DNA of 64,000 bases from Falsochrobactrum shanghaiense (lineage in GTDB: Bacteria; Pseudomonadota; Alphaproteobacteria; Rhizobiales; Rhizobiaceae). Below, in pieces: positions 1-64,000 of the stretch. Under the pieces are notes generated by a model, which did no database searches, was not told the DNA's origin, and saw only the letters and a list, made by a program, of their open reading frames with translations. Numbering within the stretch: position 1 is the stretch's first letter; each line of letters starts with the position of its first letter. A program made the position numbers and the translations under genes. The stretch spans positions 186,001 through 250,000 of the forward strand of contig NZ_QGDB01000001.1 in the NCBI RefSeq assembly GCF_003149535.1, given 5' to 3'.

Positions 1-1008
1 TTCGATCAGATCCCATTTGTTAAACGCGATGACCGGCGCGCGGCCCTCGCGGATGATGAGATCGACGATCTGCAAATCCTGCTTCTCGAAGGGAATCGTC
101 GCATCGAGCACGATGATGACCACTTCGGCGAAGCGGATGGCGCGCAGGCCATCGGCGACGGAAAGCTTTTCGAGCTTTTCCTGAACGCGCGACTTGCGGC
201 GCAGCCCAGCGGTGTCAAACAGCTTGATCTTGCGGCCACGCCATTCCCAATCGACCGAGATCGAATCGCGCGTGATGCCTGCTTCCGGCCCGGTCAGCAG
301 GCGGTCCTCGCCCAGCATCGTGTTGATCATGGTGGACTTGCCCGCATTGGGGCGTCCGACAATGGCGATGCGCAGCGGCTTGGTTGCATCATAGGCCGGA
401 ATGACTTCCTCATCCGGGTCTTCGATGTCGTCGCCGACCAGCGCGCCAACGGCGGCGGGCGCAAAGGCTGCATCCGCCTCTTCCTCTTCGCGCTCATGCG
501 CAAAGACGCGCTCTTCGCCAAGAAGCTCAACAATGGCGTCGCGCAGATCGGGCATTCCCTGTCCGTGTTCGGCGGAAATCGGGCATGGTTCGCCAAGGCC
601 GAGCTGGAAGGCGTCATAAAGGCCGCTATGCGCGCCGCGTGCTTCGGCCTTGTTGGCGACCAGCACCACCGGCTTGCCGGAACGGCGCACCAATTCGGCG
701 AAAGTTCCATCGGCGGGCGTTACGCCCGCCTTGGCGTCGATGATGAAAAGAATGGCGTCGGCTTCGGCAATGGCCGCTTCGGTCTGGGCGCGCATACGCG
801 CTTCCAGACTGTCATTGGCGGCTTCTTCAAGACCCGCCGTGTCGATGACATCGAATTTGAGGTCGTAAAGCTTTGCGTCATGGATACGCCGGTCGCGCGT
901 GACGCCCGGCAGATCGTCCACCAGCGCCAGCTTGCGACCGACGAGGCGATTGAACAGCGTGGACTTGCCGACATTGGGACGCCCGACGATGGCGAGGGTG
1001 AAACTCAT
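1..1008 (-). CDS. der: Ribosome biogenesis GTPase Der (EngA), C-terminus cut off by window edge
   Basis: Der is a double-GTPase that helps assemble the 50S subunit in the cytoplasm. The visible 336 residues contain two complete G domains. The first P-loop GRPNVGKST is at residues 9-17 and is followed by DTAGLEE and a NKAE-type G4 motif. An acidic linker rich in E and D (about residue 145-195) leads to the second P-loop GRPNAGKST near residue 217, then DTAGLRR and NKWD at the very edge. The start is the ATG at 1006-1008, which gives the family's usual [11 protein letters not shown] beginning. The C-terminal KH-like domain lies outside the window. It is transcribed in the same direction as the TPR protein upstream, 47 bases away, and is probably cotranscribed with it. 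Confidence 0.97.
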
Positions 1009-1055
1009 TGAATACCCATGAAACGAAGTGACTCCAGAATTCGGATCGTCCGATC

Positions 1056-1727
1056 TCAGCCTTGCGCGGCAACGCCTGCGCCGCGCATGAGATCGAGCAT
1101 GGTGTTGGCGCGCTGGCGAATATTCGCCGGCACCAGATTATCATTGGCAAGCTGGTCGAACAGCTTGAAGGCATCGTCGAAACGTCCGGCCTTCCATGCC
1201 GCAAGCCCCAGCGCCTCGCGCGCGCTGCCGCGCATCGGGTGGCCGTCCGCCGAAAGCGTCTCGACGCGGCTTGCCACATCCTCGTAAGAACCGCTGTCGA
1301 CCAGCAGATAGGCCGCACGCAGGCGCGCGACATCGCGCAATTGCGAGGGCACGCCATTATCCGCAGCAACCTTGTCGAAAGCCGCAACCGCTGCCGCCGC
1401 ATCGCCCTTTTCGGCCAGAACCGCAGCCGCGCGCAGACGCGCCAGCACCGGATAGGAACCATAGCCGGTCTTTTCCAGATCATCGAGAGCCGCCAGCGCT
1501 TCGTCGTTCTTGCCTTCTGCGGCAAGATCGAGCGCTGCAAGGAACTTGTCGCCCGAAGCCGACGCCCTGCTGTCGGACCAATGCTGATAGCCGACCATGC
1601 CCGCGGTTCCCAGAACCAGAGCAACGGCACCGCCCATCAGAATCGGCCCGAAACGCCGCCAGATCGATTTCATCTGTTCTGAACGGAGTTCCTCGTTTAC
1701 CTCGCGAATGAAACTGTCGTCTGCCAT
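1056..1727 (-). CDS. Single-span membrane protein with TPR-like region (YfgM-type)
   Basis: This is a 223-residue protein with a short cytoplasmic N-terminus, one membrane segment at about residues 28-47 ([20 protein letters not shown]) and an alanine-rich helical repeat region to the end. That layout fits the YfgM-like family (DUF2133/TPR_21), whose E. coli member is an ancillary SecYEG and periplasmic chaperone subunit. Family placement rests on the architecture and the start [15 protein letters not shown]. The role at the translocon is inferred. YfgM and Der are also neighbours in many other genomes, where BamB usually sits between them. BamB is absent from this gap. Confidence 0.85.
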
Positions 1728-1910
1728 GGTCCGCCATTCTGTTGATCTTGGATAGGTCTATTCCGGCGCTTTTAGTCGTAATTCGCGCCATATGTAAGAC
1801 CCGAGCGCGAAATAAGCAGCCAGCGGCCATACAATATGCATTTCTGTCCGACCTTCGCCACATTCAAGATACACAAAGCAATCTTTCCCCCAGCCCGGCG
1901 TTCATTTCCC

Positions 1911-2900
1911 ATGCGTATTATTCGGTCCATCCTTGCTGTTGCCTCCGTCCTTGCTTTTGCCGCCCATCCGGCGCAGGCGCAGGCGCAGACGGCCAAGCCG
2001 CAATATGTGCTCATCTCATTTGATGGTGCGCATGACAACAGGCTGTGGACACGCTCGCGCGAGCTTGCAAGGAAACATGACGCGCATTTCACCTATTTCC
2101 TGTCCTGCGTCTTTCTGATGACCAAAAAGGACCGCCGCGATTATCAGCCGCCGCGCAGAAAGGCGGGAGCCTCCAATGTCGGCTTTGCCTTAAGCCATGA
2201 AGAAGTCGTAACCCGGCTCGACAATATCTGGCAGGCGCATCTGGAAGGCCATGAAATGGCCAGCCATGGCTGCGGCCATTTCGACGGCTCCGAGTGGTCC
2301 ACCGCCGACTGGAGCAAGGAAATCGCGGAATTTCGCCGTATCATGGCCGGGGCCTATCGCAACAACGGCATCAAGGGCGAGCCGGAAGGCTGGCAGGCGC
2401 TCGTTCGCAACGGCATCGAGGGGTTTCGCGCGCCCTATCTGGCCAGCGCGAGGCCGGTGCAGGAGGCGCTGAAAGCCAGCGGCTTCCGCTATCAGGCTTC
2501 CGCCGTGACAAGCGGGCCGGAACACCCCAAAATTTCTGGCAGCTTTGCCTCTTTCGGCTTGCCGCTCATTCCCGAAGGCCCTTCGCAGCGACCCATTATC
2601 GGCATGGATTACAATCTCTATGTGCGCCATTCCAAGGGCAAGGAAGCGCCGCTGCAATCGGCGCAATTCGAGGAGCGCACCTATAGGGCGTTCCGCGCAG
2701 CCTTCGACAAACAATATGCGGGCGAGCGCGTGCCGCTTCAACTCGGCTTTCATTTCGTGCTGATGAATGACGGCGCTTACTGGCGCGCCATGGAACGGCT
2801 GGTCGGAGAAGTCTGCACCATGGCCGATGTCAAATGCACGACTTACAAGAACTATCTTGACAGCATCGACCAGCAGGCAGGCGAGCCGCATCGTTCATAA
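1911..2900 (+). CDS. Secreted polysaccharide deacetylase-like protein
   Basis: The 329-residue product starts with a clear Sec signal peptide (MRIIRSILAVASVLAFAAHP, cleavage near AQA-QAQ). A NodB-like fold follows: the FDG motif near residue 35 replaces the usual TFDD, and GHEMASHGCGH near residue 118 supplies candidate metal-binding histidines. Polysaccharide deacetylases remove acetyl groups from envelope or extracellular sugars. The substrate here is unknown and the first aspartate motif is atypical, so activity is not certain. An in-frame start upstream at 1836 would bury the signal peptide, so the ATG at 1911 is preferred. It converges on the MFS gene with four bases between the stops. 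Confidence 0.85.
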   Translation: MRIIRSILAVASVLAFAAHPAQAQAQTAKPQYVLISFDGAHDNRLWTRSRELARKHDAHFTYFLSCVFLMTKKDRRDYQPPRRKAGASNVGFALSHEEVVTRLDNIWQAHLEGHEMASHGCGHFDGSEWSTADWSKEIAEFRRIMAGAYRNNGIKGEPEGWQALVRNGIEGFRAPYLASARPVQEALKASGFRYQASAVTSGPEHPKISGSFASFGLPLIPEGPSQRPIIGMDYNLYVRHSKGKEAPLQSAQFEERTYRAFRAAFDKQYAGERVPLQLGFHFVLMNDGAYWRAMERLVGEVCTMADVKCTTYKNYLDSIDQQAGEPHRS

Positions 2901-2904
2901 TCAA

Positions 2905-4092
2905 TTATCGTTTACGGCCCGCAGCAAGGCCGATCATGGCCGCGATCACCAGCGAGAAGGCCGCAACGAGGCTGGGCAATGTGAACGAGCCGGAATATTG
3001 CGCCATCAAGCCCGCCACCAGCGGCCCGATGATCTGGCCGATGCTGAAACATACCGTCATGCGCGCCAGGGCTTTTTTGGGCGAAAGCGGCGCCAGCACC
3101 CGCGCGGCCTGAAGGCCGAAAGCCGTCAATGCCATAAAGGTTCCGCCTAAAAGCGCGCCGCCGACCAGAGGGCCGATGGGTGGCGGCAGCACCACGCTTG
3201 CGGCAACGCCGATGGCTTCGAGTATGGCCGTCAGGGCAAATGCGGTGAACAGGCCCAGTTTTCGCGCCGATGGCGACCACAGCCAGATGGATGGGGCGGC
3301 GCAAAGGCCGGTCACGATCCACACGGCGGCTTCCATCGTCGCCCCGCCCTCGCTGGAACGGACGATTGCGATCAGGAAGGTCGCGGTAATCACATAGCCG
3401 AAACCGAAAATGCCATAGGCCAGCGCCAGCGCATTGAAAGCGAAGCTTTTGGGCAATTTTGGCTCGCGCGTGCCATTCTTGCCACCGACCGGTCCGCTTT
3501 TGACCAGCAAGGCCACCGGCACGATAATCAGTGCGGTGAGGATCGCCGATCCGATCCAGTCCGCGCGCCAGCCCAGCCCGGCATAGCTGCCGCCTGCGAC
3601 AAGCATGGCGGAAAGCGCGATGCCGCAGCCGACCCCGCCAAAATGCAGCGCCCCCAATCCTGTCCGTCCCGCGGTCGCGACATGGCCAAGAACGATGGCG
3701 GTGCACAGGATCATGGTGACCGCGCTGATGAAACCTGCGGCAAGGCGGATTGCGGAAAACAGCCAGACATCATTGAAGAAGGCCATTGCAAGACATAAAA
3801 GCGCGCTTGCGGCGAGACCGGTAATCACGGTTGCGCGCTCGATCCCCGCCGACCAGCCATAGCCTGCCGCGATCGCGCCCAGCAGATAGCCGATATAATT
3901 GGCCGAAGCGATGAAACCCGCATCGGCGGCATTGAAGCCTATATCGGCCATCATGCCGGGCAGGCTCGGCGTATAGATGAAGCGCCCGATGCCCATGGCC
4001 GCCGCCATGGTGAGAAATCCGCCTAAGGCATATTGAAAGGCGGTCTGGTGCGGGTCTTGTGAGGCGTATATCTGATTCATGGGCGGCAACAT
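2905..4092 (-). CDS. MFS permease, YbfB/YjiJ type
   Basis: The 395-residue integral membrane protein has about 12 hydrophobic segments and opens with [19 protein letters not shown], typical of the YbfB/YjiJ branch of the major facilitator superfamily. No substrate can be read from the sequence. The start at 4092 has a purine-rich GGCGAGG ribosome site just upstream. The ATG at 4080 (MNQIY) is an alternative. It stands alone between the secreted deacetylase (convergent) and the FUSC gene, which ends 55 bases upstream. Confidence 0.88.
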
Positions 4093-4147
4093 ACGCCTCG
4101 CCTATTCGTGGGCAATTGAATTTTTCTGATCGGAATATTCATTCCGA

Positions 4148-5197
4148 CTATGCCTTGCGTTCGGGCACCGTCATACTGTCCGGGTGGGCCGAATGGAGGA
4201 AATGCAGCAATGCCTCATTGACCGCTTGCAGCCGGAAAGCGGTGTCACGCCAGCCAAAAGCGATATTCTCCGGCATGGGTGTAAGACGCTGCGCCGCCTC
4301 GCTTTCCTCCACCGCGCAATTGTCGATCACTATCCGCAACGAACGCAAAACCCATTCCGGCGGCGGAGTTTCCTTCTTGCGCAAGGCATTGCCAACCGCT
4401 TCGCCAAACAGCAAGGCACAGGCATAAAGGCGAATGCCGCGCCGGTCATAGCGCCCGGCCATTTCGCTGATCTCGCGTGCAATGAGACGGCCGCGCAGCG
4501 ACCAGCGCGCATTGGAGCGCGCCAGCGCAATACCCTCACCCAGCGCGACGACCGCCTGCTGGGCGCTTGCGAACTGATTGACGGCATTTTGCGCACGCAC
4601 CATATCCTGTTTTTCAAGTGCGATGGCACATTGCTTCAGGCCCGAGACGATTCTGTCCGTCAGGCCGCGGACGCCCCGGTCGATCACCCGCACCGGATTG
4701 GGGGTCAGCAAAATCTGGCTGAATAACAGCCCCACGCCTGCTCCAACCAGCACATCGATCAGGCGCGTCACACCCGCCGCCTGCGGCCCCAGTGCCAGAA
4801 CCAGTATGGCCGAAATGCCCGACTGGATGGCAATAGCCGGGGCCAGGCCGAAAGTCGTGGCCAGCACCATCGCCGCAAAGGTTACAGCACTCATATGCAG
4901 AACGGGCGTCGTTTCGGGTAATAAAAGCGAAAGCTCGCCCACCAACACCCCGGTCGTTACCCCGATGATGATGCCGATGGCCTGCTTGCCATGATTGGGC
5001 AGGTTTGGCGCCAGGCACACCACCGCCGCCACCATGGCAAAGACCGGTCGCGGCTGGCCAAGCATCCATTGGCAGAGCAGCCACGCCACCCCGCCCGCAA
5101 CCGCTGCGACCAGTGAATCGCGCCAGCTAACCGACCATTGCTGAAAAACCTTGTTCAATCGCTGGCGCATGGGCGTTCTCAAGATATTTGTTTTCAC
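4148..5197 (-). CDS. FUSC-family membrane protein (aromatic-acid-exporter-like)
   Basis: This 349-residue protein carries about six N-terminal membrane segments (residues 28-165) followed by a cytoplasmic helical region. That is half the layout of the fusaric-acid-resistance/AaeB exporters and matches short FUSC-family proteins. It probably exports small organic acids or supports envelope integrity; no substrate is identifiable. The start codon appears to be GTG at 5195-5197, preceded by CAGGATAATGC. An ATG at 5170 is the alternative. It follows the ArsC-like gene on the same strand, with a possible terminator between them. Confidence 0.8.
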   Translation of the reverse strand: MKTNILRTPMRQRLNKVFQQWSVSWRDSLVAAVAGGVAWLLCQWMLGQPRPVFAMVAAVVCLAPNLPNHGKQAIGIIIGVTTGVLVGELSLLLPETTPVLHMSAVTFAAMVLATTFGLAPAIAIQSGISAILVLALGPQAAGVTRLIDVLVGAGVGLLFSQILLTPNPVRVIDRGVRGLTDRIVSGLKQCAIALEKQDMVRAQNAVNQFASAQQAVVALGEGIALARSNARWSLRGRLIAREISEMAGRYDRRGIRLYACALLFGEAVGNALRKKETPPPEWVLRSLRIVIDNCAVEESEAAQRLTPMPENIAFGWRDTAFRLQAVNEALLHFLHSAHPDSMTVPERKA

Positions 5198-5220
5198 GCA
5201 TTATCCTGACACATCGAAGC

Positions 5221-5255
5221 AGGAAGAGAAATCAGTCCAGTGAACTGATTTTCCT
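5221..5255 (-). terminator. Possible terminator after the ArsC-like gene
   Basis: An 8-bp stem AAATCAGT/ACTGATTT (5229-5236 with 5244-5251, 7-nt loop) is extended by AGGA/TCCT at 5221-5224 and 5252-5255. On the minus strand it is followed by a pyrimidine-rich stretch (TTTCTCTTCC). It lies 38 bases past the ArsC-like stop. Confidence 0.45.
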
Positions 5256-5288
5256 GCGGAGGTGTTTCACACTTTTGCTGGAAATGTT

Positions 5289-5639
5289 CTAGGACTTGAA
5301 AAAGGCCTCATACTGATCCGGCTTGAAGCCAACCGTCATTGCACCGTCCTTTTCGAGCACCGGGCGCTTGACCATGGAAGGCTGCGCCAGCATCAGTTCA
5401 CGCGCCTTGTCTTCATCAAGATTCTGACGCTCTTCTTCGGGCAGTTTTCTGAAGGTGGTGCCTGCCCGGTTGAGCAGTTTTTCCCATTCGATATTTTTCA
5501 AAAAACCATCGAGTGTGTCTGCATCGAGACCATCTTTTTTGTAATCATGGAAGGCATATTCAATGCCGTGATCATCCAGCCAGTTGCGCGCCTTTTTCAT
5601 GGTGTCGCAATTTTTGATGCCATAGATGGTCACGCGCAT
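5289..5639 (-). CDS. ArsC-family thiol reductase-like protein (YffB type)
   Basis: This 116-residue thioredoxin-fold protein belongs to the ArsC/Spx/YffB group. The N-terminus YGIKNCDTMKKARNWL carries a single cysteine at residue 11 followed by DTMKKAR, which is the YffB signature, and the family KRPVLEKDG motif sits near residue 92. YffB proteins are small and probably glutathione-dependent; their physiological substrate is unknown, and true arsenate reduction is not implied. The ATG at 5639 has an AGGAG-type site just upstream (ggagagttctcatg region). Confidence 0.88.
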   Translation of the reverse strand: MRVTIYGIKNCDTMKKARNWLDDHGIEYAFHDYKKDGLDADTLDGFLKNIEWEKLLNRAGTTFRKLPEEERQNLDEDKARELMLAQPSMVKRPVLEKDGAMTVGFKPDQYEAFFKS

Positions 5640-5803
5640 GAGAACTCTCCTTTGATGATTCCGCGATTGGAGACTCTATAGACGCAAAGCGGCTTCGCCA
5701 CAAAATTTGCACAATTGCGCATGGCGTTTTTGGAAAATCGAGCCTGATTTATCTCAAAACGGGCTTCTGAAGTGCAAAAATGCGCATTTTGCGGCTCTGT
5801 TTT

Positions 5804-6901
5804 TCAGCTTTTTCGTTCCCTTTCCAGCAAATCGCGCTTGCGTTCGACGCCCCAGCGATAGCCGGACAAGCCACCATCATTGCGCACCACGCGGTGGCAG
5901 GGAACGGCGATTGCGATCTTGTTGGCGGCGCAGGCTCCGGCGACCGCGCGGGTGGATTTCGGCAGGCCAAGCTTTTGCGCAAGTTCGCTATAGCTCAGGG
6001 TTTCGCCTGCGGGAATTTCGCGCAGCGCCTGCCAGACGCGCTGCTGGAATGCGGTTCCGCGCAGGTCGAGCGGCAGGTCAAGCCCGATGCGGGGATTTTC
6101 GACAAAACCAATCACCTGCGCGATGTGATCCTCGAAATCCCGGTCGGCGCCGACAAGTTCGGCCTTTGGGAAACGTTTTTCGAGATCGCGGATGAGTTCT
6201 TCCGGCTCGTCGCCCATCAGAATGGCGCAGACGCCGTGATCGCTTTGCGCCACCAGCACCGCCCCAAGCGAGGACTGGCCGATCGCGAAGCGAATGGTTT
6301 CATTGTCGCCGCCTGACTTATAAGCCTTTGGTTTCATACCCAGAATCTTATCGGAAGCTTCATAGAAGCGGCTGGAGGAATTATAGCCTGCATCATAGAT
6401 GGCCTCGGTTACGCTCGTCTGCGGGGTTTTGAGTGCTGCGCGCATTTTACCGGCGCGGTGCGCATCCGCATAGGCTTTGGGCGTCAAGCCCGTCAAGCCT
6501 TTGAAAATACGATGCAAATGCGCGGGGCTGGTGTTGAGGGCGCTGGCGATTTCCTCCAATGCGGGTATTTCCTGCGCAGCTTCGATAAAACGGCAGGCGC
6601 TTGCGACCATATCGGCGTGGCGGGCATTGTTCTGCGCGGCAAGCGTTGAGTTGAGATCAGGATGACAGCGCATACAGGGCCGGAAGCCCGCGCGCCTTGC
6701 CTCTTCAACACATTGAAAAAACTGCACATTTTCGCGCTTTCCCCGCCGCGACGGGCAGGATGGGCGGCAATAGACGCCGGTGGTGCGCACCGCATAGACG
6801 AATTCGCCATCCGATGCGTGATCGCGCGCCAGCACTTTCTGCCAGCGGCTTTCGTCAAGATCGTGCCCCAGTTCGTGCTTATGTGTCGTCATCAGGTTCA
6901 T
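5804..6901 (-). CDS. ada: Ada: methylphosphotriester repair activator / O6-methylguanine-DNA methyltransferase
   Basis: Ada repairs alkylated DNA by suicidal methyl transfer and then activates the adaptive response. The domains run in order. The N-terminal zinc/methyl-acceptor domain has cysteines in YCRPSCPSRRG and RPCMRCHPDL. A central AraC-type helix-turn-helix follows (LEEIASALNTSPAHLHRIFK). The C-terminal methyltransferase carries the active-site motif PCHRVVRNDGG near residue 335. The length of about 365 residues is normal. I prefer the ATG at 6901, which has GAGGATAAC ahead of it. In-frame starts at 6916 and 6922 (GTG) are possible. It is a single gene with no neighbouring alkA or alkB. 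Confidence 0.95.
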   Translation of the reverse strand: MNLMTTHKHELGHDLDESRWQKVLARDHASDGEFVYAVRTTGVYCRPSCPSRRGKRENVQFFQCVEEARRAGFRPCMRCHPDLNSTLAAQNNARHADMVASACRFIEAAQEIPALEEIASALNTSPAHLHRIFKGLTGLTPKAYADAHRAGKMRAALKTPQTSVTEAIYDAGYNSSSRFYEASDKILGMKPKAYKSGGDNETIRFAIGQSSLGAVLVAQSDHGVCAILMGDEPEELIRDLEKRFPKAELVGADRDFEDHIAQVIGFVENPRIGLDLPLDLRGTAFQQRVWQALREIPAGETLSYSELAQKLGLPKSTRAVAGACAANKIAIAVPCHRVVRNDGGLSGYRWGVERKRDLLERERKS

Positions 6902-6990
6902 GTCCGTTATCCTCATAATCACTATGAAGAAAACCTAATTCAACACAATAATGTGCGCACTCCGCTGCCTGCTTTCAAATTTATTGTCGT

Positions 6991-7605
6991 TCACGCCTTG
7001 CGCGCTGCGCGGATCGCATCCAGCAATTGCTGCTCGCGCATCACGCCGCCATAAAGTCGCGTGCCGATCACGAAAGACGGCGTCCCGCTGAAGTTGAAGG
7101 CTTCACCCTGATCCATATTGCGGCTCAGAAGATCGTTGATCCGCTCTGAATCCGCCCCGTAATCGGCTTCCAGCTTTCCGGGATCCAGCCCCGCCTCTTC
7201 CAGCGCCGCGCGCACCCGCTCTTTGGAAAGGCGGCCTTTCGTCTGCATCAAGGCTTCCATCGCCTTGATATAATTGCCGGATTTTTCAGCGGCCAGAACC
7301 AGCCGCGATGCATAGGCGGAATTCTCGCCAAAGATTATCCAGTCTTTCAAGACCAGACGGACATTGCCGTCATTCTTGACGACCTGCATCAGACCGGCAT
7401 GGCCGCTTTTGCAATAAGAGCATTGATAATCGAAATATTCGACGATGGTGACATCGCCAAGAGGATTGCCCAGCACGGGGTTTTCCGGATCATAAAGGAC
7501 TTCCGCCACGCCCGGAAAGCGCTGGGCAAGGCTTTTATGGGGGCCGAAGGCCAATGCGGCGGCGCCGGCGGCACCGGCAAGCAATATCTGGCGGCGAGCG
7601 ATCAT
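6991..7605 (-). CDS. DsbA-family thiol:disulfide oxidoreductase, exported
   Basis: This 204-residue periplasmic thioredoxin-fold protein has an N-terminal signal (MIARRQILLAGAAGAAALAF) that is hydrophobic and may be twin-arginine-like (ARRQIL). The redox site CSYC lies in YFDYQCSYCKSGHAG and the cis-proline loop in FSGTPSFVIG. It resembles the Com1/BdbD-like DsbA proteins. The ATG at 7605 overlaps the TGA of the upstream L,D-transpeptidase (TGATG) with GGGGG a few bases before it, so the two are translationally coupled. A longer in-frame start at 7743 would read through the transpeptidase gene and is rejected. Confidence 0.92.
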   Translation of the reverse strand: MIARRQILLAGAAGAAALAFGPHKSLAQRFPGVAEVLYDPENPVLGNPLGDVTIVEYFDYQCSYCKSGHAGLMQVVKNDGNVRLVLKDWIIFGENSAYASRLVLAAEKSGNYIKAMEALMQTKGRLSKERVRAALEEAGLDPGKLEADYGADSERINDLLSRNMDQGEAFNFSGTPSFVIGTRLYGGVMREQQLLDAIRAARKA

Positions 7606-8399
7606 CAGCTTGCCCCCTGTCCCGATTGAGACTTGCTTAGAACGACCACGCGGCTTCCGTTGGAAACCCGTTTGTGCAGGTCGAGAATATCCTGATTGTA
7701 AAGGCGGATGCAGCCCGAGGATGCGGCCTTGCCCACACTCCACGGCTCATTGGTGCCATGGATGCGATAGAGCGTATCCTTACCGTCACGATAAAGATAA
7801 AGCGCGCGCGCACCAAGCGGATTGCGGATGCCGCCTTCAAGCCCCCTGGCATATTTCGCGTAATGCTCGGGATTGCGTTTGATCATGTTCTGCGTCGGGG
7901 TCCAGCGTGGCCAGCGCGCCTTGTAGGCGACTTCCGCCTCGCCGGTGAAAACCATGCCGGCGCGCCCGACGCCGATCGAATAGCGCATGGCCTTGCCGCC
8001 CGGCTGCACCAGATAAAGATAGCGCGCATGGGGATCGACGACGATGGTTCCCGCCGGATAATGGGTATTGTAGCTGACCTGCCTGCGCAGATTGCGGTCG
8101 GCTATCTTGTCGAGGTCAAGCGCTGGAATATGATTGCCGCCATCATTGACCGCGCCATACATCACTTCATATTCGCTTTTTGCGGTATGAACTTCCGGCT
8201 GCGCTTCAATTACGGGTTCCGGCGCGGGGGCTGCTGCGACCGGCTGGGGCATGATGACGGGAACGGTTTCCACCACGGGGACGCTCGTGCAGGCGGCTGC
8301 GAGAAATGGCAGGCCGAGGATCACAGCGAGCCGGGCCGCTCCAATGCGGGTTGTTTTCGTCTTGTTTGCAGCGTGCAATGGATGCCCCCAGCCGGTCAT
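7605..8399 (-). CDS. L,D-transpeptidase lipoprotein (YkuD domain)
   Basis: The 264-residue protein has a lipobox LAAAC at about residues 32-36 after a hydrophobic signal, so it is probably an outer-membrane-anchored lipoprotein. A proline/alanine-rich linker (VPVIMPQPVAAAPAPEP) precedes the YkuD catalytic domain, which has YRIHGTNEPWSVG and the catalytic SSGCIRL near residue 242. In Brucella and relatives such enzymes make 3-3 peptidoglycan cross-links or tether outer-membrane beta-barrel proteins to peptidoglycan. Which reaction applies here cannot be read from sequence. It is the first gene of a two-gene unit with the DsbA-like gene. Confidence 0.93.
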   Translation of the reverse strand: MTGWGHPLHAANKTKTTRIGAARLAVILGLPFLAAACTSVPVVETVPVIMPQPVAAAPAPEPVIEAQPEVHTAKSEYEVMYGAVNDGGNHIPALDLDKIADRNLRRQVSYNTHYPAGTIVVDPHARYLYLVQPGGKAMRYSIGVGRAGMVFTGEAEVAYKARWPRWTPTQNMIKRNPEHYAKYARGLEGGIRNPLGARALYLYRDGKDTLYRIHGTNEPWSVGKAASSGCIRLYNQDILDLHKRVSNGSRVVVLSKSQSGQGAS

Positions 8400-8507
8400 T
8401 TAAAAAGCCTGTCATGGTGAAATTTCGAATATCAGTCTCGCGCGCTCTTAGTCGATTCGCGCGGCCGCAAGAACAGGACGGTTGTAAATCGCGGATAAGG
8501 CCGCCAC

Positions 8508-8524
8508 CTTAAGGCAGTCTTAAG
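8508..8524 (+). promoter_or_regulatory. PmrA/QseB-type direct repeat before the two-component operon
   Basis: CTTAAG-GCAGT-CTTAAG is a perfect hexamer direct repeat with a 5-bp spacer (11-bp period, one helical turn). It matches the known form of operators for OmpR-family regulators of the PmrA/QseB type. It ends 73 bases before the response-regulator start, so autoregulation is the natural reading. Binding itself is inferred. Confidence 0.6.
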
Positions 8525-8597
8525 CTGGCAGGGAGAGAAACCGCCGGAACGGTCTTTTTCAGAGACTTCACGCTCAAGTGAGTTGGAACGGAAACCT

Positions 8598-9257
8598 ATG
8601 CGCATTCTGGTGATCGAAGATGATCCAATCCTGCTCGATGGCTTGAGCGTCGGCCTCGGGCTGGCCGGATTCACGGTGGATACGGTGCCAAGTTGCAGCG
8701 ATGCGGAAGCAGCGATTGCCGCGCAGACTTATAATGCCGTCGTACTCGATCTCATGCTGCCGGATGGTTCGGGCCTCGATGTTCTCAAATCCATGCGGCA
8801 GGCGCGCGACGAAACGCCGGTGCTGCTGCTGACTGCACGCGACCAGGTGTCCGAGCGCATTGCCGGTCTGGATGCGGGCGCGGATGATTATGTCGGCAAG
8901 CCCTTCGACCTGCATGAGCTGGCGGCACGGGTGCGGGCAATCGCCCGCCGCGGCACGGGGCGCGCCAGCGCGACGCTGAACTGGCGCGGCGTGGAGCTTG
9001 ATCCGGCGGAGATGTCCGCGCGCCTGCATGGCGAAACGCTGCGGCTGACGCGGCGCGAGTTTTCCATCCTGCGCGCCCTGATGGAGCGTCCGACAGCGAC
9101 AATCTCCAAATCCACGCTGGAGGAAACGCTTTACGGCTGGCAGGAGGAAGTGGAAAGCAATGCCGTGGAAGTGCATGTCCATCATTTGCGATCCAAGCTC
9201 GGCGCAGGCTTCATAGAGACGGTGCGCGGGGTCGGCTACCGGCTTGCAAGGGCATAG
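8598..9257 (+). CDS. OmpR-family response regulator (PmrA/QseB/TctD-like)
   Basis: The 219-residue two-domain regulator has a receiver domain at residues 1-115 with IEDD acidic pocket residues 7-9, phospho-acceptor Asp51 (VVLDLMLPDGSG) and conserved KPFD. A winged-helix DNA-binding domain follows, with LRLTRREFSILRALM and a C-terminal RGVGYRLA. The start MRILVIEDD at 8598 is preferred over the in-frame 8583 start because it gives the standard N-terminus. The kinase gene begins 2 bases after its stop, so the pair is an operon. The CTTAAG repeat upstream suggests it regulates itself. The inducing signal is unknown. Confidence 0.94.
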   Translation: MRILVIEDDPILLDGLSVGLGLAGFTVDTVPSCSDAEAAIAAQTYNAVVLDLMLPDGSGLDVLKSMRQARDETPVLLLTARDQVSERIAGLDAGADDYVGKPFDLHELAARVRAIARRGTGRASATLNWRGVELDPAEMSARLHGETLRLTRREFSILRALMERPTATISKSTLEETLYGWQEEVESNAVEVHVHHLRSKLGAGFIETVRGVGYRLARA

Positions 9258-9259
9258 AG

Positions 9260-10618
9260 ATGAATTCGATCCGCGGTCGTCTAACCGGCATATTGATCGG
9301 CATTACCTGCCTGGTGTGGCTGTTTGCCGTGGTCTGGATTCATGCAAGCACACAGTCGCAGCTTGAAAAAGTGCTCGATGCGCGGCTGATGGAAGCCGCG
9401 CGCATGGTCAATTCGCTGCTGACCGAACGCCGCGTGGGTGTCACGCCGGATGGCGACGGCGCACAGCTTTCGCTCAAGCCATTGCCGGGTTTTCCGATCT
9501 ATGACCGGCAGCTTTTCTGCCAGATATGGTCGCTGGACGGCAAGCTTCTGGGACGGTCCGAACATGCGCCGGGCGATCAGCTGACGCAGGCGGGCAACGG
9601 CTTTTCCACCACCGTCGTCGCAGGCCAGCGCTGGCGGGTCTTTGCCGTCGAGAACACGCAGCTTGGCATGCGCGTCATGGTGGGCGACAGTCTCGCAGTG
9701 CGCGACAGGCTGGTACAGACGGTGGTGACAGGCGTCGGCCTGCCAGCGCTTTTGATGCTGCCGCTGTTTGCAATCCTGATCTGGCTTAGCGTGCGGCGCG
9801 GCTTGCAACCGCTCAGCCGCCTTGCCGCCATCCTTTCAAGGCGCGAGGCAAAAGACCTGAGCCCCCTGTCCGAACACAGGCTGCCATCTGAAATCGCCCC
9901 GGTGGTTACGGCGCTCAACGGGCTGTTTCACCGCGTGGAGGAAGCGCGCGAACGCGAACGCCATTTTGCAATTTTTGCCGCGCATGAACTCAAGACACCG
10001 CTTGCGGGGCTGAAGACGCAGGCGCAGATTGCGGCTGGAAGCGCGGATGAAAATATCCGTGACAATGCCGTAAGGCAGATTGCGGCGGGCGTCGACCGCA
10101 CCAGCCGCCTCGTCAGCCAGCTGCTCGATCTGGCAGCGCTTGAAGCCGAAGATGAAATGGAACCGGGCGCAAGCGAGCCTGCGGGCGCGCTGCTGGCAGC
10201 GATCTCGATGGATATGCGCATGCTGGCCGCACAGCGCAATGTTTCCATCGAATTACCGGAGAACCCGCCGCCGCTTTCCCTGCCCTATCCGCATCTTTTC
10301 ATGATTGCCGCCCGCAATCTGATCGAAAATGCGGTCAACCATTCGCCACCCGATGGCCGTGTGCGATGCAGGCTCGAAGCAGGCGGGGAAAAACTGGCCT
10401 TCATCGTCGAAGATGACGGCCCCGGCATCGCACCCGAAGACATGCCGCATGTCACCGAGCGTTTCTTTCGCGGCGCCAATAAAAACGACAGCGGCAGCGG
10501 GCTGGGGCTTGCCATCGTGGCCATGGCGGCAAAGCGCATGGGCGGGGGCGTGCATTTGAGCAATCGTGCCGAAGGCGGATTGCTGGCGGTGCTGAGCATT
10601 CCCAACCAGCCCCTGTAG
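9260..10618 (+). CDS. Sensor histidine kinase partner (QseC/TctE-like)
   Basis: This 452-residue inner-membrane kinase has a first membrane segment at about residues 10-28, a periplasmic sensor region to about 150 and a second membrane segment near 152-175. A HAMP-like linker, a HisKA domain with the phosphorylated histidine in AAHELKTPLAGL (about His242) and an HATPase domain follow, with NLIENAVNHSP near 351, DDGPGI and SGLGLAIV. This is the QseC/TctE layout with an N-terminal 2CSK_N-type sensor. It is cotranscribed with the response regulator. The ligand cannot be inferred. Confidence 0.93.
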   Translation: MNSIRGRLTGILIGITCLVWLFAVVWIHASTQSQLEKVLDARLMEAARMVNSLLTERRVGVTPDGDGAQLSLKPLPGFPIYDRQLFCQIWSLDGKLLGRSEHAPGDQLTQAGNGFSTTVVAGQRWRVFAVENTQLGMRVMVGDSLAVRDRLVQTVVTGVGLPALLMLPLFAILIWLSVRRGLQPLSRLAAILSRREAKDLSPLSEHRLPSEIAPVVTALNGLFHRVEEARERERHFAIFAAHELKTPLAGLKTQAQIAAGSADENIRDNAVRQIAAGVDRTSRLVSQLLDLAALEAEDEMEPGASEPAGALLAAISMDMRMLAAQRNVSIELPENPPPLSLPYPHLFMIAARNLIENAVNHSPPDGRVRCRLEAGGEKLAFIVEDDGPGIAPEDMPHVTERFFRGANKNDSGSGLGLAIVAMAAKRMGGGVHLSNRAEGGLLAVLSIPNQPL

Positions 10619-11101
10619 AATCTTTTCCTTTTCCCCCAATCAGCGGGGACGCTTTATTGCGAAAGCGCTTCATGCTTTTCGGAATGCGCCTGAACCCACC
10701 CATATTCCTGTTGACTGGTGCGCCTTTTTCCTTATTATGCAATTGCGAACTATTTGCAAAAAGCCGTGATAATTCGCTACGCTTCAACCCGGTATATTTC
10801 ACACCGGCATATTGCGTCGGAGCCGGACTCTTATGCCGATACCGGGGTTGCGTAACTTGACCGCTGCACTATCCAGCGTGCGGGTGGCAGCAAGGGTCAA
10901 GCTCCTCCCAGTACTGGCCAGCACTGGCCAGAACGGGCCGGGTTCAACCCGGCCCGTCGATGGCTGTTTCAGAACTCAATCCCCCTGCCCGGCCATAGAT
11001 TCCGGCCTGACAAGCAGCCCCGCCATCTGATTCGCTTGTGCAATTACGACATGGCAATCCCGTTCAGGCATCCATTTGGTCGCATTCCGTTTTTGTTCTA
11101 T
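10619..11101. other. Gene-free stretch before ccoN with tandem repeat and palindrome
   Basis: No convincing coding sequence is seen in about 480 bases. Two tandem copies of a 10-mer (ACTGGCCAGC, ACTGGCCAGA, 10913-10932) run directly into a perfect 12-bp inverted repeat around a single base (10933-10944 with 10946-10957, arm ACGGGCCGGGTT). There is no T-run after it, so it is not a standard terminator. The rest has no structure I recognise. Confidence 0.6.
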
Positions 11102-11115
11102 TTGATTTAGATCAA
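11102..11115 (+). promoter_or_regulatory. Perfect FNR/FixK box (anaerobox) upstream of ccoN
   Basis: TTGATTTAGATCAA is an exact match to the TTGAT-N4-ATCAA consensus bound by FNR/FixK-type regulators. It lies 86 bases before the ccoN start. Oxygen-limited induction of cbb3 oxidase by such regulators is well established in Rhizobiales. At the class II spacing the start site would fall near 11150, but the -10 there is poor. Confidence 0.85.
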
Positions 11116-11201
11116 TGACAGATATTCGCTGATCGCGGATATGGAGTTATTGTACTGCTGTCCGGTCGGGCAGCCTTTGTCATGCGCTGCGAGGGGATTT
11201 C

Positions 11202-12827
11202 ATGAACTACGCCGCTGGAACCGTCATTTCCGGTCTTGGAGCACTTTTCGCAGTGCTTCTGGCCGGATTTTCTCATGATGAACTGTTCAGAACCCATATG
11301 TGGATTCTGTTCGCAACACTTGCGATCTTCACCATTTTGCTGATGCGCAATGCCGATTACGGCCTGGCACCCAAAAAAGTCGATCAGTCCACCTATCTGG
11401 ATGGACCGATCCGCTATGGTGTGATTGCGACAGTTTTCTGGGGCGTGGTCGGTTTTCTGGCGGGTGTCCTGATTGCGGCGCAGCTCGCTTTCCCCGACCT
11501 CAATCTCGAACCCTGGTTCAATTTCGGCCGTCTGCGCCCGCTGCATACGTCCGGCGTGGTCTTCGCATTCGGCGGCAATATCCTGATCGCCTCGTCGTTC
11601 TATGTCGTGCAGCGCACCTGTCGCGCGCGCCTTTTCGGCGGTGATCTGGCGTGGTTCGTGTTCTGGGGCTACCAGCTTTTCATCATCATGGCTGCGACCG
11701 GCTACCTGCTCGGCATCACGCAATCGCGTGAATATGCGGAGCCGGAATGGTATGTCGACATCTGGCTCACCATCGTCTGGGTCGCCTATCTCATCGTGTT
11801 CATGGGAACGCTGTTCCGACGCAAGGAGCCGCATATCTATGTGGCGAACTGGTTCTACCTGTCCTTCATCATCACCATCGCCATGCTGCATATCATCAAC
11901 AACCTGGCGGTTCCGGTCTCCTTCCTCGGCGTGAAGAGCTATTCGGCTTTCGCAGGCGTTCAGGATGCGGTGACGCAATGGTGGTACGGGCATAATGCGG
12001 TCGCCTTCTTCCTCACCGTGCCCTTCCTTGCGATGATGTATTATTTCGTGCCCAAGCAGGCGGAACGTCCGGTCTATTCCTACCGGCTCTCCATCGTGCA
12101 CTTCTGGTCGATCATCTTCCTCTATATCTGGGCAGGCCCGCACCATCTGCACTATACCGCCGTGCCCGACTGGGCGCAGACGCTGGGCATGGTCTTCTCC
12201 ATCATGTTGTGGATGCCTTCCTGGGGCGGCATGATCAACGGTCTGATGACGCTTTCGGGCGCATGGGACAAGGTCCGTACCGATCCGATCATCCGCCTGA
12301 TGGTCGCGGCAATCGCCTTTTACGGCATGGCGACCTTTGAAGGCCCGATGCTCTCGATCAAGGCCGTCAACTCGCTGTCGCACTATACCGACTGGACCAT
12401 CGGTCACGTTCATGCGGGCGCGCTGGGCTGGAACGGCATGATCACATTCGCCGCCGTCTACTACCTTGCGCCGCGGCTGTGGAACCGCCAGCGGCTCTAT
12501 TCGATCCGCATGGTCAACTGGCACTTCTGGCTCGCGACGCTCGGCATCGTGCTCTATGCCGCCGCCATGTGGGTTGCCGGTATCCAGCAGGGCCTGATGT
12601 GGCGCGAATATGACGATCAGGGCTTCCTCGTCTATTCCTTCGCGGAAACCGTGCTTGCGATGTTCCCTTACTATGTCATCCGTACGCTTGGCGGCCTGCT
12701 CTATCTTGCCGGCGGCCTGGTGATGGCGTGGAACGTCTACCAGACCATTCGCGGCGAGCTGCGCAGCGAGGCCCCCATGGGCGGCGCTCGTTCAATCTCC
12801 GGCGCAACTGTCCAGCCTGCCGAATAA
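11202..12827 (+). CDS. ccoN: cbb3-type cytochrome c oxidase subunit I
   Basis: This is the catalytic subunit of the high-affinity proton-pumping cbb3 oxidase, which lets the cell respire at low oxygen. The 541-residue protein has about 14 membrane segments. Heme and copper ligands are visible: His115 in [13 protein letters not shown] (low-spin heme), the [12 protein letters not shown] histidine near 263 (CuB), GPHHLHYT near 313 (CuB pair), and [12 protein letters not shown] near 403-405 (hemes). It leads the ccoNOQP operon, 14 bases before ccoO, and is probably controlled by the upstream FNR-type box. Confidence 0.98.
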
Positions 12828-12841
12828 GGAGCGTGTGATTT

Positions 12842-13573
12842 ATGTCTGTACTGGATAAACACTCCAAACTGGAGAAGAATGCCACCTTGCTGCTGATCGC
12901 TTCGCTCGCGGTCGTCACGGTGGGCGGCATCGTTGAAATCGCGCCGCTCTTCTATCTCGAAAACACCATCGAGAAAGTGGAAGGCATGCGCCCCTATTCG
13001 CCGCTGGAACTGGCGGGGCGCGACATCTATGTGCGTGAAGGCTGCTATCTGTGCCACAGCCAGATGATCCGGCCTTTCCGCGACGAGGTGGAGCGCTACG
13101 GCCATTACAGCCTGGCTGCCGAATCCATGTATGACCATTCGTTCCAGTGGGGTTCCAAGCGCACGGGGCCGGACCTTGCGCGCGTGGGCGGACGCTATTC
13201 CAACGAATGGCACGTACAGCATCTCATCCGCCCGCGCGACGTGGTGCCTGAATCGGTCATGCCAAGCTATGCATTCCTGATGAACAAGCCGCTTGATGCG
13301 TCCAACATCGCCGCCAATCTCAAGGCCAATGTCACCGTGGGCGTGCCCTATACGCAGGACATGATCGACAATGCGCTCAACGATCTTCAGGCACAGGCGG
13401 ACCCGAATGCCGACACATCCGGCGTCGAGGAACGTTATCCCAAGGCAAGGGTCGGCGATTTCGACGGCAATCCGCAGGTGATTTCCGAAATGGACGCGCT
13501 GGTCGCCTATTTGCAGATGCTCGGCACGCTGGTTGATTTCTCGACCTACGACCAATCGCCCCAGGCACGATAA
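12842..13573 (+). CDS. ccoO: cbb3 oxidase monoheme cytochrome c subunit II
   Basis: The 243-residue membrane-anchored c-type cytochrome has one N-terminal membrane segment (about residues 14-37). The heme c attachment motif CYLCH is at residues 68-72, followed by [15 protein letters not shown], typical of FixO/CcoO. The axial methionine is probably in VMPSYAFL. It passes electrons from CcoP to CcoN. An ACTGGATAAA context and a preceding GGAGCG ribosome site support the ATG at 12842. Confidence 0.98.
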
Positions 13574-13587
13574 GACGGAGCGCGGCT

Positions 13588-13746
13588 ATGGATTACAACA
13601 CCATGCGCACTTTCGCCGATAGCTGGGGCCTTCTGGCCATGGTGATCTTCTTTATCGCCGCAGTTCTCTTCGCCTTCCGACCCGGAAGCAAGAAGAAGGC
13701 GGATGATGCGAAGAATATCCCGTTCAAGGACGATAAAGATGAGTGA
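13588..13746 (+). CDS. ccoQ: cbb3 oxidase small subunit CcoQ
   Basis: This is a 52-residue single-span protein (MDYNTMRTFADSWGLL..., hydrophobic residues about 14-30, then a lysine/aspartate-rich tail ending FKDDKDE). Size, position between ccoO and ccoP, and the basic-acidic tail all match CcoQ/FixQ, which stabilises the oxidase complex. The ribosome site GACGGAG lies 9-14 bases upstream. Its TGA overlaps the ATG of ccoP, indicating coupled translation. Confidence 0.93.
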   Translation: MDYNTMRTFADSWGLLAMVIFFIAAVLFAFRPGSKKKADDAKNIPFKDDKDE

Positions 13747-14602
13747 AAAACAGATTGATGAAGTCAGCGGCGTCTCGACCACCGGTCACGAATGGGACGG
13801 CATCAAGGAACTCGACAACCCTATGCCGCGCTGGTGGTTGTGGACCTGGTATGCAACGATCTTCTGGTCGCTTCTTTACGTCATCGCCTATCCGGCATGG
13901 CCGCTCATATCCAGTTCCACGGAAGGCATGCTGGGCTGGTCGAGCCGCGGCGCCTTCTGGGCGGAAAACACCCAGATCAACAATGAGCGTCAGGGTATTA
14001 TCGACCAGATCAACGCCAAGGACGTGCATGAAATCCTGGCCGATGAAAATCTGCGCCAATACGCCATTGCGGGCGGCGCTGCCGCCTTCCGCGTCAATTG
14101 CGTGCAATGTCACGGCTCCGGCGCGCAAGGCGCTCCCGGCTATCCGAACCTCAATGATGACGACTGGCTGTGGGGCGGTTCGGTCGACGATATTCTGGCG
14201 ACGATACGCCACGGCGTGCGTTCGACCGACGACGGGGAAACCCGCGTTTCGGAAATGCCGGCCTTTGCCGACGTGCTTGAGCCGCAGCAGATTCGCGATG
14301 TCGCAGCCTATGTGGTGAGCCTTTCGGGCACGCCGCACAATCCGGCAATGGTTCCGGACGGCAAGCAGGTCTATGCAGAAAATTGCGCGGTCTGCCATGG
14401 CGATGACGCCAAGGGCCTGCGCGAGTTCGGCGCTCCCAATCTCACCGATGCGATCTGGTTCTACGGTTCGGGCGAAGACGCCATCGCGCGTCAGGTCGCC
14501 CGCCCCAAGCACGGCGTCATGCCCGCATGGGAAGCGCGCCTTGGCGATGCCACCGTCAAGCAGCTGGCCATTTTCGTCCACTCGCTGGGTGGCGGTGAAT
14601 AA
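13739..14602 (+). CDS. ccoP: cbb3 oxidase diheme cytochrome c subunit III
   Basis: The 287-residue protein has an N-terminal membrane span (about residues 33-58, WWLWTWYATIFWSLLYVIAY) and two cytochrome c domains. Heme sites are CVQCH at 121-125 and CAVCH at 216-220; axial methionines are likely in SEMPAFADVL and GVMPAWEARL. It accepts electrons from soluble or membrane cytochromes. The ATG at 13739 lies inside the ccoQ stop region (ATGAGTGA), the usual CcoP start MSEKQIDEVSG. The in-frame ATG at 13703 would extend back into ccoQ and is rejected. A strong hairpin follows the stop. Confidence 0.97.
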   Translation: MSEKQIDEVSGVSTTGHEWDGIKELDNPMPRWWLWTWYATIFWSLLYVIAYPAWPLISSSTEGMLGWSSRGAFWAENTQINNERQGIIDQINAKDVHEILADENLRQYAIAGGAAAFRVNCVQCHGSGAQGAPGYPNLNDDDWLWGGSVDDILATIRHGVRSTDDGETRVSEMPAFADVLEPQQIRDVAAYVVSLSGTPHNPAMVPDGKQVYAENCAVCHGDDAKGLREFGAPNLTDAIWFYGSGEDAIARQVARPKHGVMPAWEARLGDATVKQLAIFVHSLGGGE

Positions 14603-14605
14603 TCG

Positions 14606-14637
14606 CATCCCGCTCCGCGAACAAGCGGAGCGGGATG
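14606..14637 (+). terminator. Strong hairpin after ccoP
   Basis: A perfect 13-bp stem (14606-14618 with 14625-14637, arm CATCCCGCTCCGC) has a 6-nt loop and starts four bases after the ccoP stop. No T-run follows, only TTATGTTAG. It could be an inefficient terminator or an RNA-stabilising 3' structure that sets ccoNOQP apart from ccoGHIS. Confidence 0.55.
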
Positions 14638-14953
14638 TTATGTTAGCGTGCAGAAAGGTCGCACGGCTCGAAACCCGACTGCACAAGCCTTATATCGGTA
14701 CCGAAATGGGGCATGAGAAAACTGGAACAAGGACCGGCGCTGATCGTGCCTCAGCACGATTGAAGCTCACGGCACATCGAGCCGCCGCGCATGTGTGGAG
14801 GCAAGCCTGCGCGGGGTCTTTCACCCAAACGCCTTCTGAGAGGGAATTTCTGTTCTGAAATTTCAGTTTTTTCAGTAGGCACGATAACAGACGCATCGTC
14901 TGTAAACGGCAACAACGATGCGTCTCTCAGGCCGATGCGGTAGGAGCAAGGCA
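14638..14953 (+). other. ccoG leader region with competing inverted repeats
   Basis: No gene is supported in these 316 bases. Notable structures are the palindrome CTGAAATTTCAG (14855-14866), a 7-bp hairpin ACAGACG-cat-CGTCTGT (14887-14903), and a perfect 11-bp inverted repeat AGACGCATCGT/ACGATGCGTCT (14889-14899 with 14915-14925). The last two share bases and cannot form together. They end 28 bases before the ccoG start, so they would lie in its 5' untranslated region if transcription starts upstream. Confidence 0.5.
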
Positions 14954-16507
14954 ATGACAGACGATGTCGAACGGATTGACGTTCAGGCAGTCAATTCCCC
15001 CAAGACGCGCCAGTCGCTTTATGCGGCGCGCGTAAAAATCTTCCCGAAGCGGGTCAAGGGCGAATTCCGCCGCTTCAAGTGGCTCGTCATGCTCGTGACG
15101 CTCGGCATTTATTACCTGACGCCGTGGCTGCGCTGGGATCGCGGTCCCTATGCGCCCGATCAGGCGGTGCTGATCGATCTGGCGAACCGCCGCTTCTATT
15201 TCTTCTTCATCGAAATCTGGCCGCAGGAATTCTATTATGTGGCGGGGCTGCTCATCATGGCGGGGCTGGGATTATTTCTCGCCACTTCCGCCGCAGGACG
15301 GGCATGGTGCGGCTATACCTGTCCGCAAACCGTCTGGGTCGATCTTTATCTGGTCGTGGAGCGCGCCATCGAAGGCGACCGCAATGCGCGCATGAAGCTC
15401 GACAAGGCGCCATGGTCCTTCGACAAGCTGTGGAAGCGCGTGACCAAGCATTCGATCTGGATCGCCATCGGCGTTCTTACCGGCGGTGCGTGGATTTTCT
15501 ACTTCGCCGATGCGCCGACGCTGCTGGTGGATTTCGTAACCGGCCATGCCGAGCCGATCGCCTATTTCACCGTCGCCATCCTGACCGGGACGACCTATGT
15601 TTTCGGCGGGCTGATGCGCGAGCAGGTCTGCACCTATATGTGCCCATGGCCGCGTATCCAGGCGGCGATGATGGACGAGAACTCGCTGACCGTCACCTAT
15701 AATGACTGGCGCGGCGAGCCGCGTTCGCGTCATTCCAAGAAGGCCATAGCCGCAGGCGAGACGGTGGGCGATTGCGTGGATTGCAATGCCTGTGTCGCCG
15801 CCTGCCCGATGGGCATCGATATTCGCGACGGCCAGCAGCTTGAATGCATCACCTGCGCCTTGTGCATCGATGCCTGCAACTCCGTCATGGACAAGATCGG
15901 CAAGCCGCGCGGCCTGATTTCCTATGCGACGCTTTCCGACTACAGCGCCAATATGGCGCTCGCCACCAATAATGGCACGGCGTCCATCGATCCGGCCCGC
16001 GTTTATGAAGCGCCCAACAGGCTTTCGGACAAGGTACAATCGCTGTCCTGGAAGAAAGTGCTGCGTCCGCGCACGCTGATCTATTTCATCATCTGGGCGC
16101 TGGTCGGCCTGTCGCTGGTCGTTTCGCTCAATATGCGCCAGCGTATCGGCATCAACGTGCTGCATGACCGCACGCCGCAATATGTGCTTTTGTCCGACGG
16201 ATCGATCCGTAACGGCTATACGGTCAAGCTGCTCAACATGATCCCGACGCCGCGCACCTTCCACCTGTCCATCGACGGGCTGCCCGAGGCAAGCCTGGCG
16301 GTACAGGATGAAAATGCCGGACCGGATGGACAAACTTATGAAGTGCCGGTCGACCCCGACCGCCTGAAGACATTGCGCGTCTTTGTCACCATGCCGCAAG
16401 ATGCTATTCATGATCATCGTTCCGACTTCAGGATTGAAGTGCGCAGCGATGACGGCTCGGAAAACGCCAGCTACAAGGCAATTTTCATAGCTCCGGAGAA
16501 GAAATGA
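14954..16507 (+). CDS. ccoG: cbb3 oxidase accessory iron-sulfur protein CcoG/FixG (cupric reductase)
   Basis: This 517-residue membrane protein has five or so membrane spans and a polyferredoxin region with two 4Fe-4S motifs at residues about 275-315 (CVDCNACVAACP and CITCALCIDAC). WCGYTCPQTVWVD near residue 120 is the family signature. CcoG reduces Cu(II) to Cu(I) for delivery to CcoN. The start at 14954 has GGAGCAAGG just upstream; the ATG at 14918 lacks one. Its TGA overlaps the ATG of fixH (AATGATG). First gene of the ccoGHIS assembly operon. Confidence 0.97.
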   Translation: MTDDVERIDVQAVNSPKTRQSLYAARVKIFPKRVKGEFRRFKWLVMLVTLGIYYLTPWLRWDRGPYAPDQAVLIDLANRRFYFFFIEIWPQEFYYVAGLLIMAGLGLFLATSAAGRAWCGYTCPQTVWVDLYLVVERAIEGDRNARMKLDKAPWSFDKLWKRVTKHSIWIAIGVLTGGAWIFYFADAPTLLVDFVTGHAEPIAYFTVAILTGTTYVFGGLMREQVCTYMCPWPRIQAAMMDENSLTVTYNDWRGEPRSRHSKKAIAAGETVGDCVDCNACVAACPMGIDIRDGQQLECITCALCIDACNSVMDKIGKPRGLISYATLSDYSANMALATNNGTASIDPARVYEAPNRLSDKVQSLSWKKVLRPRTLIYFIIWALVGLSLVVSLNMRQRIGINVLHDRTPQYVLLSDGSIRNGYTVKLLNMIPTPRTFHLSIDGLPEASLAVQDENAGPDGQTYEVPVDPDRLKTLRVFVTMPQDAIHDHRSDFRIEVRSDDGSENASYKAIFIAPEKK

Positions 16508-17004
16508 TGTCGGTCAAAACGAAAACTTCAGGCACCTTCACCGGCTGGCACATGCTGGGCATCATGCTGGCATTCTTCGGTGTCATCATCGCGGTCAATC
16601 TCGTGATGGCCTATAATGCCGTCAACAGCTGGAGCGGACTGGTGGTTCCCAATACCTATGTCGCCAGCCAGGAGTTCAATGCGAAAGCGGCGACCGGCAA
16701 GGAGCAGGCAGCGCTGCAATGGCAGGCAAAGCCCAGCTATGAAAACGGCGTCTTCACCTACCGGCTCTCCGACCGCGACGGCAATGCGGTTGCCGCCACC
16801 GGCGCGACGGTGGAGTTCAAGCGGCCGGTGGGGGATGCGCATGACACGGTGGTCGAGCTGGCCGTGATCGATCAAGGTGTGCTGCGCGCGCCCGTCGAGC
16901 TTGGCGAGGGAAGCTGGATCATGGAAGTCAACACCGATGCCGGGCTGGACAATCCCTATCGCCATGTTCTGCGCATCATCATCCGCAATGGAAGAATGCT
17001 ATGA
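16504..17004 (+). CDS. ccoH: FixH/CcoH cbb3 oxidase assembly protein
   Basis: The 166-residue protein has one N-terminal span (GWHMLGIMLAFFGVIIAVN, about residues 15-40) and a periplasmic immunoglobulin-like domain, as in FixH/CcoH, which associates with CcoP during oxidase assembly. Two adjacent ATGs (16504, 16507) are possible starts; the first overlaps the ccoG stop. The TGA at the other end overlaps the ATG of ccoI, so all four assembly genes are translationally coupled. Confidence 0.94.
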   Translation: MMSVKTKTSGTFTGWHMLGIMLAFFGVIIAVNLVMAYNAVNSWSGLVVPNTYVASQEFNAKAATGKEQAALQWQAKPSYENGVFTYRLSDRDGNAVAATGATVEFKRPVGDAHDTVVELAVIDQGVLRAPVELGEGSWIMEVNTDAGLDNPYRHVLRIIIRNGRML

Positions 17005-19259
17005 GCTGCTGTGCCAACAATGCCCAGCTAGCGGTCGCCGCACAGGCGGTCTCAACGGATGAAATGGCGCTTTCAAGCCGCGTGTTGGGCAATGGGCTGC
17101 GCCAGCTGGAACTTTCGGTTCCCGATGTGCATTGCGGGCTTTGCATCAAGGCCATCGAAGACGGGCTGAAGGACGTTCCGGGTCTTGTCTATGCGCGCGT
17201 CAACCTCACGTCCAAGCGGGTTTCGGTGCGCTGGAAGGACGGCGAAACGCCGCCGGATGTGGTCAACAAGCTACGCAAGATCGGCTATGAAGCGCATATA
17301 TTCGACATGGCGCAGGAGAAGGACCCGACCTTCACGCGGCTTTTGATTGCACTTGGCGTTGCGGCTTTCGCCTCTTCCAATGTGATGCTGCTTTCGGTTG
17401 CCGTGTGGTCGGGGGCGGATGCGGCAACGCGCGATCTGTTTCACTGGATTTCCGGGCTGATCGCCCTGCCGACGCTGATTTTTTCAGGCCGTATTTTCTA
17501 TTCATCCGCATGGAACGCACTGCGGGCGCGGCGCGTGAACATGGACGTGCCCATCGCGCTCGCCATTTCGCTGGCCTTCGCCATGAGCGTCTATGAAACC
17601 ATGCATCATGGCGAGCACGCCTATTTCGATGCATCGGTATCGCTGCTGTTCTTCCTGCTGATCGGTCGCACGCTCGATTACATGATGCGCGAGCGGGCGC
17701 GCTCGGCTGTGCGCGGGCTGGCGCAACTCAGCCCGCGCGGCGCGGTGGTGATCGGCGAAAACGACGAACGCAATTACCTGCCGGTCAATGAAATCCGCCC
17801 CGGCATGCGCATCATTCTGGCGGCAGGCGAACGGGTGCCGGTCGATGCGCGCGTCGAGGAAGGCCGCTCGGAACTTGATTGCGCCATCGCCTCGGGCGAA
17901 AGCGATGCCGTGCCGGTCGGCCCGGGGTCGGATATTCGCGCAGGCACGCTCAATCTTTCCGCGCCGCTTACCATTCGCGCGACCGCAGAAGCCAGAAATT
18001 CGTTTCTGGCCGAAATGGTGCGGCTCATGGATGTGGCCGAAGGCGGACGCGCGCGCTATCGCCGCCTCGCCGACCGCGCATCCGAACTCTATGTGCCGCT
18101 GGTGCATTCCATCGCCTTTCTCGCCTTTGCCGGCTGGATGGTCTATACGGGCGGCGACTGGTATCGCTCGATCTATATCGCGATTTCCACGCTCATCATC
18201 ACCTGCCCCTGCGCGCTGGCGCTGGCAGTGCCTATCGTGCAGGTGGTAGCCGCGCGCCGCCTGTTTGAAAACGGGATCATGATCAAGGACGGCTCGGCAA
18301 TGGAGCGCATGGCCGAGATCGATACGGCGATCTTCGACAAGACCGGGACGCTGACGCTCGGACAGCCGAGGTTGATCGATCTGGAAAGCATCGACCCGCA
18401 GCATCTTGAAATTGCAGCCGAGCTTTCGCTTTATTCGCGCCATCCGCTGTCGCGCGCGCTTGCCGCCTTCTCCGGCAGCAAGCCGATGAGCGCCTTCACC
18501 CGCATCGAGGAAGTGCCCGGTTCCGGCATCGAGGCGGAACTTGATGGCACTGTCTACCGGCTTGGCAAGCGCGAATGGGCCTGCGGGGAAAGCGATGCCA
18601 TTGTCGCTTCCGGGCCGCAGACCTGTCTTGCCATCGACGGCAGGCTCGTGGAGACCTTCCATTTCGAGGATCGTCCGCGTGAGGATGCGGCGGCAGCGCT
18701 TGGCGCGTTGAAGCGCGAGGGCGTGAAGCTCGGCATCATGTCGGGCGACAAGCTGCCAGCAGTGCAGAAGCTTGCCAGCTATCTCGGCGTTGAGAATTAT
18801 CGCGGCGAGGTTCTGCCTGCCGACAAGTCGAAGCTGGTGCAGGAGCTTGCCAGCGATGGCGGCAAGGTGCTGATGGTCGGCGATGGCCTCAATGATGCGC
18901 CTGCACTGGTTGCAGCCCATGTTTCCATGGCGCCCGCGACGGCTGCGGATATTGGCCGCAACGCCGCCGACTTCGTGTTCCTGCGTGAAAGCCTTGCCGC
19001 AGTCCCCCTTGCCCTTGCGGTCTCACGCGAAGCAGGCAGGCTGATCAGGCAGAATTTCGCGCTGTCCATCGGCTATAATATGATCGCCGTGCCGATTGCG
19101 ATTTTCGGCTATGTGACGCCGCTTGTCGCCGCACTTTCGATGTCGTTTTCGTCGATTGTCGTCATTTCCAATGCGCTGCGGCTCAGGGCGGGCCGGAAGA
19201 CCGCCCGCACGACGCCAAAGCCCACACCAGCCGCTCTCATGCAGGAGGCTGCTGAATGA
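17001..19259 (+). CDS. ccoI: Copper-exporting P-type ATPase FixI/CcoI
   Basis: This 752-residue P1B-type ATPase loads copper for cbb3 oxidase assembly rather than for detoxification. Metal-binding motifs are an N-terminal CC (residues 3-4) and an HMA domain with DVHCGLC (Cys45, Cys48). The membrane CPC motif in TCPCALALAVP lies near residue 401, the phosphorylated aspartate in DKTGTLT near 446, HPLSRAL near 482, and GDGLNDAPAL in the hinge. Its place between fixH and ccoS is the standard order. The stop overlaps the ATG of ccoS. Confidence 0.97.
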   Translation: MSCCANNAQLAVAAQAVSTDEMALSSRVLGNGLRQLELSVPDVHCGLCIKAIEDGLKDVPGLVYARVNLTSKRVSVRWKDGETPPDVVNKLRKIGYEAHIFDMAQEKDPTFTRLLIALGVAAFASSNVMLLSVAVWSGADAATRDLFHWISGLIALPTLIFSGRIFYSSAWNALRARRVNMDVPIALAISLAFAMSVYETMHHGEHAYFDASVSLLFFLLIGRTLDYMMRERARSAVRGLAQLSPRGAVVIGENDERNYLPVNEIRPGMRIILAAGERVPVDARVEEGRSELDCAIASGESDAVPVGPGSDIRAGTLNLSAPLTIRATAEARNSFLAEMVRLMDVAEGGRARYRRLADRASELYVPLVHSIAFLAFAGWMVYTGGDWYRSIYIAISTLIITCPCALALAVPIVQVVAARRLFENGIMIKDGSAMERMAEIDTAIFDKTGTLTLGQPRLIDLESIDPQHLEIAAELSLYSRHPLSRALAAFSGSKPMSAFTRIEEVPGSGIEAELDGTVYRLGKREWACGESDAIVASGPQTCLAIDGRLVETFHFEDRPREDAAAALGALKREGVKLGIMSGDKLPAVQKLASYLGVENYRGEVLPADKSKLVQELASDGGKVLMVGDGLNDAPALVAAHVSMAPATAADIGRNAADFVFLRESLAAVPLALAVSREAGRLIRQNFALSIGYNMIAVPIAIFGYVTPLVAALSMSFSSIVVISNALRLRAGRKTARTTPKPTPAALMQEAAE

Positions 19260-19429
19260 GCGGACTTTTGTTCCTCATTCCCATCGCACTATTTTTAGGC
19301 GCGCTGGGGCTTGGCGCTTTTCTCTGGTCGCTGAAAAGCGGCCAGTATGAAGATCTCGACGGCGCGGCCAATCGCATATTGCTCGACGACGATTCTAGTC
19401 CTGAACAAGAATCGCGCGAAGATCGTTGA
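19256..19429 (+). CDS. ccoS: cbb3 oxidase maturation protein CcoS
   Basis: This 57-residue single-span protein has the form hydrophobic N-terminus (MSGLLFLIPIALFLGALGLG), WSLKSGQYEDLDGAANRIL, acidic tail. SGQYEDLDGAA.RIL is the CcoS/FixS signature. CcoS is needed for heme and copper insertion into CcoN. Its ATG overlaps the ccoI stop. The last 35 bases overlap, tail to tail, the end of the convergent glycerate kinase gene. Confidence 0.94.
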   Translation: MSGLLFLIPIALFLGALGLGAFLWSLKSGQYEDLDGAANRILLDDDSSPEQESREDR

Positions 19430-20684
19430 CATTGGTGCCGGTCGGCCCCGGTACGAACAGATCGCCGATCGCGTTGAAAGCCGTCCATGCATCATTGGCG
19501 TCAAGCCGTGCAGCACCTTCTTCACCAGCCTCCAGCAAACGTGAAACCGTCGCGCCATCGGCAAAGGCCCCGGCATTATTTTCAGAGCCATCGATGCCGT
19601 CAGTGTCGGCGGCAAGCGCGTGAATATTCGCATAGCCGTCAATATCGAGCGCAAATGAGAGCAGGAATTCGCTGTTGCGCCCGCCCTTGCCACCCTTTTC
19701 GCGAATGGTGACGGTGGTTTCGCCGCCCGAAAGGATGACCACCGGCTTTTTGAACGGACGGTCGCGCTCCGCCACTTCGCGCGCGATTGCGGCATGGACA
19801 TGCGCCACTTCGCGCGCCTCGCCTTCCATGGCATCCGACAGGATCACCGCCTCGACGCCATGACGCCTTGCCTCTTTCGCAGCCGCTTCAAGCGACACGG
19901 CGGCAGATGCGATCACACGCACTTCGTTATTGGCAAAAACCGCATCATCCGGCTTCGGCGCATGGCAGTTCTCCCCTTTGATATGGGCAAGGACTGCCTG
20001 CGGCAGATCAAGCCGGTAGCGTTCGATGAATTTCAGCGCGTCGTCGCGATCGGTTGCGTCGGGCACGGTCGGGCCGGATGCGACAAAAGCGGGATTGTCG
20101 CCGGGAATATCGGAAACCACCAGCGAAAACACCCGCGCCGGATGGGCGGCGGCGGCCAGCCTGCCGCCCTTGATGGTGGAGAGATGCTTGCGCACGGCAT
20201 TCATCGCCGAAATCGGCGCGCCGGATGCAAGCAGTGCTTCGTTGAGCGCGATTTCATCTTCCAGCGTCATGCCTTCGGGCGGCGACGGCAGAAGCGCCGA
20301 ACCGCCGCCGGAAATCAGCGCCACCACCAGATCGTCTTGCGTGAGGCCGGAGACGGCCGCAAAAAGCCGCTTCGCTGCTTCCTGCCCCGCCGCATCCGGC
20401 ACCGGATGGGAGGCTTCGATGATTTCGATGCGCTCGCAGGGTGCGCCATAGCCATAACGCGTCACCACCACGCCTTCCAGCGGTGCATCCGTATGTTTTT
20501 CGGCCCACGCCTTCTCGAAGGCCGCGGCCATTTGCGCCGATCCCTTGCCCGCGCCGATCACCACGGTCCGGCCTTTGGGCTTTTGCGGCAGGTTGGCGCG
20601 GATGGTCAATTCGGGGTCTGCTGCGGCGACTGCCGCATCGAAAAGGCTGGTGAGGAATTTCTTCGGATCGGCGATTACGGTCAT
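19395..20684 (-). CDS. Glycerate kinase (MOFRL family)
   Basis: This 429-residue enzyme of the type II glycerate kinase family phosphorylates D-glycerate, giving 2-phosphoglycerate in most family members. Visible signatures are GAGKGSAQMA near residue 44, LISGGGSALLP near 125, SGPTVPD, and the MOFRL-type C-terminal part with ILSGGETTV and GGRNSEFLLSFA. Some homologues were historically called hydroxypyruvate reductase (TtuD), but the fold is a kinase. It is the third gene of a puuD-guaD-kinase unit, 13 bases after guaD. It could process glycerate made from the glyoxylate that allantoin breakdown releases. Its 3' end overlaps ccoS. Confidence 0.9.
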   Translation of the reverse strand: MTVIADPKKFLTSLFDAAVAAADPELTIRANLPQKPKGRTVVIGAGKGSAQMAAAFEKAWAEKHTDAPLEGVVVTRYGYGAPCERIEIIEASHPVPDAAGQEAAKRLFAAVSGLTQDDLVVALISGGGSALLPSPPEGMTLEDEIALNEALLASGAPISAMNAVRKHLSTIKGGRLAAAAHPARVFSLVVSDIPGDNPAFVASGPTVPDATDRDDALKFIERYRLDLPQAVLAHIKGENCHAPKPDDAVFANNEVRVIASAAVSLEAAAKEARRHGVEAVILSDAMEGEAREVAHVHAAIAREVAERDRPFKKPVVILSGGETTVTIREKGGKGGRNSEFLLSFALDIDGYANIHALAADTDGIDGSENNAGAFADGATVSRLLEAGEEGAARLDANDAWTAFNAIGDLFVPGPTGTNVNDLRAILVQD

Positions 20685-20697
20685 TTTGTTCCGATGG

Positions 20698-22002
20698 CTA
20701 TAAAAGTCCCGCCTTGAGCGGCTTTCCGGCGATATAGGTTTCGACTATGGCACGGTCATCGCCTAACGTCTGCAACAAAAACAGTTCCTGCTCCAGTGTG
20801 GCTCCCGCCGCCATGCGCAGCCGCATCGGCGAGGTGGCGGATGAATCAAGCACCACAATATCGGCTTCCGTGCCTTCATCAAGCGTGCCGATCCTGTCTT
20901 GCATCGAAAGCGCGCGCGCATTGCCCAGCGTCATCATGTAAAAAGACTGGAACGGGTTCAGGCGCTGTCCGCGCAATTGCAAGACCTTGTAGCCCTCATC
21001 CATGGTGCGCAGCATGGAAAAGCTGGTGCCGCCGCCAATATCGGTTGCAACCGCCATGCGCGCGCCTTCAGCCTTCAACCGGTCGCGGTCGAACAGGCCC
21101 GAACCCAAAAACAGGTTGGAGGTGGGGCAGAATACGGCAACGGAGCCTGTTTCCGCCATCACCTTGACTTCGCGCTCTTCCAGATGGATGGAATGGCCAA
21201 GCAGCGTCTTGTCGCCCAGCAGCCCGTAATGCTCATAAATGCCTAGATAATCCGGCGCATCGGGGTAAAGCGACTTCGTGAAGGCGATCTCGTCGTGATT
21301 TTCCGAAAGATGGGTCTGGATGAAACATTGAGGATGCTCGCGCGCCAGCGCGCCGCTGGCTTCCATCTGTTCCGGGGTCGAGGTGATGGCGAAGCGCGGC
21401 GTGATCACATAATCAAGCCGGTCCTTGCCATGCCAGCGCGCAATCAGCGCCTTGCTGTCGTCATAGCCTGATTGCGCGGTGTCGCAGAGTGCGGGCGGCG
21501 CATTGCGATCCATCATCACCTTGCCGCCGAGCATACGCATATTGCGATGCTGCGCGGCGCGGAAATAGGCATCAACGCTTTGCGGATGCACCGAGCAATA
21601 GGCGACAGCGGTGGTCGTGCCGTGGCGAATGAGTTCGTCGAGAAAACGTTCTGCGATGAATTCGGCATGCTGTTCGTCGGCGAATTTCTGTTCGGCGACG
21701 AATGTATAGGTGTTGAGCCATTCCAGAAGATTGGCGGCATAGGACGCAACCACCTGGCTTTGCGGATAATGAATATGGGTATCGATAAAGCCCGGCAGGA
21801 TGAGGTGCGGGCGATGATCGGCGACCGGCACATCGGCCCCTGAATGCGCGCTGATTTGAGCATAGGTGCCAAGACGCGCAATGCGGCCATTTTCAACCAG
21901 CACTGCACCATCTTCGATATAGCGATAGGAATTGCTGTCCTCCAGGCTTTGCGGCTCGTCGTTAAAACTCAGCACGCGGCCACGGATGAGAAGTCTGCTC
22001 AT
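20698..22002 (-). CDS. guaD: Guanine deaminase
   Basis: This 434-residue amidohydrolase deaminates guanine to xanthine. The metal motif THIH is at residues 75-78 (FIDTHIHYPQSQVVASY). The pattern FIQTHLSENHDEI near residue 237 and GHSIHLEERE are characteristic of guanine deaminases, as is the FCPTSNLFLGSGLF motif. It starts 2 bases after the stop of puuD, so the two are coupled. It supplies xanthine for the nearby XdhAB, fitting a purine-catabolic role. Confidence 0.95.
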   Translation of the reverse strand: MSRLLIRGRVLSFNDEPQSLEDSNSYRYIEDGAVLVENGRIARLGTYAQISAHSGADVPVADHRPHLILPGFIDTHIHYPQSQVVASYAANLLEWLNTYTFVAEQKFADEQHAEFIAERFLDELIRHGTTTAVAYCSVHPQSVDAYFRAAQHRNMRMLGGKVMMDRNAPPALCDTAQSGYDDSKALIARWHGKDRLDYVITPRFAITSTPEQMEASGALAREHPQCFIQTHLSENHDEIAFTKSLYPDAPDYLGIYEHYGLLGDKTLLGHSIHLEEREVKVMAETGSVAVFCPTSNLFLGSGLFDRDRLKAEGARMAVATDIGGGTSFSMLRTMDEGYKVLQLRGQRLNPFQSFYMMTLGNARALSMQDRIGTLDEGTEADIVVLDSSATSPMRLRMAAGATLEQELFLLQTLGDDRAIVETYIAGKPLKAGLL

Positions 22003-22004
22003 TC

Positions 22005-23240
22005 TTACTTTGCTCCAGAAACGGCGGATTCATACCAGGAGGCGAGAAGCTCGCGCTCCTGATCGGTCACGCCGGTTAGATTGGCAGGCGGCATGGCATG
22101 GGAGCGCCCGGCCTGCAAATAGATCTCGCGCGCATGAGACGCGATCTCGCGGTCGGTTTCAAGGACGACGCCCTTGGGGGCTACGATAATGCCCTCCCAG
22201 CCCGGCTCTTTGGCATGGCACATGGCGCAGCGCCCCAGCACCGTGTCGCGCACTTTTTCAAAATGCGGATCGGAAATAAAGCCCTGCTGGAGCGCGGAGA
22301 TTTTCTGCTCTTCCGGCTCGCCGGTCAGAATTTTGGGCACCGTCGAAAGCCAGATGATGAGGATGAAAAGAATGACCGTCGCCAGCCATGTCCATGTCGG
22401 GTTGCCCTTGCGCGCATGGCGGGTGTTGAACCAGTGGCGGATGGTGACGCCCATCAAAAACATCAGCGATGCGATGATCCAGTTATATTCCGTCGCAAAA
22501 GCCAGCGGATAATGGTTGGAAAGCATCAGGAACAGGACAGGCAGGGTGAGATAATTATTATGCGTCGAGCGCTGCTTGGCGATCTTGCCATATTTGGGAT
22601 CGGGCTTGCGTCCGGCAATCAGGTCGGCAACCACGATTTTCTGATTGGGAATGATGATCATGAAGACATTGGCCGACATGATGGTCGCGGTGAAAGCGCC
22701 CAGATGCAGGAAGGCGGCGCGGCCCGTAAACAAATGCGTATAGCCCCAGGCCACCACGACCAGCACGACATAAAGCAGCACCATCAAAAGCGTGTCGCTC
22801 TTGCCAAGCATCAGGTTGCAGATCGTGTTGTAGGCAAGCCAGCCAAGCGCCAGCGAGGCGATCGAGAGCGCGATGGCCACGGGCGCCGAAACGTCGAGCA
22901 CATTGGGGTCGATCAGATAGAGATCAGCACCGGCATAATAGACGATGCACAAAAGCGCAAAGCCCGACAGCCATGTGGCGTAGGATTCCCATTTGAACCA
23001 GATCAAATGCTCAGGCATATGCGCGGGCGCGACCAGATATTTCTGGATGTGGTAGAAGCCGCCGCCATGGACCTGCCATTCCTCGCCATGCGCGCCTTCC
23101 GGCAGGCCGGGACGCTGGCGAAGCCCGAGGTCGAGCGCGATGAAGTAAAAGGACGAACCGATCCACGCAATGGCGGTGATCACATGCAGCCATCGCGCGG
23201 CGAAGCCCAGCCAGTCCCAGGCCACGGCAAAATCATACAT
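22005..23240 (-). CDS. puuD: Membrane urate hydroxylase PuuD with C-terminal cytochrome c domain
   Basis: PuuD oxidises urate to 5-hydroxyisourate in the inner membrane and passes electrons to the respiratory chain instead of making peroxide. The 411-residue protein has about eight membrane segments (urate oxidase N domain, residues 1-300; start MYDFAVAWDWLGFAARWLHV) and a cytochrome c domain with heme motif CAMCH near residue 337 and likely axial methionine in AMPPANLTG. It leads the minus-strand unit with guaD and glycerate kinase. It is divergent from the LysR gene, 112 bases away. Confidence 0.95.
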   Translation of the reverse strand: MYDFAVAWDWLGFAARWLHVITAIAWIGSSFYFIALDLGLRQRPGLPEGAHGEEWQVHGGGFYHIQKYLVAPAHMPEHLIWFKWESYATWLSGFALLCIVYYAGADLYLIDPNVLDVSAPVAIALSIASLALGWLAYNTICNLMLGKSDTLLMVLLYVVLVVVAWGYTHLFTGRAAFLHLGAFTATIMSANVFMIIIPNQKIVVADLIAGRKPDPKYGKIAKQRSTHNNYLTLPVLFLMLSNHYPLAFATEYNWIIASLMFLMGVTIRHWFNTRHARKGNPTWTWLATVILFILIIWLSTVPKILTGEPEEQKISALQQGFISDPHFEKVRDTVLGRCAMCHAKEPGWEGIIVAPKGVVLETDREIASHAREIYLQAGRSHAMPPANLTGVTDQERELLASWYESAVSGAK

Positions 23241-23352
23241 CAGGCGCTCCCATTGTTTGCTTGTATATTATGTGCCAAAGCTTCTTGGTCGAGGGAACAT
23301 TACATCACGCCCATCACTTTCAAAAAAATCTAGACAATGGTGCAAGGGGCCT

Positions 23353-24267
23353 ATGTCATATCTGGATAATCTGCGGGTTTTCGTGCGCGTTGTCGAATTG
23401 GGAAATCTTTCGGCGGCAGGCCGCGACCAGCGCGTTTCTCCGGCGGTTGCAAGCAATCGTATCAAGGAGTTGGAGAAACATCTGGGCGCACGCCTCTTCA
23501 ACCGCACCACGCGCAAGCTCACCCCCACCGAACATGGCCGGTTGTTTTATGACGGGGCGCTGAAAATTCTCGAAGCAGTGGAAGAGGCCGAAGCGGCGGT
23601 CGCGGAGCTTGCCAAAAATCCCAGAGGATCGATTCGCATCACCGCTCCGCTGGGCATCGGGCGGCGGCTTATTGCTTCCGGCATTCCGGAATTTCACGAC
23701 AAATATCCCGATATTGAAGTGCGGCTGCGCCTGTCCGATCACGAGATCGATATTATGAGTGAAGGCGTCGATGTCGCCTTCAAATTGGGGGTTCTGGAAA
23801 ATTCCAATCTGCGTATGCGCGGCATCATGAATTGCGAGCGCGTCATCTGCGCTGCTCCCGAATATCTGGAAAAGCATGGGGTTCCGCAATCGCCGGAAGA
23901 GCTTCTGGGCGAAAAGCACCATTGCCTGCTGCTGCGCTTTCCCGGTTCCAAGGAATATTACTGGACCTTGCAGACGCCTGCGGGCCTGCGCAAATTCGAA
24001 GTGACGGGGCCGTATGATTCCGACGATGGCGATGTGCTCACGCAATGGGCGCTTGGCGGGCGCGGCATCATCAACAAGCCGCTTTTCGACGTGAAGGACT
24101 ATATCCGCGAAGGGCGGCTGGTGCCCATTCTGGAGCAGACGCCGCCCGCGCCGATCCAGCTTGCGGCAATCTATCCGCATAAGCGCTTTCAGGACCCGAA
24201 AGTGCGGCTCATCATTGATTTCATGGCAGAGCGCTGCCAGCGGCTGATTCGCGAAATATTGGATTGA
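23353..24267 (+). CDS. LysR-family transcriptional regulator, divergent from puuD
   Basis: The 304-residue regulator has an N-terminal winged helix-turn-helix (FVRVVELGNLSAAGRDQRVSPAVASNRI, shortened here to its core SAAGRDQRVSPAVASNRI) and a C-terminal LysR substrate-binding domain. The start MSYLDNLRVF at 23353 has AAGGGG before it. A longer in-frame reading from 23170 would overlap puuD and lacks support. LysR regulators usually control the divergent neighbour, so control of puuD-guaD is likely. The effector could be urate or another purine intermediate, which is inference from context. Confidence 0.9.
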   Translation: MSYLDNLRVFVRVVELGNLSAAGRDQRVSPAVASNRIKELEKHLGARLFNRTTRKLTPTEHGRLFYDGALKILEAVEEAEAAVAELAKNPRGSIRITAPLGIGRRLIASGIPEFHDKYPDIEVRLRLSDHEIDIMSEGVDVAFKLGVLENSNLRMRGIMNCERVICAAPEYLEKHGVPQSPEELLGEKHHCLLLRFPGSKEYYWTLQTPAGLRKFEVTGPYDSDDGDVLTQWALGGRGIINKPLFDVKDYIREGRLVPILEQTPPAPIQLAAIYPHKRFQDPKVRLIIDFMAERCQRLIREILD

Positions 24268-24277
24268 AAACCGGATT

Positions 24278-25105
24278 TCAGGCGGTTTGAGACATTCTTG
24301 CGCCGTTGAGGGCCGCGCCCAGCACTTCCGCCGTCACCAGGGCGGCAATGACTTCGGGCCTTTTGTCCTTCACAGCAGCACCGCCAATAGGACAGACGAG
24401 ATTTTCAAACAGGGTATCGCTGCCCATCTCGCGTTTGGCCCAGCTTCTGAAGGTGGCCTTCTTGGTTTTCGAGCCGATCATGCCGACATAGGCCGCATCG
24501 CGGCGCTGCAATGCTTCTGCTGCAATCAGAAAATCCAGCGCATGGTCATGGGTGAGAATGATGAAGGAACTGCCGGGCGGAGCCGAGCGCACCACCTCTT
24601 CGGGCATGGCGGCAAGACAGGTTTCCACTCCCGGCGCATCAACGGCGATCAATGCGCTTTCGCGCGTATCGACCAGCACCACGCGCACCGGCGTCAGCGA
24701 CAGCGCATAAGCGAGCGCATCGCCGACATGGCCCGCGCCAAACACATAGACATGGGGGCGAGTGGCGATCTCCGCATCGATGCGGCCAATGAGTTCGGCG
24801 GTCAGGCTTTGGTCAACAAGCCTGAAATCAAGCCCCACGCGACCGCCGCAGCATTGGCCGATTTCCGGCCCCAGGGGCACGTCCATCGGATCATTGCTGC
24901 CGCCAGCCAATATTTTTCGGGCGTGATCGATGGCCATATATTCAAGCTGGCCGCCGCCGATAGTGCGAAAAATCGCGTCGCGCGAAACCAGCATCCACGC
25001 GCCTGCATCGCGCGGCGCAGAGCCTTTCACGCGCGCAACCTCCACCAGCACGCAACTGGAAGAGCGGCTGAGAAAAGCCCTTATATCGTCGCGCGCGCGC
25101 CGCAT
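24278..25105 (-). CDS. xdhC: Xanthine dehydrogenase accessory protein XdhC
   Basis: The 275-residue XdhC binds molybdenum cofactor, protects it, and promotes its sulfuration and insertion into XdhB. Two XdhC/CoxI domains are visible. The N-terminal one has VARVKGSAPRDAGAWMLV and GGGQLEYMAI. The C-terminal Rossmann-like one has VYVFGAGHVGDALAYAL near residue 118 and YVGMIGSKTKKATF. It ends the xdhABC operon, four bases after xdhB, and converges on the LysR gene. Confidence 0.95.
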   Translation of the reverse strand: MRRARDDIRAFLSRSSSCVLVEVARVKGSAPRDAGAWMLVSRDAIFRTIGGGQLEYMAIDHARKILAGGSNDPMDVPLGPEIGQCCGGRVGLDFRLVDQSLTAELIGRIDAEIATRPHVYVFGAGHVGDALAYALSLTPVRVVLVDTRESALIAVDAPGVETCLAAMPEEVVRSAPPGSSFIILTHDHALDFLIAAEALQRRDAAYVGMIGSKTKKATFRSWAKREMGSDTLFENLVCPIGGAAVKDKRPEVIAALVTAEVLGAALNGARMSQTA

Positions 25106-25109
25106 GGTC

Positions 25110-27464
25110 CTAACCCTTCAAGGCGCGCAGCCGTTCGACGGCCATAAGCACGCGCTCCGGCGTTGCAGGGGCATCAAGACGCGGGCAATGTTTGTGATCG
25201 GCCACGCTGGCAACGGCATCGGAAAGCGCATGCAGCACCGACATGCCATGCGGCAAAGGCGGCTCGCCCACCGCCTTGGAACGGTGGATGGTCGGCTCAT
25301 AGGCTTCCGACCAATCGGTGAGCGCCACATTGAAAATTCGGGGGCGGTCGGAAGCCAGCGGGATTTTATAGGTCGAGGGCGCATGGGTGCGCAGCCGCCC
25401 CTTATCGTCCCAGACGAGTTCTTCCGTCGTCAGCCAGCCCATGCCCTGAATGAAGCCGCCTTCCACCTGTCCAATATCGATGGCGCGATTGAGCGAACGA
25501 CCGGTATCATGGAGAATATCGGTGCGCTCCACCACATATTCGCCGGTCAGCGTATCGACGGAAACCTCCGAACAGGCCGCGCCATAGGCATAATAATAGA
25601 AGGCGTGGCCGCGCCCCTTGGCGCGATCCCAATGAATTTTGGGCGTCTTGTAATGACCCGCCGCCGAAAGCTGCACGCGCCCGATATAGGCTTGCTTCAC
25701 CAGATCGTTGAAACTGATTTCCTGATTGCCGACGCGCACGCGATTGGGCAGGAAGACCACCTGATCTTCCGGCACCTGATATTGATGCGCGGCAAAATGG
25801 ATGAGACGCTTCTTGATCTGGCGGGCTGCATCCTGCGCGGCCATGCCGTTGAGATCGGCACCGGATGATGCTGCGGTGGGAGCCGTGTTCGGCACCTTGG
25901 CGGTGGTGGTGGCGGTGATCTTCACCCGGTCGATGTCGATCTGGAATTCTTCCGCCACGACCTGCGCCACCTTCATATGAAGCCCCTGCCCCATTTCCGT
26001 GCCGCCATGGTTCATGTGAACCGAACCGTCATTATAGACATGCACGAGAGCGCCGGCCTGATTGGATTCGGTCTTGGTGAAGGAAATGCCGAATTTAACC
26101 GGCGTCAGCGCCATGCCGCGCTTGATATAGCGGCTTTTTGCGTTGAACGCGCGGATCGCCTCGCGGCGCTTTGCATAATCTGCGCTTTCCTCCAGTTCCG
26201 CTACGATGCGCTGGATGATGCAGTCTTCCACCTTCTGGTGGTAAGGCGTGATATTGCGGGTGCCTTCCGCGCCCATCGCATCATAGAAATTCAGCTTGCG
26301 GATTTCGAGCGGGTCTTTGCCCACGGCAAAAGCCACCTCGTCAATCACCCGCTCGGCACCGATCATGCCCTGCGGGCCGCCAAAACCGCGAAACGCCGTA
26401 TTCGACACGGTGTTGGTGTAAAGCGGGGCGGATTGCGCATGGATAGCCGGGTAAAAATAGGCATTGTCGCAGTGAAACAGCGCCCGGTCGCCCACCGGCC
26501 CGGAAAGATCGGCGGAAAAACCGGCATTGAGCGCGAACATGAAGTCCACGCCCAGAATATTGCCCTCATCATCGAAGCCGACTTCATAATCGATCTTGAA
26601 ATCATGCCGCTTGCCGGTCGAGGCCATGTCCTCATCGCGGTCGAGCCGGATCTTGACCGCGCGGCGGTGTTTCTTGGCGGCGATTGCCGCAATCGCCGCC
26701 CATTGATTGGCCTGCGTTTCCTTGCCGCCAAAGCCGCCGCCCATGCGGCGCACTTCAACCGTGACGCTATGGCTTGGCACACCAAGCGCATTGGCCACCA
26801 GATGCTGCGTTTCACTCGGCCCCTGCGTGGAGCAATAGATGGTCACATCCTCATCCTCGCCGGGGATCGCGAGGGATGCCTGTCCTTCAAGATAGAAGTG
26901 GTCCTGCCCGCCAAGGCTCATGCGGCCCTTTATCTTGCGCGGCGCGTGATCGATTGCCCCACGCGCATCGCCGCGGCTGAGCGTCAGGGGGGTGAAAACG
27001 AGCCGGTCCTTATAGCCATCAAGCCCGTCAATCGAGAAAATACCGGGCATTTCCTCATATTCAATTTTTGCAAGACGGGCGGCGCGGCGCGCCTGATCGC
27101 GGGTTTTTGCCAGGACGGCAAAGATCGGCTGGCCATGAAATTCCACCTTGCCATCGGCAAGGATCGGATCGTCATGCATGCCGGAAGGAGAGACGTCATT
27201 ATCGCCCGGCACATCCTTGCAGGTGAGCACGTCCACCACGCCCGGAGCCGCGCGCACGGCGGAAAAATCCATCGATTTGATGGCCGCATGGGCGAGCGTC
27301 GAAAAGCCGATGCCGATATGCAGCGTGCCTTCGGGTTCGGGCATGTCGTCAATATAGACCGCCGTGCCGGTGACATGCTTGTGCGCGGAATCATGCTTCT
27401 GGTCGGTGGCGACGCCGCCTTTGATGCGCGAAGCCTTCATCGGGTTTGCCGGATGTTTGTTCAT
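25110..27464 (-). CDS. xdhB: Xanthine dehydrogenase molybdenum-binding subunit
   Basis: The 784-residue large subunit hydroxylates xanthine (and hypoxanthine) to urate using molybdopterin. The aldehyde-oxidase/XDH a/b-hammerhead domain comes first (HVTGTAVYIDDMPEPEG), then the Moco domain with RRMGGGFGGKETQA near residue 240, FRGFGGPQGM near 355 and GTEMGQGLHMKVAQV near 490, and the C-terminal active-site glutamate region AVGEPPLPHGMS near 735. Length is normal. It is the middle gene of xdhABC, 11 bases after xdhA. Confidence 0.97.
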   Translation of the reverse strand: MNKHPANPMKASRIKGGVATDQKHDSAHKHVTGTAVYIDDMPEPEGTLHIGIGFSTLAHAAIKSMDFSAVRAAPGVVDVLTCKDVPGDNDVSPSGMHDDPILADGKVEFHGQPIFAVLAKTRDQARRAARLAKIEYEEMPGIFSIDGLDGYKDRLVFTPLTLSRGDARGAIDHAPRKIKGRMSLGGQDHFYLEGQASLAIPGEDEDVTIYCSTQGPSETQHLVANALGVPSHSVTVEVRRMGGGFGGKETQANQWAAIAAIAAKKHRRAVKIRLDRDEDMASTGKRHDFKIDYEVGFDDEGNILGVDFMFALNAGFSADLSGPVGDRALFHCDNAYFYPAIHAQSAPLYTNTVSNTAFRGFGGPQGMIGAERVIDEVAFAVGKDPLEIRKLNFYDAMGAEGTRNITPYHQKVEDCIIQRIVAELEESADYAKRREAIRAFNAKSRYIKRGMALTPVKFGISFTKTESNQAGALVHVYNDGSVHMNHGGTEMGQGLHMKVAQVVAEEFQIDIDRVKITATTTAKVPNTAPTAASSGADLNGMAAQDAARQIKKRLIHFAAHQYQVPEDQVVFLPNRVRVGNQEISFNDLVKQAYIGRVQLSAAGHYKTPKIHWDRAKGRGHAFYYYAYGAACSEVSVDTLTGEYVVERTDILHDTGRSLNRAIDIGQVEGGFIQGMGWLTTEELVWDDKGRLRTHAPSTYKIPLASDRPRIFNVALTDWSEAYEPTIHRSKAVGEPPLPHGMSVLHALSDAVASVADHKHCPRLDAPATPERVLMAVERLRALKG

Positions 27465-27475
27465 CTCATCCCCCC

Positions 27476-28957
27476 TTATGCCGCTTCGATACGGGCGAGG
27501 CCGGGTTCAGCGCTGCCTTGTGTCTCGATGAAAAAGCGGCGCAGCAGATTGCGCGCCACCATAAGGCGGTAATCGGCGCTGGCGCGCATATCGCTCAACG
27601 GCTGGTAGTCGGCGGCATAGGCAGCAAGCGCTGCTTCAACCGTTTCCTCGTTCCATGGCTTGCCAATAAGCGCTGCTTCAACCGCGCTGGCGCGTTTTGG
27701 CGTTGCTGCCATGCCGCCATAGGCGATGCGGATGGAAGCGACATTGCCTTGCGCATCGAGGGAAAGATGGAATGCGCCAAGGGCTGCGGTAATATCTTCC
27801 TCGCGACGCTTGGAGATTTTATAGATTGCGAAATACGCGTCCGGCTGCGGGATCGGCACATGCACGGCTTCCACAAATTCGCCGGGCGCACGGTCCTGCT
27901 TGCCATAGGCGATGAAATAATCTTCAAGCGCGATGGTGCGGCGCTCGTCACCCTTGCGCAATGTGAGCCTTGCATCGAGCGCGATCAACGGCGGCGGCGT
28001 GTCGCCAATGGGCGAGCCGTTGGCGATATTGCCGCCGATAGTGCCCATATTGCGCACCTGCTCGCCGCCGATGCGGTCGATCAGTTGCCCTAAAGCGGGA
28101 ATATGCTTTGCGAGGAAGGAAAAGGCTTCCGTATAGGTGACGCCCGCGCCGATGGTGACGATGTTGTTTTCTTCGCGAATGGCGCGCAATTGCTCAAGGT
28201 GGCCGATAAAGACCACCGGCGAAATATCGCGCATCATCTTCGTCACCCACAGGCCCACATCGGTGGAGCCTGCAACGATGGTCGCCTTGGGTTCAGCCGC
28301 CAGCACATTTGCGAAATCATCGAGATCGGCGGGAACGATCAGGCGGTCACCCGCCTCACCCATTTCCACGCGCTTGCCGTCGCGCAAGGTGGAAAGTTTC
28401 TCAAGAACCTGCGCGCGCTCCACTGCAAGCGGGTCTTGCGCCACGCTGCCATAATCGGAGATGGCGCGCGCCGCGCGGATAATCGCCTCATAGCCGGTGC
28501 AGCGGCACAGATTGCCCTGCAACGCCTTTTCAATCGCCGGATCGGCGGGCTTCGGATTGTGCATCCACAAGGCATAAAGCGCCATGACAAAGCCCGGCGT
28601 GCAGAAGCCGCATTGCGAGCCGTGAAAATCGATCATCGCCTTTTGCACCGGATGCAAGCCGCCATCAGCGCCGCGCAGATGCTCGATGGTCACGACATGG
28701 CAGCCATCAAGCGACCCCATGAAGCGGATGCAGGCATTGACGCTTTCATAGATCAGCTCGCCGCCTGCAACCCTGCCCACCAGCACGGTACAGGCACCGC
28801 AATCGCCCTCGGCGCAACCTTCCTTGGTGCCGCGCAGCCTTGCTGAAAGACGCAGATAATCGAGCAATGTTTCAGTGGCCGACAGATGGTCAAGTTCGAC
28901 CGTCTCGCCATTGAGTAGAAAGCGGATCGCTTGCCGGACCCGCATATGCTGCGCCAT
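27476..28957 (-). CDS. xdhA: Xanthine dehydrogenase small subunit (2Fe-2S and FAD)
   Basis: This 493-residue subunit carries two 2Fe-2S clusters and FAD and passes electrons from the Mo site to NAD. The first cluster has Cys48, Cys53, Cys56 (GCAEGDCGAC) and Cys76; the second has QCGFCTPGFV and CRCTGYEAI near residues 115-155. The FAD domain has IVAGSTDVGLWV and GTIGGNIANGSPIGD. The ATG at 28957 follows a very strong AGGAGGA ribosome site, which favours it over the ATG at 28945. First gene of xdhABC, divergent from puuE across a region with nested inverted repeats. Confidence 0.96.
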   Translation of the reverse strand: MAQHMRVRQAIRFLLNGETVELDHLSATETLLDYLRLSARLRGTKEGCAEGDCGACTVLVGRVAGGELIYESVNACIRFMGSLDGCHVVTIEHLRGADGGLHPVQKAMIDFHGSQCGFCTPGFVMALYALWMHNPKPADPAIEKALQGNLCRCTGYEAIIRAARAISDYGSVAQDPLAVERAQVLEKLSTLRDGKRVEMGEAGDRLIVPADLDDFANVLAAEPKATIVAGSTDVGLWVTKMMRDISPVVFIGHLEQLRAIREENNIVTIGAGVTYTEAFSFLAKHIPALGQLIDRIGGEQVRNMGTIGGNIANGSPIGDTPPPLIALDARLTLRKGDERRTIALEDYFIAYGKQDRAPGEFVEAVHVPIPQPDAYFAIYKISKRREEDITAALGAFHLSLDAQGNVASIRIAYGGMAATPKRASAVEAALIGKPWNEETVEAALAAYAADYQPLSDMRASADYRLMVARNLLRRFFIETQGSAEPGLARIEAA

Positions 28958-28988
28958 AATTGTTCCTCCTCCCCCGAGCCAGCTTCAA

Positions 28989-29060
28989 GTATTTCCCCCT
29001 CGCGCGCGTTGTGAAAGACAATTATCCTTGGATGTCTTTCAAAAATATGAGGGGGAATAC
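28989..29060. promoter_or_regulatory. Nested dyad between xdhA and puuE
   Basis: Two nearly concentric inverted repeats occupy the divergent promoter region. The inner one is TTGTGAAAGACA (29009-29020) facing TGTCTTTCAAAA (29033-29044), matching at 11 of 12 positions. The outer one is GTATTTCCCCCTC (28989-29001) facing GAGGGGGAATAC (29049-29060), perfect except for one extra base. Paired arms at these spacings suggest binding sites for a dimeric or tetrameric regulator serving both directions, or a folded RNA leader. No known motif was recognised. Confidence 0.5.
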
Positions 29061-29111
29061 AGCCGATAATCTCCTACTATCATAGGACAAAAGCAGAATC
29101 GGGGAAACCGT

Positions 29112-30536
29112 ATGAACTATCCGCGCAATCTCGTTGGTTATGGCCGCAACACGCCCGACCCCAAATGGCCGGGCAGCGCCAATATCGCCGTGCAATTCGT
29201 CGTCAATTACGAGGAAGGCGGCGAAAGCTGCATTCTTGATGGCGATCCCGCTTCCGAATGCCTGCTTTCCGAAATCGTCGGCGCGCAAGCCTGGCAGGGC
29301 CAGCGCAATCTCAATATGGAATCCATTTATGAATATGGCGCGCGCGCCGGTTTCTGGCGGCTTTGGCGCGCTTTCACGCGCCGCAACATGCCCGTCACCG
29401 TCTATGGCGTGACGCTCGCCATGGCGCGCAACCCGGAAGCGGTCGCAGCCATGAAGGAAGCCGATTGGGAAATCGCCAGCCATGGCTTGCGCTGGCTCGA
29501 ATACAAGGACTTTCCCGAAGAGGTCGAGCGCGAGCATATCCGCGAAGCGGTGCGGCTGCATACGGAAATCACCGGTTCGCGCCCCTTGGGCATTTATCAG
29601 GGCAAGCCATCCGACAACACGCTGAAGCTTGTGATGGAGGAAGGCGGATTTCTCTATTCCGCCGATTCCTATGCCGATGAACTGCCCTATTGGGTCAAAG
29701 GCCCGAAGGGGCCGCACCTGATCGTGCCCTATACGCTCGACGCCAATGATATGCGCTTTGCCACACCGCAGGGCTTTAATTGCGGCGAGCAGTTCTTCAC
29801 CTATCTCAAGGATGCCTTTGACGTGCTGTACCGCGAAGGTGACGAAGGCGCGCCGAAAATGCTTTCCATCGGGCTGCATTGCCGCATTGTCGGGCGTCCG
29901 GGCCGCATGGCAGCACTTGAGCGCTTTCTCGATTATGTGCAAAGCCATGACAAAGTATGGGTCGCCAGACGCATCGATATTGCCCGGCACTGGCATGAAC
30001 ATCACAAGCCGATCGCAGCTTCTGTTATCCCCTCCAAAGCCGGGCGGGCCGAATTCGTCGCGCGCTATGGCGGCATTTTCGAGCATTCGCCATGGATTGC
30101 CGAACGCGCCCATGATGGCGGCCTGAGCGCCGGGCAGGATACGGCTTCCGGGCTTCATGCGGCCATGGTTCATGTTTTTCGGTCCGCGAAAAATGACGAG
30201 AAACTGGGCGTTCTGCTCGCCCATCCCGATCTGGCGGGCAAGCTTGCGCAGGCAAAGCGCCTCACAGCCGAATCGACTGCTGAACAGGCTTCCGCCGGAC
30301 TTGACGCGCTGACCGACGAAGAACGGCAGAAATTCACCGCGCTTAACGAAGCCTATATGCAGAAATTCAAGTTTCCTTTCATCATCGCGGTGAAAGGCCG
30401 CTCGAAACAGGAAATCCTTGATGCCTTCGAGCGCCGCCTTTCCAATGAAAGGGATGCAGAATTTGCGACCGCCTGCGCGCAGGTCGAGCGCATCGCGCTG
30501 CTGCGCCTCAAGGACATATTGCCGGAAACACTTTAA
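29112..30536 (+). CDS. puuE: Fused allantoinase (PuuE) and OHCU decarboxylase (UraD)
   Basis: This is a 474-residue two-domain protein. Residues 1 to about 300 form a PuuE-type allantoinase of the polysaccharide-deacetylase fold (MNYPRNLVGYGRNTPDPKWP, EYGARAGFWRLWRAF, WEIASHGLRW), which opens allantoin to allantoate. Residues about 310-474 match OHCU decarboxylase UraD (FVARYGGIFEHSPWIAERA, LLAHPDLAGKLA, KFPFIIAVKGRSKQEILDAF), which turns OHCU into S-allantoin. The order in the chain is the reverse of the pathway order. First gene of a two-gene unit with allE. Confidence 0.93.
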   Translation: MNYPRNLVGYGRNTPDPKWPGSANIAVQFVVNYEEGGESCILDGDPASECLLSEIVGAQAWQGQRNLNMESIYEYGARAGFWRLWRAFTRRNMPVTVYGVTLAMARNPEAVAAMKEADWEIASHGLRWLEYKDFPEEVEREHIREAVRLHTEITGSRPLGIYQGKPSDNTLKLVMEEGGFLYSADSYADELPYWVKGPKGPHLIVPYTLDANDMRFATPQGFNCGEQFFTYLKDAFDVLYREGDEGAPKMLSIGLHCRIVGRPGRMAALERFLDYVQSHDKVWVARRIDIARHWHEHHKPIAASVIPSKAGRAEFVARYGGIFEHSPWIAERAHDGGLSAGQDTASGLHAAMVHVFRSAKNDEKLGVLLAHPDLAGKLAQAKRLTAESTAEQASAGLDALTDEERQKFTALNEAYMQKFKFPFIIAVKGRSKQEILDAFERRLSNERDAEFATACAQVERIALLRLKDILPETL

Positions 30537-30564
30537 GCCTCGTGATTTACGGATTGGACCCATC

Positions 30565-31386
30565 ATGAATCGCACCTATTACGCACCCAAGGGCGGATTG
30601 CCGCCGCAGACGCAGCTTCTCACCGATCGCGCGATGTTTACCGAAGCTTATGCGGTCATCCCGAAAGGCACGTTCAGCGACATTGTTACAAGCTATCTGC
30701 CCTTTTGGGAGAAAACGCGGGCGTGGGTGATCGCGCGCCCGCTTTCGGGCTTCGCTGAGACTTTCTCGCAATATATCATGGAAGTGCAGCCGGGCGGCGG
30801 CAGCGAGCGGACGGAACCTGATGCGGGCGCGCAAGGCGTTCTGTTCGTTGTCGAAGGCGAATTGACGGTCACGCTTGGCGGCGAAAAACATGTTCTCACC
30901 GAAGGCGGCTATGCCTATCTGCCGCCCAAGAGCGGCTGGACCTTGCGCAATGAGGGGACAGAGACTGCGCGTTTTCACTGGATTCGCAAAGCCTATGAAT
31001 ATGTCGATGGTCTTGACGTGCCCGAAGCGCTGTTTCTCAACGAGAAGGACATAGCGCCCACCCCCATGCCCGACACAAATGGCGCATGGGCGACGACGCG
31101 CTTTGTCGATCCTGAAGACCTGCGCCACGACATGCATGTTACCGTGGTGACTTTCGAGCCGGGCGGCGTCATTCCCTTTGCCGAAACCCATGTCATGGAG
31201 CACGGGCTATATGTGCTTGAAGGCAAAGCGGTCTACCGGCTCAATCAGGACTGGGTGGAAGTGGAAGCGGGCGATTTCATGTGGCTGCGCGCCTTCTGCC
31301 CGCAAGCCTGTTATGCGGGCGGTCCGGGCCGGTTCCGCTATCTGCTCTACAAGGATGTCAATCGTCATATGAAGCTTTCGCGTTAA
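30565..31386 (+). CDS. allE: (S)-ureidoglycine aminohydrolase AllE (bicupin)
   Basis: The 273-residue double-cupin Mn-dependent enzyme releases ammonia from ureidoglycine to give ureidoglycolate. The N-terminal cupin has [17 protein letters not shown] and [11 protein letters not shown]. The C-terminal cupin has [30 protein letters not shown] and the terminal [10 protein letters not shown] characteristic of AllE/YlbA. The ATG at 30565 gives the family start [19 protein letters not shown]. Longer in-frame starts run back into puuE. It lies 28 bases after puuE. Confidence 0.93.
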
Positions 31387-31432
31387 GCGAAACGATTTGG
31401 TCCCGGACGATTATTTTCATATTCGGAGAATG

Positions 31433-31468
31433 TTATATAAATCCCTGTAATATAAGGGATTTATATAA
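31433..31468. repeat. Perfect 14-bp AT-rich inverted repeat
   Basis: Arms TTATATAAATCCCT (31433-31446) and AGGGATTTATATAA (31455-31468) pair perfectly around an 8-nt loop. It lies 46 bases after the allE stop and 100 before the IalB-like start. The lack of a T-run argues against a simple terminator. It could be an operator or an RNA structure in the leader of the next gene. Confidence 0.6.
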
Positions 31469-31568
31469 ATATTGGCGGTTGAACCATATATTGATCCATG
31501 CTCAATTGTCCGGGCGGGCGCAGCGGCGTGCCGACTTTAAGAATTGTCACTTCAAAGAGAATATATTT

Positions 31569-32090
31569 ATGAAACAATATCATTCTATCGGCTTTGCCAT
31601 TGCCTTTACTGCAATCTCCTTCGTACCGGCATTTGCGGCTCCGCTTCCGGGCGGCGCAAATACGCTTCAGGAAACCTATCAGGACTGGACCGTCACCTGC
31701 CAGACGCAGAACGACAATGCCGTTTGCGCCATGCGTCAGGACCAGAGCAGCGCCCAGACGGGGCAGCGCGTTCTGACGGCGGAATTTCGCAATGTCGATG
31801 GCGGCAAGATCGACGGCGTTCTGCTGATGCCGTTCGGCCTCGATCTTGCCAAGGGGGCTGCGACCAAAATCGACGAGGCTGACGGCCCGCAACTGGCTTT
31901 CTCCACCTGCCTGCCGCAAGGATGCCTGACGCCGGTAAGCCTTGACGCGAAACAGGTCGCAGCGCTCAAGACCGGCTCCAATCTCAACGTCACCACCACG
32001 GCACTCAGCCCAAGCCAGCCCGTTGCCTTCAAGGTTTCGCTCAAAGGCTTCGGTGCCGCGTTCGACCGCATCGTCGCGCTGACAAAATAG
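31569..32090 (+). CDS. Invasion-associated locus B (IalB) family periplasmic protein
   Basis: The 173-residue exported protein has a signal peptide ([23 protein letters not shown]) and the IalB core: [13 protein letters not shown] with conserved cysteines, [16 protein letters not shown], and [13 protein letters not shown]. IalB was first named in Bartonella. The family is widespread in Rhizobiales and its molecular role is unclear. The ATG at 31569 is preferred because it gives the signal peptide. The long in-frame extension to 31281 reads back into allE. Convergent with the MATE gene, with four bases between stops. Confidence 0.88.
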
Positions 32091-32094
32091 CCGC

Positions 32095-33513
32095 TCAGCC
32101 CCGTTGGGCGGAGACGGTGATATGCGCCAGATGACGGCGCCAGCGCGTCGTCATCAGCACCGCGGTCATTCCAAGACCTGCGGCAAGGCCGCACCAGATT
32201 CCCACGCCCTTGAAATCGAAATAGAAGGCCAGCAGCGCACCCAGCGGCAGGCCGACACCCCAATAGCCCAGCAGCGCCAGATACATCGGGATTCGCGTGT
32301 CGCGCAGGCCGCGCAACATGCCCGAGGCAACCGCCTGCGCGCCATCCACGATCTGGAACAGGGCGGCGAGCGCCAGAAAGACGACGGCCAGTTCGATCAC
32401 GGCGGCATTCTGCGGATCGCCCAGATCAAGGAATATGCCGATAAACATGCGCGGGAAAAGAATGATCAGCAATCCCATCAGCGCCATGAAGCCGACGCCG
32501 AGCGCATAGGAACTCCAGCCCGCATAGGCGATTGCGGAAGGATCGCCGCGACCGAAAGCCCGGCCCACGCGCACGGTTGCCACCTGCCCGAAGCCGAGCG
32601 GCACCATGAAGGTGAGCGAGGCGATCTGGATTGCCACCGCATGGGCAGCCATGGCGGTGGGGCCGATCAGGCCCATCATGATCACCGCGGCATAGAAGAT
32701 CGATGTTTCAAAGACGAAGGTCAGCGCCATAGGCAGGCCGATGCGCCAAAGTTCGATCAGGCGCGGCCAATCGGGACGCCAGAAGCGCCCGAAGAGGTGA
32801 TAGCGGCGGAAGCGGCGATGGCGCAGGGTGATGAAGGCAAGGCCGAGAAACATCATCATGCTTGATGCGGTGGTGGCGATGCCCGCGCCATGCAGTTCCA
32901 TGCGGGGAAAACCGAAATGGCCGAAGATCAGCGTCCAGCCTGCAAGCGCGTTGAAGCCGATGGCAAGGGCTGCAACCAGCAATGTCCACATCGGCTTTTC
33001 CATCGCCGCGAAGAACGAACGCAACACGATATAAAACAGATAGGGCAGCAGCGCCCATTGCAGCGTGTGCATGAAATCCGTCGAGCGGGCGGCAATGTCG
33101 GGGCGCTGGCCCAAAAGCAGATAGATTTCTTCTGCGTGCCAGAGCAGAACCCAGATCGGAATAACGATAATGATGGCCGTCCACATGCCCTGCCGCACGG
33201 TGCGGCGCACATCGCGCACCGAATGGCGATGACGGCCCAGCGTGATGGCGATCATCGGCATGACCGCCGAAACAAGGCCCATCGAGAAAATCATCACGGT
33301 ATGATAGAGGCTGGTCGCAAGAAGCCCCGAAGCCAGCGTATCGGCGCCCAGCCGCCCGATGAAGATCACATCGGTCGCAGTGAGTGCGGCCTGCGAAAGA
33401 TTGGTGAAAATCAGCGGCCAGCCCAGCTTGAGCGCCTTGAAGATTTCCGTGCTCCAGCGCTTCGCGCCGGTTTCATCGGGCCGGGGAAAGCCCGCATCCA
33501 TTGTCGTGTTCAC
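32095..33513 (-). CDS. MATE-family multidrug efflux transporter (NorM-like)
   Basis: The 472-residue protein has 12 membrane segments in two homologous halves (GWPLIFTNLSQAALTATDVIF at the start, then GLPMALTFVFETSIFYAAVI at mid-length), the MATE/NorM pattern. It likely exports cationic drugs in exchange for sodium or protons. The start is probably GTG at 33513, since AGGAG lies 7 bases upstream. An in-frame ATG at 33501 is an alternative. A second MATE gene occurs at 57.5-58.9 kb, and the two are clearly different in sequence. Confidence 0.92.
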   Translation of the reverse strand: MNTTMDAGFPRPDETGAKRWSTEIFKALKLGWPLIFTNLSQAALTATDVIFIGRLGADTLASGLLATSLYHTVMIFSMGLVSAVMPMIAITLGRHRHSVRDVRRTVRQGMWTAIIIVIPIWVLLWHAEEIYLLLGQRPDIAARSTDFMHTLQWALLPYLFYIVLRSFFAAMEKPMWTLLVAALAIGFNALAGWTLIFGHFGFPRMELHGAGIATTASSMMMFLGLAFITLRHRRFRRYHLFGRFWRPDWPRLIELWRIGLPMALTFVFETSIFYAAVIMMGLIGPTAMAAHAVAIQIASLTFMVPLGFGQVATVRVGRAFGRGDPSAIAYAGWSSYALGVGFMALMGLLIILFPRMFIGIFLDLGDPQNAAVIELAVVFLALAALFQIVDGAQAVASGMLRGLRDTRIPMYLALLGYWGVGLPLGALLAFYFDFKGVGIWCGLAAGLGMTAVLMTTRWRRHLAHITVSAQRG

Positions 33514-33895
33514 ATCATGCTCCTGAAACAGCCGTGGCCATCGGCCCCGGATGCTTCATAATCCTGAAAGTTTCGCGCCATGATGTCAGAGAGCGTGTCG
33601 ATCCGAGAGCATGGCGTGTCATACGATCATCGACCGTCCCATGCCGGCTAAGGGCCTTTCATTACCGCAGCGGGTAATGACGCCCCAGCTTTTCGGGTTG
33701 CTCAATTTCGACGGGGAACATTGTGGATGTTCCTGAAATTGATCCGGAGCCAAGCGGGCTGCGCATCGATCTGCACATATATATTAATGATCTGTCCCGA
33801 AATTATTCATGTGTTCCGGGATCACAAATTCTGTCTGAATGGATAGCAGAGTTGGGCAAAGAAACAACCCGGCTGAAAAAGAATTTCTAAAACAA
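33514..33895. other. Gene-free stretch with a long interrupted hairpin
   Basis: No coding sequence is supported. Two structures stand out. One is a 7-bp stem CATTACC/GGTAATG at 33660-33679. The other is a longer hairpin at 33702-33742, in which TCAATTTC pairs with GAAATTGA and, inside it, GGAACAT pairs with ATGTTCC around a 5-nt loop. Neither has a T-run. The region holds the MATE promoter on the minus strand. I see no tRNA or known riboswitch here. Confidence 0.5.
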
Positions 33896-33920
33896 AAAAC
33901 CCCGCAGATTGCGGGGTTTT
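33896..33920. terminator. Rho-independent terminator after carboxyspermidine dehydrogenase
   Basis: Stem AAAACCCCGC/GCGGGGTTTT (33896-33905 with 33911-33920) has a 5-nt loop and A/T runs on both sides, so it can act in both directions. It lies 18 bases past the minus-strand stop. Confidence 0.88.
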
Positions 33921-33937
33921 CTTTTCATCGGGATCGA

Positions 33938-35179
33938 TCAGCTGAAATCGAGCGGACGGTCGCCGTTCTCGTCCTTGATGCGGGTCGGCAGGCCGATCTG
34001 GTTGAGGATGTGCAGGAAAGGCTTGGGGTTGAGCTCTTCCACATTGACCATCTTCTTCACATCCCATTCGCCCGAAGCGATCAGGATGGCGGCTGCGACC
34101 GGGGGGACGCCTGCCGTATAGGAAATGCCCTGCGAACCGACCTCGTTATAGGCTTCCTTGTGGTCGGCGACATTATAGATGAAGACTTCCGTCTCCTTGC
34201 CGTCCTTCGTGCCCTTGACGAAATCGCCGATGCAGGTCTTGCCTTCATAATCGGGCGCAAGCGAAGCCGGATCGGGCAGCACAGCCTTGACCACTTTCAG
34301 CGGCACGACTTCCAGCCCTTCGGCGGTCTTGATGGGCTGTTCGGACAGAAGGCCCAGATTGTTGAGCACGGTAAAGACGTTGATATAGTGGTCGCCAAAG
34401 CCCATCCAGAAGCGGACATCCGCATCGGGATAATGCTTGGCGAGCGAATGCACCTCGTCATGACCGGTCATGTAGGCCTTGCTGGGGCCGACAACCGGCA
34501 GATCGAAAGTCTTGCCGATCTCGAACATCTTGTTGGTCTGCCACTGGCCGTTCTGCCAGGAATAGACGCGGCCGGTGAATTCGCGGAAATTGATTTCCGG
34601 GTCGAAATTGGTGGCGAACCAGCGGCCATGGGAGCCGGCATTGATGTCGACAATATCGATGGATTTGACTTCATCGATATAATCATCGGCGGCAAGGCGC
34701 GCATAGGCATTGACCACGCCCGGATCAAAGCCGATGCCGAGAATGGCGGTGATGCCCTTCTCTTCGCATTCCTTCAGGTGGTTCCATTCATAATTGCCGT
34801 ACCATGGCGGCGTCTCGCAGATCTTCTTGGGATCTTCGTGAATGGCCGTGTCCATATAGGCAGTGCCGGTATCGATGCAGGCGCGCAGCACCGACATGTT
34901 GAGGAAGGGCGAGCCGACATTGATGACGATCTGCGTGCCGGTTTTTTCGATCAGGGCCTTGGTGGCCTCGATGTCGAGCGCATCGAGCGCATGGGCCTCA
35001 AGCTTCACGTCAGTCTTGAGGCTTTTCTTTTCGTGCACGGAATCGACTATCTTGCGGCATTTCTCTACCGTGCGGGACGCAATGTGTATATCTCCCAATA
35101 CATCACTGTTTTGAGCGCATTTATGCGCCACGACCTGTGCTACGCCACCGGCGCCGATAATGAGAACGTTCTTCTTCAT
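33938..35179 (-). CDS. Carboxynorspermidine/carboxyspermidine dehydrogenase (saccharopine dehydrogenase family)
   Basis: The 413-residue NADPH-dependent enzyme condenses putrescine (or diaminopropane) with aspartate semialdehyde to carboxyspermidine, the first step of the SAM-independent polyamine route. The Rossmann motif VLIIGAGGVAQVVAHKC is at residues 5-21. VNVGSPFLNMSVL, DTAIHEDP and GFDPGVVNAYARLA are typical of CASDH rather than lysine-pathway enzymes. It is the second gene after the decarboxylase on the same strand, 76 bases on, and together they form a complete spermidine pathway. Confidence 0.92.
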   Translation of the reverse strand: MKKNVLIIGAGGVAQVVAHKCAQNSDVLGDIHIASRTVEKCRKIVDSVHEKKSLKTDVKLEAHALDALDIEATKALIEKTGTQIVINVGSPFLNMSVLRACIDTGTAYMDTAIHEDPKKICETPPWYGNYEWNHLKECEEKGITAILGIGFDPGVVNAYARLAADDYIDEVKSIDIVDINAGSHGRWFATNFDPEINFREFTGRVYSWQNGQWQTNKMFEIGKTFDLPVVGPSKAYMTGHDEVHSLAKHYPDADVRFWMGFGDHYINVFTVLNNLGLLSEQPIKTAEGLEVVPLKVVKAVLPDPASLAPDYEGKTCIGDFVKGTKDGKETEVFIYNVADHKEAYNEVGSQGISYTAGVPPVAAAILIASGEWDVKKMVNVEELNPKPFLHILNQIGLPTRIKDENGDRPLDFS

Positions 35180-35255
35180 TTTATGTCGATGCTTCCTCTT
35201 TCAGCGGTTTCCCGCATTTTCTTGTTAACTTACTTATTTCCTGATTGAGTTGGGT

Positions 35256-36353
35256 TCAGGAGAGAGAACCCTCGAAATCCGCAAAAGTGAATTCACGGAC
35301 GACATTCACGGTGCCGTCAAGCTCGCGCACGGCGATCGCAGGCATTCTCACGCCATTGAACCAGTTTTTCTTGACCATCGTATAACCGGCGGCATCCTGC
35401 ATGGACAGCCGGTCGCCGATCTTCAATTCACGCTCGAAATTGAATTCGCCGAACACATCGCCCGCAAGGCAGGATTTGCCGCAGACCATGTAACGGTGCT
35501 CGCCCGTATTCGGTTCCATCTTTGCGCTCTCACGATAAATCAGCAGATCGAGCATATGGGCTTCGATGGAACTATCGACGATGGCCAGATTCTTGCCGTT
35601 GAACAGCGTGTCGAGCACGGTCACTTCCAGCGTCGTGGTATTGGTGATCGAGGCTTCGCCCGGCTCCAGATAGACCTGCACGCCGAATTTTTCCGAGAAT
35701 GCCTTGAGGCGGGCGCAAAATTCATCGACGGGATAATTGTCGCCGGTAAAATGAATGCCGCCGCCAAGGCTCACCCATTCAACGCGATGCAGAAGCGAGC
35801 CGAATTTCTCCTCGATCTGATCCAGCATCTGGTCGAACAGGCCGAAATCGGAATTCTCGCAATTATTATGGATCATGAAGCCGGTGATCCGGTCCATGAC
35901 CTTTTCCACCTTCGCCACGTCCCATTCACCAAGGCGGCTGAACGGGCGCGCGGGATCGGCCAGATCGAAGCTGGAGGTCGAAACACCCGGATTGAGCCGC
36001 AGGCCGCGGGTGATATTGGCGGCCTTATCGGCAAAGCGTTCAAGCTGGCCGATGGAGTTGAAGATGATCTTGTCGGCATTGGCGATCACTTCATCGATCT
36101 CGTGATCGGCATAGGCGACACTATAGGCGTGGGTTTCGCCGCCGAATTTCTCGTTGCCCAGACGCACCTCATTGAGCGAGGACGAAGTGGTGCCGTCCAT
36201 ATATTCGCTCATCAGATCGAAGACCGACCAGGTGGCGAAGCATTTGAGCGCCAGCAGCGCCTTGGCTCCGGACTTCTCGCGCACATAGGCGATCTTTTCC
36301 ATGTTGCGCTTGAGCTTGGTCTTGTCGATCAGATAATAAGGCGTCTGGATCAT
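35256..36353 (-). CDS. nspC: Carboxynorspermidine/carboxyspermidine decarboxylase
   Basis: The 365-residue PLP enzyme (alanine-racemase fold) decarboxylates carboxyspermidine to spermidine. The PLP lysine is Lys37 in LLALKCFATWSVF. Other signatures are WVSLGGGIHFTGDNYP, the glycine loop EPGEASITNTTTLEV, and CGKSCLAGDVFGEF with the catalytic cysteine. The start MIQTPYYLIDKTKL at 36353 is the normal N-terminus. The in-frame reading from 36413 adds a non-conserved extension. Confidence 0.93.
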   Translation of the reverse strand: MIQTPYYLIDKTKLKRNMEKIAYVREKSGAKALLALKCFATWSVFDLMSEYMDGTTSSSLNEVRLGNEKFGGETHAYSVAYADHEIDEVIANADKIIFNSIGQLERFADKAANITRGLRLNPGVSTSSFDLADPARPFSRLGEWDVAKVEKVMDRITGFMIHNNCENSDFGLFDQMLDQIEEKFGSLLHRVEWVSLGGGIHFTGDNYPVDEFCARLKAFSEKFGVQVYLEPGEASITNTTTLEVTVLDTLFNGKNLAIVDSSIEAHMLDLLIYRESAKMEPNTGEHRYMVCGKSCLAGDVFGEFNFERELKIGDRLSMQDAAGYTMVKKNWFNGVRMPAIAVRELDGTVNVVREFTFADFEGSLS

Positions 36354-36595
36354 GAGCGTTCCGGTGCAATTCAGGGGGAAGTCGTACCGTACCAGCAAGG
36401 CTGGCCGGTTCACTATCGAGCTTTAAAAGCTGCTGTTGAGACAGGCTTATAGGAAGCTTGTGACAGAAACACAAATCCGTCACACGCAATTGGACAAATT
36501 TTTCTACAAAGCGTATCCGCCTTATTGCCCCATATAGGGCTTTGCAGGGCAATGTGAAGGCGGCGCGCCCCGGCGCGATACAAAGGAACAGACAG

Positions 36596-38038
36596 ATGCA
36601 GGAGCAGAAACCGGCCAGCAATGTATCCACCGGGGCATCCACCGGGGGCACGGCAGGCTGGGGCGAACTGTTTGCAGGCAGGAACGCTATACGCGCGCTG
36701 ACGCTGGTTGGCGGCGTTGCACTGCATGCGATCAATGTCTTCATCGCGACGACGATCCTGCCGACCGTGGTGCGCGATATTGGCGGCATGGATTATTATG
36801 CATGGAACACGGCGCTGTTCGTGACCGCCTCGATATTGGGCTCCGCTCTGGTGCCCAATCTTCTCTCGCGCACGGGGCCGCGCCATGCCTATCTGCTGGC
36901 GGCAGCCATATTCGCAGCCGGGACGCTTGCCTGTGGCTTTGCGCCCTCCATGCCGGCCATGCTGGCCGGACGCGTCGTGCAGGGGCTGGGCGGCGGCATG
37001 ATGCTTGCGCTTTCTTATGCCATGATCCGCATCGTCTTCGATGAAAGGCTATGGCCGCGCGCCATTGCGCTGGTCTCGGGCATGTGGGGCGTGGCCACGC
37101 TCGTCGGCCCCGCCGTGGGCGGCATTTTCGCGGAGCTGGGCGTGTGGCGTGCGGCCTTCTGGTCGCTGGTGCCGGTGATCGGCCTGTTCGCGCTGCTGGC
37201 AACGGCGATCCTGCCGCTTCGCGCACCGGGCGCAGGCAGCACCGACCGCCTGGCATGGCGGCAGCTTCTGCTGCTGACGGGATCGGTGCTGGCGGTTTCG
37301 GCTGCAAGCATCTCAACGCAAGGCATCCTCAATGTTGCGGGCGTTGCAGCAGCACTCGCCATGCTGGTCCTGCTTGTGCGCGTCGAGCGGCGCTCGGCCA
37401 AGCGCATCATGCCCAAAGGTTCATTCCGGCTGCACCGGCTCGGCGCGCTTTATCTGACCATGGGCTTGCTGAGCGCTTCCGTCACCAGTTCGGAAGTTTT
37501 CGTGCCGCTGTTCTTTCAGGTGCTGCATGGCCAGTCGCCGCTTGTCGCAGGCTATCTTGCCGCCATCATGGGCGCGAGCTGGACATTTGGTTCCATCGGC
37601 TCATCGGGACTTATGGGCAGGCGCGCCGACCGCATCATCCTTGCCGCACCCGTCATGGGAATTGCGGGCATGGGCGTGCTGGCCATTCTGGTTCCGCCCG
37701 GCAGCACCGGCCAGTGGCAGGACCTGCTGCCGATCTGCCTTGCCATGGCGGTCGTGGGGCTTGGTGTGGGCATGACATGGCCGCATCTTCTCACCCGTAT
37801 TTTCAAGCGCGCGGAGCCTGAAGACCAGAATCTTGCTTCCGCATCGATCACCATGGTGCAGCTTTTCACCACCGCGCAGGGTGCAGCCCTTGCGGGCATG
37901 GCCGCAAATCTGGCGGGGCTGAGCCATCCGGGCGGCGTTGCGGGCGCTTCCAATGCAGCCCTTTGGCTGTTTTGCAGCTTTGCCCTCATGTCGGCACTGG
38001 CGCTGCTCTCGGCCATCGCCCTTGTGCGCAGAAGCTGA
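36596..38038 (+). CDS. MFS multidrug-type transporter (DHA2-like)
   Basis: This 480-residue integral membrane protein has about 14 hydrophobic segments. It contains GRVVQGLGGGMMLALSYAMI and the antiporter motif C-like GMWGVATLVGPAVGGIF near residue 165, which mark drug:proton antiporters of the DHA2 branch. Substrate is unknown. The ATG at 36596 has AAAGGAAC upstream; an in-frame ATG at 36542 lacks a ribosome site. It is divergent from nspC, with 242 bases between the starts. Confidence 0.88.
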   Translation: MQEQKPASNVSTGASTGGTAGWGELFAGRNAIRALTLVGGVALHAINVFIATTILPTVVRDIGGMDYYAWNTALFVTASILGSALVPNLLSRTGPRHAYLLAAAIFAAGTLACGFAPSMPAMLAGRVVQGLGGGMMLALSYAMIRIVFDERLWPRAIALVSGMWGVATLVGPAVGGIFAELGVWRAAFWSLVPVIGLFALLATAILPLRAPGAGSTDRLAWRQLLLLTGSVLAVSAASISTQGILNVAGVAAALAMLVLLVRVERRSAKRIMPKGSFRLHRLGALYLTMGLLSASVTSSEVFVPLFFQVLHGQSPLVAGYLAAIMGASWTFGSIGSSGLMGRRADRIILAAPVMGIAGMGVLAILVPPGSTGQWQDLLPICLAMAVVGLGVGMTWPHLLTRIFKRAEPEDQNLASASITMVQLFTTAQGAALAGMAANLAGLSHPGGVAGASNAALWLFCSFALMSALALLSAIALVRRS

Positions 38039-38310
38039 GACGCCGAACGGGAAAATCTACCCTCACGCTGCGGCGAATTAGAAAGCGGTTCCTTGCTGGT
38101 GCAACCAAATTCATTTTAATTGCACACCAGCTATGCCGGATAGGGGCTTGATGTGTTGAAATATAATCATTATCTCGTTGGCCGTAATCATCGATCGGAT
38201 TGTCTGACGGGTTTCTTCAGCCATCCGGCCAACCACGCATCCGCAGGCGTTCCCGATATGCATGGCGGTCGAATGCGCGCCGCTCCCATGTAATCCATTC
38301 GGCAATCCAC
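38039..38310. other. Gene-free stretch between the MFS gene and fpr
   Basis: No gene is supported. An imperfect inverted repeat GCTGGTG...CACCAGC (38095-38101 with 38125-38131) lies 57 bases past the MFS stop without a T-run. The rest carries no structure I recognise until the FNR box at 38311. Confidence 0.4.
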
Positions 38311-38324
38311 TTGATTGCGATCAA
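38311..38324 (+). promoter_or_regulatory. Perfect FNR/FixK box upstream of fpr
   Basis: TTGATTGCGATCAA matches the FNR consensus TTGAT-N4-ATCAA exactly. Its centre, 38317.5, is 41.5 bases before the start site predicted from the -10 hexamer at 38347-38352. That is the class II activator position. Confidence 0.82.
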
Positions 38325-38346
38325 AGCAGTTCGTTGCGCAATAGCC

Positions 38347-38352
38347 TATGTT
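38347..38352 (+). promoter_or_regulatory. Predicted -10 hexamer of the fpr promoter
   Basis: TATGTT lies where a class II FNR-activated promoter should have its -10 element. It predicts transcription starting near 38359 and a leader of about 34 bases before the ATG at 38393. Confidence 0.55.
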
Positions 38353-38392
38353 GCGCGCAGCCGTGAAAAAGCGAAACAGAGACAGTTCCAAA

Positions 38393-39169
38393 ATGAGCAG
38401 CAATTTTCTTCAGGAAACCGTCACCGACATCCATCACTGGACCGATACGCTGTTTTCCTTCCGCACCACGCGCGATCCGGGCTTTCGCTTCCAGAGCGGG
38501 CAGTTCATCATGATGGGGCTGGAAGTGAACGGAAAGCCGCTGACACGCGCTTACTCGATTGCATCGAGCCTTTACGAAGACGGACTGGAATTCTTCTCGA
38601 TCAAAGTGCCCAACGGCCCGCTGACCTCCAAGCTTCAGCACCTCAAGAAAGGCGACCAGATCATCATGAGCAAGAAGCCGGTCGGCACGCTGCTCTATGA
38701 CAATCTCAAGCCCGGCAAGAATCTGTGGCTGCTGTCGACCGGCACCGGGCTTGCGCCCTTCCTGTCGATCATCCGCGATCTGGAAGCCTATGAGCGTTTC
38801 GAGAAGATCATTCTCGTGCATGGCGTGCGTCAGGTTGCTGAACTTGCCTATACGGATTTCATCTCCACCGAATTGCCGCAGGATGAATTCCTCGGCGAAA
38901 TGGTGAAGAAGCAGCTCATCTATTATCCGACCGTCACGCGCGAGCCTTACCGCAATCGCGGTCGCCTGACCGACCTCATCCGTTCGGGGCAGCTTTTCAA
39001 GGATGTCGGAATACCCGAATTCAATCATGAAGACGACCGCATGATGCTGTGCGGAAGCCCGGATATGCTGGCGGAAACCAAGCAGATTCTGGAAGAACGC
39101 GGCTTTGAGGAAGGCAGCCAGAGTTCTGCCGGTCACTATGTGATCGAAAAGGCTTTTGTCGAAAAATAA
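38393..39169 (+). CDS. fpr: Ferredoxin/flavodoxin-NADP reductase
   Basis: The 258-residue FAD enzyme exchanges electrons between NADPH and ferredoxin or flavodoxin. The FAD site RAYSIASSLYEDGLEF is at about residues 50-65, the NADP loop LLSTGTGLAPFLSII near residue 113, and the end VIEKAFVEK is typical of bacterial subclass Fpr. The start MSSNFLQETVTDI at 38393 is chosen because the in-frame ATG at 38348 lies inside the predicted -10 element. The FNR box suggests it is induced at low oxygen. Confidence 0.94.
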   Translation: MSSNFLQETVTDIHHWTDTLFSFRTTRDPGFRFQSGQFIMMGLEVNGKPLTRAYSIASSLYEDGLEFFSIKVPNGPLTSKLQHLKKGDQIIMSKKPVGTLLYDNLKPGKNLWLLSTGTGLAPFLSIIRDLEAYERFEKIILVHGVRQVAELAYTDFISTELPQDEFLGEMVKKQLIYYPTVTREPYRNRGRLTDLIRSGQLFKDVGIPEFNHEDDRMMLCGSPDMLAETKQILEERGFEEGSQSSAGHYVIEKAFVEK

Positions 39170-39192
39170 GCCCGGCCAATGAATGAATAAAT

Positions 39193-39218
39193 AAAGGGAG
39201 GCATCGGCCTCCCTTTTT
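39193..39218. terminator. Bidirectional terminator between fpr and panB
   Basis: Stem AAAGGGAGGC/GCCTCCCTTT (39193-39202 with 39207-39216), 4-nt loop, T-run TTTTT on the plus side and A-run on the other. It serves both convergent genes. Confidence 0.9.
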
Positions 39219-39222
39219 GCTG

Positions 39223-40050
39223 TTACGAACGGGGCTTGGCTCCCATGACATGCTCCGGCCCCGGAAAGCTCCGGGCCTTTACTTCCTGCGCATAGGTTTT
39301 GGCTGCATCGGAAATCTGCGGCGCGAGGGTCGCAAAGCGCTTGACGAAGCGCGGCGTGAAATCCTCGAATATGCCCAGCATGTCGTCGCAGACGAGGATC
39401 TGCCCGTCGCAAGCAGCCGATGCGCCAATGCCGATGGTCGGAATTGCCAAAGCGGCGGTAATCTCGCGCGCCAGAGGTTCGACGGTGCCTTCGATCACCA
39501 CGGCAAAGGCACCGGCATTCGCGATGGCCTGTGCGTCGCGACGGATGCGATCTGCCTCTTCATCCCCGCGTCCCAATGTCCGGAAACCGCCGACCGTATT
39601 GACCTGTTGCGGCATCAGCCCGACATGGCCGAAAACCGGGATGCCGCGCCTGACGAGGAATTCGACTGTTTCGGCCATTTCCTCACCGCCTTCGAGCTTG
39701 ACGCCATCGCAGCCGGTTTCCTGCATGATGCGCGCTCCATTGCGGAAAGCCTGTTCTTTCGATTCCTGATAGGAGCCGAAGGGCAGATCCACGATCACGC
39801 AGGCATTTTCCGCGCCGCGCATGACCGCCTGTCCGTGCGCGATCATCATATCGAGCGTGACGCCCAGCGTGGAATCCATGCCGTAAAGCACCATGCCGAG
39901 CGAGTCGCCAACCAGCAGAAGATCGCAATGCGGATCGAGCAAACGCGCGATCGGCGTCGTATAGGCGGTGAGGCTTGCAATCGGGCGCTCGCCCTTCATC
40001 GCTTCAATCGCCTTGGGAGAAAGACGCTTCTTTCTGATGGTCGCACTCAT
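39223..40050 (-). CDS. panB: 3-methyl-2-oxobutanoate hydroxymethyltransferase
   Basis: The 275-residue PanB makes ketopantoate, the first committed step of pantothenate synthesis. Signatures are [39 protein letters not shown] (core [11 protein letters not shown] near residue 48), [16 protein letters not shown] and [15 protein letters not shown]. Its ATG overlaps the panC stop by four bases (ATGA), so panC-panB is one operon with coupled translation. A terminator follows. Confidence 0.97.
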
Positions 40051-40931
40051 TTCATGCAGCCCTTTTTTGCGTTGGGATGCGCTATCGGCGCAATCACCCG
40101 ATTATCGAGAAGCCGCGTCGCACCAAACCGCACGAAAAGCGCGACGAGAACCGGCTTTCCCTGAAGATTCGTCAGGCGCTCCAGTGTTTGCGGATCGCGC
40201 AATGCCACCACTTCCGGCACAGCCAGCGGCTCCGTCTGAATAAAGGCGCGGATGGCGGCTTCAAGCGCCTGCGGATCATCCATGCCGGAGCGGTAAAGCC
40301 GTTCCGCCTCATCGAGCGCCCTTGGCACGATACGTGCTGCGGCGCGCTGCTCAGGTGTCAGATAGACATTGCGCGAGGAACAGGCGAGACCATCTTGCTC
40401 GCGCATGGTTTCGACGCCCACGACCCGTACCGGCATGGCCATATCCTCGACCATGCGGCGAATGATGACCAGTTGCTGGAAATCCTTTTCGCCAAAATAG
40501 GCGCGGTCCGGCCCGACAATATTGAACAATTTGGTGACGACGGTCGCAACACCGGCAAAATGGCCCGGACGCGCTTCGCCCTCCATCTGATTGCCAAGGG
40601 CCGGCACATCCACAACCGTGAGCATCGGGCGCGGATACATATCCGCAACGGACGGCGCAAAAAGATAATCAACGCCCGCCTCGCGCAGCAAGGCTGCGTC
40701 GCGCTCCAGATTGCGCGGATATTTATCGAGGTCCTCATTGGCGCCAAATTGCAGCGGATTGACGAAGATCGACACGACCGTCACGTCATTTTGCTCGCGC
40801 GCGTGCCGGACCAGTTCCAGATGCCCCTCATGCAGATAGCCCATGGTCGGCACGAAACCGATCCTATGGCCAGCACTGCGCCGGGCGGCTAAGGCCTGAC
40901 GCAATTCGTCGATGGTATGGATGATCTGCAT
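40047..40931 (-). CDS. panC: Pantothenate synthetase
   Basis: The 294-residue ATP-dependent ligase joins pantoate and beta-alanine. Nucleotidyltransferase motifs are visible: [17 protein letters not shown] (HxGH, residues about 27-43), [30 protein letters not shown] near residue 154, and CSSRNVYL near 190. It precedes panB. A GGGGAGGG ribosome site precedes the ATG. Confidence 0.97.
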
Positions 40932-41028
40932 GCGGCCCTCCCCTGCCCGGCTTTCTTGTCGCTCAAGCCAGATCAGGGGCTGTCCTACAGGCTCCCATAA
41001 ATTATGACAATACTCTTACGCCCGTTAA

Positions 41029-42273
41029 TTACGGCGCGCCGACCGTATTGCCGACAGCGCGGCCAAAACGGTCGATCTGCTGCTGATAGGTCTTGCGGGT
41101 ATTGGGATCGAAAACCGCAATCGGCGTGCTGACCACCAATGATGCCGCCGTGCCGACCCCTTGCGCCGTTCCAAGCGCGACCGCGCCGAGCCTGTCACCC
41201 AGCCCGATTTCAGAATCGGTGATGGTCTGGCCTGCGACGAGGCGCGTTCCGATCAGTTGCACCACTTCGGGGCTGGCAGCAAATTTATTGTGGTTGAGTC
41301 TATCACCGGCTTTAAGCTGCGTCAGGTCAATGACCGTGATACCGGCTTTTTCCAGTTCGGAACGATAGGGCTCGACCGAAGGGTCGATCTGGCCGAGACG
41401 GTCGATATTGCCGGAGATGCGGCGCGAAAGGCTGAGCGCACGGTCATCGCGCGACGTAAACAGCGTAAAGCGCGGATGGTCCTTGCCCATGGCCTTGAAT
41501 TGCTTGCTGAACACGTCGACATCCAGATCAGGCGAAGCCAGAATGACGTCGGTGATCTTGGGGTTGACGCGCCCGTTGCGGATCGCCATCTGGCGCAGTG
41601 CCTCCACCGTCAGCCAGCTTCCCATCGAATGGGCCATGACGGTGATGTCCTTGACCCGCGGATCGGAAGCGATGCGGCGCAGCATGGTTTCCAGCGCATC
41701 GCGCGAATAGTTCGTGCTTTCCTTGTCGTAATTATAATCGAAAATGCTGGCGCGCGACGGCCATGTGAAGATGATCGGCGCAACGTCCGCACCCGAATCA
41801 TGCACGATCTGCGCAAAACGATAGACCGAGTCTTCGTATGTATTGTTGAAGCCATGCACGAAGACCATGACGCGGCGCGTCCTGGTCAGATGCTCATCGA
41901 GCCATTTGCGCGCGCCTGTCTCGCCATCGATGGGAGTCACGCTGACGGTGGTGAAGTCCTTCATCGGATCGGGCGGAAGCTTTTTGGGCCATTGCACCTC
42001 GCCCACCTTGCGGTTCCTGTCCGGCGGGATCGAAACCGCAATATCGGTCAGGCTCGTGTCGCTGTCGCGTTCGCCTGAAAAAAGCGTGGCGGGATTGCCG
42101 GAGGGCCTGCGGGTGGTCGCCACCAGCAAATCGACTATCGATGCCTCGGGAGTGGTTGCGCCGAGCGGCATGAGCACGCCATCAAGCCTGTTTGCGCAAC
42201 CGGCAAGCAGGAACACCGCCATAAGCAATGCGGGGACGATGCACCGTATGGGGCGGCGAATGGGGCTGCGCAC
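41029..42273 (-). CDS. Lipoprotein alpha/beta hydrolase (DUF900 family)
   Basis: This 414-residue protein has a lipoprotein signal with lipobox LLAGC and a DUF900 hydrolase core. MVFVHGFNNTYEDSVYRFAQ is the oxyanion region, AHSMGSW carries the nucleophile serine, and a LASPDLDVDVF loop is followed by a long C-terminal extension. Its substrate is unknown. The best start is GTG at 42273, preceded by GGGAG, which gives a normal 26-residue lipoprotein signal. The furthest open start is TTG at 42297. It stands alone, 97 bases after the panC start region. Confidence 0.82.
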   Translation of the reverse strand: MRSPIRRPIRCIVPALLMAVFLLAGCANRLDGVLMPLGATTPEASIVDLLVATTRRPSGNPATLFSGERDSDTSLTDIAVSIPPDRNRKVGEVQWPKKLPPDPMKDFTTVSVTPIDGETGARKWLDEHLTRTRRVMVFVHGFNNTYEDSVYRFAQIVHDSGADVAPIIFTWPSRASIFDYNYDKESTNYSRDALETMLRRIASDPRVKDITVMAHSMGSWLTVEALRQMAIRNGRVNPKITDVILASPDLDVDVFSKQFKAMGKDHPRFTLFTSRDDRALSLSRRISGNIDRLGQIDPSVEPYRSELEKAGITVIDLTQLKAGDRLNHNKFAASPEVVQLIGTRLVAGQTITDSEIGLGDRLGAVALGTAQGVGTAASLVVSTPIAVFDPNTRKTYQQQIDRFGRAVGNTVGAP

Positions 42274-42414
42274 GACGTGGGTTCTCCCAACAGGCAAACA
42301 AAGGCAATAGGCCCTCGATAGCGCAATATAATCAGCACATCGCCGGGAAATCCAAGCCCGATTGGCCGATGAACACAGAAAGATGCAGCATTGCGGCTTC
42401 CCGGTTACACATTT

Positions 42415-43971
42415 TCACTTAGGGAGCTTTTCCTGCACCCAATCGCGGGCGGCGCGCATATCTTCATCGCCGATCAGGTGTCCCGCAGGCAGACGGCGTG
42501 CATCCAGATCGGCCCCGCCCTGCCGAAGAGAGCTTTCCAGCGGCGCCGACAATCCACCAAAAAGATCGTTCGCACCGCTGAGCAGCAGCACCGATGCATC
42601 GGATAAATCGGCCTCGGGCGGATTTTCCAGCACCTCTATGCCGCGCAGCAAAATCGCCTTGCGCACGATATGCGGGTGCAGCCGCAGGAAGGCTGCAAGC
42701 AGGTTCGCCCCGTTGGAATAGCCCAGAAAGACCATGCGTTCAGGATCGAGGCCGTAGGCGACTATTGCGCCTTCGATGAAAGCCTCGAGGGCATCGGCTT
42801 CAAAGGCAATATCCGCCTGATCGAAATCATTCATGGAAAAGCGGCGGAACCAGCGCTGTATGCCCTCTTCGGTGCTGCGGCCACGCAAGCCCAGAAGCGT
42901 TGCGCGCGGCGCAACCATGCCTGCCAAGGGCATAAGATCGCTTTCATTGCCGCCGCTTCCATGCAGCAGCACCAGCGTCGAGCCATCGGGATTTTCAGGC
43001 TGGTACATGCGATGCACGAAAGGCAGATCGCGATAGATCACACGCTCTTCGCCGGGCAGTGCGAATTGCGGCAAGCGGAGGCGAATGGCGGCTTCCTCAT
43101 CTTCATTGCCGGGCGGCACGAAGAGTGTCCGCCCCAGCGCCTCGACCGGTTCGTCAATGGTGAAGCCGGGAGCATCCGTCGCCAGTTCAAACAGGATGCC
43201 GCCCGGTTCGCGAACATAGAGCGATGTGAAATATTTGCGATCATGCAGATTTGTTTCGCTGGAATTGAGCGCGGAAAATGCCTTTTCCGCCGCCATGACC
43301 GCTTCATTGTCGCTGGCGCGAAAGGCGACGTGATCGAATGTGCCCGTGCCGGGTATGCCGGGCCAGAAGCCGGTTGCGTCACGCACGTCGACGGCATCGC
43401 CCGCCTGCGAGAGCAGGCGGTTGATCGCCCCTTCCCGCGCTTTGGGCGTGAAGCCGAAATAGCGCCCGATGAAATCCGCCGTCTGTTCGGGCGTCTCGGA
43501 AAGTAGGGTGGCAGCGCGCAGCCGCCGCACCGCATGTTCGGCTGGAATATCGGCAGGCTGCCAGAGGTCGTTTGCATCAAGATCGCAACCCACCAGCTTG
43601 ACGATCACGCCGTCGGGATCGCGCAGGCGCAGCACCGGCTCGCCAAATTCCTGCACCGGGCCTTCGGAAGCGATCTGGTGGCGCAAGGCGCGCTCCAGCC
43701 AGAAGCCGATGGATGTGCGATCCACGGCAAAGGCAATCTCGCTTACCTGCCCGTGACCGACCCGCCCCTTCGCGCCGTCTTCCCATACCAGAAATGTAAC
43801 CAGCGAACCGGGCGTGCCGGTGCGGTCGCCATAAAAAATGTGAAGCTGCTGCGCATCCTCGAAGCCGCCCGTCTGCTTGACGATGCGCAGACCAAGAAAG
43901 CCCGCGTAGAAATCGACGTTGGCCTGTACCTTATGGGTGATGAGGGTGAGGTGGTGAATCCCGCTGGTCAT
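42415..43971 (-). CDS. Fusion of ring-cleaving-dioxygenase-like VOC protein and alpha/beta hydrolase (MhqO-MhqD type)
   Basis: This is a 518-residue two-part protein. Residues 1 to about 300 hold two VOC (glyoxalase/dioxygenase) modules (MTSGIHHLTLITHKVQANVDF shortened to GIHHLTLITHKVQ; second module GTFDHVAFRASDNEA) with metal-ligand-type His and Glu positions (LFELATDAPGF). Residues about 325-518 are a carboxylesterase-like hydrolase with LLHGSGGNESDLMPLA, nucleophile GYSNGANLLAAF near residue 419 and the histidine loop PAGHLIGDED. In Bacillus, MhqO and MhqD are separate proteins of quinone detoxification; that role here is by analogy. Confidence 0.85.
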   Translation of the reverse strand: MTSGIHHLTLITHKVQANVDFYAGFLGLRIVKQTGGFEDAQQLHIFYGDRTGTPGSLVTFLVWEDGAKGRVGHGQVSEIAFAVDRTSIGFWLERALRHQIASEGPVQEFGEPVLRLRDPDGVIVKLVGCDLDANDLWQPADIPAEHAVRRLRAATLLSETPEQTADFIGRYFGFTPKAREGAINRLLSQAGDAVDVRDATGFWPGIPGTGTFDHVAFRASDNEAVMAAEKAFSALNSSETNLHDRKYFTSLYVREPGGILFELATDAPGFTIDEPVEALGRTLFVPPGNEDEEAAIRLRLPQFALPGEERVIYRDLPFVHRMYQPENPDGSTLVLLHGSGGNESDLMPLAGMVAPRATLLGLRGRSTEEGIQRWFRRFSMNDFDQADIAFEADALEAFIEGAIVAYGLDPERMVFLGYSNGANLLAAFLRLHPHIVRKAILLRGIEVLENPPEADLSDASVLLLSGANDLFGGLSAPLESSLRQGGADLDARRLPAGHLIGDEDMRAARDWVQEKLPK

Positions 43972-44066
43972 GCCGCTCTCCTGCCTGAGAACAAAGACAT
44001 AGCGCAGATGCCGCGATTTGCCTACAGAATCGGCCTATGAAATGGACTTGGGGAAACATGAAGCTG

Positions 44067-44177
44067 AAAAAGAAAAAGGCCGCGCGGGAGGAGGATGCGC
44101 GGCCTGATCTTGAATACGGCTTAGGAGGAGGAGTGCCGTATCCGTATTGAGTTCTGGGAGGAGGAGTGAACTCAATG
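44067..44177 (-). ncRNA. Small RNA with three CCTCCTCC hairpin loops (CuckooRNA/alpha-r14-like)
   Basis: Read on the minus strand, three hairpins follow one another, each showing CCTCCTCC in its loop. They are a 9-bp stem at 44146-44176 (ATTGAGTTC/GAACTCAAT), a 7-bp stem at 44114-44141 (ATACGGC/GCCGTAT), and an 8-bp GC stem at 44078-44104 (GGCCGCGC/GCGCGGCC). TTTTTCTTTTT follows, so the last hairpin is an intrinsic terminator. Size (about 110 nt), three loops and motif fit the alphaproteobacterial anti-Shine-Dalgarno sRNAs known as CuckooRNAs, alpha-r14 or CcsR. It sits between the VOC-hydrolase fusion and a 61-residue gene. The remaining bases from 43972 to 44356 show nothing else. Confidence 0.85.
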
Positions 44178-44183
44178 ACTGCT

Positions 44184-44211
44184 ATGTAGCCACGGCCTGC
44201 CCTGCAAACAA
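44184..44211 (-). promoter_or_regulatory. Possible promoter of the small RNA
   Basis: On the minus strand CTTGTTTG (with TTGTTT at 44206-44211) is separated by 16 bases from CTACAT (44184-44189). This roughly resembles heat-shock-sigma (RpoH-type) promoters that drive related sRNAs in other alphaproteobacteria. It would start the transcript at about 44177, right at the first hairpin. The match is loose. Confidence 0.35.
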
Positions 44212-44356
44212 GGGTCAATAATGCATATCAGTTATGCAAATTAGCCGCCGCTGGGGAAAATGGCGTATATTTGCGCGAGGACGCAAGGTTGAAATCCCCC
44301 GCGCCTCCCTTATCTCCATCCCTATACTGCCTGAAACGCTGTCAGAGGAGGACATC

Positions 44357-44542
44357 ATGGACGGACAGGTCATATTCTACAAAGGCGACCGGATCATCTA
44401 CCGGCATCATATCGATGTGCAGGACGACGATTATTCCAAGGGCGTGAATGATGCGCTCATCGCCTTCCAGCGCAATTATGCCGGTTTCGATCTGGCAGGC
44501 GACGATATTCATATTCGCTTCAAGCATCCGGGCGACATCTGA
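44357..44542 (+). CDS. 61-residue hypothetical protein
   Basis: The short protein MDGQVIFYKGDRIIYRHHID... has a beta-rich N-terminus (VIFYKGDRIIYRHHIDVQDD) followed by a helical part (YSKGVNDALIAFQRNYAGFD) and no signal or membrane segment. I do not recognise a family. It is believable as a gene because AGAGGAGGA (44344-44352) is an excellent ribosome site five bases before the ATG, and a strong terminator follows. That ribosome site is complementary to the loops of the neighbouring small RNA. An upstream in-frame ATG at 44234 lacks a ribosome site. Confidence 0.7.
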   Translation: MDGQVIFYKGDRIIYRHHIDVQDDDYSKGVNDALIAFQRNYAGFDLAGDDIHIRFKHPGDI

Positions 44543-44582
44543 TCCGGCGATTCATCGTTACGTTTCAAAAAAAATCGATTAC

Positions 44583-44617
44583 AAAAAATGCCACCCGTAA
44601 AAGGGGTGGCATTTTTT
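44583..44617. terminator. Strong bidirectional terminator
   Basis: A perfect 14-bp stem (44583-44596 with 44604-44617, arm AAAAAATGCCACCC) has a 7-nt loop with A and T runs at the outer ends. It closes the 61-residue gene 40 bases after its stop. Confidence 0.92.
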
Positions 44618-44680
44618 CTTAGAATGGCCTCGTTTTACGTTTTTCTGATTCGCTAATTTAGAAAAGACAAAACCGGCTAT

Positions 44681-45295
44681 ATGAAAAAGACCTTCATCAT
44701 CGTTGGAAACGGCCCGCTGGAGCGTGATCTTTCCGAAGAAATCGATGCCGCCGATCTCGTGCTGCGCTTCAATGAGCCACGCGTCTCCATCGGCATGAGC
44801 GGCAGCAAGACGGATATGCTCATGCTTGCCACATCCAGCAAGCAGATGCAGCAATGGATCAGCGACCCGGCTTTTGTGAATTCCCGGATCGTGCGCAATA
44901 CGCCGGAAATCCTGTTTGCATTCCATCCCAGCATCATCCGGCGCTTCCATCATCACCCCAATTTGCTCTCACGCCTCAAGGGACGGCGTGCCGACTGGAC
45001 CATGCAGGCCATCGATTATTTCGGGCAGGCGGGCAAGAAAATCCGCATCATGCCCTCACAGTTCTATTTTGACGTCTGCAAGGAACTGGGCATCGAGCGC
45101 GAACGCATGAAGGAGGTCTTTCCCAGCACCGGCTTCTTCGGCATCTGGCTGGTTCTGGGCAAATATTCCCTGCCCGACTGGCAGGTGAAAATATGCGGCT
45201 TCAGTTGGGAAGGCTGGAAGCGCCATGACTGGGCCGCAGAGCGCCAGTGGATCGAAGCGAGGATGGAAGAAGGCAGATTGCAGGTTCTAAAATAA
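44681..45295 (+). CDS. Glycosyltransferase family 29-like (sialyltransferase-fold) protein
   Basis: This is a 204-residue cytoplasmic protein. FIIVGNGPLERDLSEEIDAA with DLVLRFNEP right after it resembles the L-motif of GT29 sialyltransferases (VVGN...IDxxDxVxRFN). MKEVFPSTGFFGIWLVL resembles the S-motif (PSTGxxA). The histidine in WKRHDWAAERQW may be the catalytic base. Proteins like this in Rhizobiales are often labelled urease operon accessory proteins, and I see no urease context here. The two genes downstream (GT25, deacetylase) suggest envelope or LPS sugar modification. Confidence 0.7.
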   Translation: MKKTFIIVGNGPLERDLSEEIDAADLVLRFNEPRVSIGMSGSKTDMLMLATSSKQMQQWISDPAFVNSRIVRNTPEILFAFHPSIIRRFHHHPNLLSRLKGRRADWTMQAIDYFGQAGKKIRIMPSQFYFDVCKELGIERERMKEVFPSTGFFGIWLVLGKYSLPDWQVKICGFSWEGWKRHDWAAERQWIEARMEEGRLQVLK

Positions 45296-45386
45296 CGCCC
45301 AAATAAGTTCGGGTTGCAGAAAGCCGGTACATAGCAGATATAGGGAACCATTACGGCATATCTTCAATCCTTTGCGCCCGGTTCCC

Positions 45387-46115
45387 ATGAACGTCAAAGC
45401 CTTCATCATTCATCTGGCCCGGGCGAGCGAACGCGCGTCGCAGGTGGAAAAGCTCATCCGCAAACTGCCGCTAAAGGCTGAGGTCATCGACGCAGTCGAC
45501 AGCCGCACCCTTTCCGATTCAGCCATCGCACAGGTCTATAAGCGGCACCTGCATGCGCCGCATTATCCGTTCAGGCTCAGCCGCAACGAGATCGCCTGCT
45601 TTTTATCGCATCGCAAGGCATGGCAGGCCATTATCGACCAGAAGCTCGATGCGGGCTTCGTCATCGAAGATGATATTGAGCTGACCGAGGTGTTTGAAAG
45701 CGCCTTGCGGGCCGCGCTCGATCATCTGGAACCCGGCGGCTTCATCCGCTTTGCCTTTCGCGAGGACCGGGAACAGGGTCGCGAAGTCTTTCGCAGCGGC
45801 AAGGTGCGGATCATCATCCCCGATCCGATCGGGCTGGGCATGGTGGCGCAACTTGTCAGCCATGATGCGGCGAAAAAACTTCTGGAGGTCACCCGCCAGT
45901 TCGACCGTCCCGTCGACACCACCATTCAGATGCGCTGGATGACGGGGCTGCAACCGCTCAGCGTGCTGCCGGGCGGCGTGCGCGAAATTTCCGCGCGGCT
46001 GGGCGGCACGACGGTTCAGCTCAGAAAATCTTTCATCGATAAATTACATCGCGAAATCATGCGCCCGATCTATCGCATGCGCATTCGCCGCTTTTCCAGC
46101 AGGACGAAAAGGTGA
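45387..46115 (+). CDS. Glycosyltransferase family 25 (LPS/LOS core type)
   Basis: The 242-residue GT25-type transferase has the start MNVKAFIIHLARASERASQVE, EVIDAVDSRTL, RLSRNEIACFLSHRKAWQAI near residue 65 and FVIEDDIELTEVF near 92, which holds the metal-binding ED. Family members add galactose or other sugars to lipooligosaccharide. The ATG at 45387 is chosen over a TTG at 45372. The next gene starts within or just after its stop codon, so they form an operon. Confidence 0.88.
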   Translation: MNVKAFIIHLARASERASQVEKLIRKLPLKAEVIDAVDSRTLSDSAIAQVYKRHLHAPHYPFRLSRNEIACFLSHRKAWQAIIDQKLDAGFVIEDDIELTEVFESALRAALDHLEPGGFIRFAFREDREQGREVFRSGKVRIIIPDPIGLGMVAQLVSHDAAKKLLEVTRQFDRPVDTTIQMRWMTGLQPLSVLPGGVREISARLGGTTVQLRKSFIDKLHREIMRPIYRMRIRRFSSRTKR

Positions 46116-46120
46116 AGCCC

Positions 46121-46822
46121 ATGGCCGTCCCTGTTCTTTTATACCACCAGATCGCGCCGCTGCCGCACAAGAAGATTCCCTTTCGCGGATTATGGGTGCA
46201 TCCCGACAAGTTCCGCGCCCAGATGAGATGGCTCAAGCGGCTCGGCTATCAGGGCCTCTCGCTGCGCGATGCCATGCCTTATATTCGCGGCGAAAAGAAC
46301 GGCAAGGTGGCCGTCATTACATTCGATGACGGCTTTCTCAATGTTTATGAGAACGCCCTTCCCGTTCTTGCCGATCATGGCTTTACGGCGACCAATTATT
46401 TTGTCGCAAACCAGATTGGCGGCAGCAATATCTGGGACAAGGGCGTGGGCGTACCGGTCTCGCCCTGCATGACGGTGGCGCAAATGCGCGAATGGGCGGC
46501 GCTGGGCCATGAGGTCGGCGCGCATACGCTCGATCACGTCAATCTGGAAAAGACGCCGGACGAAGAAGCACAGCGGCAGATCGCGCTGTCGAAAACCATG
46601 CTGGAAGATATGCTTGGTGCGCCGGTCGATAATTTCGCCTATCCTTATGGCGGCAATCTGGCCGTGCATCGCGCCATGTGCCGCGAGGCCGGTTTTGAAA
46701 CCGCGACGACCACCGTGCGCGCACGGGCGCGGGCCAGCGACGACCCGTTCGGCATGCCGCGCATTTATGTGCGCCGCCGCGATCTCGCACCCAAATTCAT
46801 CCTGCGGCTGATGACGCGCTGA
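46121..46822 (+). CDS. Polysaccharide deacetylase (NodB domain)
   Basis: The 233-residue protein has a full NodB signature: VPVLLYHQIAP at the start, TFDDGFLNVYENALPVL near residue 62 (catalytic and metal Asp), GHEVGAHTLDHVNLEKT near 130 (metal histidines), and FAYPYGGN. It should remove N-acetyl groups from envelope sugars. No signal peptide is seen, so a cytoplasmic or precursor-level role is possible. The ATG at 46121 has AAGGTGA before it. A GTG at 46112 that overlaps the previous stop is an alternative. Confidence 0.85.
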   Translation: MAVPVLLYHQIAPLPHKKIPFRGLWVHPDKFRAQMRWLKRLGYQGLSLRDAMPYIRGEKNGKVAVITFDDGFLNVYENALPVLADHGFTATNYFVANQIGGSNIWDKGVGVPVSPCMTVAQMREWAALGHEVGAHTLDHVNLEKTPDEEAQRQIALSKTMLEDMLGAPVDNFAYPYGGNLAVHRAMCREAGFETATTTVRARARASDDPFGMPRIYVRRRDLAPKFILRLMTR

Positions 46823-46836
46823 AATATGCTACGTCA

Positions 46837-46850
46837 TTGATCTTAAACAA
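46837..46850 (+). promoter_or_regulatory. Degenerate FNR-like box upstream of hemA
   Basis: TTGATCTTAAACAA differs from TTGAT-N4-ATCAA at one position of the second half-site. It lies 93 bases before the hemA start. hemA is an FNR-type target in some alphaproteobacteria (for example FnrL in Rhodobacter), which makes a real site plausible but unproven. Confidence 0.4.
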
Positions 46851-46943
46851 TGCATACCCTTCAAAGCGTGGCAAATTGCCCACAATTGCGCCATGGACGC
46901 ACGAAACCAAAAGCGCTACTAGAACAATGACAAGGAGCGCATA

Positions 46944-48221
46944 ATGGACTATCGCCGTTTTTTCGAAGAAGCGATCGATCAGCTACACGCCGAGAAGCGT
47001 TATCGCGTTTTTGCCAATCTCGAGCGCATCGTCGGGCGTTTTCCCCGCGCGATCTGGCGTGAGAATGGCGCGGCCCGTGAAATCACCGTCTGGTGCTCGA
47101 ACGACTATCTGGGCATGGGACACCATTGCGATGTCATCAATGCCATGTGCGAGACGGCGCAGGCCAATGGTTCGGGCGCTGGCGGCACGCGCAATATTTC
47201 GGGCAACAACCATCCTCTGGTGGAGTTGGAAGCCGAACTGGCCGATCTGCATGGCAAGGAAGCCGGGCTGGTCTTCACATCGGGCTTCGTCTCCAATGAA
47301 GCCTCGATCTCGACCATCGGACGGCTACTGCCCGATTGCCTCATCCTTTCCGACGAACTCAACCATGCCTCGATGATCGAGGGCGTGCGCCGTTCCGGCG
47401 CGGAGAAGAAGATTTTCCGTCACAATGACGTCGAGCATCTGGAGCAATTGCTCAAATCCGCAGACCATTCGCGCGCCAAGCTGATCGTTTTCGAATCCGT
47501 CTATTCGATGGATGGCGACATTGCGCCAATCGAACAGATTGCCGATCTTGCCGAGAAGTACAACGCCATGACCTATATTGACGAGGTCCATGCGGTCGGC
47601 ATGTACGGCCCGCGCGGCGGCGGCATTACCGAACGCGACGGCCTTGCGCATCGCATCGATATTATCGAGGGCACGCTGGCCAAGGCATTCGGTGCGCTGG
47701 GCGGCTATATTACCGGATCGCGCGCCATCATCGATGCCGTGCGTTCCTATGCGCCGGGCTTCATCTTCACGACTTCACTGCCGCCTGCGGTCGCAGCTTC
47801 GGCGACGGCTGCAATCCGTCATCTGAAAGTCTCGCAGGCCGAGCGTGACGGGCAGCAGCGCCAGTCGCAGCGCGCGAAAGATGTGCTTGCGGCAGCCGGT
47901 CTTCCCGTCATGGCGTCGCAAACGCATATCGTGCCTATTCTGGTCGGCGATCCGGAACTGTGCAAGAAGGCCAGCGACCGCCTTTTGAACGTGCATGGGA
48001 TCTATATCCAGCCGATCAACTACCCGACCGTGCCGCGCGGCACCGAGCGCCTGCGCATCACGCCGTCGCCGCTGCATGATGATGCGCTGATCGACGGGCT
48101 GAAGGACGCATTGCTTGAAGTGTGGAACGAGCTGGGCATTCCCTTCGCCGAGCCGGAAGCTCCGAAGGCCGCCAATTCCGACCGCATCATTGCGCTGATG
48201 GTTTCCAAGGCAGGCGGTTAA
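46944..48221 (+). CDS. hemA: 5-aminolevulinate synthase
   Basis: The 425-residue PLP enzyme condenses glycine and succinyl-CoA to 5-aminolevulinate, the alphaproteobacterial (Shemin) entry to heme. Signatures are [53 protein letters not shown] and the PLP lysine in [13 protein letters not shown] (about Lys247). The ribosome site AAGGAG precedes the ATG. Demand for heme in the cbb3 oxidase fits an oxygen-responsive control, hinted at by the FNR-like box. The gene ends at a terminator shared with the convergent aminotransferase. Confidence 0.98.
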
Positions 48222-48242
48222 AACGCGTAATATAATAAAAAG

Positions 48243-48268
48243 AAAAGGCCGGTTTTCACCGGCCTTTT
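48243..48268. terminator. Bidirectional terminator overlapping the aminotransferase 3' end
   Basis: Stem AAAAGGCCGGT/ACCGGCCTTTT (48243-48253 with 48258-48268), 4-nt loop. It terminates hemA. Its right arm encodes the final codons of the minus-strand aminotransferase, whose stop is at 48256-48258. Confidence 0.85.
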
Positions 48269-49431
48269 CCTTTATCGATCCATGCGACCAGCCTTGCGGC
48301 GGCTTCGTCGATCTGTTGCGGATCACGCCCGAAGCACAGGCGGAAATAGCCCTCGCCCCCTGCCCCGAAGGCGCTGCCGGGCGCAAGACCCACATTGGCA
48401 TTGTCGATCATGTCGATGGCAGCACGGACGGAATTCGTCACGCCTTCGACGCCGAAAAACAGATAGAATGCACCCTGCGGCGGCGTCAGGCGCACTTTTC
48501 CGGTGTCCTGCAAGGTCGCGCATAGCCGGTCGCGCGTGGCATGGGCGCGGGCAACCTGCATGGCGACAAAATCATCGCCCTCATCGAGAGCTGCGACCGC
48601 TCCGCGCTGCATGAATTGCGCCACGCCGGAATTGGAATACTGGATCATGTTTTCGACCACCGGCCCCAGCGACGGATGCACCGTCATCCAGCCGACGCGC
48701 CAGCCGGTCATGGCCCAGTTCTTGGAAAAGGAATTGACGAAGATTACGTGGTCGTCCGGCTCCATGATGTCCATGAAGGAGGGCGCACGACCGCCGCCAT
48801 AGTAAAAATGGGTATAGATCTCGTCGGCGATGATCCAGATGCCCTTTTCCCGCGCCAGATCAAGGATGAAGCGCAATGTCTCGCGGTCCGCGGTCCATCC
48901 GGTCGGGTTGGAAGGCGTATTTATAAACAGCGCGCGGGTGCGCGGCGTGATGGCCGCCACGAGTTTTTCCAGATCGAGCGCCCAGCCATTTGCGCCGAAT
49001 TCAAGGTTCACCGGAACCGGAATGGCCCCTGCAAGACCCGCCGCACCGACGAAATTCGGCCATGCGGGCGAAAGATAGATCGCTTCTTCGCCTGCGCCCG
49101 TCGTCGCCTTCAGCGCCATTTCAATGGCATGCATTCCCGAGCCGGTGACATAGAAATTTTCCGGTCCGAGGGGCAGGGGAAAATGGCGGGCATGATAGCG
49201 GGCGAGCGCTTCGCGCAGCACCGGAATCCCGGCCTGCCATGTATAGAATGTCTCGCCGTCGGAAATGCCCTTCTGGGCTGCGTCGCGGATGAATTGAGGA
49301 GTCGGCAGATCGCCTTCGCCGACCCAGAGGGGAATGAGGCCCTCTTTTCCCCGGCCATGATTGGCGACGGCGACAATGCCGCTTTCGGGTGAATGGGCGG
49401 CTTCATGGCGTAGTCTGGCAATAAGCGTCAT
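48256..49431 (-). CDS. PLP-dependent class I/II aminotransferase
   Basis: This 391-residue aminotransferase of fold type I has PLWVGEGDLPTPQFI near the N-terminus, YVTGSGMHAIEMALKA near residue 98, INTPSNPTGWTADRET, IADEIYTHFYYGG, and the PLP lysine in VNSFSKNWAMTGWRVGWM near 235. Specificity cannot be read with confidence; AspC-like or aromatic/branched-chain activity is possible. The ATG at 49431 gives the conserved start MTLIARLRHEA with GGACAG upstream. An upstream in-frame start at 49473 is less likely. Confidence 0.9.
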   Translation of the reverse strand: MTLIARLRHEAAHSPESGIVAVANHGRGKEGLIPLWVGEGDLPTPQFIRDAAQKGISDGETFYTWQAGIPVLREALARYHARHFPLPLGPENFYVTGSGMHAIEMALKATTGAGEEAIYLSPAWPNFVGAAGLAGAIPVPVNLEFGANGWALDLEKLVAAITPRTRALFINTPSNPTGWTADRETLRFILDLAREKGIWIIADEIYTHFYYGGGRAPSFMDIMEPDDHVIFVNSFSKNWAMTGWRVGWMTVHPSLGPVVENMIQYSNSGVAQFMQRGAVAALDEGDDFVAMQVARAHATRDRLCATLQDTGKVRLTPPQGAFYLFFGVEGVTNSVRAAIDMIDNANVGLAPGSAFGAGGEGYFRLCFGRDPQQIDEAAARLVAWIDKGKGR

Positions 49432-49541
49432 TTTCTGTCCCTGCAAGGTCCGATGATGCAGATTGCTTAGCAAGGCGCTATCGCGAAATCACGCGGCATT
49501 TTGTGATGATCCGATCAGTTCTGGTGATGGATCAGGCAAAA

Positions 49542-49567
49542 CGGGGCCCCGGCGAGACGGGGCCCCG
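49542..49567 (-). terminator. Terminator after mscL
   Basis: Two copies of the 10-base palindrome CGGGGCCCCG (49542-49551, 49558-49567) pair around a 6-nt loop. On the minus strand they are followed by TTTTGCC. The hairpin is 17 bases past the mscL stop. Confidence 0.8.
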
Positions 49568-49583
49568 AATGAGGTCGAGGAAA

Positions 49584-49997
49584 TCAGACTTTCTTCTGTG
49601 CCAGAAGATCGCGGATTTCGGTGAGCAGGACTTCCTCGCGTGGCGCTTCCGGAGCGGGCTTTGCCTCTTCCTTCTTCTTCATCCGGTTCATGGCCTTGAC
49701 CACGAGAAACAGGACCCAGGCGATGATGAGGAAGTTGATGAGAAGGGTGATGAAATTGCCATAGGCAAGCGTCGCACCGGCATCGCGCGCGGCAGCCAGC
49801 GTGGATTGCGGCGCGCCCGCAAGCTGAATGAACATATTGGAGAAATCGATGCCGCCGGTGATCAAGCCGATGATCGGCATGATGATGTCATTGACGATGG
49901 AGTTGACGAGGCCGCCAAAGGCACCGCCAATGATGACACCGATTGCCAGATCGACCATATTGCCCTTCAGGGCGAATTCTCTGAATTCTTTCAACAT
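49584..49997 (-). CDS. mscL: Large-conductance mechanosensitive channel
   Basis: MscL opens under membrane tension to release solutes during osmotic downshock. The 137-residue protein has the conserved N-terminus [20 protein letters not shown], the pore-lining TM1 [19 protein letters not shown], an extracellular loop, TM2 [20 protein letters not shown] and a charged C-terminal helix ([14 protein letters not shown]). Length is normal. It is a single gene with its own terminator. Confidence 0.98.
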
Positions 49998-50162
49998 AAA
50001 CCTGTATCCCTCTCGAACACGAACGCCAAACCGGGCCGTCTCCGCTCTGGTTCAAGGTTCGCCAAATGAAGTTCCAATAATGGACAATCACAATCGGCAT
50101 TGATCGCAACCGGCCACTTACAGTTTGTAGGCGAAAACAATCAAAGAAAAGATGAATGAAGA

Positions 50163-50189
50163 AAAATGCACCATTAATCGGTGCATTTT
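50163..50189 (-). terminator. Terminator after pip
   Basis: Stem AAAATGCACC/GGTGCATTTT (50163-50172 with 50180-50189), 7-nt loop, followed on the minus strand by TTTTTC. It lies 30 bases past the pip stop. Confidence 0.85.
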
Positions 50190-50218
50190 ATCGGTTCGAT
50201 CGGAATAAAGCTGAAAGA

Positions 50219-51169
50219 TCAGGCCGCGAAGCGTCTGGTCGCCTCGATCAGCTCGTGCGTAATGCCCGGTTCGGTCACGGCATGGCCGCCATCTTCGACG
50301 ATTCTCAGATCGGCTTCCGGCCACATCTTCTTCAATTGCCATGCATTGATGAAGGGCGTGCACATATCGTAGCGGCCATGCACGATCACGCCGGGAATCT
50401 GCCTTATGCGTTCGACATTGCGCAGAAGCTGGTCGTCGCTTTCCAGAAAGCCGCGATTCTGGAAATAGTGGCATTCGATACGCGCGAAAGCCACGGCATA
50501 AAGATCTTCGCCAAAGGCATCGACGCGCGCCGGATCGGGCTCGATCGACAGCACCGAGCCTTCCCAGCGCGCCCAGCGGCGGGCCGCTTCAAGCTGGACC
50601 TGCGGATCGGGGTCGGTCAGGCGCTTGTAATAGGCGGCGATCATGTCGCCGCGCTCGTCTTCGGGAATATGCTCCTGATAGGCTTCGAAATGATCGGGGA
50701 AGATGATGCTGGCGCCGTTGGAATACATCCAGTCCACCTCGAAACGGCGGATCATGAAAATGCCGCGCAAGACCAGTTCCGCAACCCGTTCGGGGTGGGT
50801 CTGCGCATAGGCAAGTCCCAAAGTCGATCCCCATGAGCCGCCGAAGACCTGCCACTTGTCGATACCCAGATGCGCGCGGATGTGCTCGATGTCGGCAACC
50901 AGATCCCAGGTGGTGTTCTCGCGCAGTTCGGCGTGCGGCGTCGAACGGCCACAGCCGCGCTGATCGAACAGGATGATGCGATAGAGCTCGGGATCGTGCA
51001 GGCGGCGCATGGCGGGCGTAATGCCGCCGCCGGGACCGCCATGAATCATGATGACCGGCTTGCCGTCCGGATTTCCGCACTGCTCGACATAGATGTGATG
51101 CAGCGCAGAGACCTGAAGCATCTCCTCCTTGAAGGGTTGGGTTTCCGGATAAAGCGTGTTGCGCGTCAT
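50219..51169 (-). CDS. pip: Proline iminopeptidase
   Basis: The 316-residue alpha/beta hydrolase (peptidase family S33) removes N-terminal proline from peptides. Features are VIMIHGGPGGGITPAM (oxyanion HGGPGG near residue 43), LFDQRGCGRSTPHAELRENTTWDLVADIE, nucleophile GGSWGSTLGLAYAQTHPERV near residue 110, and catalytic histidine in EDGGHAVTEPG near 301. It is a cytoplasmic enzyme, single gene. Confidence 0.96.
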   Translation of the reverse strand: MTRNTLYPETQPFKEEMLQVSALHHIYVEQCGNPDGKPVIMIHGGPGGGITPAMRRLHDPELYRIILFDQRGCGRSTPHAELRENTTWDLVADIEHIRAHLGIDKWQVFGGSWGSTLGLAYAQTHPERVAELVLRGIFMIRRFEVDWMYSNGASIIFPDHFEAYQEHIPEDERGDMIAAYYKRLTDPDPQVQLEAARRWARWEGSVLSIEPDPARVDAFGEDLYAVAFARIECHYFQNRGFLESDDQLLRNVERIRQIPGVIVHGRYDMCTPFINAWQLKKMWPEADLRIVEDGGHAVTEPGITHELIEATRRFAA

Positions 51170-51369
51170 GAACTGCCTTTTGCTCTCTTTAGCGGGGAGC
51201 CGTTGTTGTGTTAACCCAATATATCTACCACATAATGCGGCCAGATGGCGGCAAAGCGCATGATGGCAAGTGCCTGAGGCGCAATTTTTGTTTTCCCGTA
51301 GCGAAAATCAGCATAGAACGGTAGAATTGATATGGAAGTGGATCGCCACGCAGATGGCGCAGGAGGAAA

Positions 51370-52020
51370 ATGCGTTTCGTCATAGCTGATGATCATCCGC
51401 TGTTCAGGGGGGCATTGCGGCAGGTTCTTTCCATCAAGGGGAACGCCGCGGAAATCATCGAGGCCGGGGATTTCGACGCGGTGAAAAAGCTGGTGAGCGA
51501 ACGCGACGATCTCGATCTGCTGCTTCTCGACCTGACCATGCCCGGCGGCGCGGGCCTGTCCGGACTTGTTGCCATAAAGGCGCTGCAACCCGCACTTCCG
51601 ACGATCATCGTTTCCGCGACCGATGATACCGCGACGATCCGCCAGGCGATCAAGCTTGGCGCGTCGGGCTTTATTTCCAAATCCGCCAGCATGGAAACCA
51701 TCGGCGAAGCGGTCGATGCGGTGCTTGCAGGCGATATATGGACCCCGTCCGGCATCGATCCCGCGCAGGAAAGCGACCCGGAAATCGAAGCGCTGATCGC
51801 GCGGATCAGAACCCTTACGCCGCAGCAGAGCCGTGTGCTGACCATGCTTGCCGACGGGCTTCTCAACAAGCAGATTGCCTATGAGCTGAAAGTATCCGAG
51901 GCGACCGTGAAGGCGCATGTCTCCGCCGTCCTGCAAAAGCTCGGCGTCGACAGCCGCACGCAGGCCGTCATTCTCTTCTCACGCATTGGCAACGAGGCCC
52001 TGACGGCGGTCACGGGTTAG
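51370..52020 (+). CDS. LuxR/NarL-family response regulator
   Basis: The 216-residue regulator has a receiver domain (MRFVIADDHPLFRGAL; phospho-acceptor Asp54 in LLLDLTMPGGAG) and a C-terminal LuxR helix-turn-helix (LTPQQSRVLTMLADGLLNKQ, VSEATVKAHVSAVLQKLGV). A GGAGGAAA ribosome site precedes the ATG. It ends tail-to-tail with the large hybrid kinase, with stops overlapping. Such regulators are often encoded beside transporter-like hybrid kinases (for example ErbR/ExaE-type in pseudomonads), so the two are the likely signalling pair. Confidence 0.92.
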   Translation: MRFVIADDHPLFRGALRQVLSIKGNAAEIIEAGDFDAVKKLVSERDDLDLLLLDLTMPGGAGLSGLVAIKALQPALPTIIVSATDDTATIRQAIKLGASGFISKSASMETIGEAVDAVLAGDIWTPSGIDPAQESDPEIEALIARIRTLTPQQSRVLTMLADGLLNKQIAYELKVSEATVKAHVSAVLQKLGVDSRTQAVILFSRIGNEALTAVTG

Positions 52021-55000
52021 AGCCGCTCCTGCCGGTAATAAATCTGCGACAGCAGCGTGCGCAGCGCTGCCGGGCGCAAGGGCTTGTGCAGGACGGTTAC
52101 GTTCTCTTCGTCCGCGCGCTGGCGCACTTCCTTGGAGCGATCTGCCGTCAGGAGAATGGCGGGAATTTCGGCTGCGAAGTATTCACGCGCAAAGCCGATC
52201 ATATCCAGCCCGTTTTCATTGATGAGATGATAATCGGCGATAATGATGTCAGGCTGTGCTCCGCTGCCTGCGCAGAAATCCTTCAGCCCCGCCCCGTCGG
52301 CAATTGCCGCAACCTTGCAGCCCCAGCCCGTCAGCAGCCTATCCATGCCGGCAAGAATCATCTGGTCATTGTCGATGCACAGGACTTCAAGCCCGGTCAG
52401 TTCAGTTGCGGCATGCAGCGCTTGCGGGTTCCTGACGGTTTGCACAGGCACCAGGGCATGGCTGACGGGGATGCCAAGCGTGAAAAGGCTGCCCTTGCCC
52501 GGCGTCGACGACAATGTCAGCGGCAGACCGAGAACCCGCGCGATGCGATCCACGATGGAAAGGCCCAGTCCCAGACCTTCGGCCTCGCGCACGCCTTCAT
52601 CAAGGCGCGTGAATTCGCGAAACACCAGTTTGAGTTTTTCCGCTGCGATGCCTATGCCCGTATCGAGCACTTGCAGTTCGACGCATGCGCCCCGGCGCCG
52701 CACCCCCAGAAGGACGCTGCCTTCACGGCTGTATTTGATCGAATTGGACACCAGATTCTGAACAAGACGCCGCAGCATGTTGCGGTCGGTTTTCACCACG
52801 ACGCTTGAGGGAACGACACGCAGTCTCAGGCCCTTCTTGCGGGCAAGCGGCGTGAAATCGGTCGCGATCTGCCTGAGAAGGTGATCGAGGCGGAAGACGG
52901 AGATTTCCGGTTTGAGCGCGCCGGTATCAAGGCGCGATATATCGAGCACGATGCCCAGAATCGCTTCCACCGCTTCAAGGGAGGAATCTATATTGCGCGC
53001 AAGATCGCTCGTCTGCGAACCTTCAAGCTGCTCGGCCAGAGCGGTGCTGTAGAGGCGCGCGGCATTGAGCGGTTGCAGAATATCGTGCCCCGCCGCCGCC
53101 AGAAACCGCGTCTTGCCAAGACTGGCTTCTTCAGCGGCAATCTGCGCCCTGGCAAGTTTCTGATTGACGCGCGTGAGTTCAGCCGTGCGGTCGGCCACGC
53201 GCTGCTCCAGCACTTCGGCCTCTTTCTGGCGCATAATATCCGCCTCGACCTTTGCTGTAATATCGCTATAGGCCGTGACCATCCCGCCATCGGGCATCGG
53301 GTTCGAGTTGATCTCCAATATCCTGCCGCTCGATCTGAGCGTCATCCGCCATGGTTCGCGGATCGTCCCGACCGAATGGATGGCGATATTATGCGCCTGC
53401 GCAAGCTCGCCGCGCGCGGCCAGATGCTCGAACACTTCCGAAATAGGCATCCCCACCTGCGTTACCTCATCGGGAAGATTCAGCAATGCGCGGAACTGAT
53501 GGTTCCAGCAGGTAAGGCGCAGATCCTTGTCGAGCACGGTAATGCCCTGATCCATCTGGTCGAGCGCGATCTGCAACAGGTCGCGGTTTTGTTGCAGCGC
53601 GACGGAGGCGTCATCAAGCAATTGCCGTGCACCGCGCGCGGAGGCATCATTGCGCTGCAACAGCAGCGACAAGACGAGCCGCGCCGAAGAGGAGCCGACC
53701 GCGGTTCCGAGCAATTGTTCCGCATAACGAACAAGCGGCGTATCGACGGTGGCGCCCGGTTCCAGCTTGCGCTGCTCGCGATCTTCAAAACGCAAAAGCG
53801 CGCGTTCAACGCGTTGCGCACCCAGATAACGCGCCAGCGTGTCGCGAAGTTCGCCGACCGTGACCGTCGTGCGAAAACGCTTGAGAGCCGGGGCGGCAAT
53901 AAAATAACGCGGCAGGAAAATGCTGGCCTGAATGCGCTCAAGCGGCGTCGAGGCGCGCGAGAGCGAGCCCAATACGTAAAACAGCGTATTGATCGCAAGG
54001 CTCCATATCACGCCATTGGTCAGCGGCAGCGCGTCGGTGCCGAAAAGCGCTTCAGGCCGCAATGCCTTGAAGCCGAGAAGCCCGTCACGCAGGATGGCGG
54101 CATCGTCGGGGGCAACGGTCGGCAAAAGCAGCGTATAGGCCCATATGAGAAACCCGGCAGACAAGCCCAGTATCGCGCCGCGTCCGTTGGCGTTGCGCCA
54201 GAACAACCCTCCCAGAAAGGCCGGTACGAACTGCGCAATCGCCGCAAAGGACACCAGACCGATGGATGCGAGATGAATATTGTTCGACGTCATGCGGTAA
54301 TAGGCGAATGCCACCGCGAGAATGGCGATGATGGTTATTCGCCGGGTATTGAGGATGATTCTGGTGAGATCGCGCTGCGGGCTGGGATGGCGTATCGCCA
54401 GTTGCCGGATGATGAGCGGCAGGAGCAGGTGATTGGAAATCATGATCGACAAGGCCACGCAGGCGACGATCACCATCGCGGTCGCAGCCGACAGCCCACC
54501 CAGAAAAGCAATCAGGGCCAGCCAATGGGCATCGACCGAGAGCGGCAGGGCCAGCACGTAAAGATCGGCGTTGACGCTGCCGCCGAGCGTCATGACCCCG
54601 ATCAGCGCGATTGGAAAAACAAAGATATTGATGAGGATCAGGTAAAGCGGAAACAGCCATGAGGCGGTGCGCAGTTCCTTTTCGCTGCGGTTTTCGACCA
54701 CAGTTACATGAAACTGGCGCGGCAGCATGATGATGGCGGCGGCACTGAGCGCCGTATGCACGATCCATGTGCCGGTCGAGGTTTCGTAGTGGAAGGCTGC
54801 AAGCACGGCGGGCGATTGCGAGAGCTGCGCGATCAATTGCACAGGCGTGCCGAAGAGGTAAAAAGTGCAGGCAAAGCCGACCGCCAGAAAAGCGCAAAGT
54901 TTGATGACCGATTCCAGCCCGACAGCAAGGATAAGGCCGTTCTGGTGTTCGGTGGCGTCGGTGTGGCGCGTGCCGAACAAAATGGCGAAAAGAGCAAGCA

Positions 55001-55505
55001 CGCACGCCACTGGCAGAGAAATATCCTCAAAGAGGAAAATCGAGGGATCGAGCGATGCGCCATAATGGTCCATGACGAGACCGACGCTGCCCGAAACCGC
55101 TTTGAGTTGCAGCGAGATATAGGGGATCGAGCCGACGACCGCGATACAGGTGGCAAGCGAGGCCACGCCGAAACTCTTGCCATAGCGGGCGGCGAGAAAA
55201 TCGGCGATCGAGGTGATATGTTCGGCTTTGGCAAGCCGCACGATATGACGCAGCAGGCGATTGCCGAGCGTGAAGACGAGAATCGGGCCGATATAGATGC
55301 CGAGAAATTCAAGCCCGCGCTGGGCGGACAGGCCGACCGAGCCGAAGAAGGTCCACGACGTGCAATAGACGGCAAGGCTGAGTGCGTAAATATAAGGTCG
55401 AGGCGCGTTGCTCCAGCGCGCCGCGCGGCGGTCGCCGATGCTCGCCACCGCAAAAAGCAGCAGCAGATACAGAAAAGCCGCGCCGATAATCCCCCAGCCC
55501 TGCAT
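52017..55505 (-). CDS. Hybrid sensor kinase with sodium:solute symporter-like N-terminus
   Basis: This is a 1162-residue multidomain protein. Residues 1 to about 500 are a sodium:solute symporter-like membrane domain with about 13 spans (ADFLAARYGKSFGVASLATC region). A PAS domain follows at about 640-750 (DQMDQGITVLDKDLRLTCWN). A short coiled segment leads to HisKA with the phosphorylated histidine near 806 (AAAGHDILQPLNAARLY) and HATPase with NLVSNSIKYSREGS near 916. A C-terminal receiver has Asp near 1090 (IIIADYHLINENG) and the KPLRPAAL lysine. The transporter-like part may sense or take up a small acid; this is unknown. Partner of the convergent LuxR regulator. Confidence 0.93.
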   Translation of the reverse strand: MQGWGIIGAAFLYLLLLFAVASIGDRRAARWSNAPRPYIYALSLAVYCTSWTFFGSVGLSAQRGLEFLGIYIGPILVFTLGNRLLRHIVRLAKAEHITSIADFLAARYGKSFGVASLATCIAVVGSIPYISLQLKAVSGSVGLVMDHYGASLDPSIFLFEDISLPVACVLALFAILFGTRHTDATEHQNGLILAVGLESVIKLCAFLAVGFACTFYLFGTPVQLIAQLSQSPAVLAAFHYETSTGTWIVHTALSAAAIIMLPRQFHVTVVENRSEKELRTASWLFPLYLILINIFVFPIALIGVMTLGGSVNADLYVLALPLSVDAHWLALIAFLGGLSAATAMVIVACVALSIMISNHLLLPLIIRQLAIRHPSPQRDLTRIILNTRRITIIAILAVAFAYYRMTSNNIHLASIGLVSFAAIAQFVPAFLGGLFWRNANGRGAILGLSAGFLIWAYTLLLPTVAPDDAAILRDGLLGFKALRPEALFGTDALPLTNGVIWSLAINTLFYVLGSLSRASTPLERIQASIFLPRYFIAAPALKRFRTTVTVGELRDTLARYLGAQRVERALLRFEDREQRKLEPGATVDTPLVRYAEQLLGTAVGSSSARLVLSLLLQRNDASARGARQLLDDASVALQQNRDLLQIALDQMDQGITVLDKDLRLTCWNHQFRALLNLPDEVTQVGMPISEVFEHLAARGELAQAHNIAIHSVGTIREPWRMTLRSSGRILEINSNPMPDGGMVTAYSDITAKVEADIMRQKEAEVLEQRVADRTAELTRVNQKLARAQIAAEEASLGKTRFLAAAGHDILQPLNAARLYSTALAEQLEGSQTSDLARNIDSSLEAVEAILGIVLDISRLDTGALKPEISVFRLDHLLRQIATDFTPLARKKGLRLRVVPSSVVVKTDRNMLRRLVQNLVSNSIKYSREGSVLLGVRRRGACVELQVLDTGIGIAAEKLKLVFREFTRLDEGVREAEGLGLGLSIVDRIARVLGLPLTLSSTPGKGSLFTLGIPVSHALVPVQTVRNPQALHAATELTGLEVLCIDNDQMILAGMDRLLTGWGCKVAAIADGAGLKDFCAGSGAQPDIIIADYHLINENGLDMIGFAREYFAAEIPAILLTADRSKEVRQRADEENVTVLHKPLRPAALRTLLSQIYYRQERL

Positions 55506-55545
55506 CCCCGGCAGCCCCCCTCACCTGCCTATAAAGAGCGTCGCA

Positions 55546-56001
55546 TCAGGTGCGGCCCGGAGCGGGATCAGGTTGCGGCTCTTCCGCTTCCCGGTCGAAA
55601 CTGCGGGCAATATCCATGAAACGGCGCATGAAACGCTCCATATAGCTCATGGATTTCTCAAATTCATCCTCCGACGGCAGGGCGGATGCGGCAGGCGCAC
55701 CGGCTTTTTCCAGCGCTGCAACCTTGTTCTCAAGTTGCTTTACGCGATCCTGCAAGTCAGAAATATCATTCTCATAGGCCTCGCGGTCTTCCGTCGCCAT
55801 CTTGCACACAAGCTGCGCCTGCTGCTCGGTGCACACCGAAAGCGCGCCAGTGCGCGTATCAAGCCGGACATAGCCGGTTTGAGTCTTTTCAAGGCGATAA
55901 CGGCCCGTTTCCTGCGCTTGCGCGCTGCCTGGCGCAAGGCCGGTGCCGAGCAGGGAAATTGCCGCCAGCGCGCCGGCAAGCGGCGCAATTTTACCGGACA
56001 T
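55546..56001 (-). CDS. Exported coiled-coil hypothetical protein
   Basis: This 151-residue protein has a signal peptide (about residues 1-30, ending GSAQAQ), a short region with two cysteines (LSVCTEQQAQLVCKMATEDR), a predicted coiled coil (YENDISDLQDRVKQLENKVA) and a charged amphipathic tail. No named family is recognised with confidence. Similar small periplasmic proteins are common in Rhizobiales. A GAGGAGA ribosome site precedes the ATG. It lies 40 bases upstream of the hybrid kinase start and could be cotranscribed with it. Confidence 0.75.
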   Translation of the reverse strand: MSGKIAPLAGALAAISLLGTGLAPGSAQAQETGRYRLEKTQTGYVRLDTRTGALSVCTEQQAQLVCKMATEDREAYENDISDLQDRVKQLENKVAALEKAGAPAASALPSEDEFEKSMSYMERFMRRFMDIARSFDREAEEPQPDPAPGRT

Positions 56002-56102
56002 GGTTCCATCTCCTCATTTGCACTCCCATCATAGGGCAGCTATGCGCAAAAACGAACACTCCATGCTTTGATTTCTGAAGAAATTCAGTCTAGAGAGCAG
56101 CA

Positions 56103-56456
56103 ATGAGCAAAACGACCATCTACAAGATCGTCCCCCGCGATCTCTGGGCGCAAGCGGAAAAGACAGGCACGTTCGACGGTGCGCCGGTTGATATTGCCGA
56201 TGGCTATATCCATCTTTCCACCAGAGAGCAGGTGCGCGAAACCGCTGCAAAGCATTTTGCGCGCCAGACCGGCCTGCTTCTTGTCAGCGTCGATGCGGAT
56301 GCGCTCGGCAGCCAATTGCGATATGAAGTCTCACGCGGCGGGGCGCTTTTTCCGCATCTTTATGCAAAACTGCCAATGAAGGCAGTTGCCAAGGTCGAGC
56401 CTTTGCCGCTCGATGAAAACGGTCTCCATGTTTTTCCGGAGCTTGAGGACAAATGA
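56103..56456 (+). CDS. DUF952 family protein
   Basis: The 117-residue soluble protein matches DUF952: TTIYKIVPRDLWAQAEKTG, DGYIHLSTREQVRETAAKHF, LLLVSVDADAL and FPHLYAKLPMKAVAKVEPL. The family is small and of unknown function, with an ADP-ribosyltransferase-like fold suspected. Its stop overlaps the ATG of pyrD by four bases (ATGA), so the two are cotranscribed. Confidence 0.9.
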   Translation: MSKTTIYKIVPRDLWAQAEKTGTFDGAPVDIADGYIHLSTREQVRETAAKHFARQTGLLLVSVDADALGSQLRYEVSRGGALFPHLYAKLPMKAVAKVEPLPLDENGLHVFPELEDK

Positions 56457-57547
56457 GCGGGCTTTTTGAAACTTTCGGGCGGCGGGCCTTATTCTCGCTC
56501 GATGCGGAGCAGGCGCACGGCCTTTCCATCGCGGGTCTTAAAAGCGGCATCGTCACCTGCCGCAAGCCCAATGATCCCGCGCTCGCGCTCAAGGTCGCGG
56601 GGCTGCAATTTCCCAATCCGCTCGGAATGGCAGCGGGTTACGACAAAAACGCGCAAGTGCCCGATGCGCTTTTGCGGCTGGGTTTCGGCTTCACCGAAAT
56701 CGGCACCATCACGCCGCGCCCGCAAAGCGGCAATCCGCGCCCGCGCATTTTCCGCCTGACCGAAGATGACGCCGTCATCAATCGGCTTGGCTTCAACAAT
56801 GAAGGCCATGATGCCGTTTTCGAACGCCTGTCCAGACGCGCAGGCAAGAGCGGCATTGTCGGCGTCAATATCGGCGCAAACAAGGATGCCGAAGATCGCG
56901 TCGCCGATTATGTGGCCGGTATCCGCCGCTTTTATCAATTGGCGCGCTATTTCACCGTCAATATTTCCTCGCCCAATACGCCGGGGCTGCGCAATCTGCA
57001 ATCGCGCGAGATCCTGCATGAGCTTCTCGCCCGCGTGCTGGAAGCGCGCAATGAGGAAGGCAGCAAATGCACGCTGAAGCGCCCGGTCTTCCTCAAGATC
57101 GCGCCCGATCTCGCGGATGAGGAACTTGACGATATTGCCGCAGAAGCCCTCGCGCAGAAGCTTGACGGCATCATCGTCTCCAATACGACGCTGGCGCGCA
57201 CCGGCCTGAAAAGCGCCGAAAACCGAGATGAAACCGGCGGGCTTTCGGGCGCGCCGCTTTTCGAGCGCTCGACCATCATTCTCGCGCGTATGCGCGAACG
57301 CGTCGGCCCCGCCATGCCGCTGATCGGCGTGGGCGGCATCGACAGCGCCGATACCGCGCTGGCCAAGATCAGGGCGGGTGCCGATCTGGTGCAGCTTTAT
57401 ACCGGCATGATCTATCGCGGGCCGGGTCTGGCGTGCGAAATCCTGCGCGGATTGTCGGATGCGGTCAAACGCGAGGGCGTCGAGAATATCGCAGCCCTGC
57501 GCGACCGCGACACCAAGGACTGGGCCGCGCGCCGCCTGCCGGAGTGA
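56453..57547 (+). CDS. pyrD: Dihydroorotate dehydrogenase (quinone), class 2
   Basis: The 364-residue membrane-associated flavoenzyme oxidises dihydroorotate to orotate with quinone as acceptor in pyrimidine synthesis. Class 2 features are the N-terminal amphipathic extension (FETFGRRALFSLDAEQAHGL), NPLGMAAGYDKNAQ near residue 60, GFTEIGTITPRPQSGNPRPR, NRLGFNNEGHD, VNISSPNTPGLRNLQ with the catalytic serine near 175, and IGVGGIDSADTAL. Its stop directly abuts the stop of the convergent MATE gene (TGATCA). Confidence 0.97.
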   Translation: MSGLFETFGRRALFSLDAEQAHGLSIAGLKSGIVTCRKPNDPALALKVAGLQFPNPLGMAAGYDKNAQVPDALLRLGFGFTEIGTITPRPQSGNPRPRIFRLTEDDAVINRLGFNNEGHDAVFERLSRRAGKSGIVGVNIGANKDAEDRVADYVAGIRRFYQLARYFTVNISSPNTPGLRNLQSREILHELLARVLEARNEEGSKCTLKRPVFLKIAPDLADEELDDIAAEALAQKLDGIIVSNTTLARTGLKSAENRDETGGLSGAPLFERSTIILARMRERVGPAMPLIGVGGIDSADTALAKIRAGADLVQLYTGMIYRGPGLACEILRGLSDAVKREGVENIAALRDRDTKDWAARRLPE

Positions 57548-58903
57548 TCAGGAGCGGAATTCTGCACGATAGCGGCGCGGCAATATTGCCAGAAGCGTGA
57601 AGCCACGGATCGACAGAAAAAGATTGAGCGCCAGCCAAAGCCCGTGATTGCCCATCACGGGCTTTACCGCATAAAGAACGGCCAGAAAGAAGACGAGCGA
57701 CAAAAACATCATGTTGCGCATGTCGCGCGACCAGGTGGCGCCGATATAGACCCCATCCATATGGAAGGCCAGCAGGCCGGTTATTCCTGTGAGCGCCGCC
57801 CATGGCAGATATTTGACGGCTTCGATGCGCACATCTTCCGCTTTGGAAAGCAGGCCGATGATCGCATCGCCAAACACCAGCAAAAGCAGCGCAACGATGC
57901 CGGCCATCACCAGTCCCCAGACGAAGGTGAGCCTTGCCCCGCGCACGAAGGCGGGGCTGTAGCGCGCGCCGATGGAGCGGCCTATGATCTGCTCGACGGC
58001 TGCGGCCATACCATCAAGAAAAAAGCCGCAGACGAGGAAGAAATTCAGCAAAACCGCATTTGCCGCCAGCGTCACCGGGCCAAGATCGGACCCGGCGCGG
58101 GTGAAGAAGGCAAAGGCCGTCAGAAGCAGGATCGAGCGGATCATGATGTCGCGATTGAGCGCGATCATGCGCAAGATGCCTGCCTTGTGAAAAATGCGCG
58201 TGCGGTCGGGGTGACGGCCTGCCACCTTGTAGAAATGCCTCACGACAAGCGAAAGCCCGACAATGGCTGCGACCGTCTCGCCCGTCACGGTGGCCCATGC
58301 GACGCCTGCCACGCCCCAGCCAAGTTCAAGCCCCAGTATGATGCAAAGCACGATATTGATGCCGTTGAGAAGCACCTGAAGACTAAGGCCGAGCATGCCC
58401 TGCCCGCGCCCCAGAAGCAGGCCGAGAACGGAATAATTGATGAGCGCGACCGGCGCCGACAGCATACGGATGGAAACATAGGTTACCATCGCTTCCTGCG
58501 TGGCAGGCGTGGGATGGATAAAGTCCGAGGCAATGGACAGGATAAGCGGCAGGCACAGGATCATCGCACAGCCGGCAAGAACAGCAATGATGATGGCGCG
58601 CCAGAATATCGCCTGTTCTTCGGCAGGATCTTCCGCACCGACCGCCTGCGCGACAAGACCGGTGGTGCCGGAACGCAGGAAGCTGAACATGGTCAGAAGA
58701 AAGTCGAAGACCAGCGCACCGATCGCAAGCCCGCCGATCAGTTCGGCCTGCCCCATCTGGCCGACCACGCCCATATCGACAAGGCCAAGCAGCGGCGTGG
58801 TCACGGCGGCAAGCGTCATCGGCACGGCGATCATCATCACCATGCGATGGGTTACTTCAAACGGTCGCGAAACCGCGCCAGAGCCGTAAAGCGCCTGATC
58901 CAT
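57548..58903 (-). CDS. MATE-family efflux transporter (DinF-like)
   Basis: The 451-residue protein has 12 membrane segments in two halves. The first half has VPMTLAAVTTPLLGLVDMGV and the second GILRMIALNRDIMIRSILLL. The DinF-like branch fits better than NorM, to judge from PLLGLVDMGVVGQM. Exported compounds are unknown. Convergent with pyrD without spacer. Confidence 0.9.
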   Translation of the reverse strand: MDQALYGSGAVSRPFEVTHRMVMMIAVPMTLAAVTTPLLGLVDMGVVGQMGQAELIGGLAIGALVFDFLLTMFSFLRSGTTGLVAQAVGAEDPAEEQAIFWRAIIIAVLAGCAMILCLPLILSIASDFIHPTPATQEAMVTYVSIRMLSAPVALINYSVLGLLLGRGQGMLGLSLQVLLNGINIVLCIILGLELGWGVAGVAWATVTGETVAAIVGLSLVVRHFYKVAGRHPDRTRIFHKAGILRMIALNRDIMIRSILLLTAFAFFTRAGSDLGPVTLAANAVLLNFFLVCGFFLDGMAAAVEQIIGRSIGARYSPAFVRGARLTFVWGLVMAGIVALLLLVFGDAIIGLLSKAEDVRIEAVKYLPWAALTGITGLLAFHMDGVYIGATWSRDMRNMMFLSLVFFLAVLYAVKPVMGNHGLWLALNLFLSIRGFTLLAILPRRYRAEFRS

Positions 58904-58988
58904 TCTGCCGCCTCATCATTGCAGGAGTATCTGCGAAAGCTTCTACTCTGGAATCGCTCGAAACGACAGAGGATTCGGCTCCTAAATT

Positions 58989-59465
58989 TTAGAGGCCCAG
59001 CACCATCGCCCAGTAGATATAGCGCGGCTTGTCTTCCGGCGTTGCCCAGGCAAGGCCGTAATGGGCAAAGGTCGGGTCGAGCATGTTCTTGCGATGGCCG
59101 GGCGATTGCATCCATGCATCGAAGGCCGCATCGGTGTCGGACTGGCCGGAAGCAAGATTTTCCGCAGCGGGGCCGCGAATGCCCGCCTTCTTGAGACGCG
59201 CAACAAAACCATTGCCCCAGCCGACCGAATGGCTGATCTTGCCGTGGCTTGCCATGCGCCGGGCCTGATAAAGCGCTGCTTCCTCCAGCCTTGCATCGGT
59301 TGCCATCAGGGGCAGGCCATGGGCCTTGCGAATGCGGTTGAACAATTGCGTCGGGTCGCTTGCGGCCTGCGCAAATGCAGGTGGCAGGGCCGAAATTGCG
59401 AGCGTGACCCCGGCAAGGCCGAGAAAGCCGCGCCGGGAAAGAATGAATTTATCGTTGTGCTGCAT
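58989..59465 (-). CDS. Exported CAP/SCP-domain protein
   Basis: The 158-residue protein has a twin-arginine-like signal (LSRRGFLGLAGVTLAISALP) and a CAP (SCP/PR1) domain: FNRIRKAHGLPLM, LEEAALYQARRMASHGKISH, AENLASGQSD, and AWMQSPGHRKNMLDPTFAHYG with the conserved histidines. Bacterial CAP proteins are secreted with poorly known roles. The ATG at 59465 is chosen since it exposes the signal; the in-frame extension to 59639 is unsupported. It follows the small membrane gene by 32 bases. Confidence 0.88.
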   Translation of the reverse strand: MQHNDKFILSRRGFLGLAGVTLAISALPPAFAQAASDPTQLFNRIRKAHGLPLMATDARLEEAALYQARRMASHGKISHSVGWGNGFVARLKKAGIRGPAAENLASGQSDTDAAFDAWMQSPGHRKNMLDPTFAHYGLAWATPEDKPRYIYWAMVLGL

Positions 59466-59497
59466 AGGCTCGGTATGGTCTCGAATTACGGAAAGGA

Positions 59498-59764
59498 TTA
59501 TTTCCGGTAGCTGAGGATACGGAGCAAAATAAAGGCAGGGATGACGACCGCCGCGCCAAGAATGAGATAATCGGCGAAGCGGGCGATGGCCGAGAAGCCC
59601 ATATTCCACAGGCGCAGGAAGAAATCGCGGATAGCCCATAAAATATCATAGGGCGTCCAGTGAAAGGCGCTCATGACCACGCCGACGACGAGCGAGATCA
59701 GCACCAGTTTGACGATGACGCGCAATGGCGTATCGCCCAGAAAACGGTTCACACCATCAGCCAT
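59498..59764 (-). CDS. Small membrane protein (DUF6460-like)
   Basis: The 88-residue protein has two hydrophobic segments (VKLVLISLVVGVVMSAF and YLILGAAVVIPAFILLRIL) linked by WTPYDILWAIRDFFLRLW. It resembles small Rhizobiales membrane proteins that I recall as DUF6460; that assignment is from memory and uncertain. The ATG at 59764 has AGGAG eight bases upstream, which decides it over the start at 59809. It is possibly cotranscribed with the CAP gene. Confidence 0.75.
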   Translation of the reverse strand: MADGVNRFLGDTPLRVIVKLVLISLVVGVVMSAFHWTPYDILWAIRDFFLRLWNMGFSAIARFADYLILGAAVVIPAFILLRILSYRK

Positions 59765-59872
59765 GCATTTCTCCTGCGTGTCGATTTCACCAGTTGCGGC
59801 GCAAGACATAGGCGCTCATTGCAGGCTTCGCAACACGCCGTATCCAGAATCAGCCCTGAAATAGCCCCAGGA

Positions 59873-60880
59873 TCAACCATGCCTGCGATATTCGCGCGGG
59901 GCTTTCTGTTTCTGGCGCAGGAAGGAGCGGTTCATGCTGCGTGTATCGGTAAAGCCGCTGGCAACCGCCACTTCGAGCAGGGAAAGTGCTGTCTCGGACA
60001 ACAGTTCGCGCGCCTTTTTCACGCGCAATTCCTCGCGCACCTCGAAGGCCGTGCGCCCCAGCGTCATTTTAAAGCCGCGCTCCATCTGCCGCACGGAAAT
60101 GCCCAGCCTGCGCGCCACATCGACCATCGGCACCGGCTCTTCCAGCGTTGCCTCGAAAATGCGGATCGCCTTGCGGATCATCGGCGAGCGCACGCCGTTA
60201 AAGCTTAGTGCGGGCTGTTCCGAGCGCACCAGCTCATAGGGAAACATCAGGATCGATGCGCTCTTGCGCGCCAGCTCCTCCGAGATTTCCTTCTGGATGA
60301 TGGAAAGCGCCAGAGAGGCAGCCCCCAGACCGCCCGCGCAGGTATAATGGCGCCCGCTGCGGTGAAAAAGACTGGTGGTGTCGGCGGTATATCCGTCGAA
60401 CATTTCAATGAAATCGTCGCGGTGAAACCAGCTTACACAGCAATTGCGATCTTCGAGCAAACCGCCTTCGGCCAGAAGAAAGGCAGCCGTGCAAAGGCCG
60501 ACCACGGTCTGGCCGCGGCGGTCCGCACGCCTGATCAGCTCGATCAGCGCTTTCTGGCGCGGACGATATTGGCCCAATATGCCGCCGACGACCGCCACGT
60601 AATCGCATTCATCAAGCTCGCCGACAGGTGCCGTCGGTTCGATAATCATGCCGGAACTCGATGTGACCGGATCGCCCGAAAGCGTGCAGATTTTCCATCC
60701 GCAGCGTATCTGGCGGCTTTTGTCGCGATCATCGGCCGCAAGGCGGAAAGGATCGAGAAAAAGGCTGAGCGCCGTCAGCGTGAAACCGGGAAGCGCTACA
60801 ATACCCACCGACAGCCGGTGCGGCGGCTCGACCGGCCCTTCCGGCTGTTTCTCCAATCCCTGATGCATTGCATTCGTCAC
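59873..60880 (-). CDS. GlxA-family AraC-type regulator
   Basis: The 335-residue regulator has an N-terminal DJ-1/PfpI-like domain (VGIVALPGFTLTALSLFLDP, VVGLCTAAFLLAEGG) and a C-terminal AraC helix-turn-helix (PMVDVARRLGISVRQMERGF, LLEVAVASGFTDTRSMNRSF). GlxA-type proteins in related bacteria regulate choline, carnitine or arginine catabolism (GbdR/ArgR type). No target is adjacent here, so its regulon is open. Confidence 0.92.
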   Translation of the reverse strand: MTNAMHQGLEKQPEGPVEPPHRLSVGIVALPGFTLTALSLFLDPFRLAADDRDKSRQIRCGWKICTLSGDPVTSSSGMIIEPTAPVGELDECDYVAVVGGILGQYRPRQKALIELIRRADRRGQTVVGLCTAAFLLAEGGLLEDRNCCVSWFHRDDFIEMFDGYTADTTSLFHRSGRHYTCAGGLGAASLALSIIQKEISEELARKSASILMFPYELVRSEQPALSFNGVRSPMIRKAIRIFEATLEEPVPMVDVARRLGISVRQMERGFKMTLGRTAFEVREELRVKKARELLSETALSLLEVAVASGFTDTRSMNRSFLRQKQKAPREYRRHG

Positions 60881-60937
60881 TCTGCCGGCCTCCTCCGCCG
60901 TGCTCCTATCTTACGGGCGGGAGCGGGAGAAACGCAA

Positions 60938-62029
60938 TCATCTGAAATGCTTGGAGAGCTTCAATCGCTGTGCCTGATAGTTGGAACCCAGATCGAGCCC
61001 GTAAAGCGCTTTCGGACGGTTGAGCATATGTTCATAGACCAGCCGCCCGACAATCTGGCCATGCTCCAGAATGAACGGCACTTCATGGCTGCGCACTTCC
61101 AGAACCGCCCGGCTTCCGGTGCCGCCTGCGGCACTATGGCCGAAACCGGGGTCGAAGAAGCCTGCATAATGGACGCGGAATTCGCCCACCAGCGGATCAA
61201 AAGGCGTCATTTCTGCCGCATAGAGCGGGGGAACATGCACGGCTTCGCGCGAGACGAGAATATAGAATTCATCCGGGTCGAGCACGAGTTCGCGCGCGCC
61301 GCGATCATAGATCGGCTCCCAGAAATCGAGCACGTCATGGGCGGCGCGCTTATCGACATCGATGACGCTTGTGTGGTGCTTGCCGCGATAGCCGACCAGT
61401 CTGTCCTCGCCGCCCGAAAGATCGACCGAAAGCGCAATGCCGCCGCCGGAAATATTGGGCTGCTCTGAAGCGACCAGCGTTTGCGCCTGATGAAGTGCCG
61501 CAAGCTCTGCCTCGTCAAGCTGCGCACGGCCCTTGCGGAACCGTATTTGCGACAGGCGCGAGCCGGTGCGCGCGACGATGGGGAAGGTGCGCGGGCTGAC
61601 TTCCAGATAAAGCGGCCCCTTATAGCCAGCGGGAACCTTGTCGAATTCCTGCGCGCCATCCACGATGACGCGAGTGAAAATATCAAGACGCCCCGTCGAG
61701 CTTTTGGGATTGGCGGCAGCGGAAAGGTCCGGCGAAAGCGCGAGGCTTTCAAGCAGCGGCACGATATAGACGCAGCCGGTTTCGAGAACCGCGCCCGCAG
61801 TGAGGTCGATTTCATGCAGCTTGAGACGTTCAAGCTTGTCGATCACCGGCGTTGCGGGGCCGGGCATGAAGGAGGCGCGAACGCGATAGGCCTTGGTCCC
61901 CAGGCGCAGATCGAGGCTGGCAGGCTGTATCTGGTCGGCGTCGAGCGGACGCGCCGACGCCAGCAAACCACTTTCAAACAGCGCGGCAATATCCGCATCC
62001 GCCAGAATTCCCGCTTCATTTTGCGCCAT
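60938..62029 (-). CDS. dcd: 2'-deoxycytidine 5'-triphosphate deaminase (long form)
   Basis: This 363-residue protein of the DCD/dUTPase superfamily deaminates dCTP to dUTP for thymidylate synthesis. It is about twice the length of E. coli Dcd because it holds two beta-domain halves, as usual in Alphaproteobacteria. Signatures are QPASLDLRLGTKAYRVRASF near residue 36, NPKSSTGRLDIFTRVI near 107 and HYAGFFDPGFGHSAAGGTGS near 295. It is divergent from metZ. Confidence 0.9.
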   Translation of the reverse strand: MAQNEAGILADADIAALFESGLLASARPLDADQIQPASLDLRLGTKAYRVRASFMPGPATPVIDKLERLKLHEIDLTAGAVLETGCVYIVPLLESLALSPDLSAAANPKSSTGRLDIFTRVIVDGAQEFDKVPAGYKGPLYLEVSPRTFPIVARTGSRLSQIRFRKGRAQLDEAELAALHQAQTLVASEQPNISGGGIALSVDLSGGEDRLVGYRGKHHTSVIDVDKRAAHDVLDFWEPIYDRGARELVLDPDEFYILVSREAVHVPPLYAAEMTPFDPLVGEFRVHYAGFFDPGFGHSAAGGTGSRAVLEVRSHEVPFILEHGQIVGRLVYEHMLNRPKALYGLDLGSNYQAQRLKLSKHFR

Positions 62030-62212
62030 CGAGCCTGCACCCCGTCATCTGCCGTATCACGGTCTTTCCAAGAACTGATCGGTATTAGCACCTATCGCGC
62101 CATTTGCGCGCCTCTTTGTTGGGTTTTCCGCAAGAAAGCGCGCCCTTCTTGCAGCTTTGTCGCAATTTCAAACATTGACGCCCCGGCGCAAGAGGCATAA
62201 AGAAAAAACATT

Positions 62213-62268
62213 CCGTGGTGATTTGGCCGGCCGGCTTGCAGCCACGTTAAAGAATTCGCTAAAAAGGG
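62213..62268 (+). ncRNA. SAM-II riboswitch aptamer upstream of metZ
   Basis: The conserved SAM-II pattern is present. P1 pairs CGTGG (62214-62218) with CCACG (62242-62246). TGATTT follows P1, CTTGCAG precedes its right arm, and CGCTAAAAAGGG (62257-62268) forms the pseudoknot strand. SAM-II binds S-adenosylmethionine and lowers expression of methionine synthesis genes in Alphaproteobacteria. It lies 108 bases before the metZ start. The stretch 62030-62212 before it holds the dcd and metZ promoters and no other feature. Confidence 0.92.
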
Positions 62269-62280
62269 CCGCGGTTTGTT

Positions 62281-62316
62281 ACCGGCCTTTTGCGTTTTCG
62301 CAAGGCCGGTTTTTTA
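62281..62316 (+). terminator. Intrinsic terminator between SAM-II aptamer and metZ
   Basis: ACCGGCC pairs with GGCCGGT (62281-62287 with 62304-62310) and TTGC with GCAA (62290-62293 with 62300-62303), with a 2-nt bulge and a 6-nt loop. T's follow from 62310. An alternative pairing of AAGGGCCG (62264-62271) with CGGCCTT (62283-62289) would act as antiterminator and uses aptamer bases. Confidence 0.8.
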
Positions 62317-62375
62317 TTGGCCGCCGAGGCTTGCCTGTCCTGCCCCGGCCGACCAGCTTTCGACAGGTTGGAAAA

Positions 62376-63572
62376 ATGACGAACAAGACTACCCGCAAAT
62401 TTCGCCCCGCAACGCAGCTCGTTCGTGCCGGAACGCAACGCTCTAGCTTCGCCGAAATGTCCGAAGCCCTGTTTCTGACGCAGGGTTTTCTCTATCCGAC
62501 AGCCGAAGCCGCCGAAGCGCGCTTTAACGGAGAAGATCCGGGCTTCATCTATTCGCGTTACGCCAACCCCACGACCGACATGTTCGAAAAGCGCATGTGC
62601 GCGCTCGAAGGCGCCGAGGAAGGCCGCGCCACCACATCGGGCATGGCCGCAGTTGCAGCCGCCATTCTGTGTCAGGTGCAGGCGGGTGATCATGTGATTT
62701 CCGCGCGCGCCGTCTTCGGCTCCTGCCGTTATATTATCGATACGATCCTGCCCCGATACGGCGTGGAAATCTCGATCATCGACGGTTCGGATATTGAAAA
62801 CTGGAAAGCCGCCGTCCGCCCCAATACCAAGGTCATGTTCCTCGAAAGCCCGTCGAACCCGACGCTGGAAATCATCGACATCGCCGCCGTGGCGCAGGTC
62901 GCCAACGAGGTCGGGGCAAAGCTCATCGTCGACAATGTGTTCGCAACCCCGCTCTACCAGAAACCGCTGGAACTGGGCGCGCATATCGTCGTTTATTCGA
63001 CCACCAAGCATATTGATGGTCAGGGCCGCTGCCTTGGCGGCATCGTTCTTGGCGATCGCGAATGGATCGAGGGCACGCTGCAGGATTATTTCCGCCATAC
63101 GGGTCCGGGCATGAGCCCCTTCAATGCGTGGATCATGCTCAAGGGGCTGGAGACGCTTTCCGTGCGCGTTCGCCAGATGACGCAGGCCGCAGGTGCGGTA
63201 GCCGATTTCCTTGCGGGCAAGCCGGGCATCAGGCGCGTGATCTATCCCGGACGCGCCGATCATCCGCAGGCGGACGTCATCGCCAGGCAGATGACGGGCG
63301 GATCGACCATGATCGCAGTCGAGCTTGAAGGCGGCAAGGAAGCTGCATTCAAATTCGAAAATGCGCTTGAACTGTTCAGCATCACCAACAATCTGGGCGA
63401 CACGCGAAGCATGATCACCCATCCCGCCACGACGACGCATAAAAGCCTGACCGATGAGGCGCGCGCCGAACAGGGGATCACGGACGGGCTGCTGCGTATA
63501 TCGGTCGGTCTGGAAGATACCGACGATCTTCTTGAAGACGTCGAGGAAGCACTCAAGACATTGCGCTCATAA
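62376..63572 (+). CDS. metZ: O-succinylhomoserine sulfhydrylase
   Basis: The 398-residue PLP enzyme of the Cys/Met metabolism family makes homocysteine from O-succinylhomoserine and sulfide. Features are ATQLVRAGTQRSSFAEMSEA at the start, FIYSRYANPTTDMFEKR near residue 60, SGMAAVAAAIL, ESPSNPTLEIIDIAA, and the PLP lysine in VVYSTTKHIDGQGRCLGG near 212. The ATG at 62376 gives the family N-terminus. An in-frame reading from 62157 runs through the riboswitch and is rejected. Expression is expected to drop when SAM is high. Confidence 0.95.
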   Translation: MTNKTTRKFRPATQLVRAGTQRSSFAEMSEALFLTQGFLYPTAEAAEARFNGEDPGFIYSRYANPTTDMFEKRMCALEGAEEGRATTSGMAAVAAAILCQVQAGDHVISARAVFGSCRYIIDTILPRYGVEISIIDGSDIENWKAAVRPNTKVMFLESPSNPTLEIIDIAAVAQVANEVGAKLIVDNVFATPLYQKPLELGAHIVVYSTTKHIDGQGRCLGGIVLGDREWIEGTLQDYFRHTGPGMSPFNAWIMLKGLETLSVRVRQMTQAAGAVADFLAGKPGIRRVIYPGRADHPQADVIARQMTGGSTMIAVELEGGKEAAFKFENALELFSITNNLGDTRSMITHPATTTHKSLTDEARAEQGITDGLLRISVGLEDTDDLLEDVEEALKTLRS

Positions 63573-63710
63573 AACCGCTTCAGGGCGCTGCGCGGGTTAA
63601 AACCGGGCGGCGTCCTCAAATGTCCCGCCTGCAAATGTCCCGATTGACCTTATTGCCGCGTTTAGCGATAGGTGGAAATGTCGTGGAGCATGATGGAAAG
63701 GCGAGCGCAT

Positions 63711-64000
63711 ATGTACAGGGCGGTAACGCGGGGGATCGAGGTGACGGCAGAGCCCTTCTATCTGGAGGAGCAATCCGACCCGGAAGAAAACCGCTATGTC
63801 TGGGGCTATCGCATCACCATTGCCAATAATTCCGCCGAAACGGTGCAATTGCGCTCCCGTTACTGGCAGATCACCGACGCCAACGGCCATGTCGAGGAAG
63901 TCGAGGGGCCGGGCGTCGTCGGCGAGCAGCCGACGCTCGATCCCGGCGACTCGTTTCAATATTCGTCCGGCTGTCCGCTGACGACAGCCTCCGGCGTCAT
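63711..64000 (+). CDS. apaG: ApaG, 3' end cut by window edge
   Basis: The visible 96 residues begin [20 protein letters not shown] and contain [40 protein letters not shown] and [17 protein letters not shown], the immunoglobulin-like ApaG fold. ApaG proteins are linked to Co/Mg efflux and dinucleotide polyphosphate metabolism, without a settled biochemical role. The ATG at 63711 is preferred. In-frame ATGs at 63678, 63690 and 63693 would add a short non-conserved extension. Confidence 0.93.

What the first reader, a model, noticed from the sequence alone, without database searches (positions are those of the whole stretch)
44067..44177. Three-loop CCTCCTCC small RNA on the minus strand
Three consecutive, unrelated stems each present the same CCTCCTCC loop, and the last one ends in a T-rich terminator. 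Different stems with an identical loop show selection on the loop, which is a perfect anti-Shine-Dalgarno sequence. The layout matches the CuckooRNA/alpha-r14/CcsR group known from Sinorhizobium and Rhodobacter, where such RNAs respond to stress. Function at this locus is open: it could titrate or block ribosome binding sites, or act as a sponge.
Basis: partly seen in the sequence, partly recalled or inferred. Interest (0 to 1): 0.78.

Follow-up and report, generated by a model that had tools for sequence, protein, structure and literature searches.

The report
Known three-hairpin anti-ribosome-site small RNA
The sequence is a member of a known bacterial small-RNA family (alpha-r14, like NfeR1) whose three identical loops can cover the ribosome-binding sites of messenger RNAs, and it carries a switch site shared with its sister small RNAs.

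Summary
On the minus strand, 44180-44072, three unrelated stems each carry CCTCCTCC in the loop, and the third ends in T5CT5. The stretch matches Rfam ar14 (RF02344) over the full model, 78.0 bits against a cut-off of 58.8; fold z-score -8.1. Its genome has four copies over cut-off; two follow DUF1127 genes, this one does not.

The locus is fixed in its genus (Brucella/Ochrobactrum/Falsochrobactrum): 30 of 30 genomes judged, its own included. Upstream lies a perfect match to the published LsrB/VtlR box, GCAT-N3-TG-N3-T, before a sigma-70-like promoter. A stricter form of the box occurs 4 times in the 3.84-Mb genome, each time at an anti-SD sRNA locus. In 35 genus genomes, 63 of 66 boxes lie beside ar14 or AbcR.

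Most likely: a trans-acting anti-SD sRNA switched on by LsrB/VtlR. Family, loops and LsrB control are published for S. meliloti. New here is the genus-wide box census. Transcription and targets remain untested.

The parts
44072..44180 (-). alpha-r14 (NfeR1-like) small RNA gene
   Evidence: Rfam RF02344, 78.0 bits, model 1-123; fold z -8.08; transcript ends are inferred, not measured
44146..44176 (-). hairpin I, loop copy CCTCCTCC at 44157-44164
   Evidence: two pairs change on both sides among 18 distinct orthologues (44174/44148, TA in the window only, CG in 17; 44172/44150, AT in 10, GC in 8)
44112..44143 (-). hairpin II, loop copy CCTCCTCC at 44124-44131
44069..44105 (-). hairpin III with loop copy CCTCCTCC at 44087-44094, followed by a T-rich run: intrinsic terminator
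   Evidence: no substitution in 30 orthologues
44184..44189 (-). putative -10, CTACAT
   Evidence: match to CTTG..-N17-CTANAT; this hexamer is only 69% identical in the orthologues; inference from sequence
44207..44212 (-). putative -35, CTTGTT, 17 bases from the -10
   Evidence: inference from sequence
44219..44238 (-). LsrB/VtlR-type operator TGCATAACTGATATGCATTA (contains GCAT-N3-TG-N3-T at 44237-44225)
   Evidence: 94% mean pairwise identity in 30 orthologues against 39-69% for the other non-RNA segments compared
42415..43971 (-). downstream neighbour: glyoxalase-fold + carboxylesterase-like fusion; marks the conserved locus, not part of the RNA
   Evidence: the esterase match is below NCBIfam's cut-off
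44357..44542 (+). divergent 61-aa ORF with SD AGAGGAGGA; possible local target, not conserved

Best explanation
It is a stand-alone alpha-r14 small RNA of the NfeR1 type, about 110 nt. It is transcribed from a sigma-70-like promoter that needs, or is boosted by, a LsrB/VtlR-family LysR regulator bound at 44238-44219, and ends at hairpin III. The three hairpins hold three equal anti-Shine-Dalgarno seeds (CCUCCUCC) open. Each seed can pair with a GGAGGAGG-like ribosome-binding site and block translation start of several mRNAs, which are then likely to decay. Shown here: sequence, predicted structure, family membership, conservation, operator match and its genome-wide company. Inferred from S. 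meliloti NfeR1: transcription, activator, redundancy of seeds, silencing of translation. Unknown: targets in this organism.
For: Rfam ar14 at 78.0 bits; three hairpins, z -8.08. Three loops before the same gene in 30 of 30 genus genomes in which that gene's start was matched. Loops almost free of change while stem I shows paired changes. In the 8 Rhizobium-group genomes reached, the best copy scores 100-119 bits. Box: perfect LsrB/VtlR consensus; the stricter pattern occurs 4 times in the genome, all at ar14/AbcR loci; 63 of 66 in the genus, at a set distance within each class (54-59 nt for stand-alone ar14). A LysR gene sits beside the AbcR copy, next to a pyridine-nucleotide-disulphide oxidoreductase, much as described for Brucella vtlR with its thioredoxin-disulfide reductase neighbour (PMC12595884, passages). 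In S. meliloti LsrB binds PnfeR1 and NfeR1 silences ntrB through its seeds (PMC10746234, abstract, introduction, passages). In A. tumefaciens VtlR activates small RNAs (AbcR1, VrsA; PMC7486931, passages and first part of the discussion).
Against: No transcript data were available. The ntrB start region of this genome pairs only weakly with the loops (-10.5 to -12.0 kcal/mol), so the one well-studied NfeR1 circuit is probably not conserved. The distinct upstream NtrC site of S. meliloti is missing; the only TGC-N11-GCA match within 240 bases upstream lies inside the LsrB-type box. The core promoter hexamers are poorly conserved (69% for the -10). S. meliloti NfeR1 is one of six copies of which one was reliably detected by Northern (PMC7143759, passage), so a copy can be silent. 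Three of 66 boxes have no anti-SD RNA nearby, and 9 of 12 named genomes outside the genus have no strict box at all.
Confidence: 0.8

Rival explanations
1. A cis-acting leader or attenuator of the glyoxalase/esterase gene downstream: the three hairpins and terminator would control that gene's transcription.
For: The order sRNA-gene is kept in 30 of 30 genus genomes judged and the RNA points at the gene.
Against: The terminator is invariant but the sequence just behind it is not (39% mean identity), and the distance from last loop to start codon runs from 115 to 307 nt. The same RNA type sits in other settings in the same genome, and three genus genomes (G003, G025, G027) keep the ar14 and box although no match to the gene was found at E 1e-60.
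Confidence: 0.06
2. A sponge or titrator: the loops mimic the 16S rRNA tail and soak up mRNAs, or bind another RNA or a protein, instead of silencing set targets.
For: Three equal copies of a motif would suit a sponge; hairpins II-III are frozen beyond what loop display needs, which could mean a bound partner.
Against: In S. meliloti NfeR1 the seeds silence defined mRNAs in double-plasmid tests (PMC10746234, introduction and passages).
Confidence: 0.1
3. A CcsR/CIN1-type RNA cut by RNase E from a DUF1127 mRNA under RpoH control.
For: Two of the four copies of this genome do follow DUF1127 genes.
Against: No DUF1127 match on the window's contig, and a promoter plus operator directly upstream; one RpoH1-type pattern without match.
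Confidence: 0.03
4. A short coding gene (the minus frame reads proline triplets over two of the loops).
For: An open frame of 95 codons runs through it.
Against: The spacing of loops differs between orthologues by 1 or 2 bases, in six combinations (a seventh row of that count, L057, comes from an overlapping motif), which breaks the frame.
Confidence: 0.01

Closest known systems
Rfam RF02344 ar14 / NfeR1 (SmelC397, Smr14C2) of Sinorhizobium meliloti
   Same: Three hairpins with CCUCCUCC(C) loops, terminator, LsrB-type box ahead of a sigma-70-like promoter (PMC10746234, PMC7143759, passages); length 109 here, 123 or 115 nt given for NfeR1 (PMC10746234, PMC8844928)
   Different: No separate NtrC site; weak pairing with ntrB; box starts 54-59 nt before the model start in this genus, LsrB site given as -72 to -57 from the start site in S. 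meliloti
RFMSmelA075/A099 group (stress-induced SmelA075)
   Same: CCUCCUCCC in three or four loops, variable stems, several copies per genome (PMC3927594 section 2.7; PMC2873474 passages)
   Different: Heat induction is reported for SmelA075; not tested here
CcsR1-4 of Rhodobacter sphaeroides (Cuckoo/CIN1 locus)
   Same: Hairpins with anti-SD loops (two-loop RS0680a in PMC3927594 section 2.7; that RS0680 equals CcsR is recalled)
   Different: CcsR follows the DUF1127 gene ccaF1 with an RpoHI/RpoHII promoter (PMC10253847, passages); this copy stands alone
AbcR1/2 (Rfam ar15)
   Same: Anti-SD loop, and one of the two copies here has the same LsrB/VtlR box in front
   Different: One CCTCC-type loop and another fold; the window RNA has no ar15 match over cut-off

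Membership tests
alpha-r14 (RF02344, NfeR1) | Covariance-model score above the curated cut-off over the whole model | tested here: met
   78.0 bits against 58.8, model 1-123
alpha-r14 (RF02344, NfeR1) | Three hairpins, each with CCUCCUCC(C) unpaired; stems variable | tested here: met
   loop II reads CCUCCUCCU in the window, CCUCCUCCC in the other 29 orthologues
alpha-r14 (RF02344, NfeR1) | Intrinsic terminator at the third hairpin | tested here: met
alpha-r14 (RF02344, NfeR1) | Sigma-70-like promoter with the conserved LsrB-type motif upstream | tested here: met
   the hexamers themselves vary in the genus
alpha-r14 (RF02344, NfeR1) | Separate NtrC site upstream (S. meliloti and symbionts) | tested here: not met
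   only a match inside the LsrB box; PMC10746234 says it is not evident in A. tumefaciens or Brucella, so it does not define the family
alpha-r14 (RF02344, NfeR1) | Expressed, Hfq-independent, silences by its seeds | not testable with these tools
   needs RNA and reporter work
CcsR / CIN1 | Co-transcribed behind a DUF1127 gene | tested here: not met
   the 5 DUF1127 matches (4 over cut-off) lie on contigs C12 and C22, the window on C1
CcsR / CIN1 | RpoH-type promoter | tested here: inconclusive
   no match to one RpoH1 pattern; RpoHII not tested
AbcR (ar15) | Covariance-model match | tested here: not met
   no ar15 match over cut-off in the window
LsrB/VtlR regulon | Box GCAT-N3-TG-N3-T upstream of the promoter | tested here: met
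LsrB/VtlR regulon | Binding and loss of transcript in a regulator mutant | not testable with these tools
   wet work

The most novel reading that the evidence does not exclude
In the Brucella/Ochrobactrum/Falsochrobactrum lineage the LsrB/VtlR regulon is in essence one translation-silencing module: AbcR, the DUF1127-linked ar14 and this stand-alone ar14, all with anti-SD loops and all behind the same box. This stand-alone RNA would then be a direct VtlR target that gene-based transcript counts missed because it is not annotated, and it could explain part of the vtlR mutant phenotype that re-supplying AbcR2 and the three DUF1127 genes did not restore (PMC12595884, passages).
Probability: 0.5. 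Interest if true: 0.55.

Novelty: new member of a known kind. Interest (0 to 1): 0.36.

Why it matters
It fixes the identity of a regulatory RNA and shows that, in a whole genus, 63 of 66 strict LsrB/VtlR-type boxes stand by an anti-SD small RNA. If binding is confirmed, a LysR regulator acts there mainly through RNAs that mask ribosome sites, and the small list of its targets (10 genes in B. abortus by PMC7486931; chiefly AbcR2 and three DUF1127 genes by PMC12595884) gains a member that can be checked in existing reads.

Tried and rejected
Neighbouring 61-aa gene as a dedicated target: its SD pairs with the loops at -15.0 to -16.2 kcal/mol, which would rank about 12th among 193 ORF start regions of the window (best -22.4, median -8.0, loop I only; many of these ORFs are not genes), and the gene was found in 1 of 29 orthologous loci. 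ntrB as target: weak pairing. Weak ar14 match of 26.8 bits in the genome is AbcR (76 bits for ar15). A match of 37.8 bits (L005) has one clear CCTCCTCCTCCC hairpin and no promoter that I could see; left out of the copy count. Two matches at 13 bits (E 8.45) treated as noise or as an extra hairpin. The box pattern was built by eye from the window, L003, the AbcR copy and Rhizobium copies, so those loci match by construction; its absence elsewhere, the DUF1127-side sites and the genus census do not follow from that. The reversed pattern gave 1 match in the 35 genomes against 66. In 12 named genomes outside the genus the strict pattern found 3 sites in 3 genomes, none in 9; by coordinates all 3 lie within 100 bases of an ar14 match, two on its strand at 57, one on the other strand. 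Many Rhizobium copies carry looser forms (read by eye). Locus L119 was cut wrongly (gene at its edge), so the count outside the genus is 0 of 49, not 50; in loci whose match starts at residue 2 or 3 the offset is a few bases. The DUF1127 gene was located only in the window's genome; for the other 15 loci of that geometry it is inferred.

Full report
What is there. On the minus strand, 44180 to 44072, three hairpins follow one another. Each holds CCTCCTCC in its loop (44157-44164, 44124-44131, 44087-44094), and the third is followed by TTTTTCTTTTT. The window has 5 copies of the 8-mer (mean 1.44 in shuffles); three of them stand within 78 bases on one strand, and the first two as a spaced CTCCTCCTCC pair were not met in 100 shuffles. 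The RNA fold has z -8.08 with 0 of 200 shuffles as good. Rfam's ar14 model (RF02344) matches end to end at 78.0 bits, cut-off 58.8.

Copies. The genome (3.84 Mb in 47 contigs) holds four ar14 copies over cut-off. Of the weaker matches, one at 26.8 bits is AbcR, which scores 76 with its own model ar15; one at 37.8 bits is a partial form; two at 13 bits are noise or an extra hairpin. Two of the four copies lie 78 and 116 bases behind the end of a DUF1127 domain match, the CIN1 or CcsR arrangement; the window copy and one more stand alone. Among 60 genomes (own included) 46 have a match at E 0.01 and 37 one over cut-off, among them all 34 others of the genus and the one other genome of the family; of 24 more distant genomes of the order, 10 match and 1 is over cut-off. 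In 12 named genomes reached through loci, 12 match and 9 are over cut-off.

The locus. The gene downstream, a glyoxalase-fold and carboxylesterase-like fusion, was found in 31 of 35 genus genomes. Outside the genus 0 of 49 loci of that gene have it (one of 50 could not be judged). The nearest named relative by this protein is Falsochrobactrum (84%); the organism itself is not named.

Conservation. The 30 rows give 18 distinct RNAs. In hairpin I two pairs change on both sides (TA to CG, where TA is the window alone; AT to GC, 10 and 8) and others on one side. Two pairs at the foot of the stem are broken in some rows: the outermost pair in 6 of the 18 distinct RNAs, the pair 44176/44146 in 1. 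Pairs of hairpin III never vary and those of hairpin II vary at one place on one side, so they say nothing for or against pairing. Loops hardly vary; one substitution in the window's own loop II and length differences beside the seeds are the exceptions. From hairpin II's 3' half through the linker, hairpin III and the U-run there is no substitution, with one extra G between hairpin II and the linker in 5 of 30 rows, while the non-RNA segments compared, box apart, are 39-69% identical. Hairpins II and III are therefore under more constraint than display of a loop would need; a bound protein or processing site is a possible reason (inference).

Promoter. Upstream are CTTGTT-N17-CTACAT (44212-44184) and a perfect match to the LsrB/VtlR box GCAT-N3-TG-N3-T (44237-44225), the consensus given in PMC7486931 (discussion, first of two parts read) and PMC8844928 (passages). 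The Brucella VtlR motif CAATGCAGCCATGCA (PMC12595884, passage) is the other-strand reading of the AbcR version of this box. The box is the best kept of the non-RNA segments compared (94%); the -10 hexamer is not well kept (69%). A strict pattern, TGCATNNCTGNNNTGCNNTA, occurs once in the window (0 in 100 shuffles) and 4 times in the genome with 0 for the reversed pattern: before this RNA, before the other stand-alone ar14, ahead of the DUF1127-ar14 pair on contig 12, and before one of two AbcR copies, beside a LysR gene. The DUF1127-ar14 pair on contig 22 has no strict box. In 35 genus genomes there are 66 such boxes in 34 genomes, reversed pattern 1. I held or fetched all 66 and scanned them: 52 lie by ar14 and 11 by ar15. 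By geometry: 36 before stand-alone ar14, same strand, 54-59 bases to the model start, 33 of them of the window's type; 16 on the other strand 317-336 bases before ar14 (the DUF1127 type, the gene located in the window's genome only); 11 before AbcR at 63-64. Three have no anti-SD motif in the stretch held (L175, L201, L223). The pattern was partly built from some of these loci, so its presence there is not independent; its rarity elsewhere is. Outside the genus the strict pattern is rare: 3 sites, all by ar14, in 3 of 12 genomes.

How it works. For S. meliloti NfeR1, the founding member, the mBio paper (PMC10746234; abstract, introduction, passages) reports an Hfq-independent 123-nt RNA, three redundant CCUCCUCCC seeds, LsrB as activator, NtrC as repressor, and silencing of ntrB. 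I infer the same core for this RNA: LsrB/VtlR-driven, seed-based blocking of ribosome sites. Two parts of that circuit do not carry over: there is no separate NtrC site (the only TGC-N11-GCA match in the 240 bases looked at is inside the LsrB box; 19 of the 33 window-type boxes listed keep that reading), and ntrB's start region pairs weakly. Targets remain open. The company of AbcR and ar14 behind one box suggests overlapping target sets, as the S. meliloti paper predicts there (PMC10746234, passage). A limit: in A. tumefaciens the VtlR regulon is put at more than 200 genes, though direct binding was shown for few (PMC7486931, discussion part read), so 'one module' would hold for this genus at most.

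What is known and what is new. The loops, the family, its presence in Brucellaceae, and a promoter alignment that included Brucella are in print (PMC3927594 section 2.7; PMC7143759 and PMC10746234 passages). In a search for papers holding two of VtlR, NfeR1, CuckooRNA and CcsR1, one was found, PMC8844928; the 12 of 22 passages seen do not link VtlR to an ar14 RNA in this genus, and the Brucella sRNA review PMC9751625 has no hit for r14, anti-Shine or DUF1127. The library is open-access only, and the founding papers on Cuckoo RNA, CcaF1 and CcsR were not held, so this is weak evidence of absence. New here is the census of boxes and the placing of this RNA in that regulon. Verdict: an ordinary, well-supported member of a known family, with one testable addition.

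Noticed in passing
window 62205-62284 (+): SAM_alpha riboswitch (RF00521), 81.1 bits.
   Followed up: no
L162, L169, L177, L186, L200, L206, L208, L210, L213-L215, L220, L221, L225, L228, L231: In the 16 loci with the box 317-336 bases before ar14, a glycine riboswitch lies on the far side of the box in the opposite direction, 16 of 16; the box could serve both sides.
   Followed up: partly
window 44069-44120 (-): Hairpin II 3' half to U-run has no substitution in 30 orthologues although non-RNA segments nearby are at 39-69% identity: more constraint than loops alone would explain.
   Followed up: partly
L175, L201, L223: Three strict LsrB/VtlR-type boxes without any anti-SD motif nearby: chance or other targets.
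   Followed up: no
G000:C22:411845-411967 and just upstream: The ar14 copy behind a DUF1127 gene has an extra anti-SD hairpin ahead of it, and its middle hairpin lacks the CCTCCTCC loop.
   Followed up: no
window 44681-46822: Genes with glycosyltransferase family 29 and 25 matches and what reads as a polysaccharide deacetylase (by eye), ahead of a 5-aminolevulinate synthase gene at 46944-48221.
   Followed up: no
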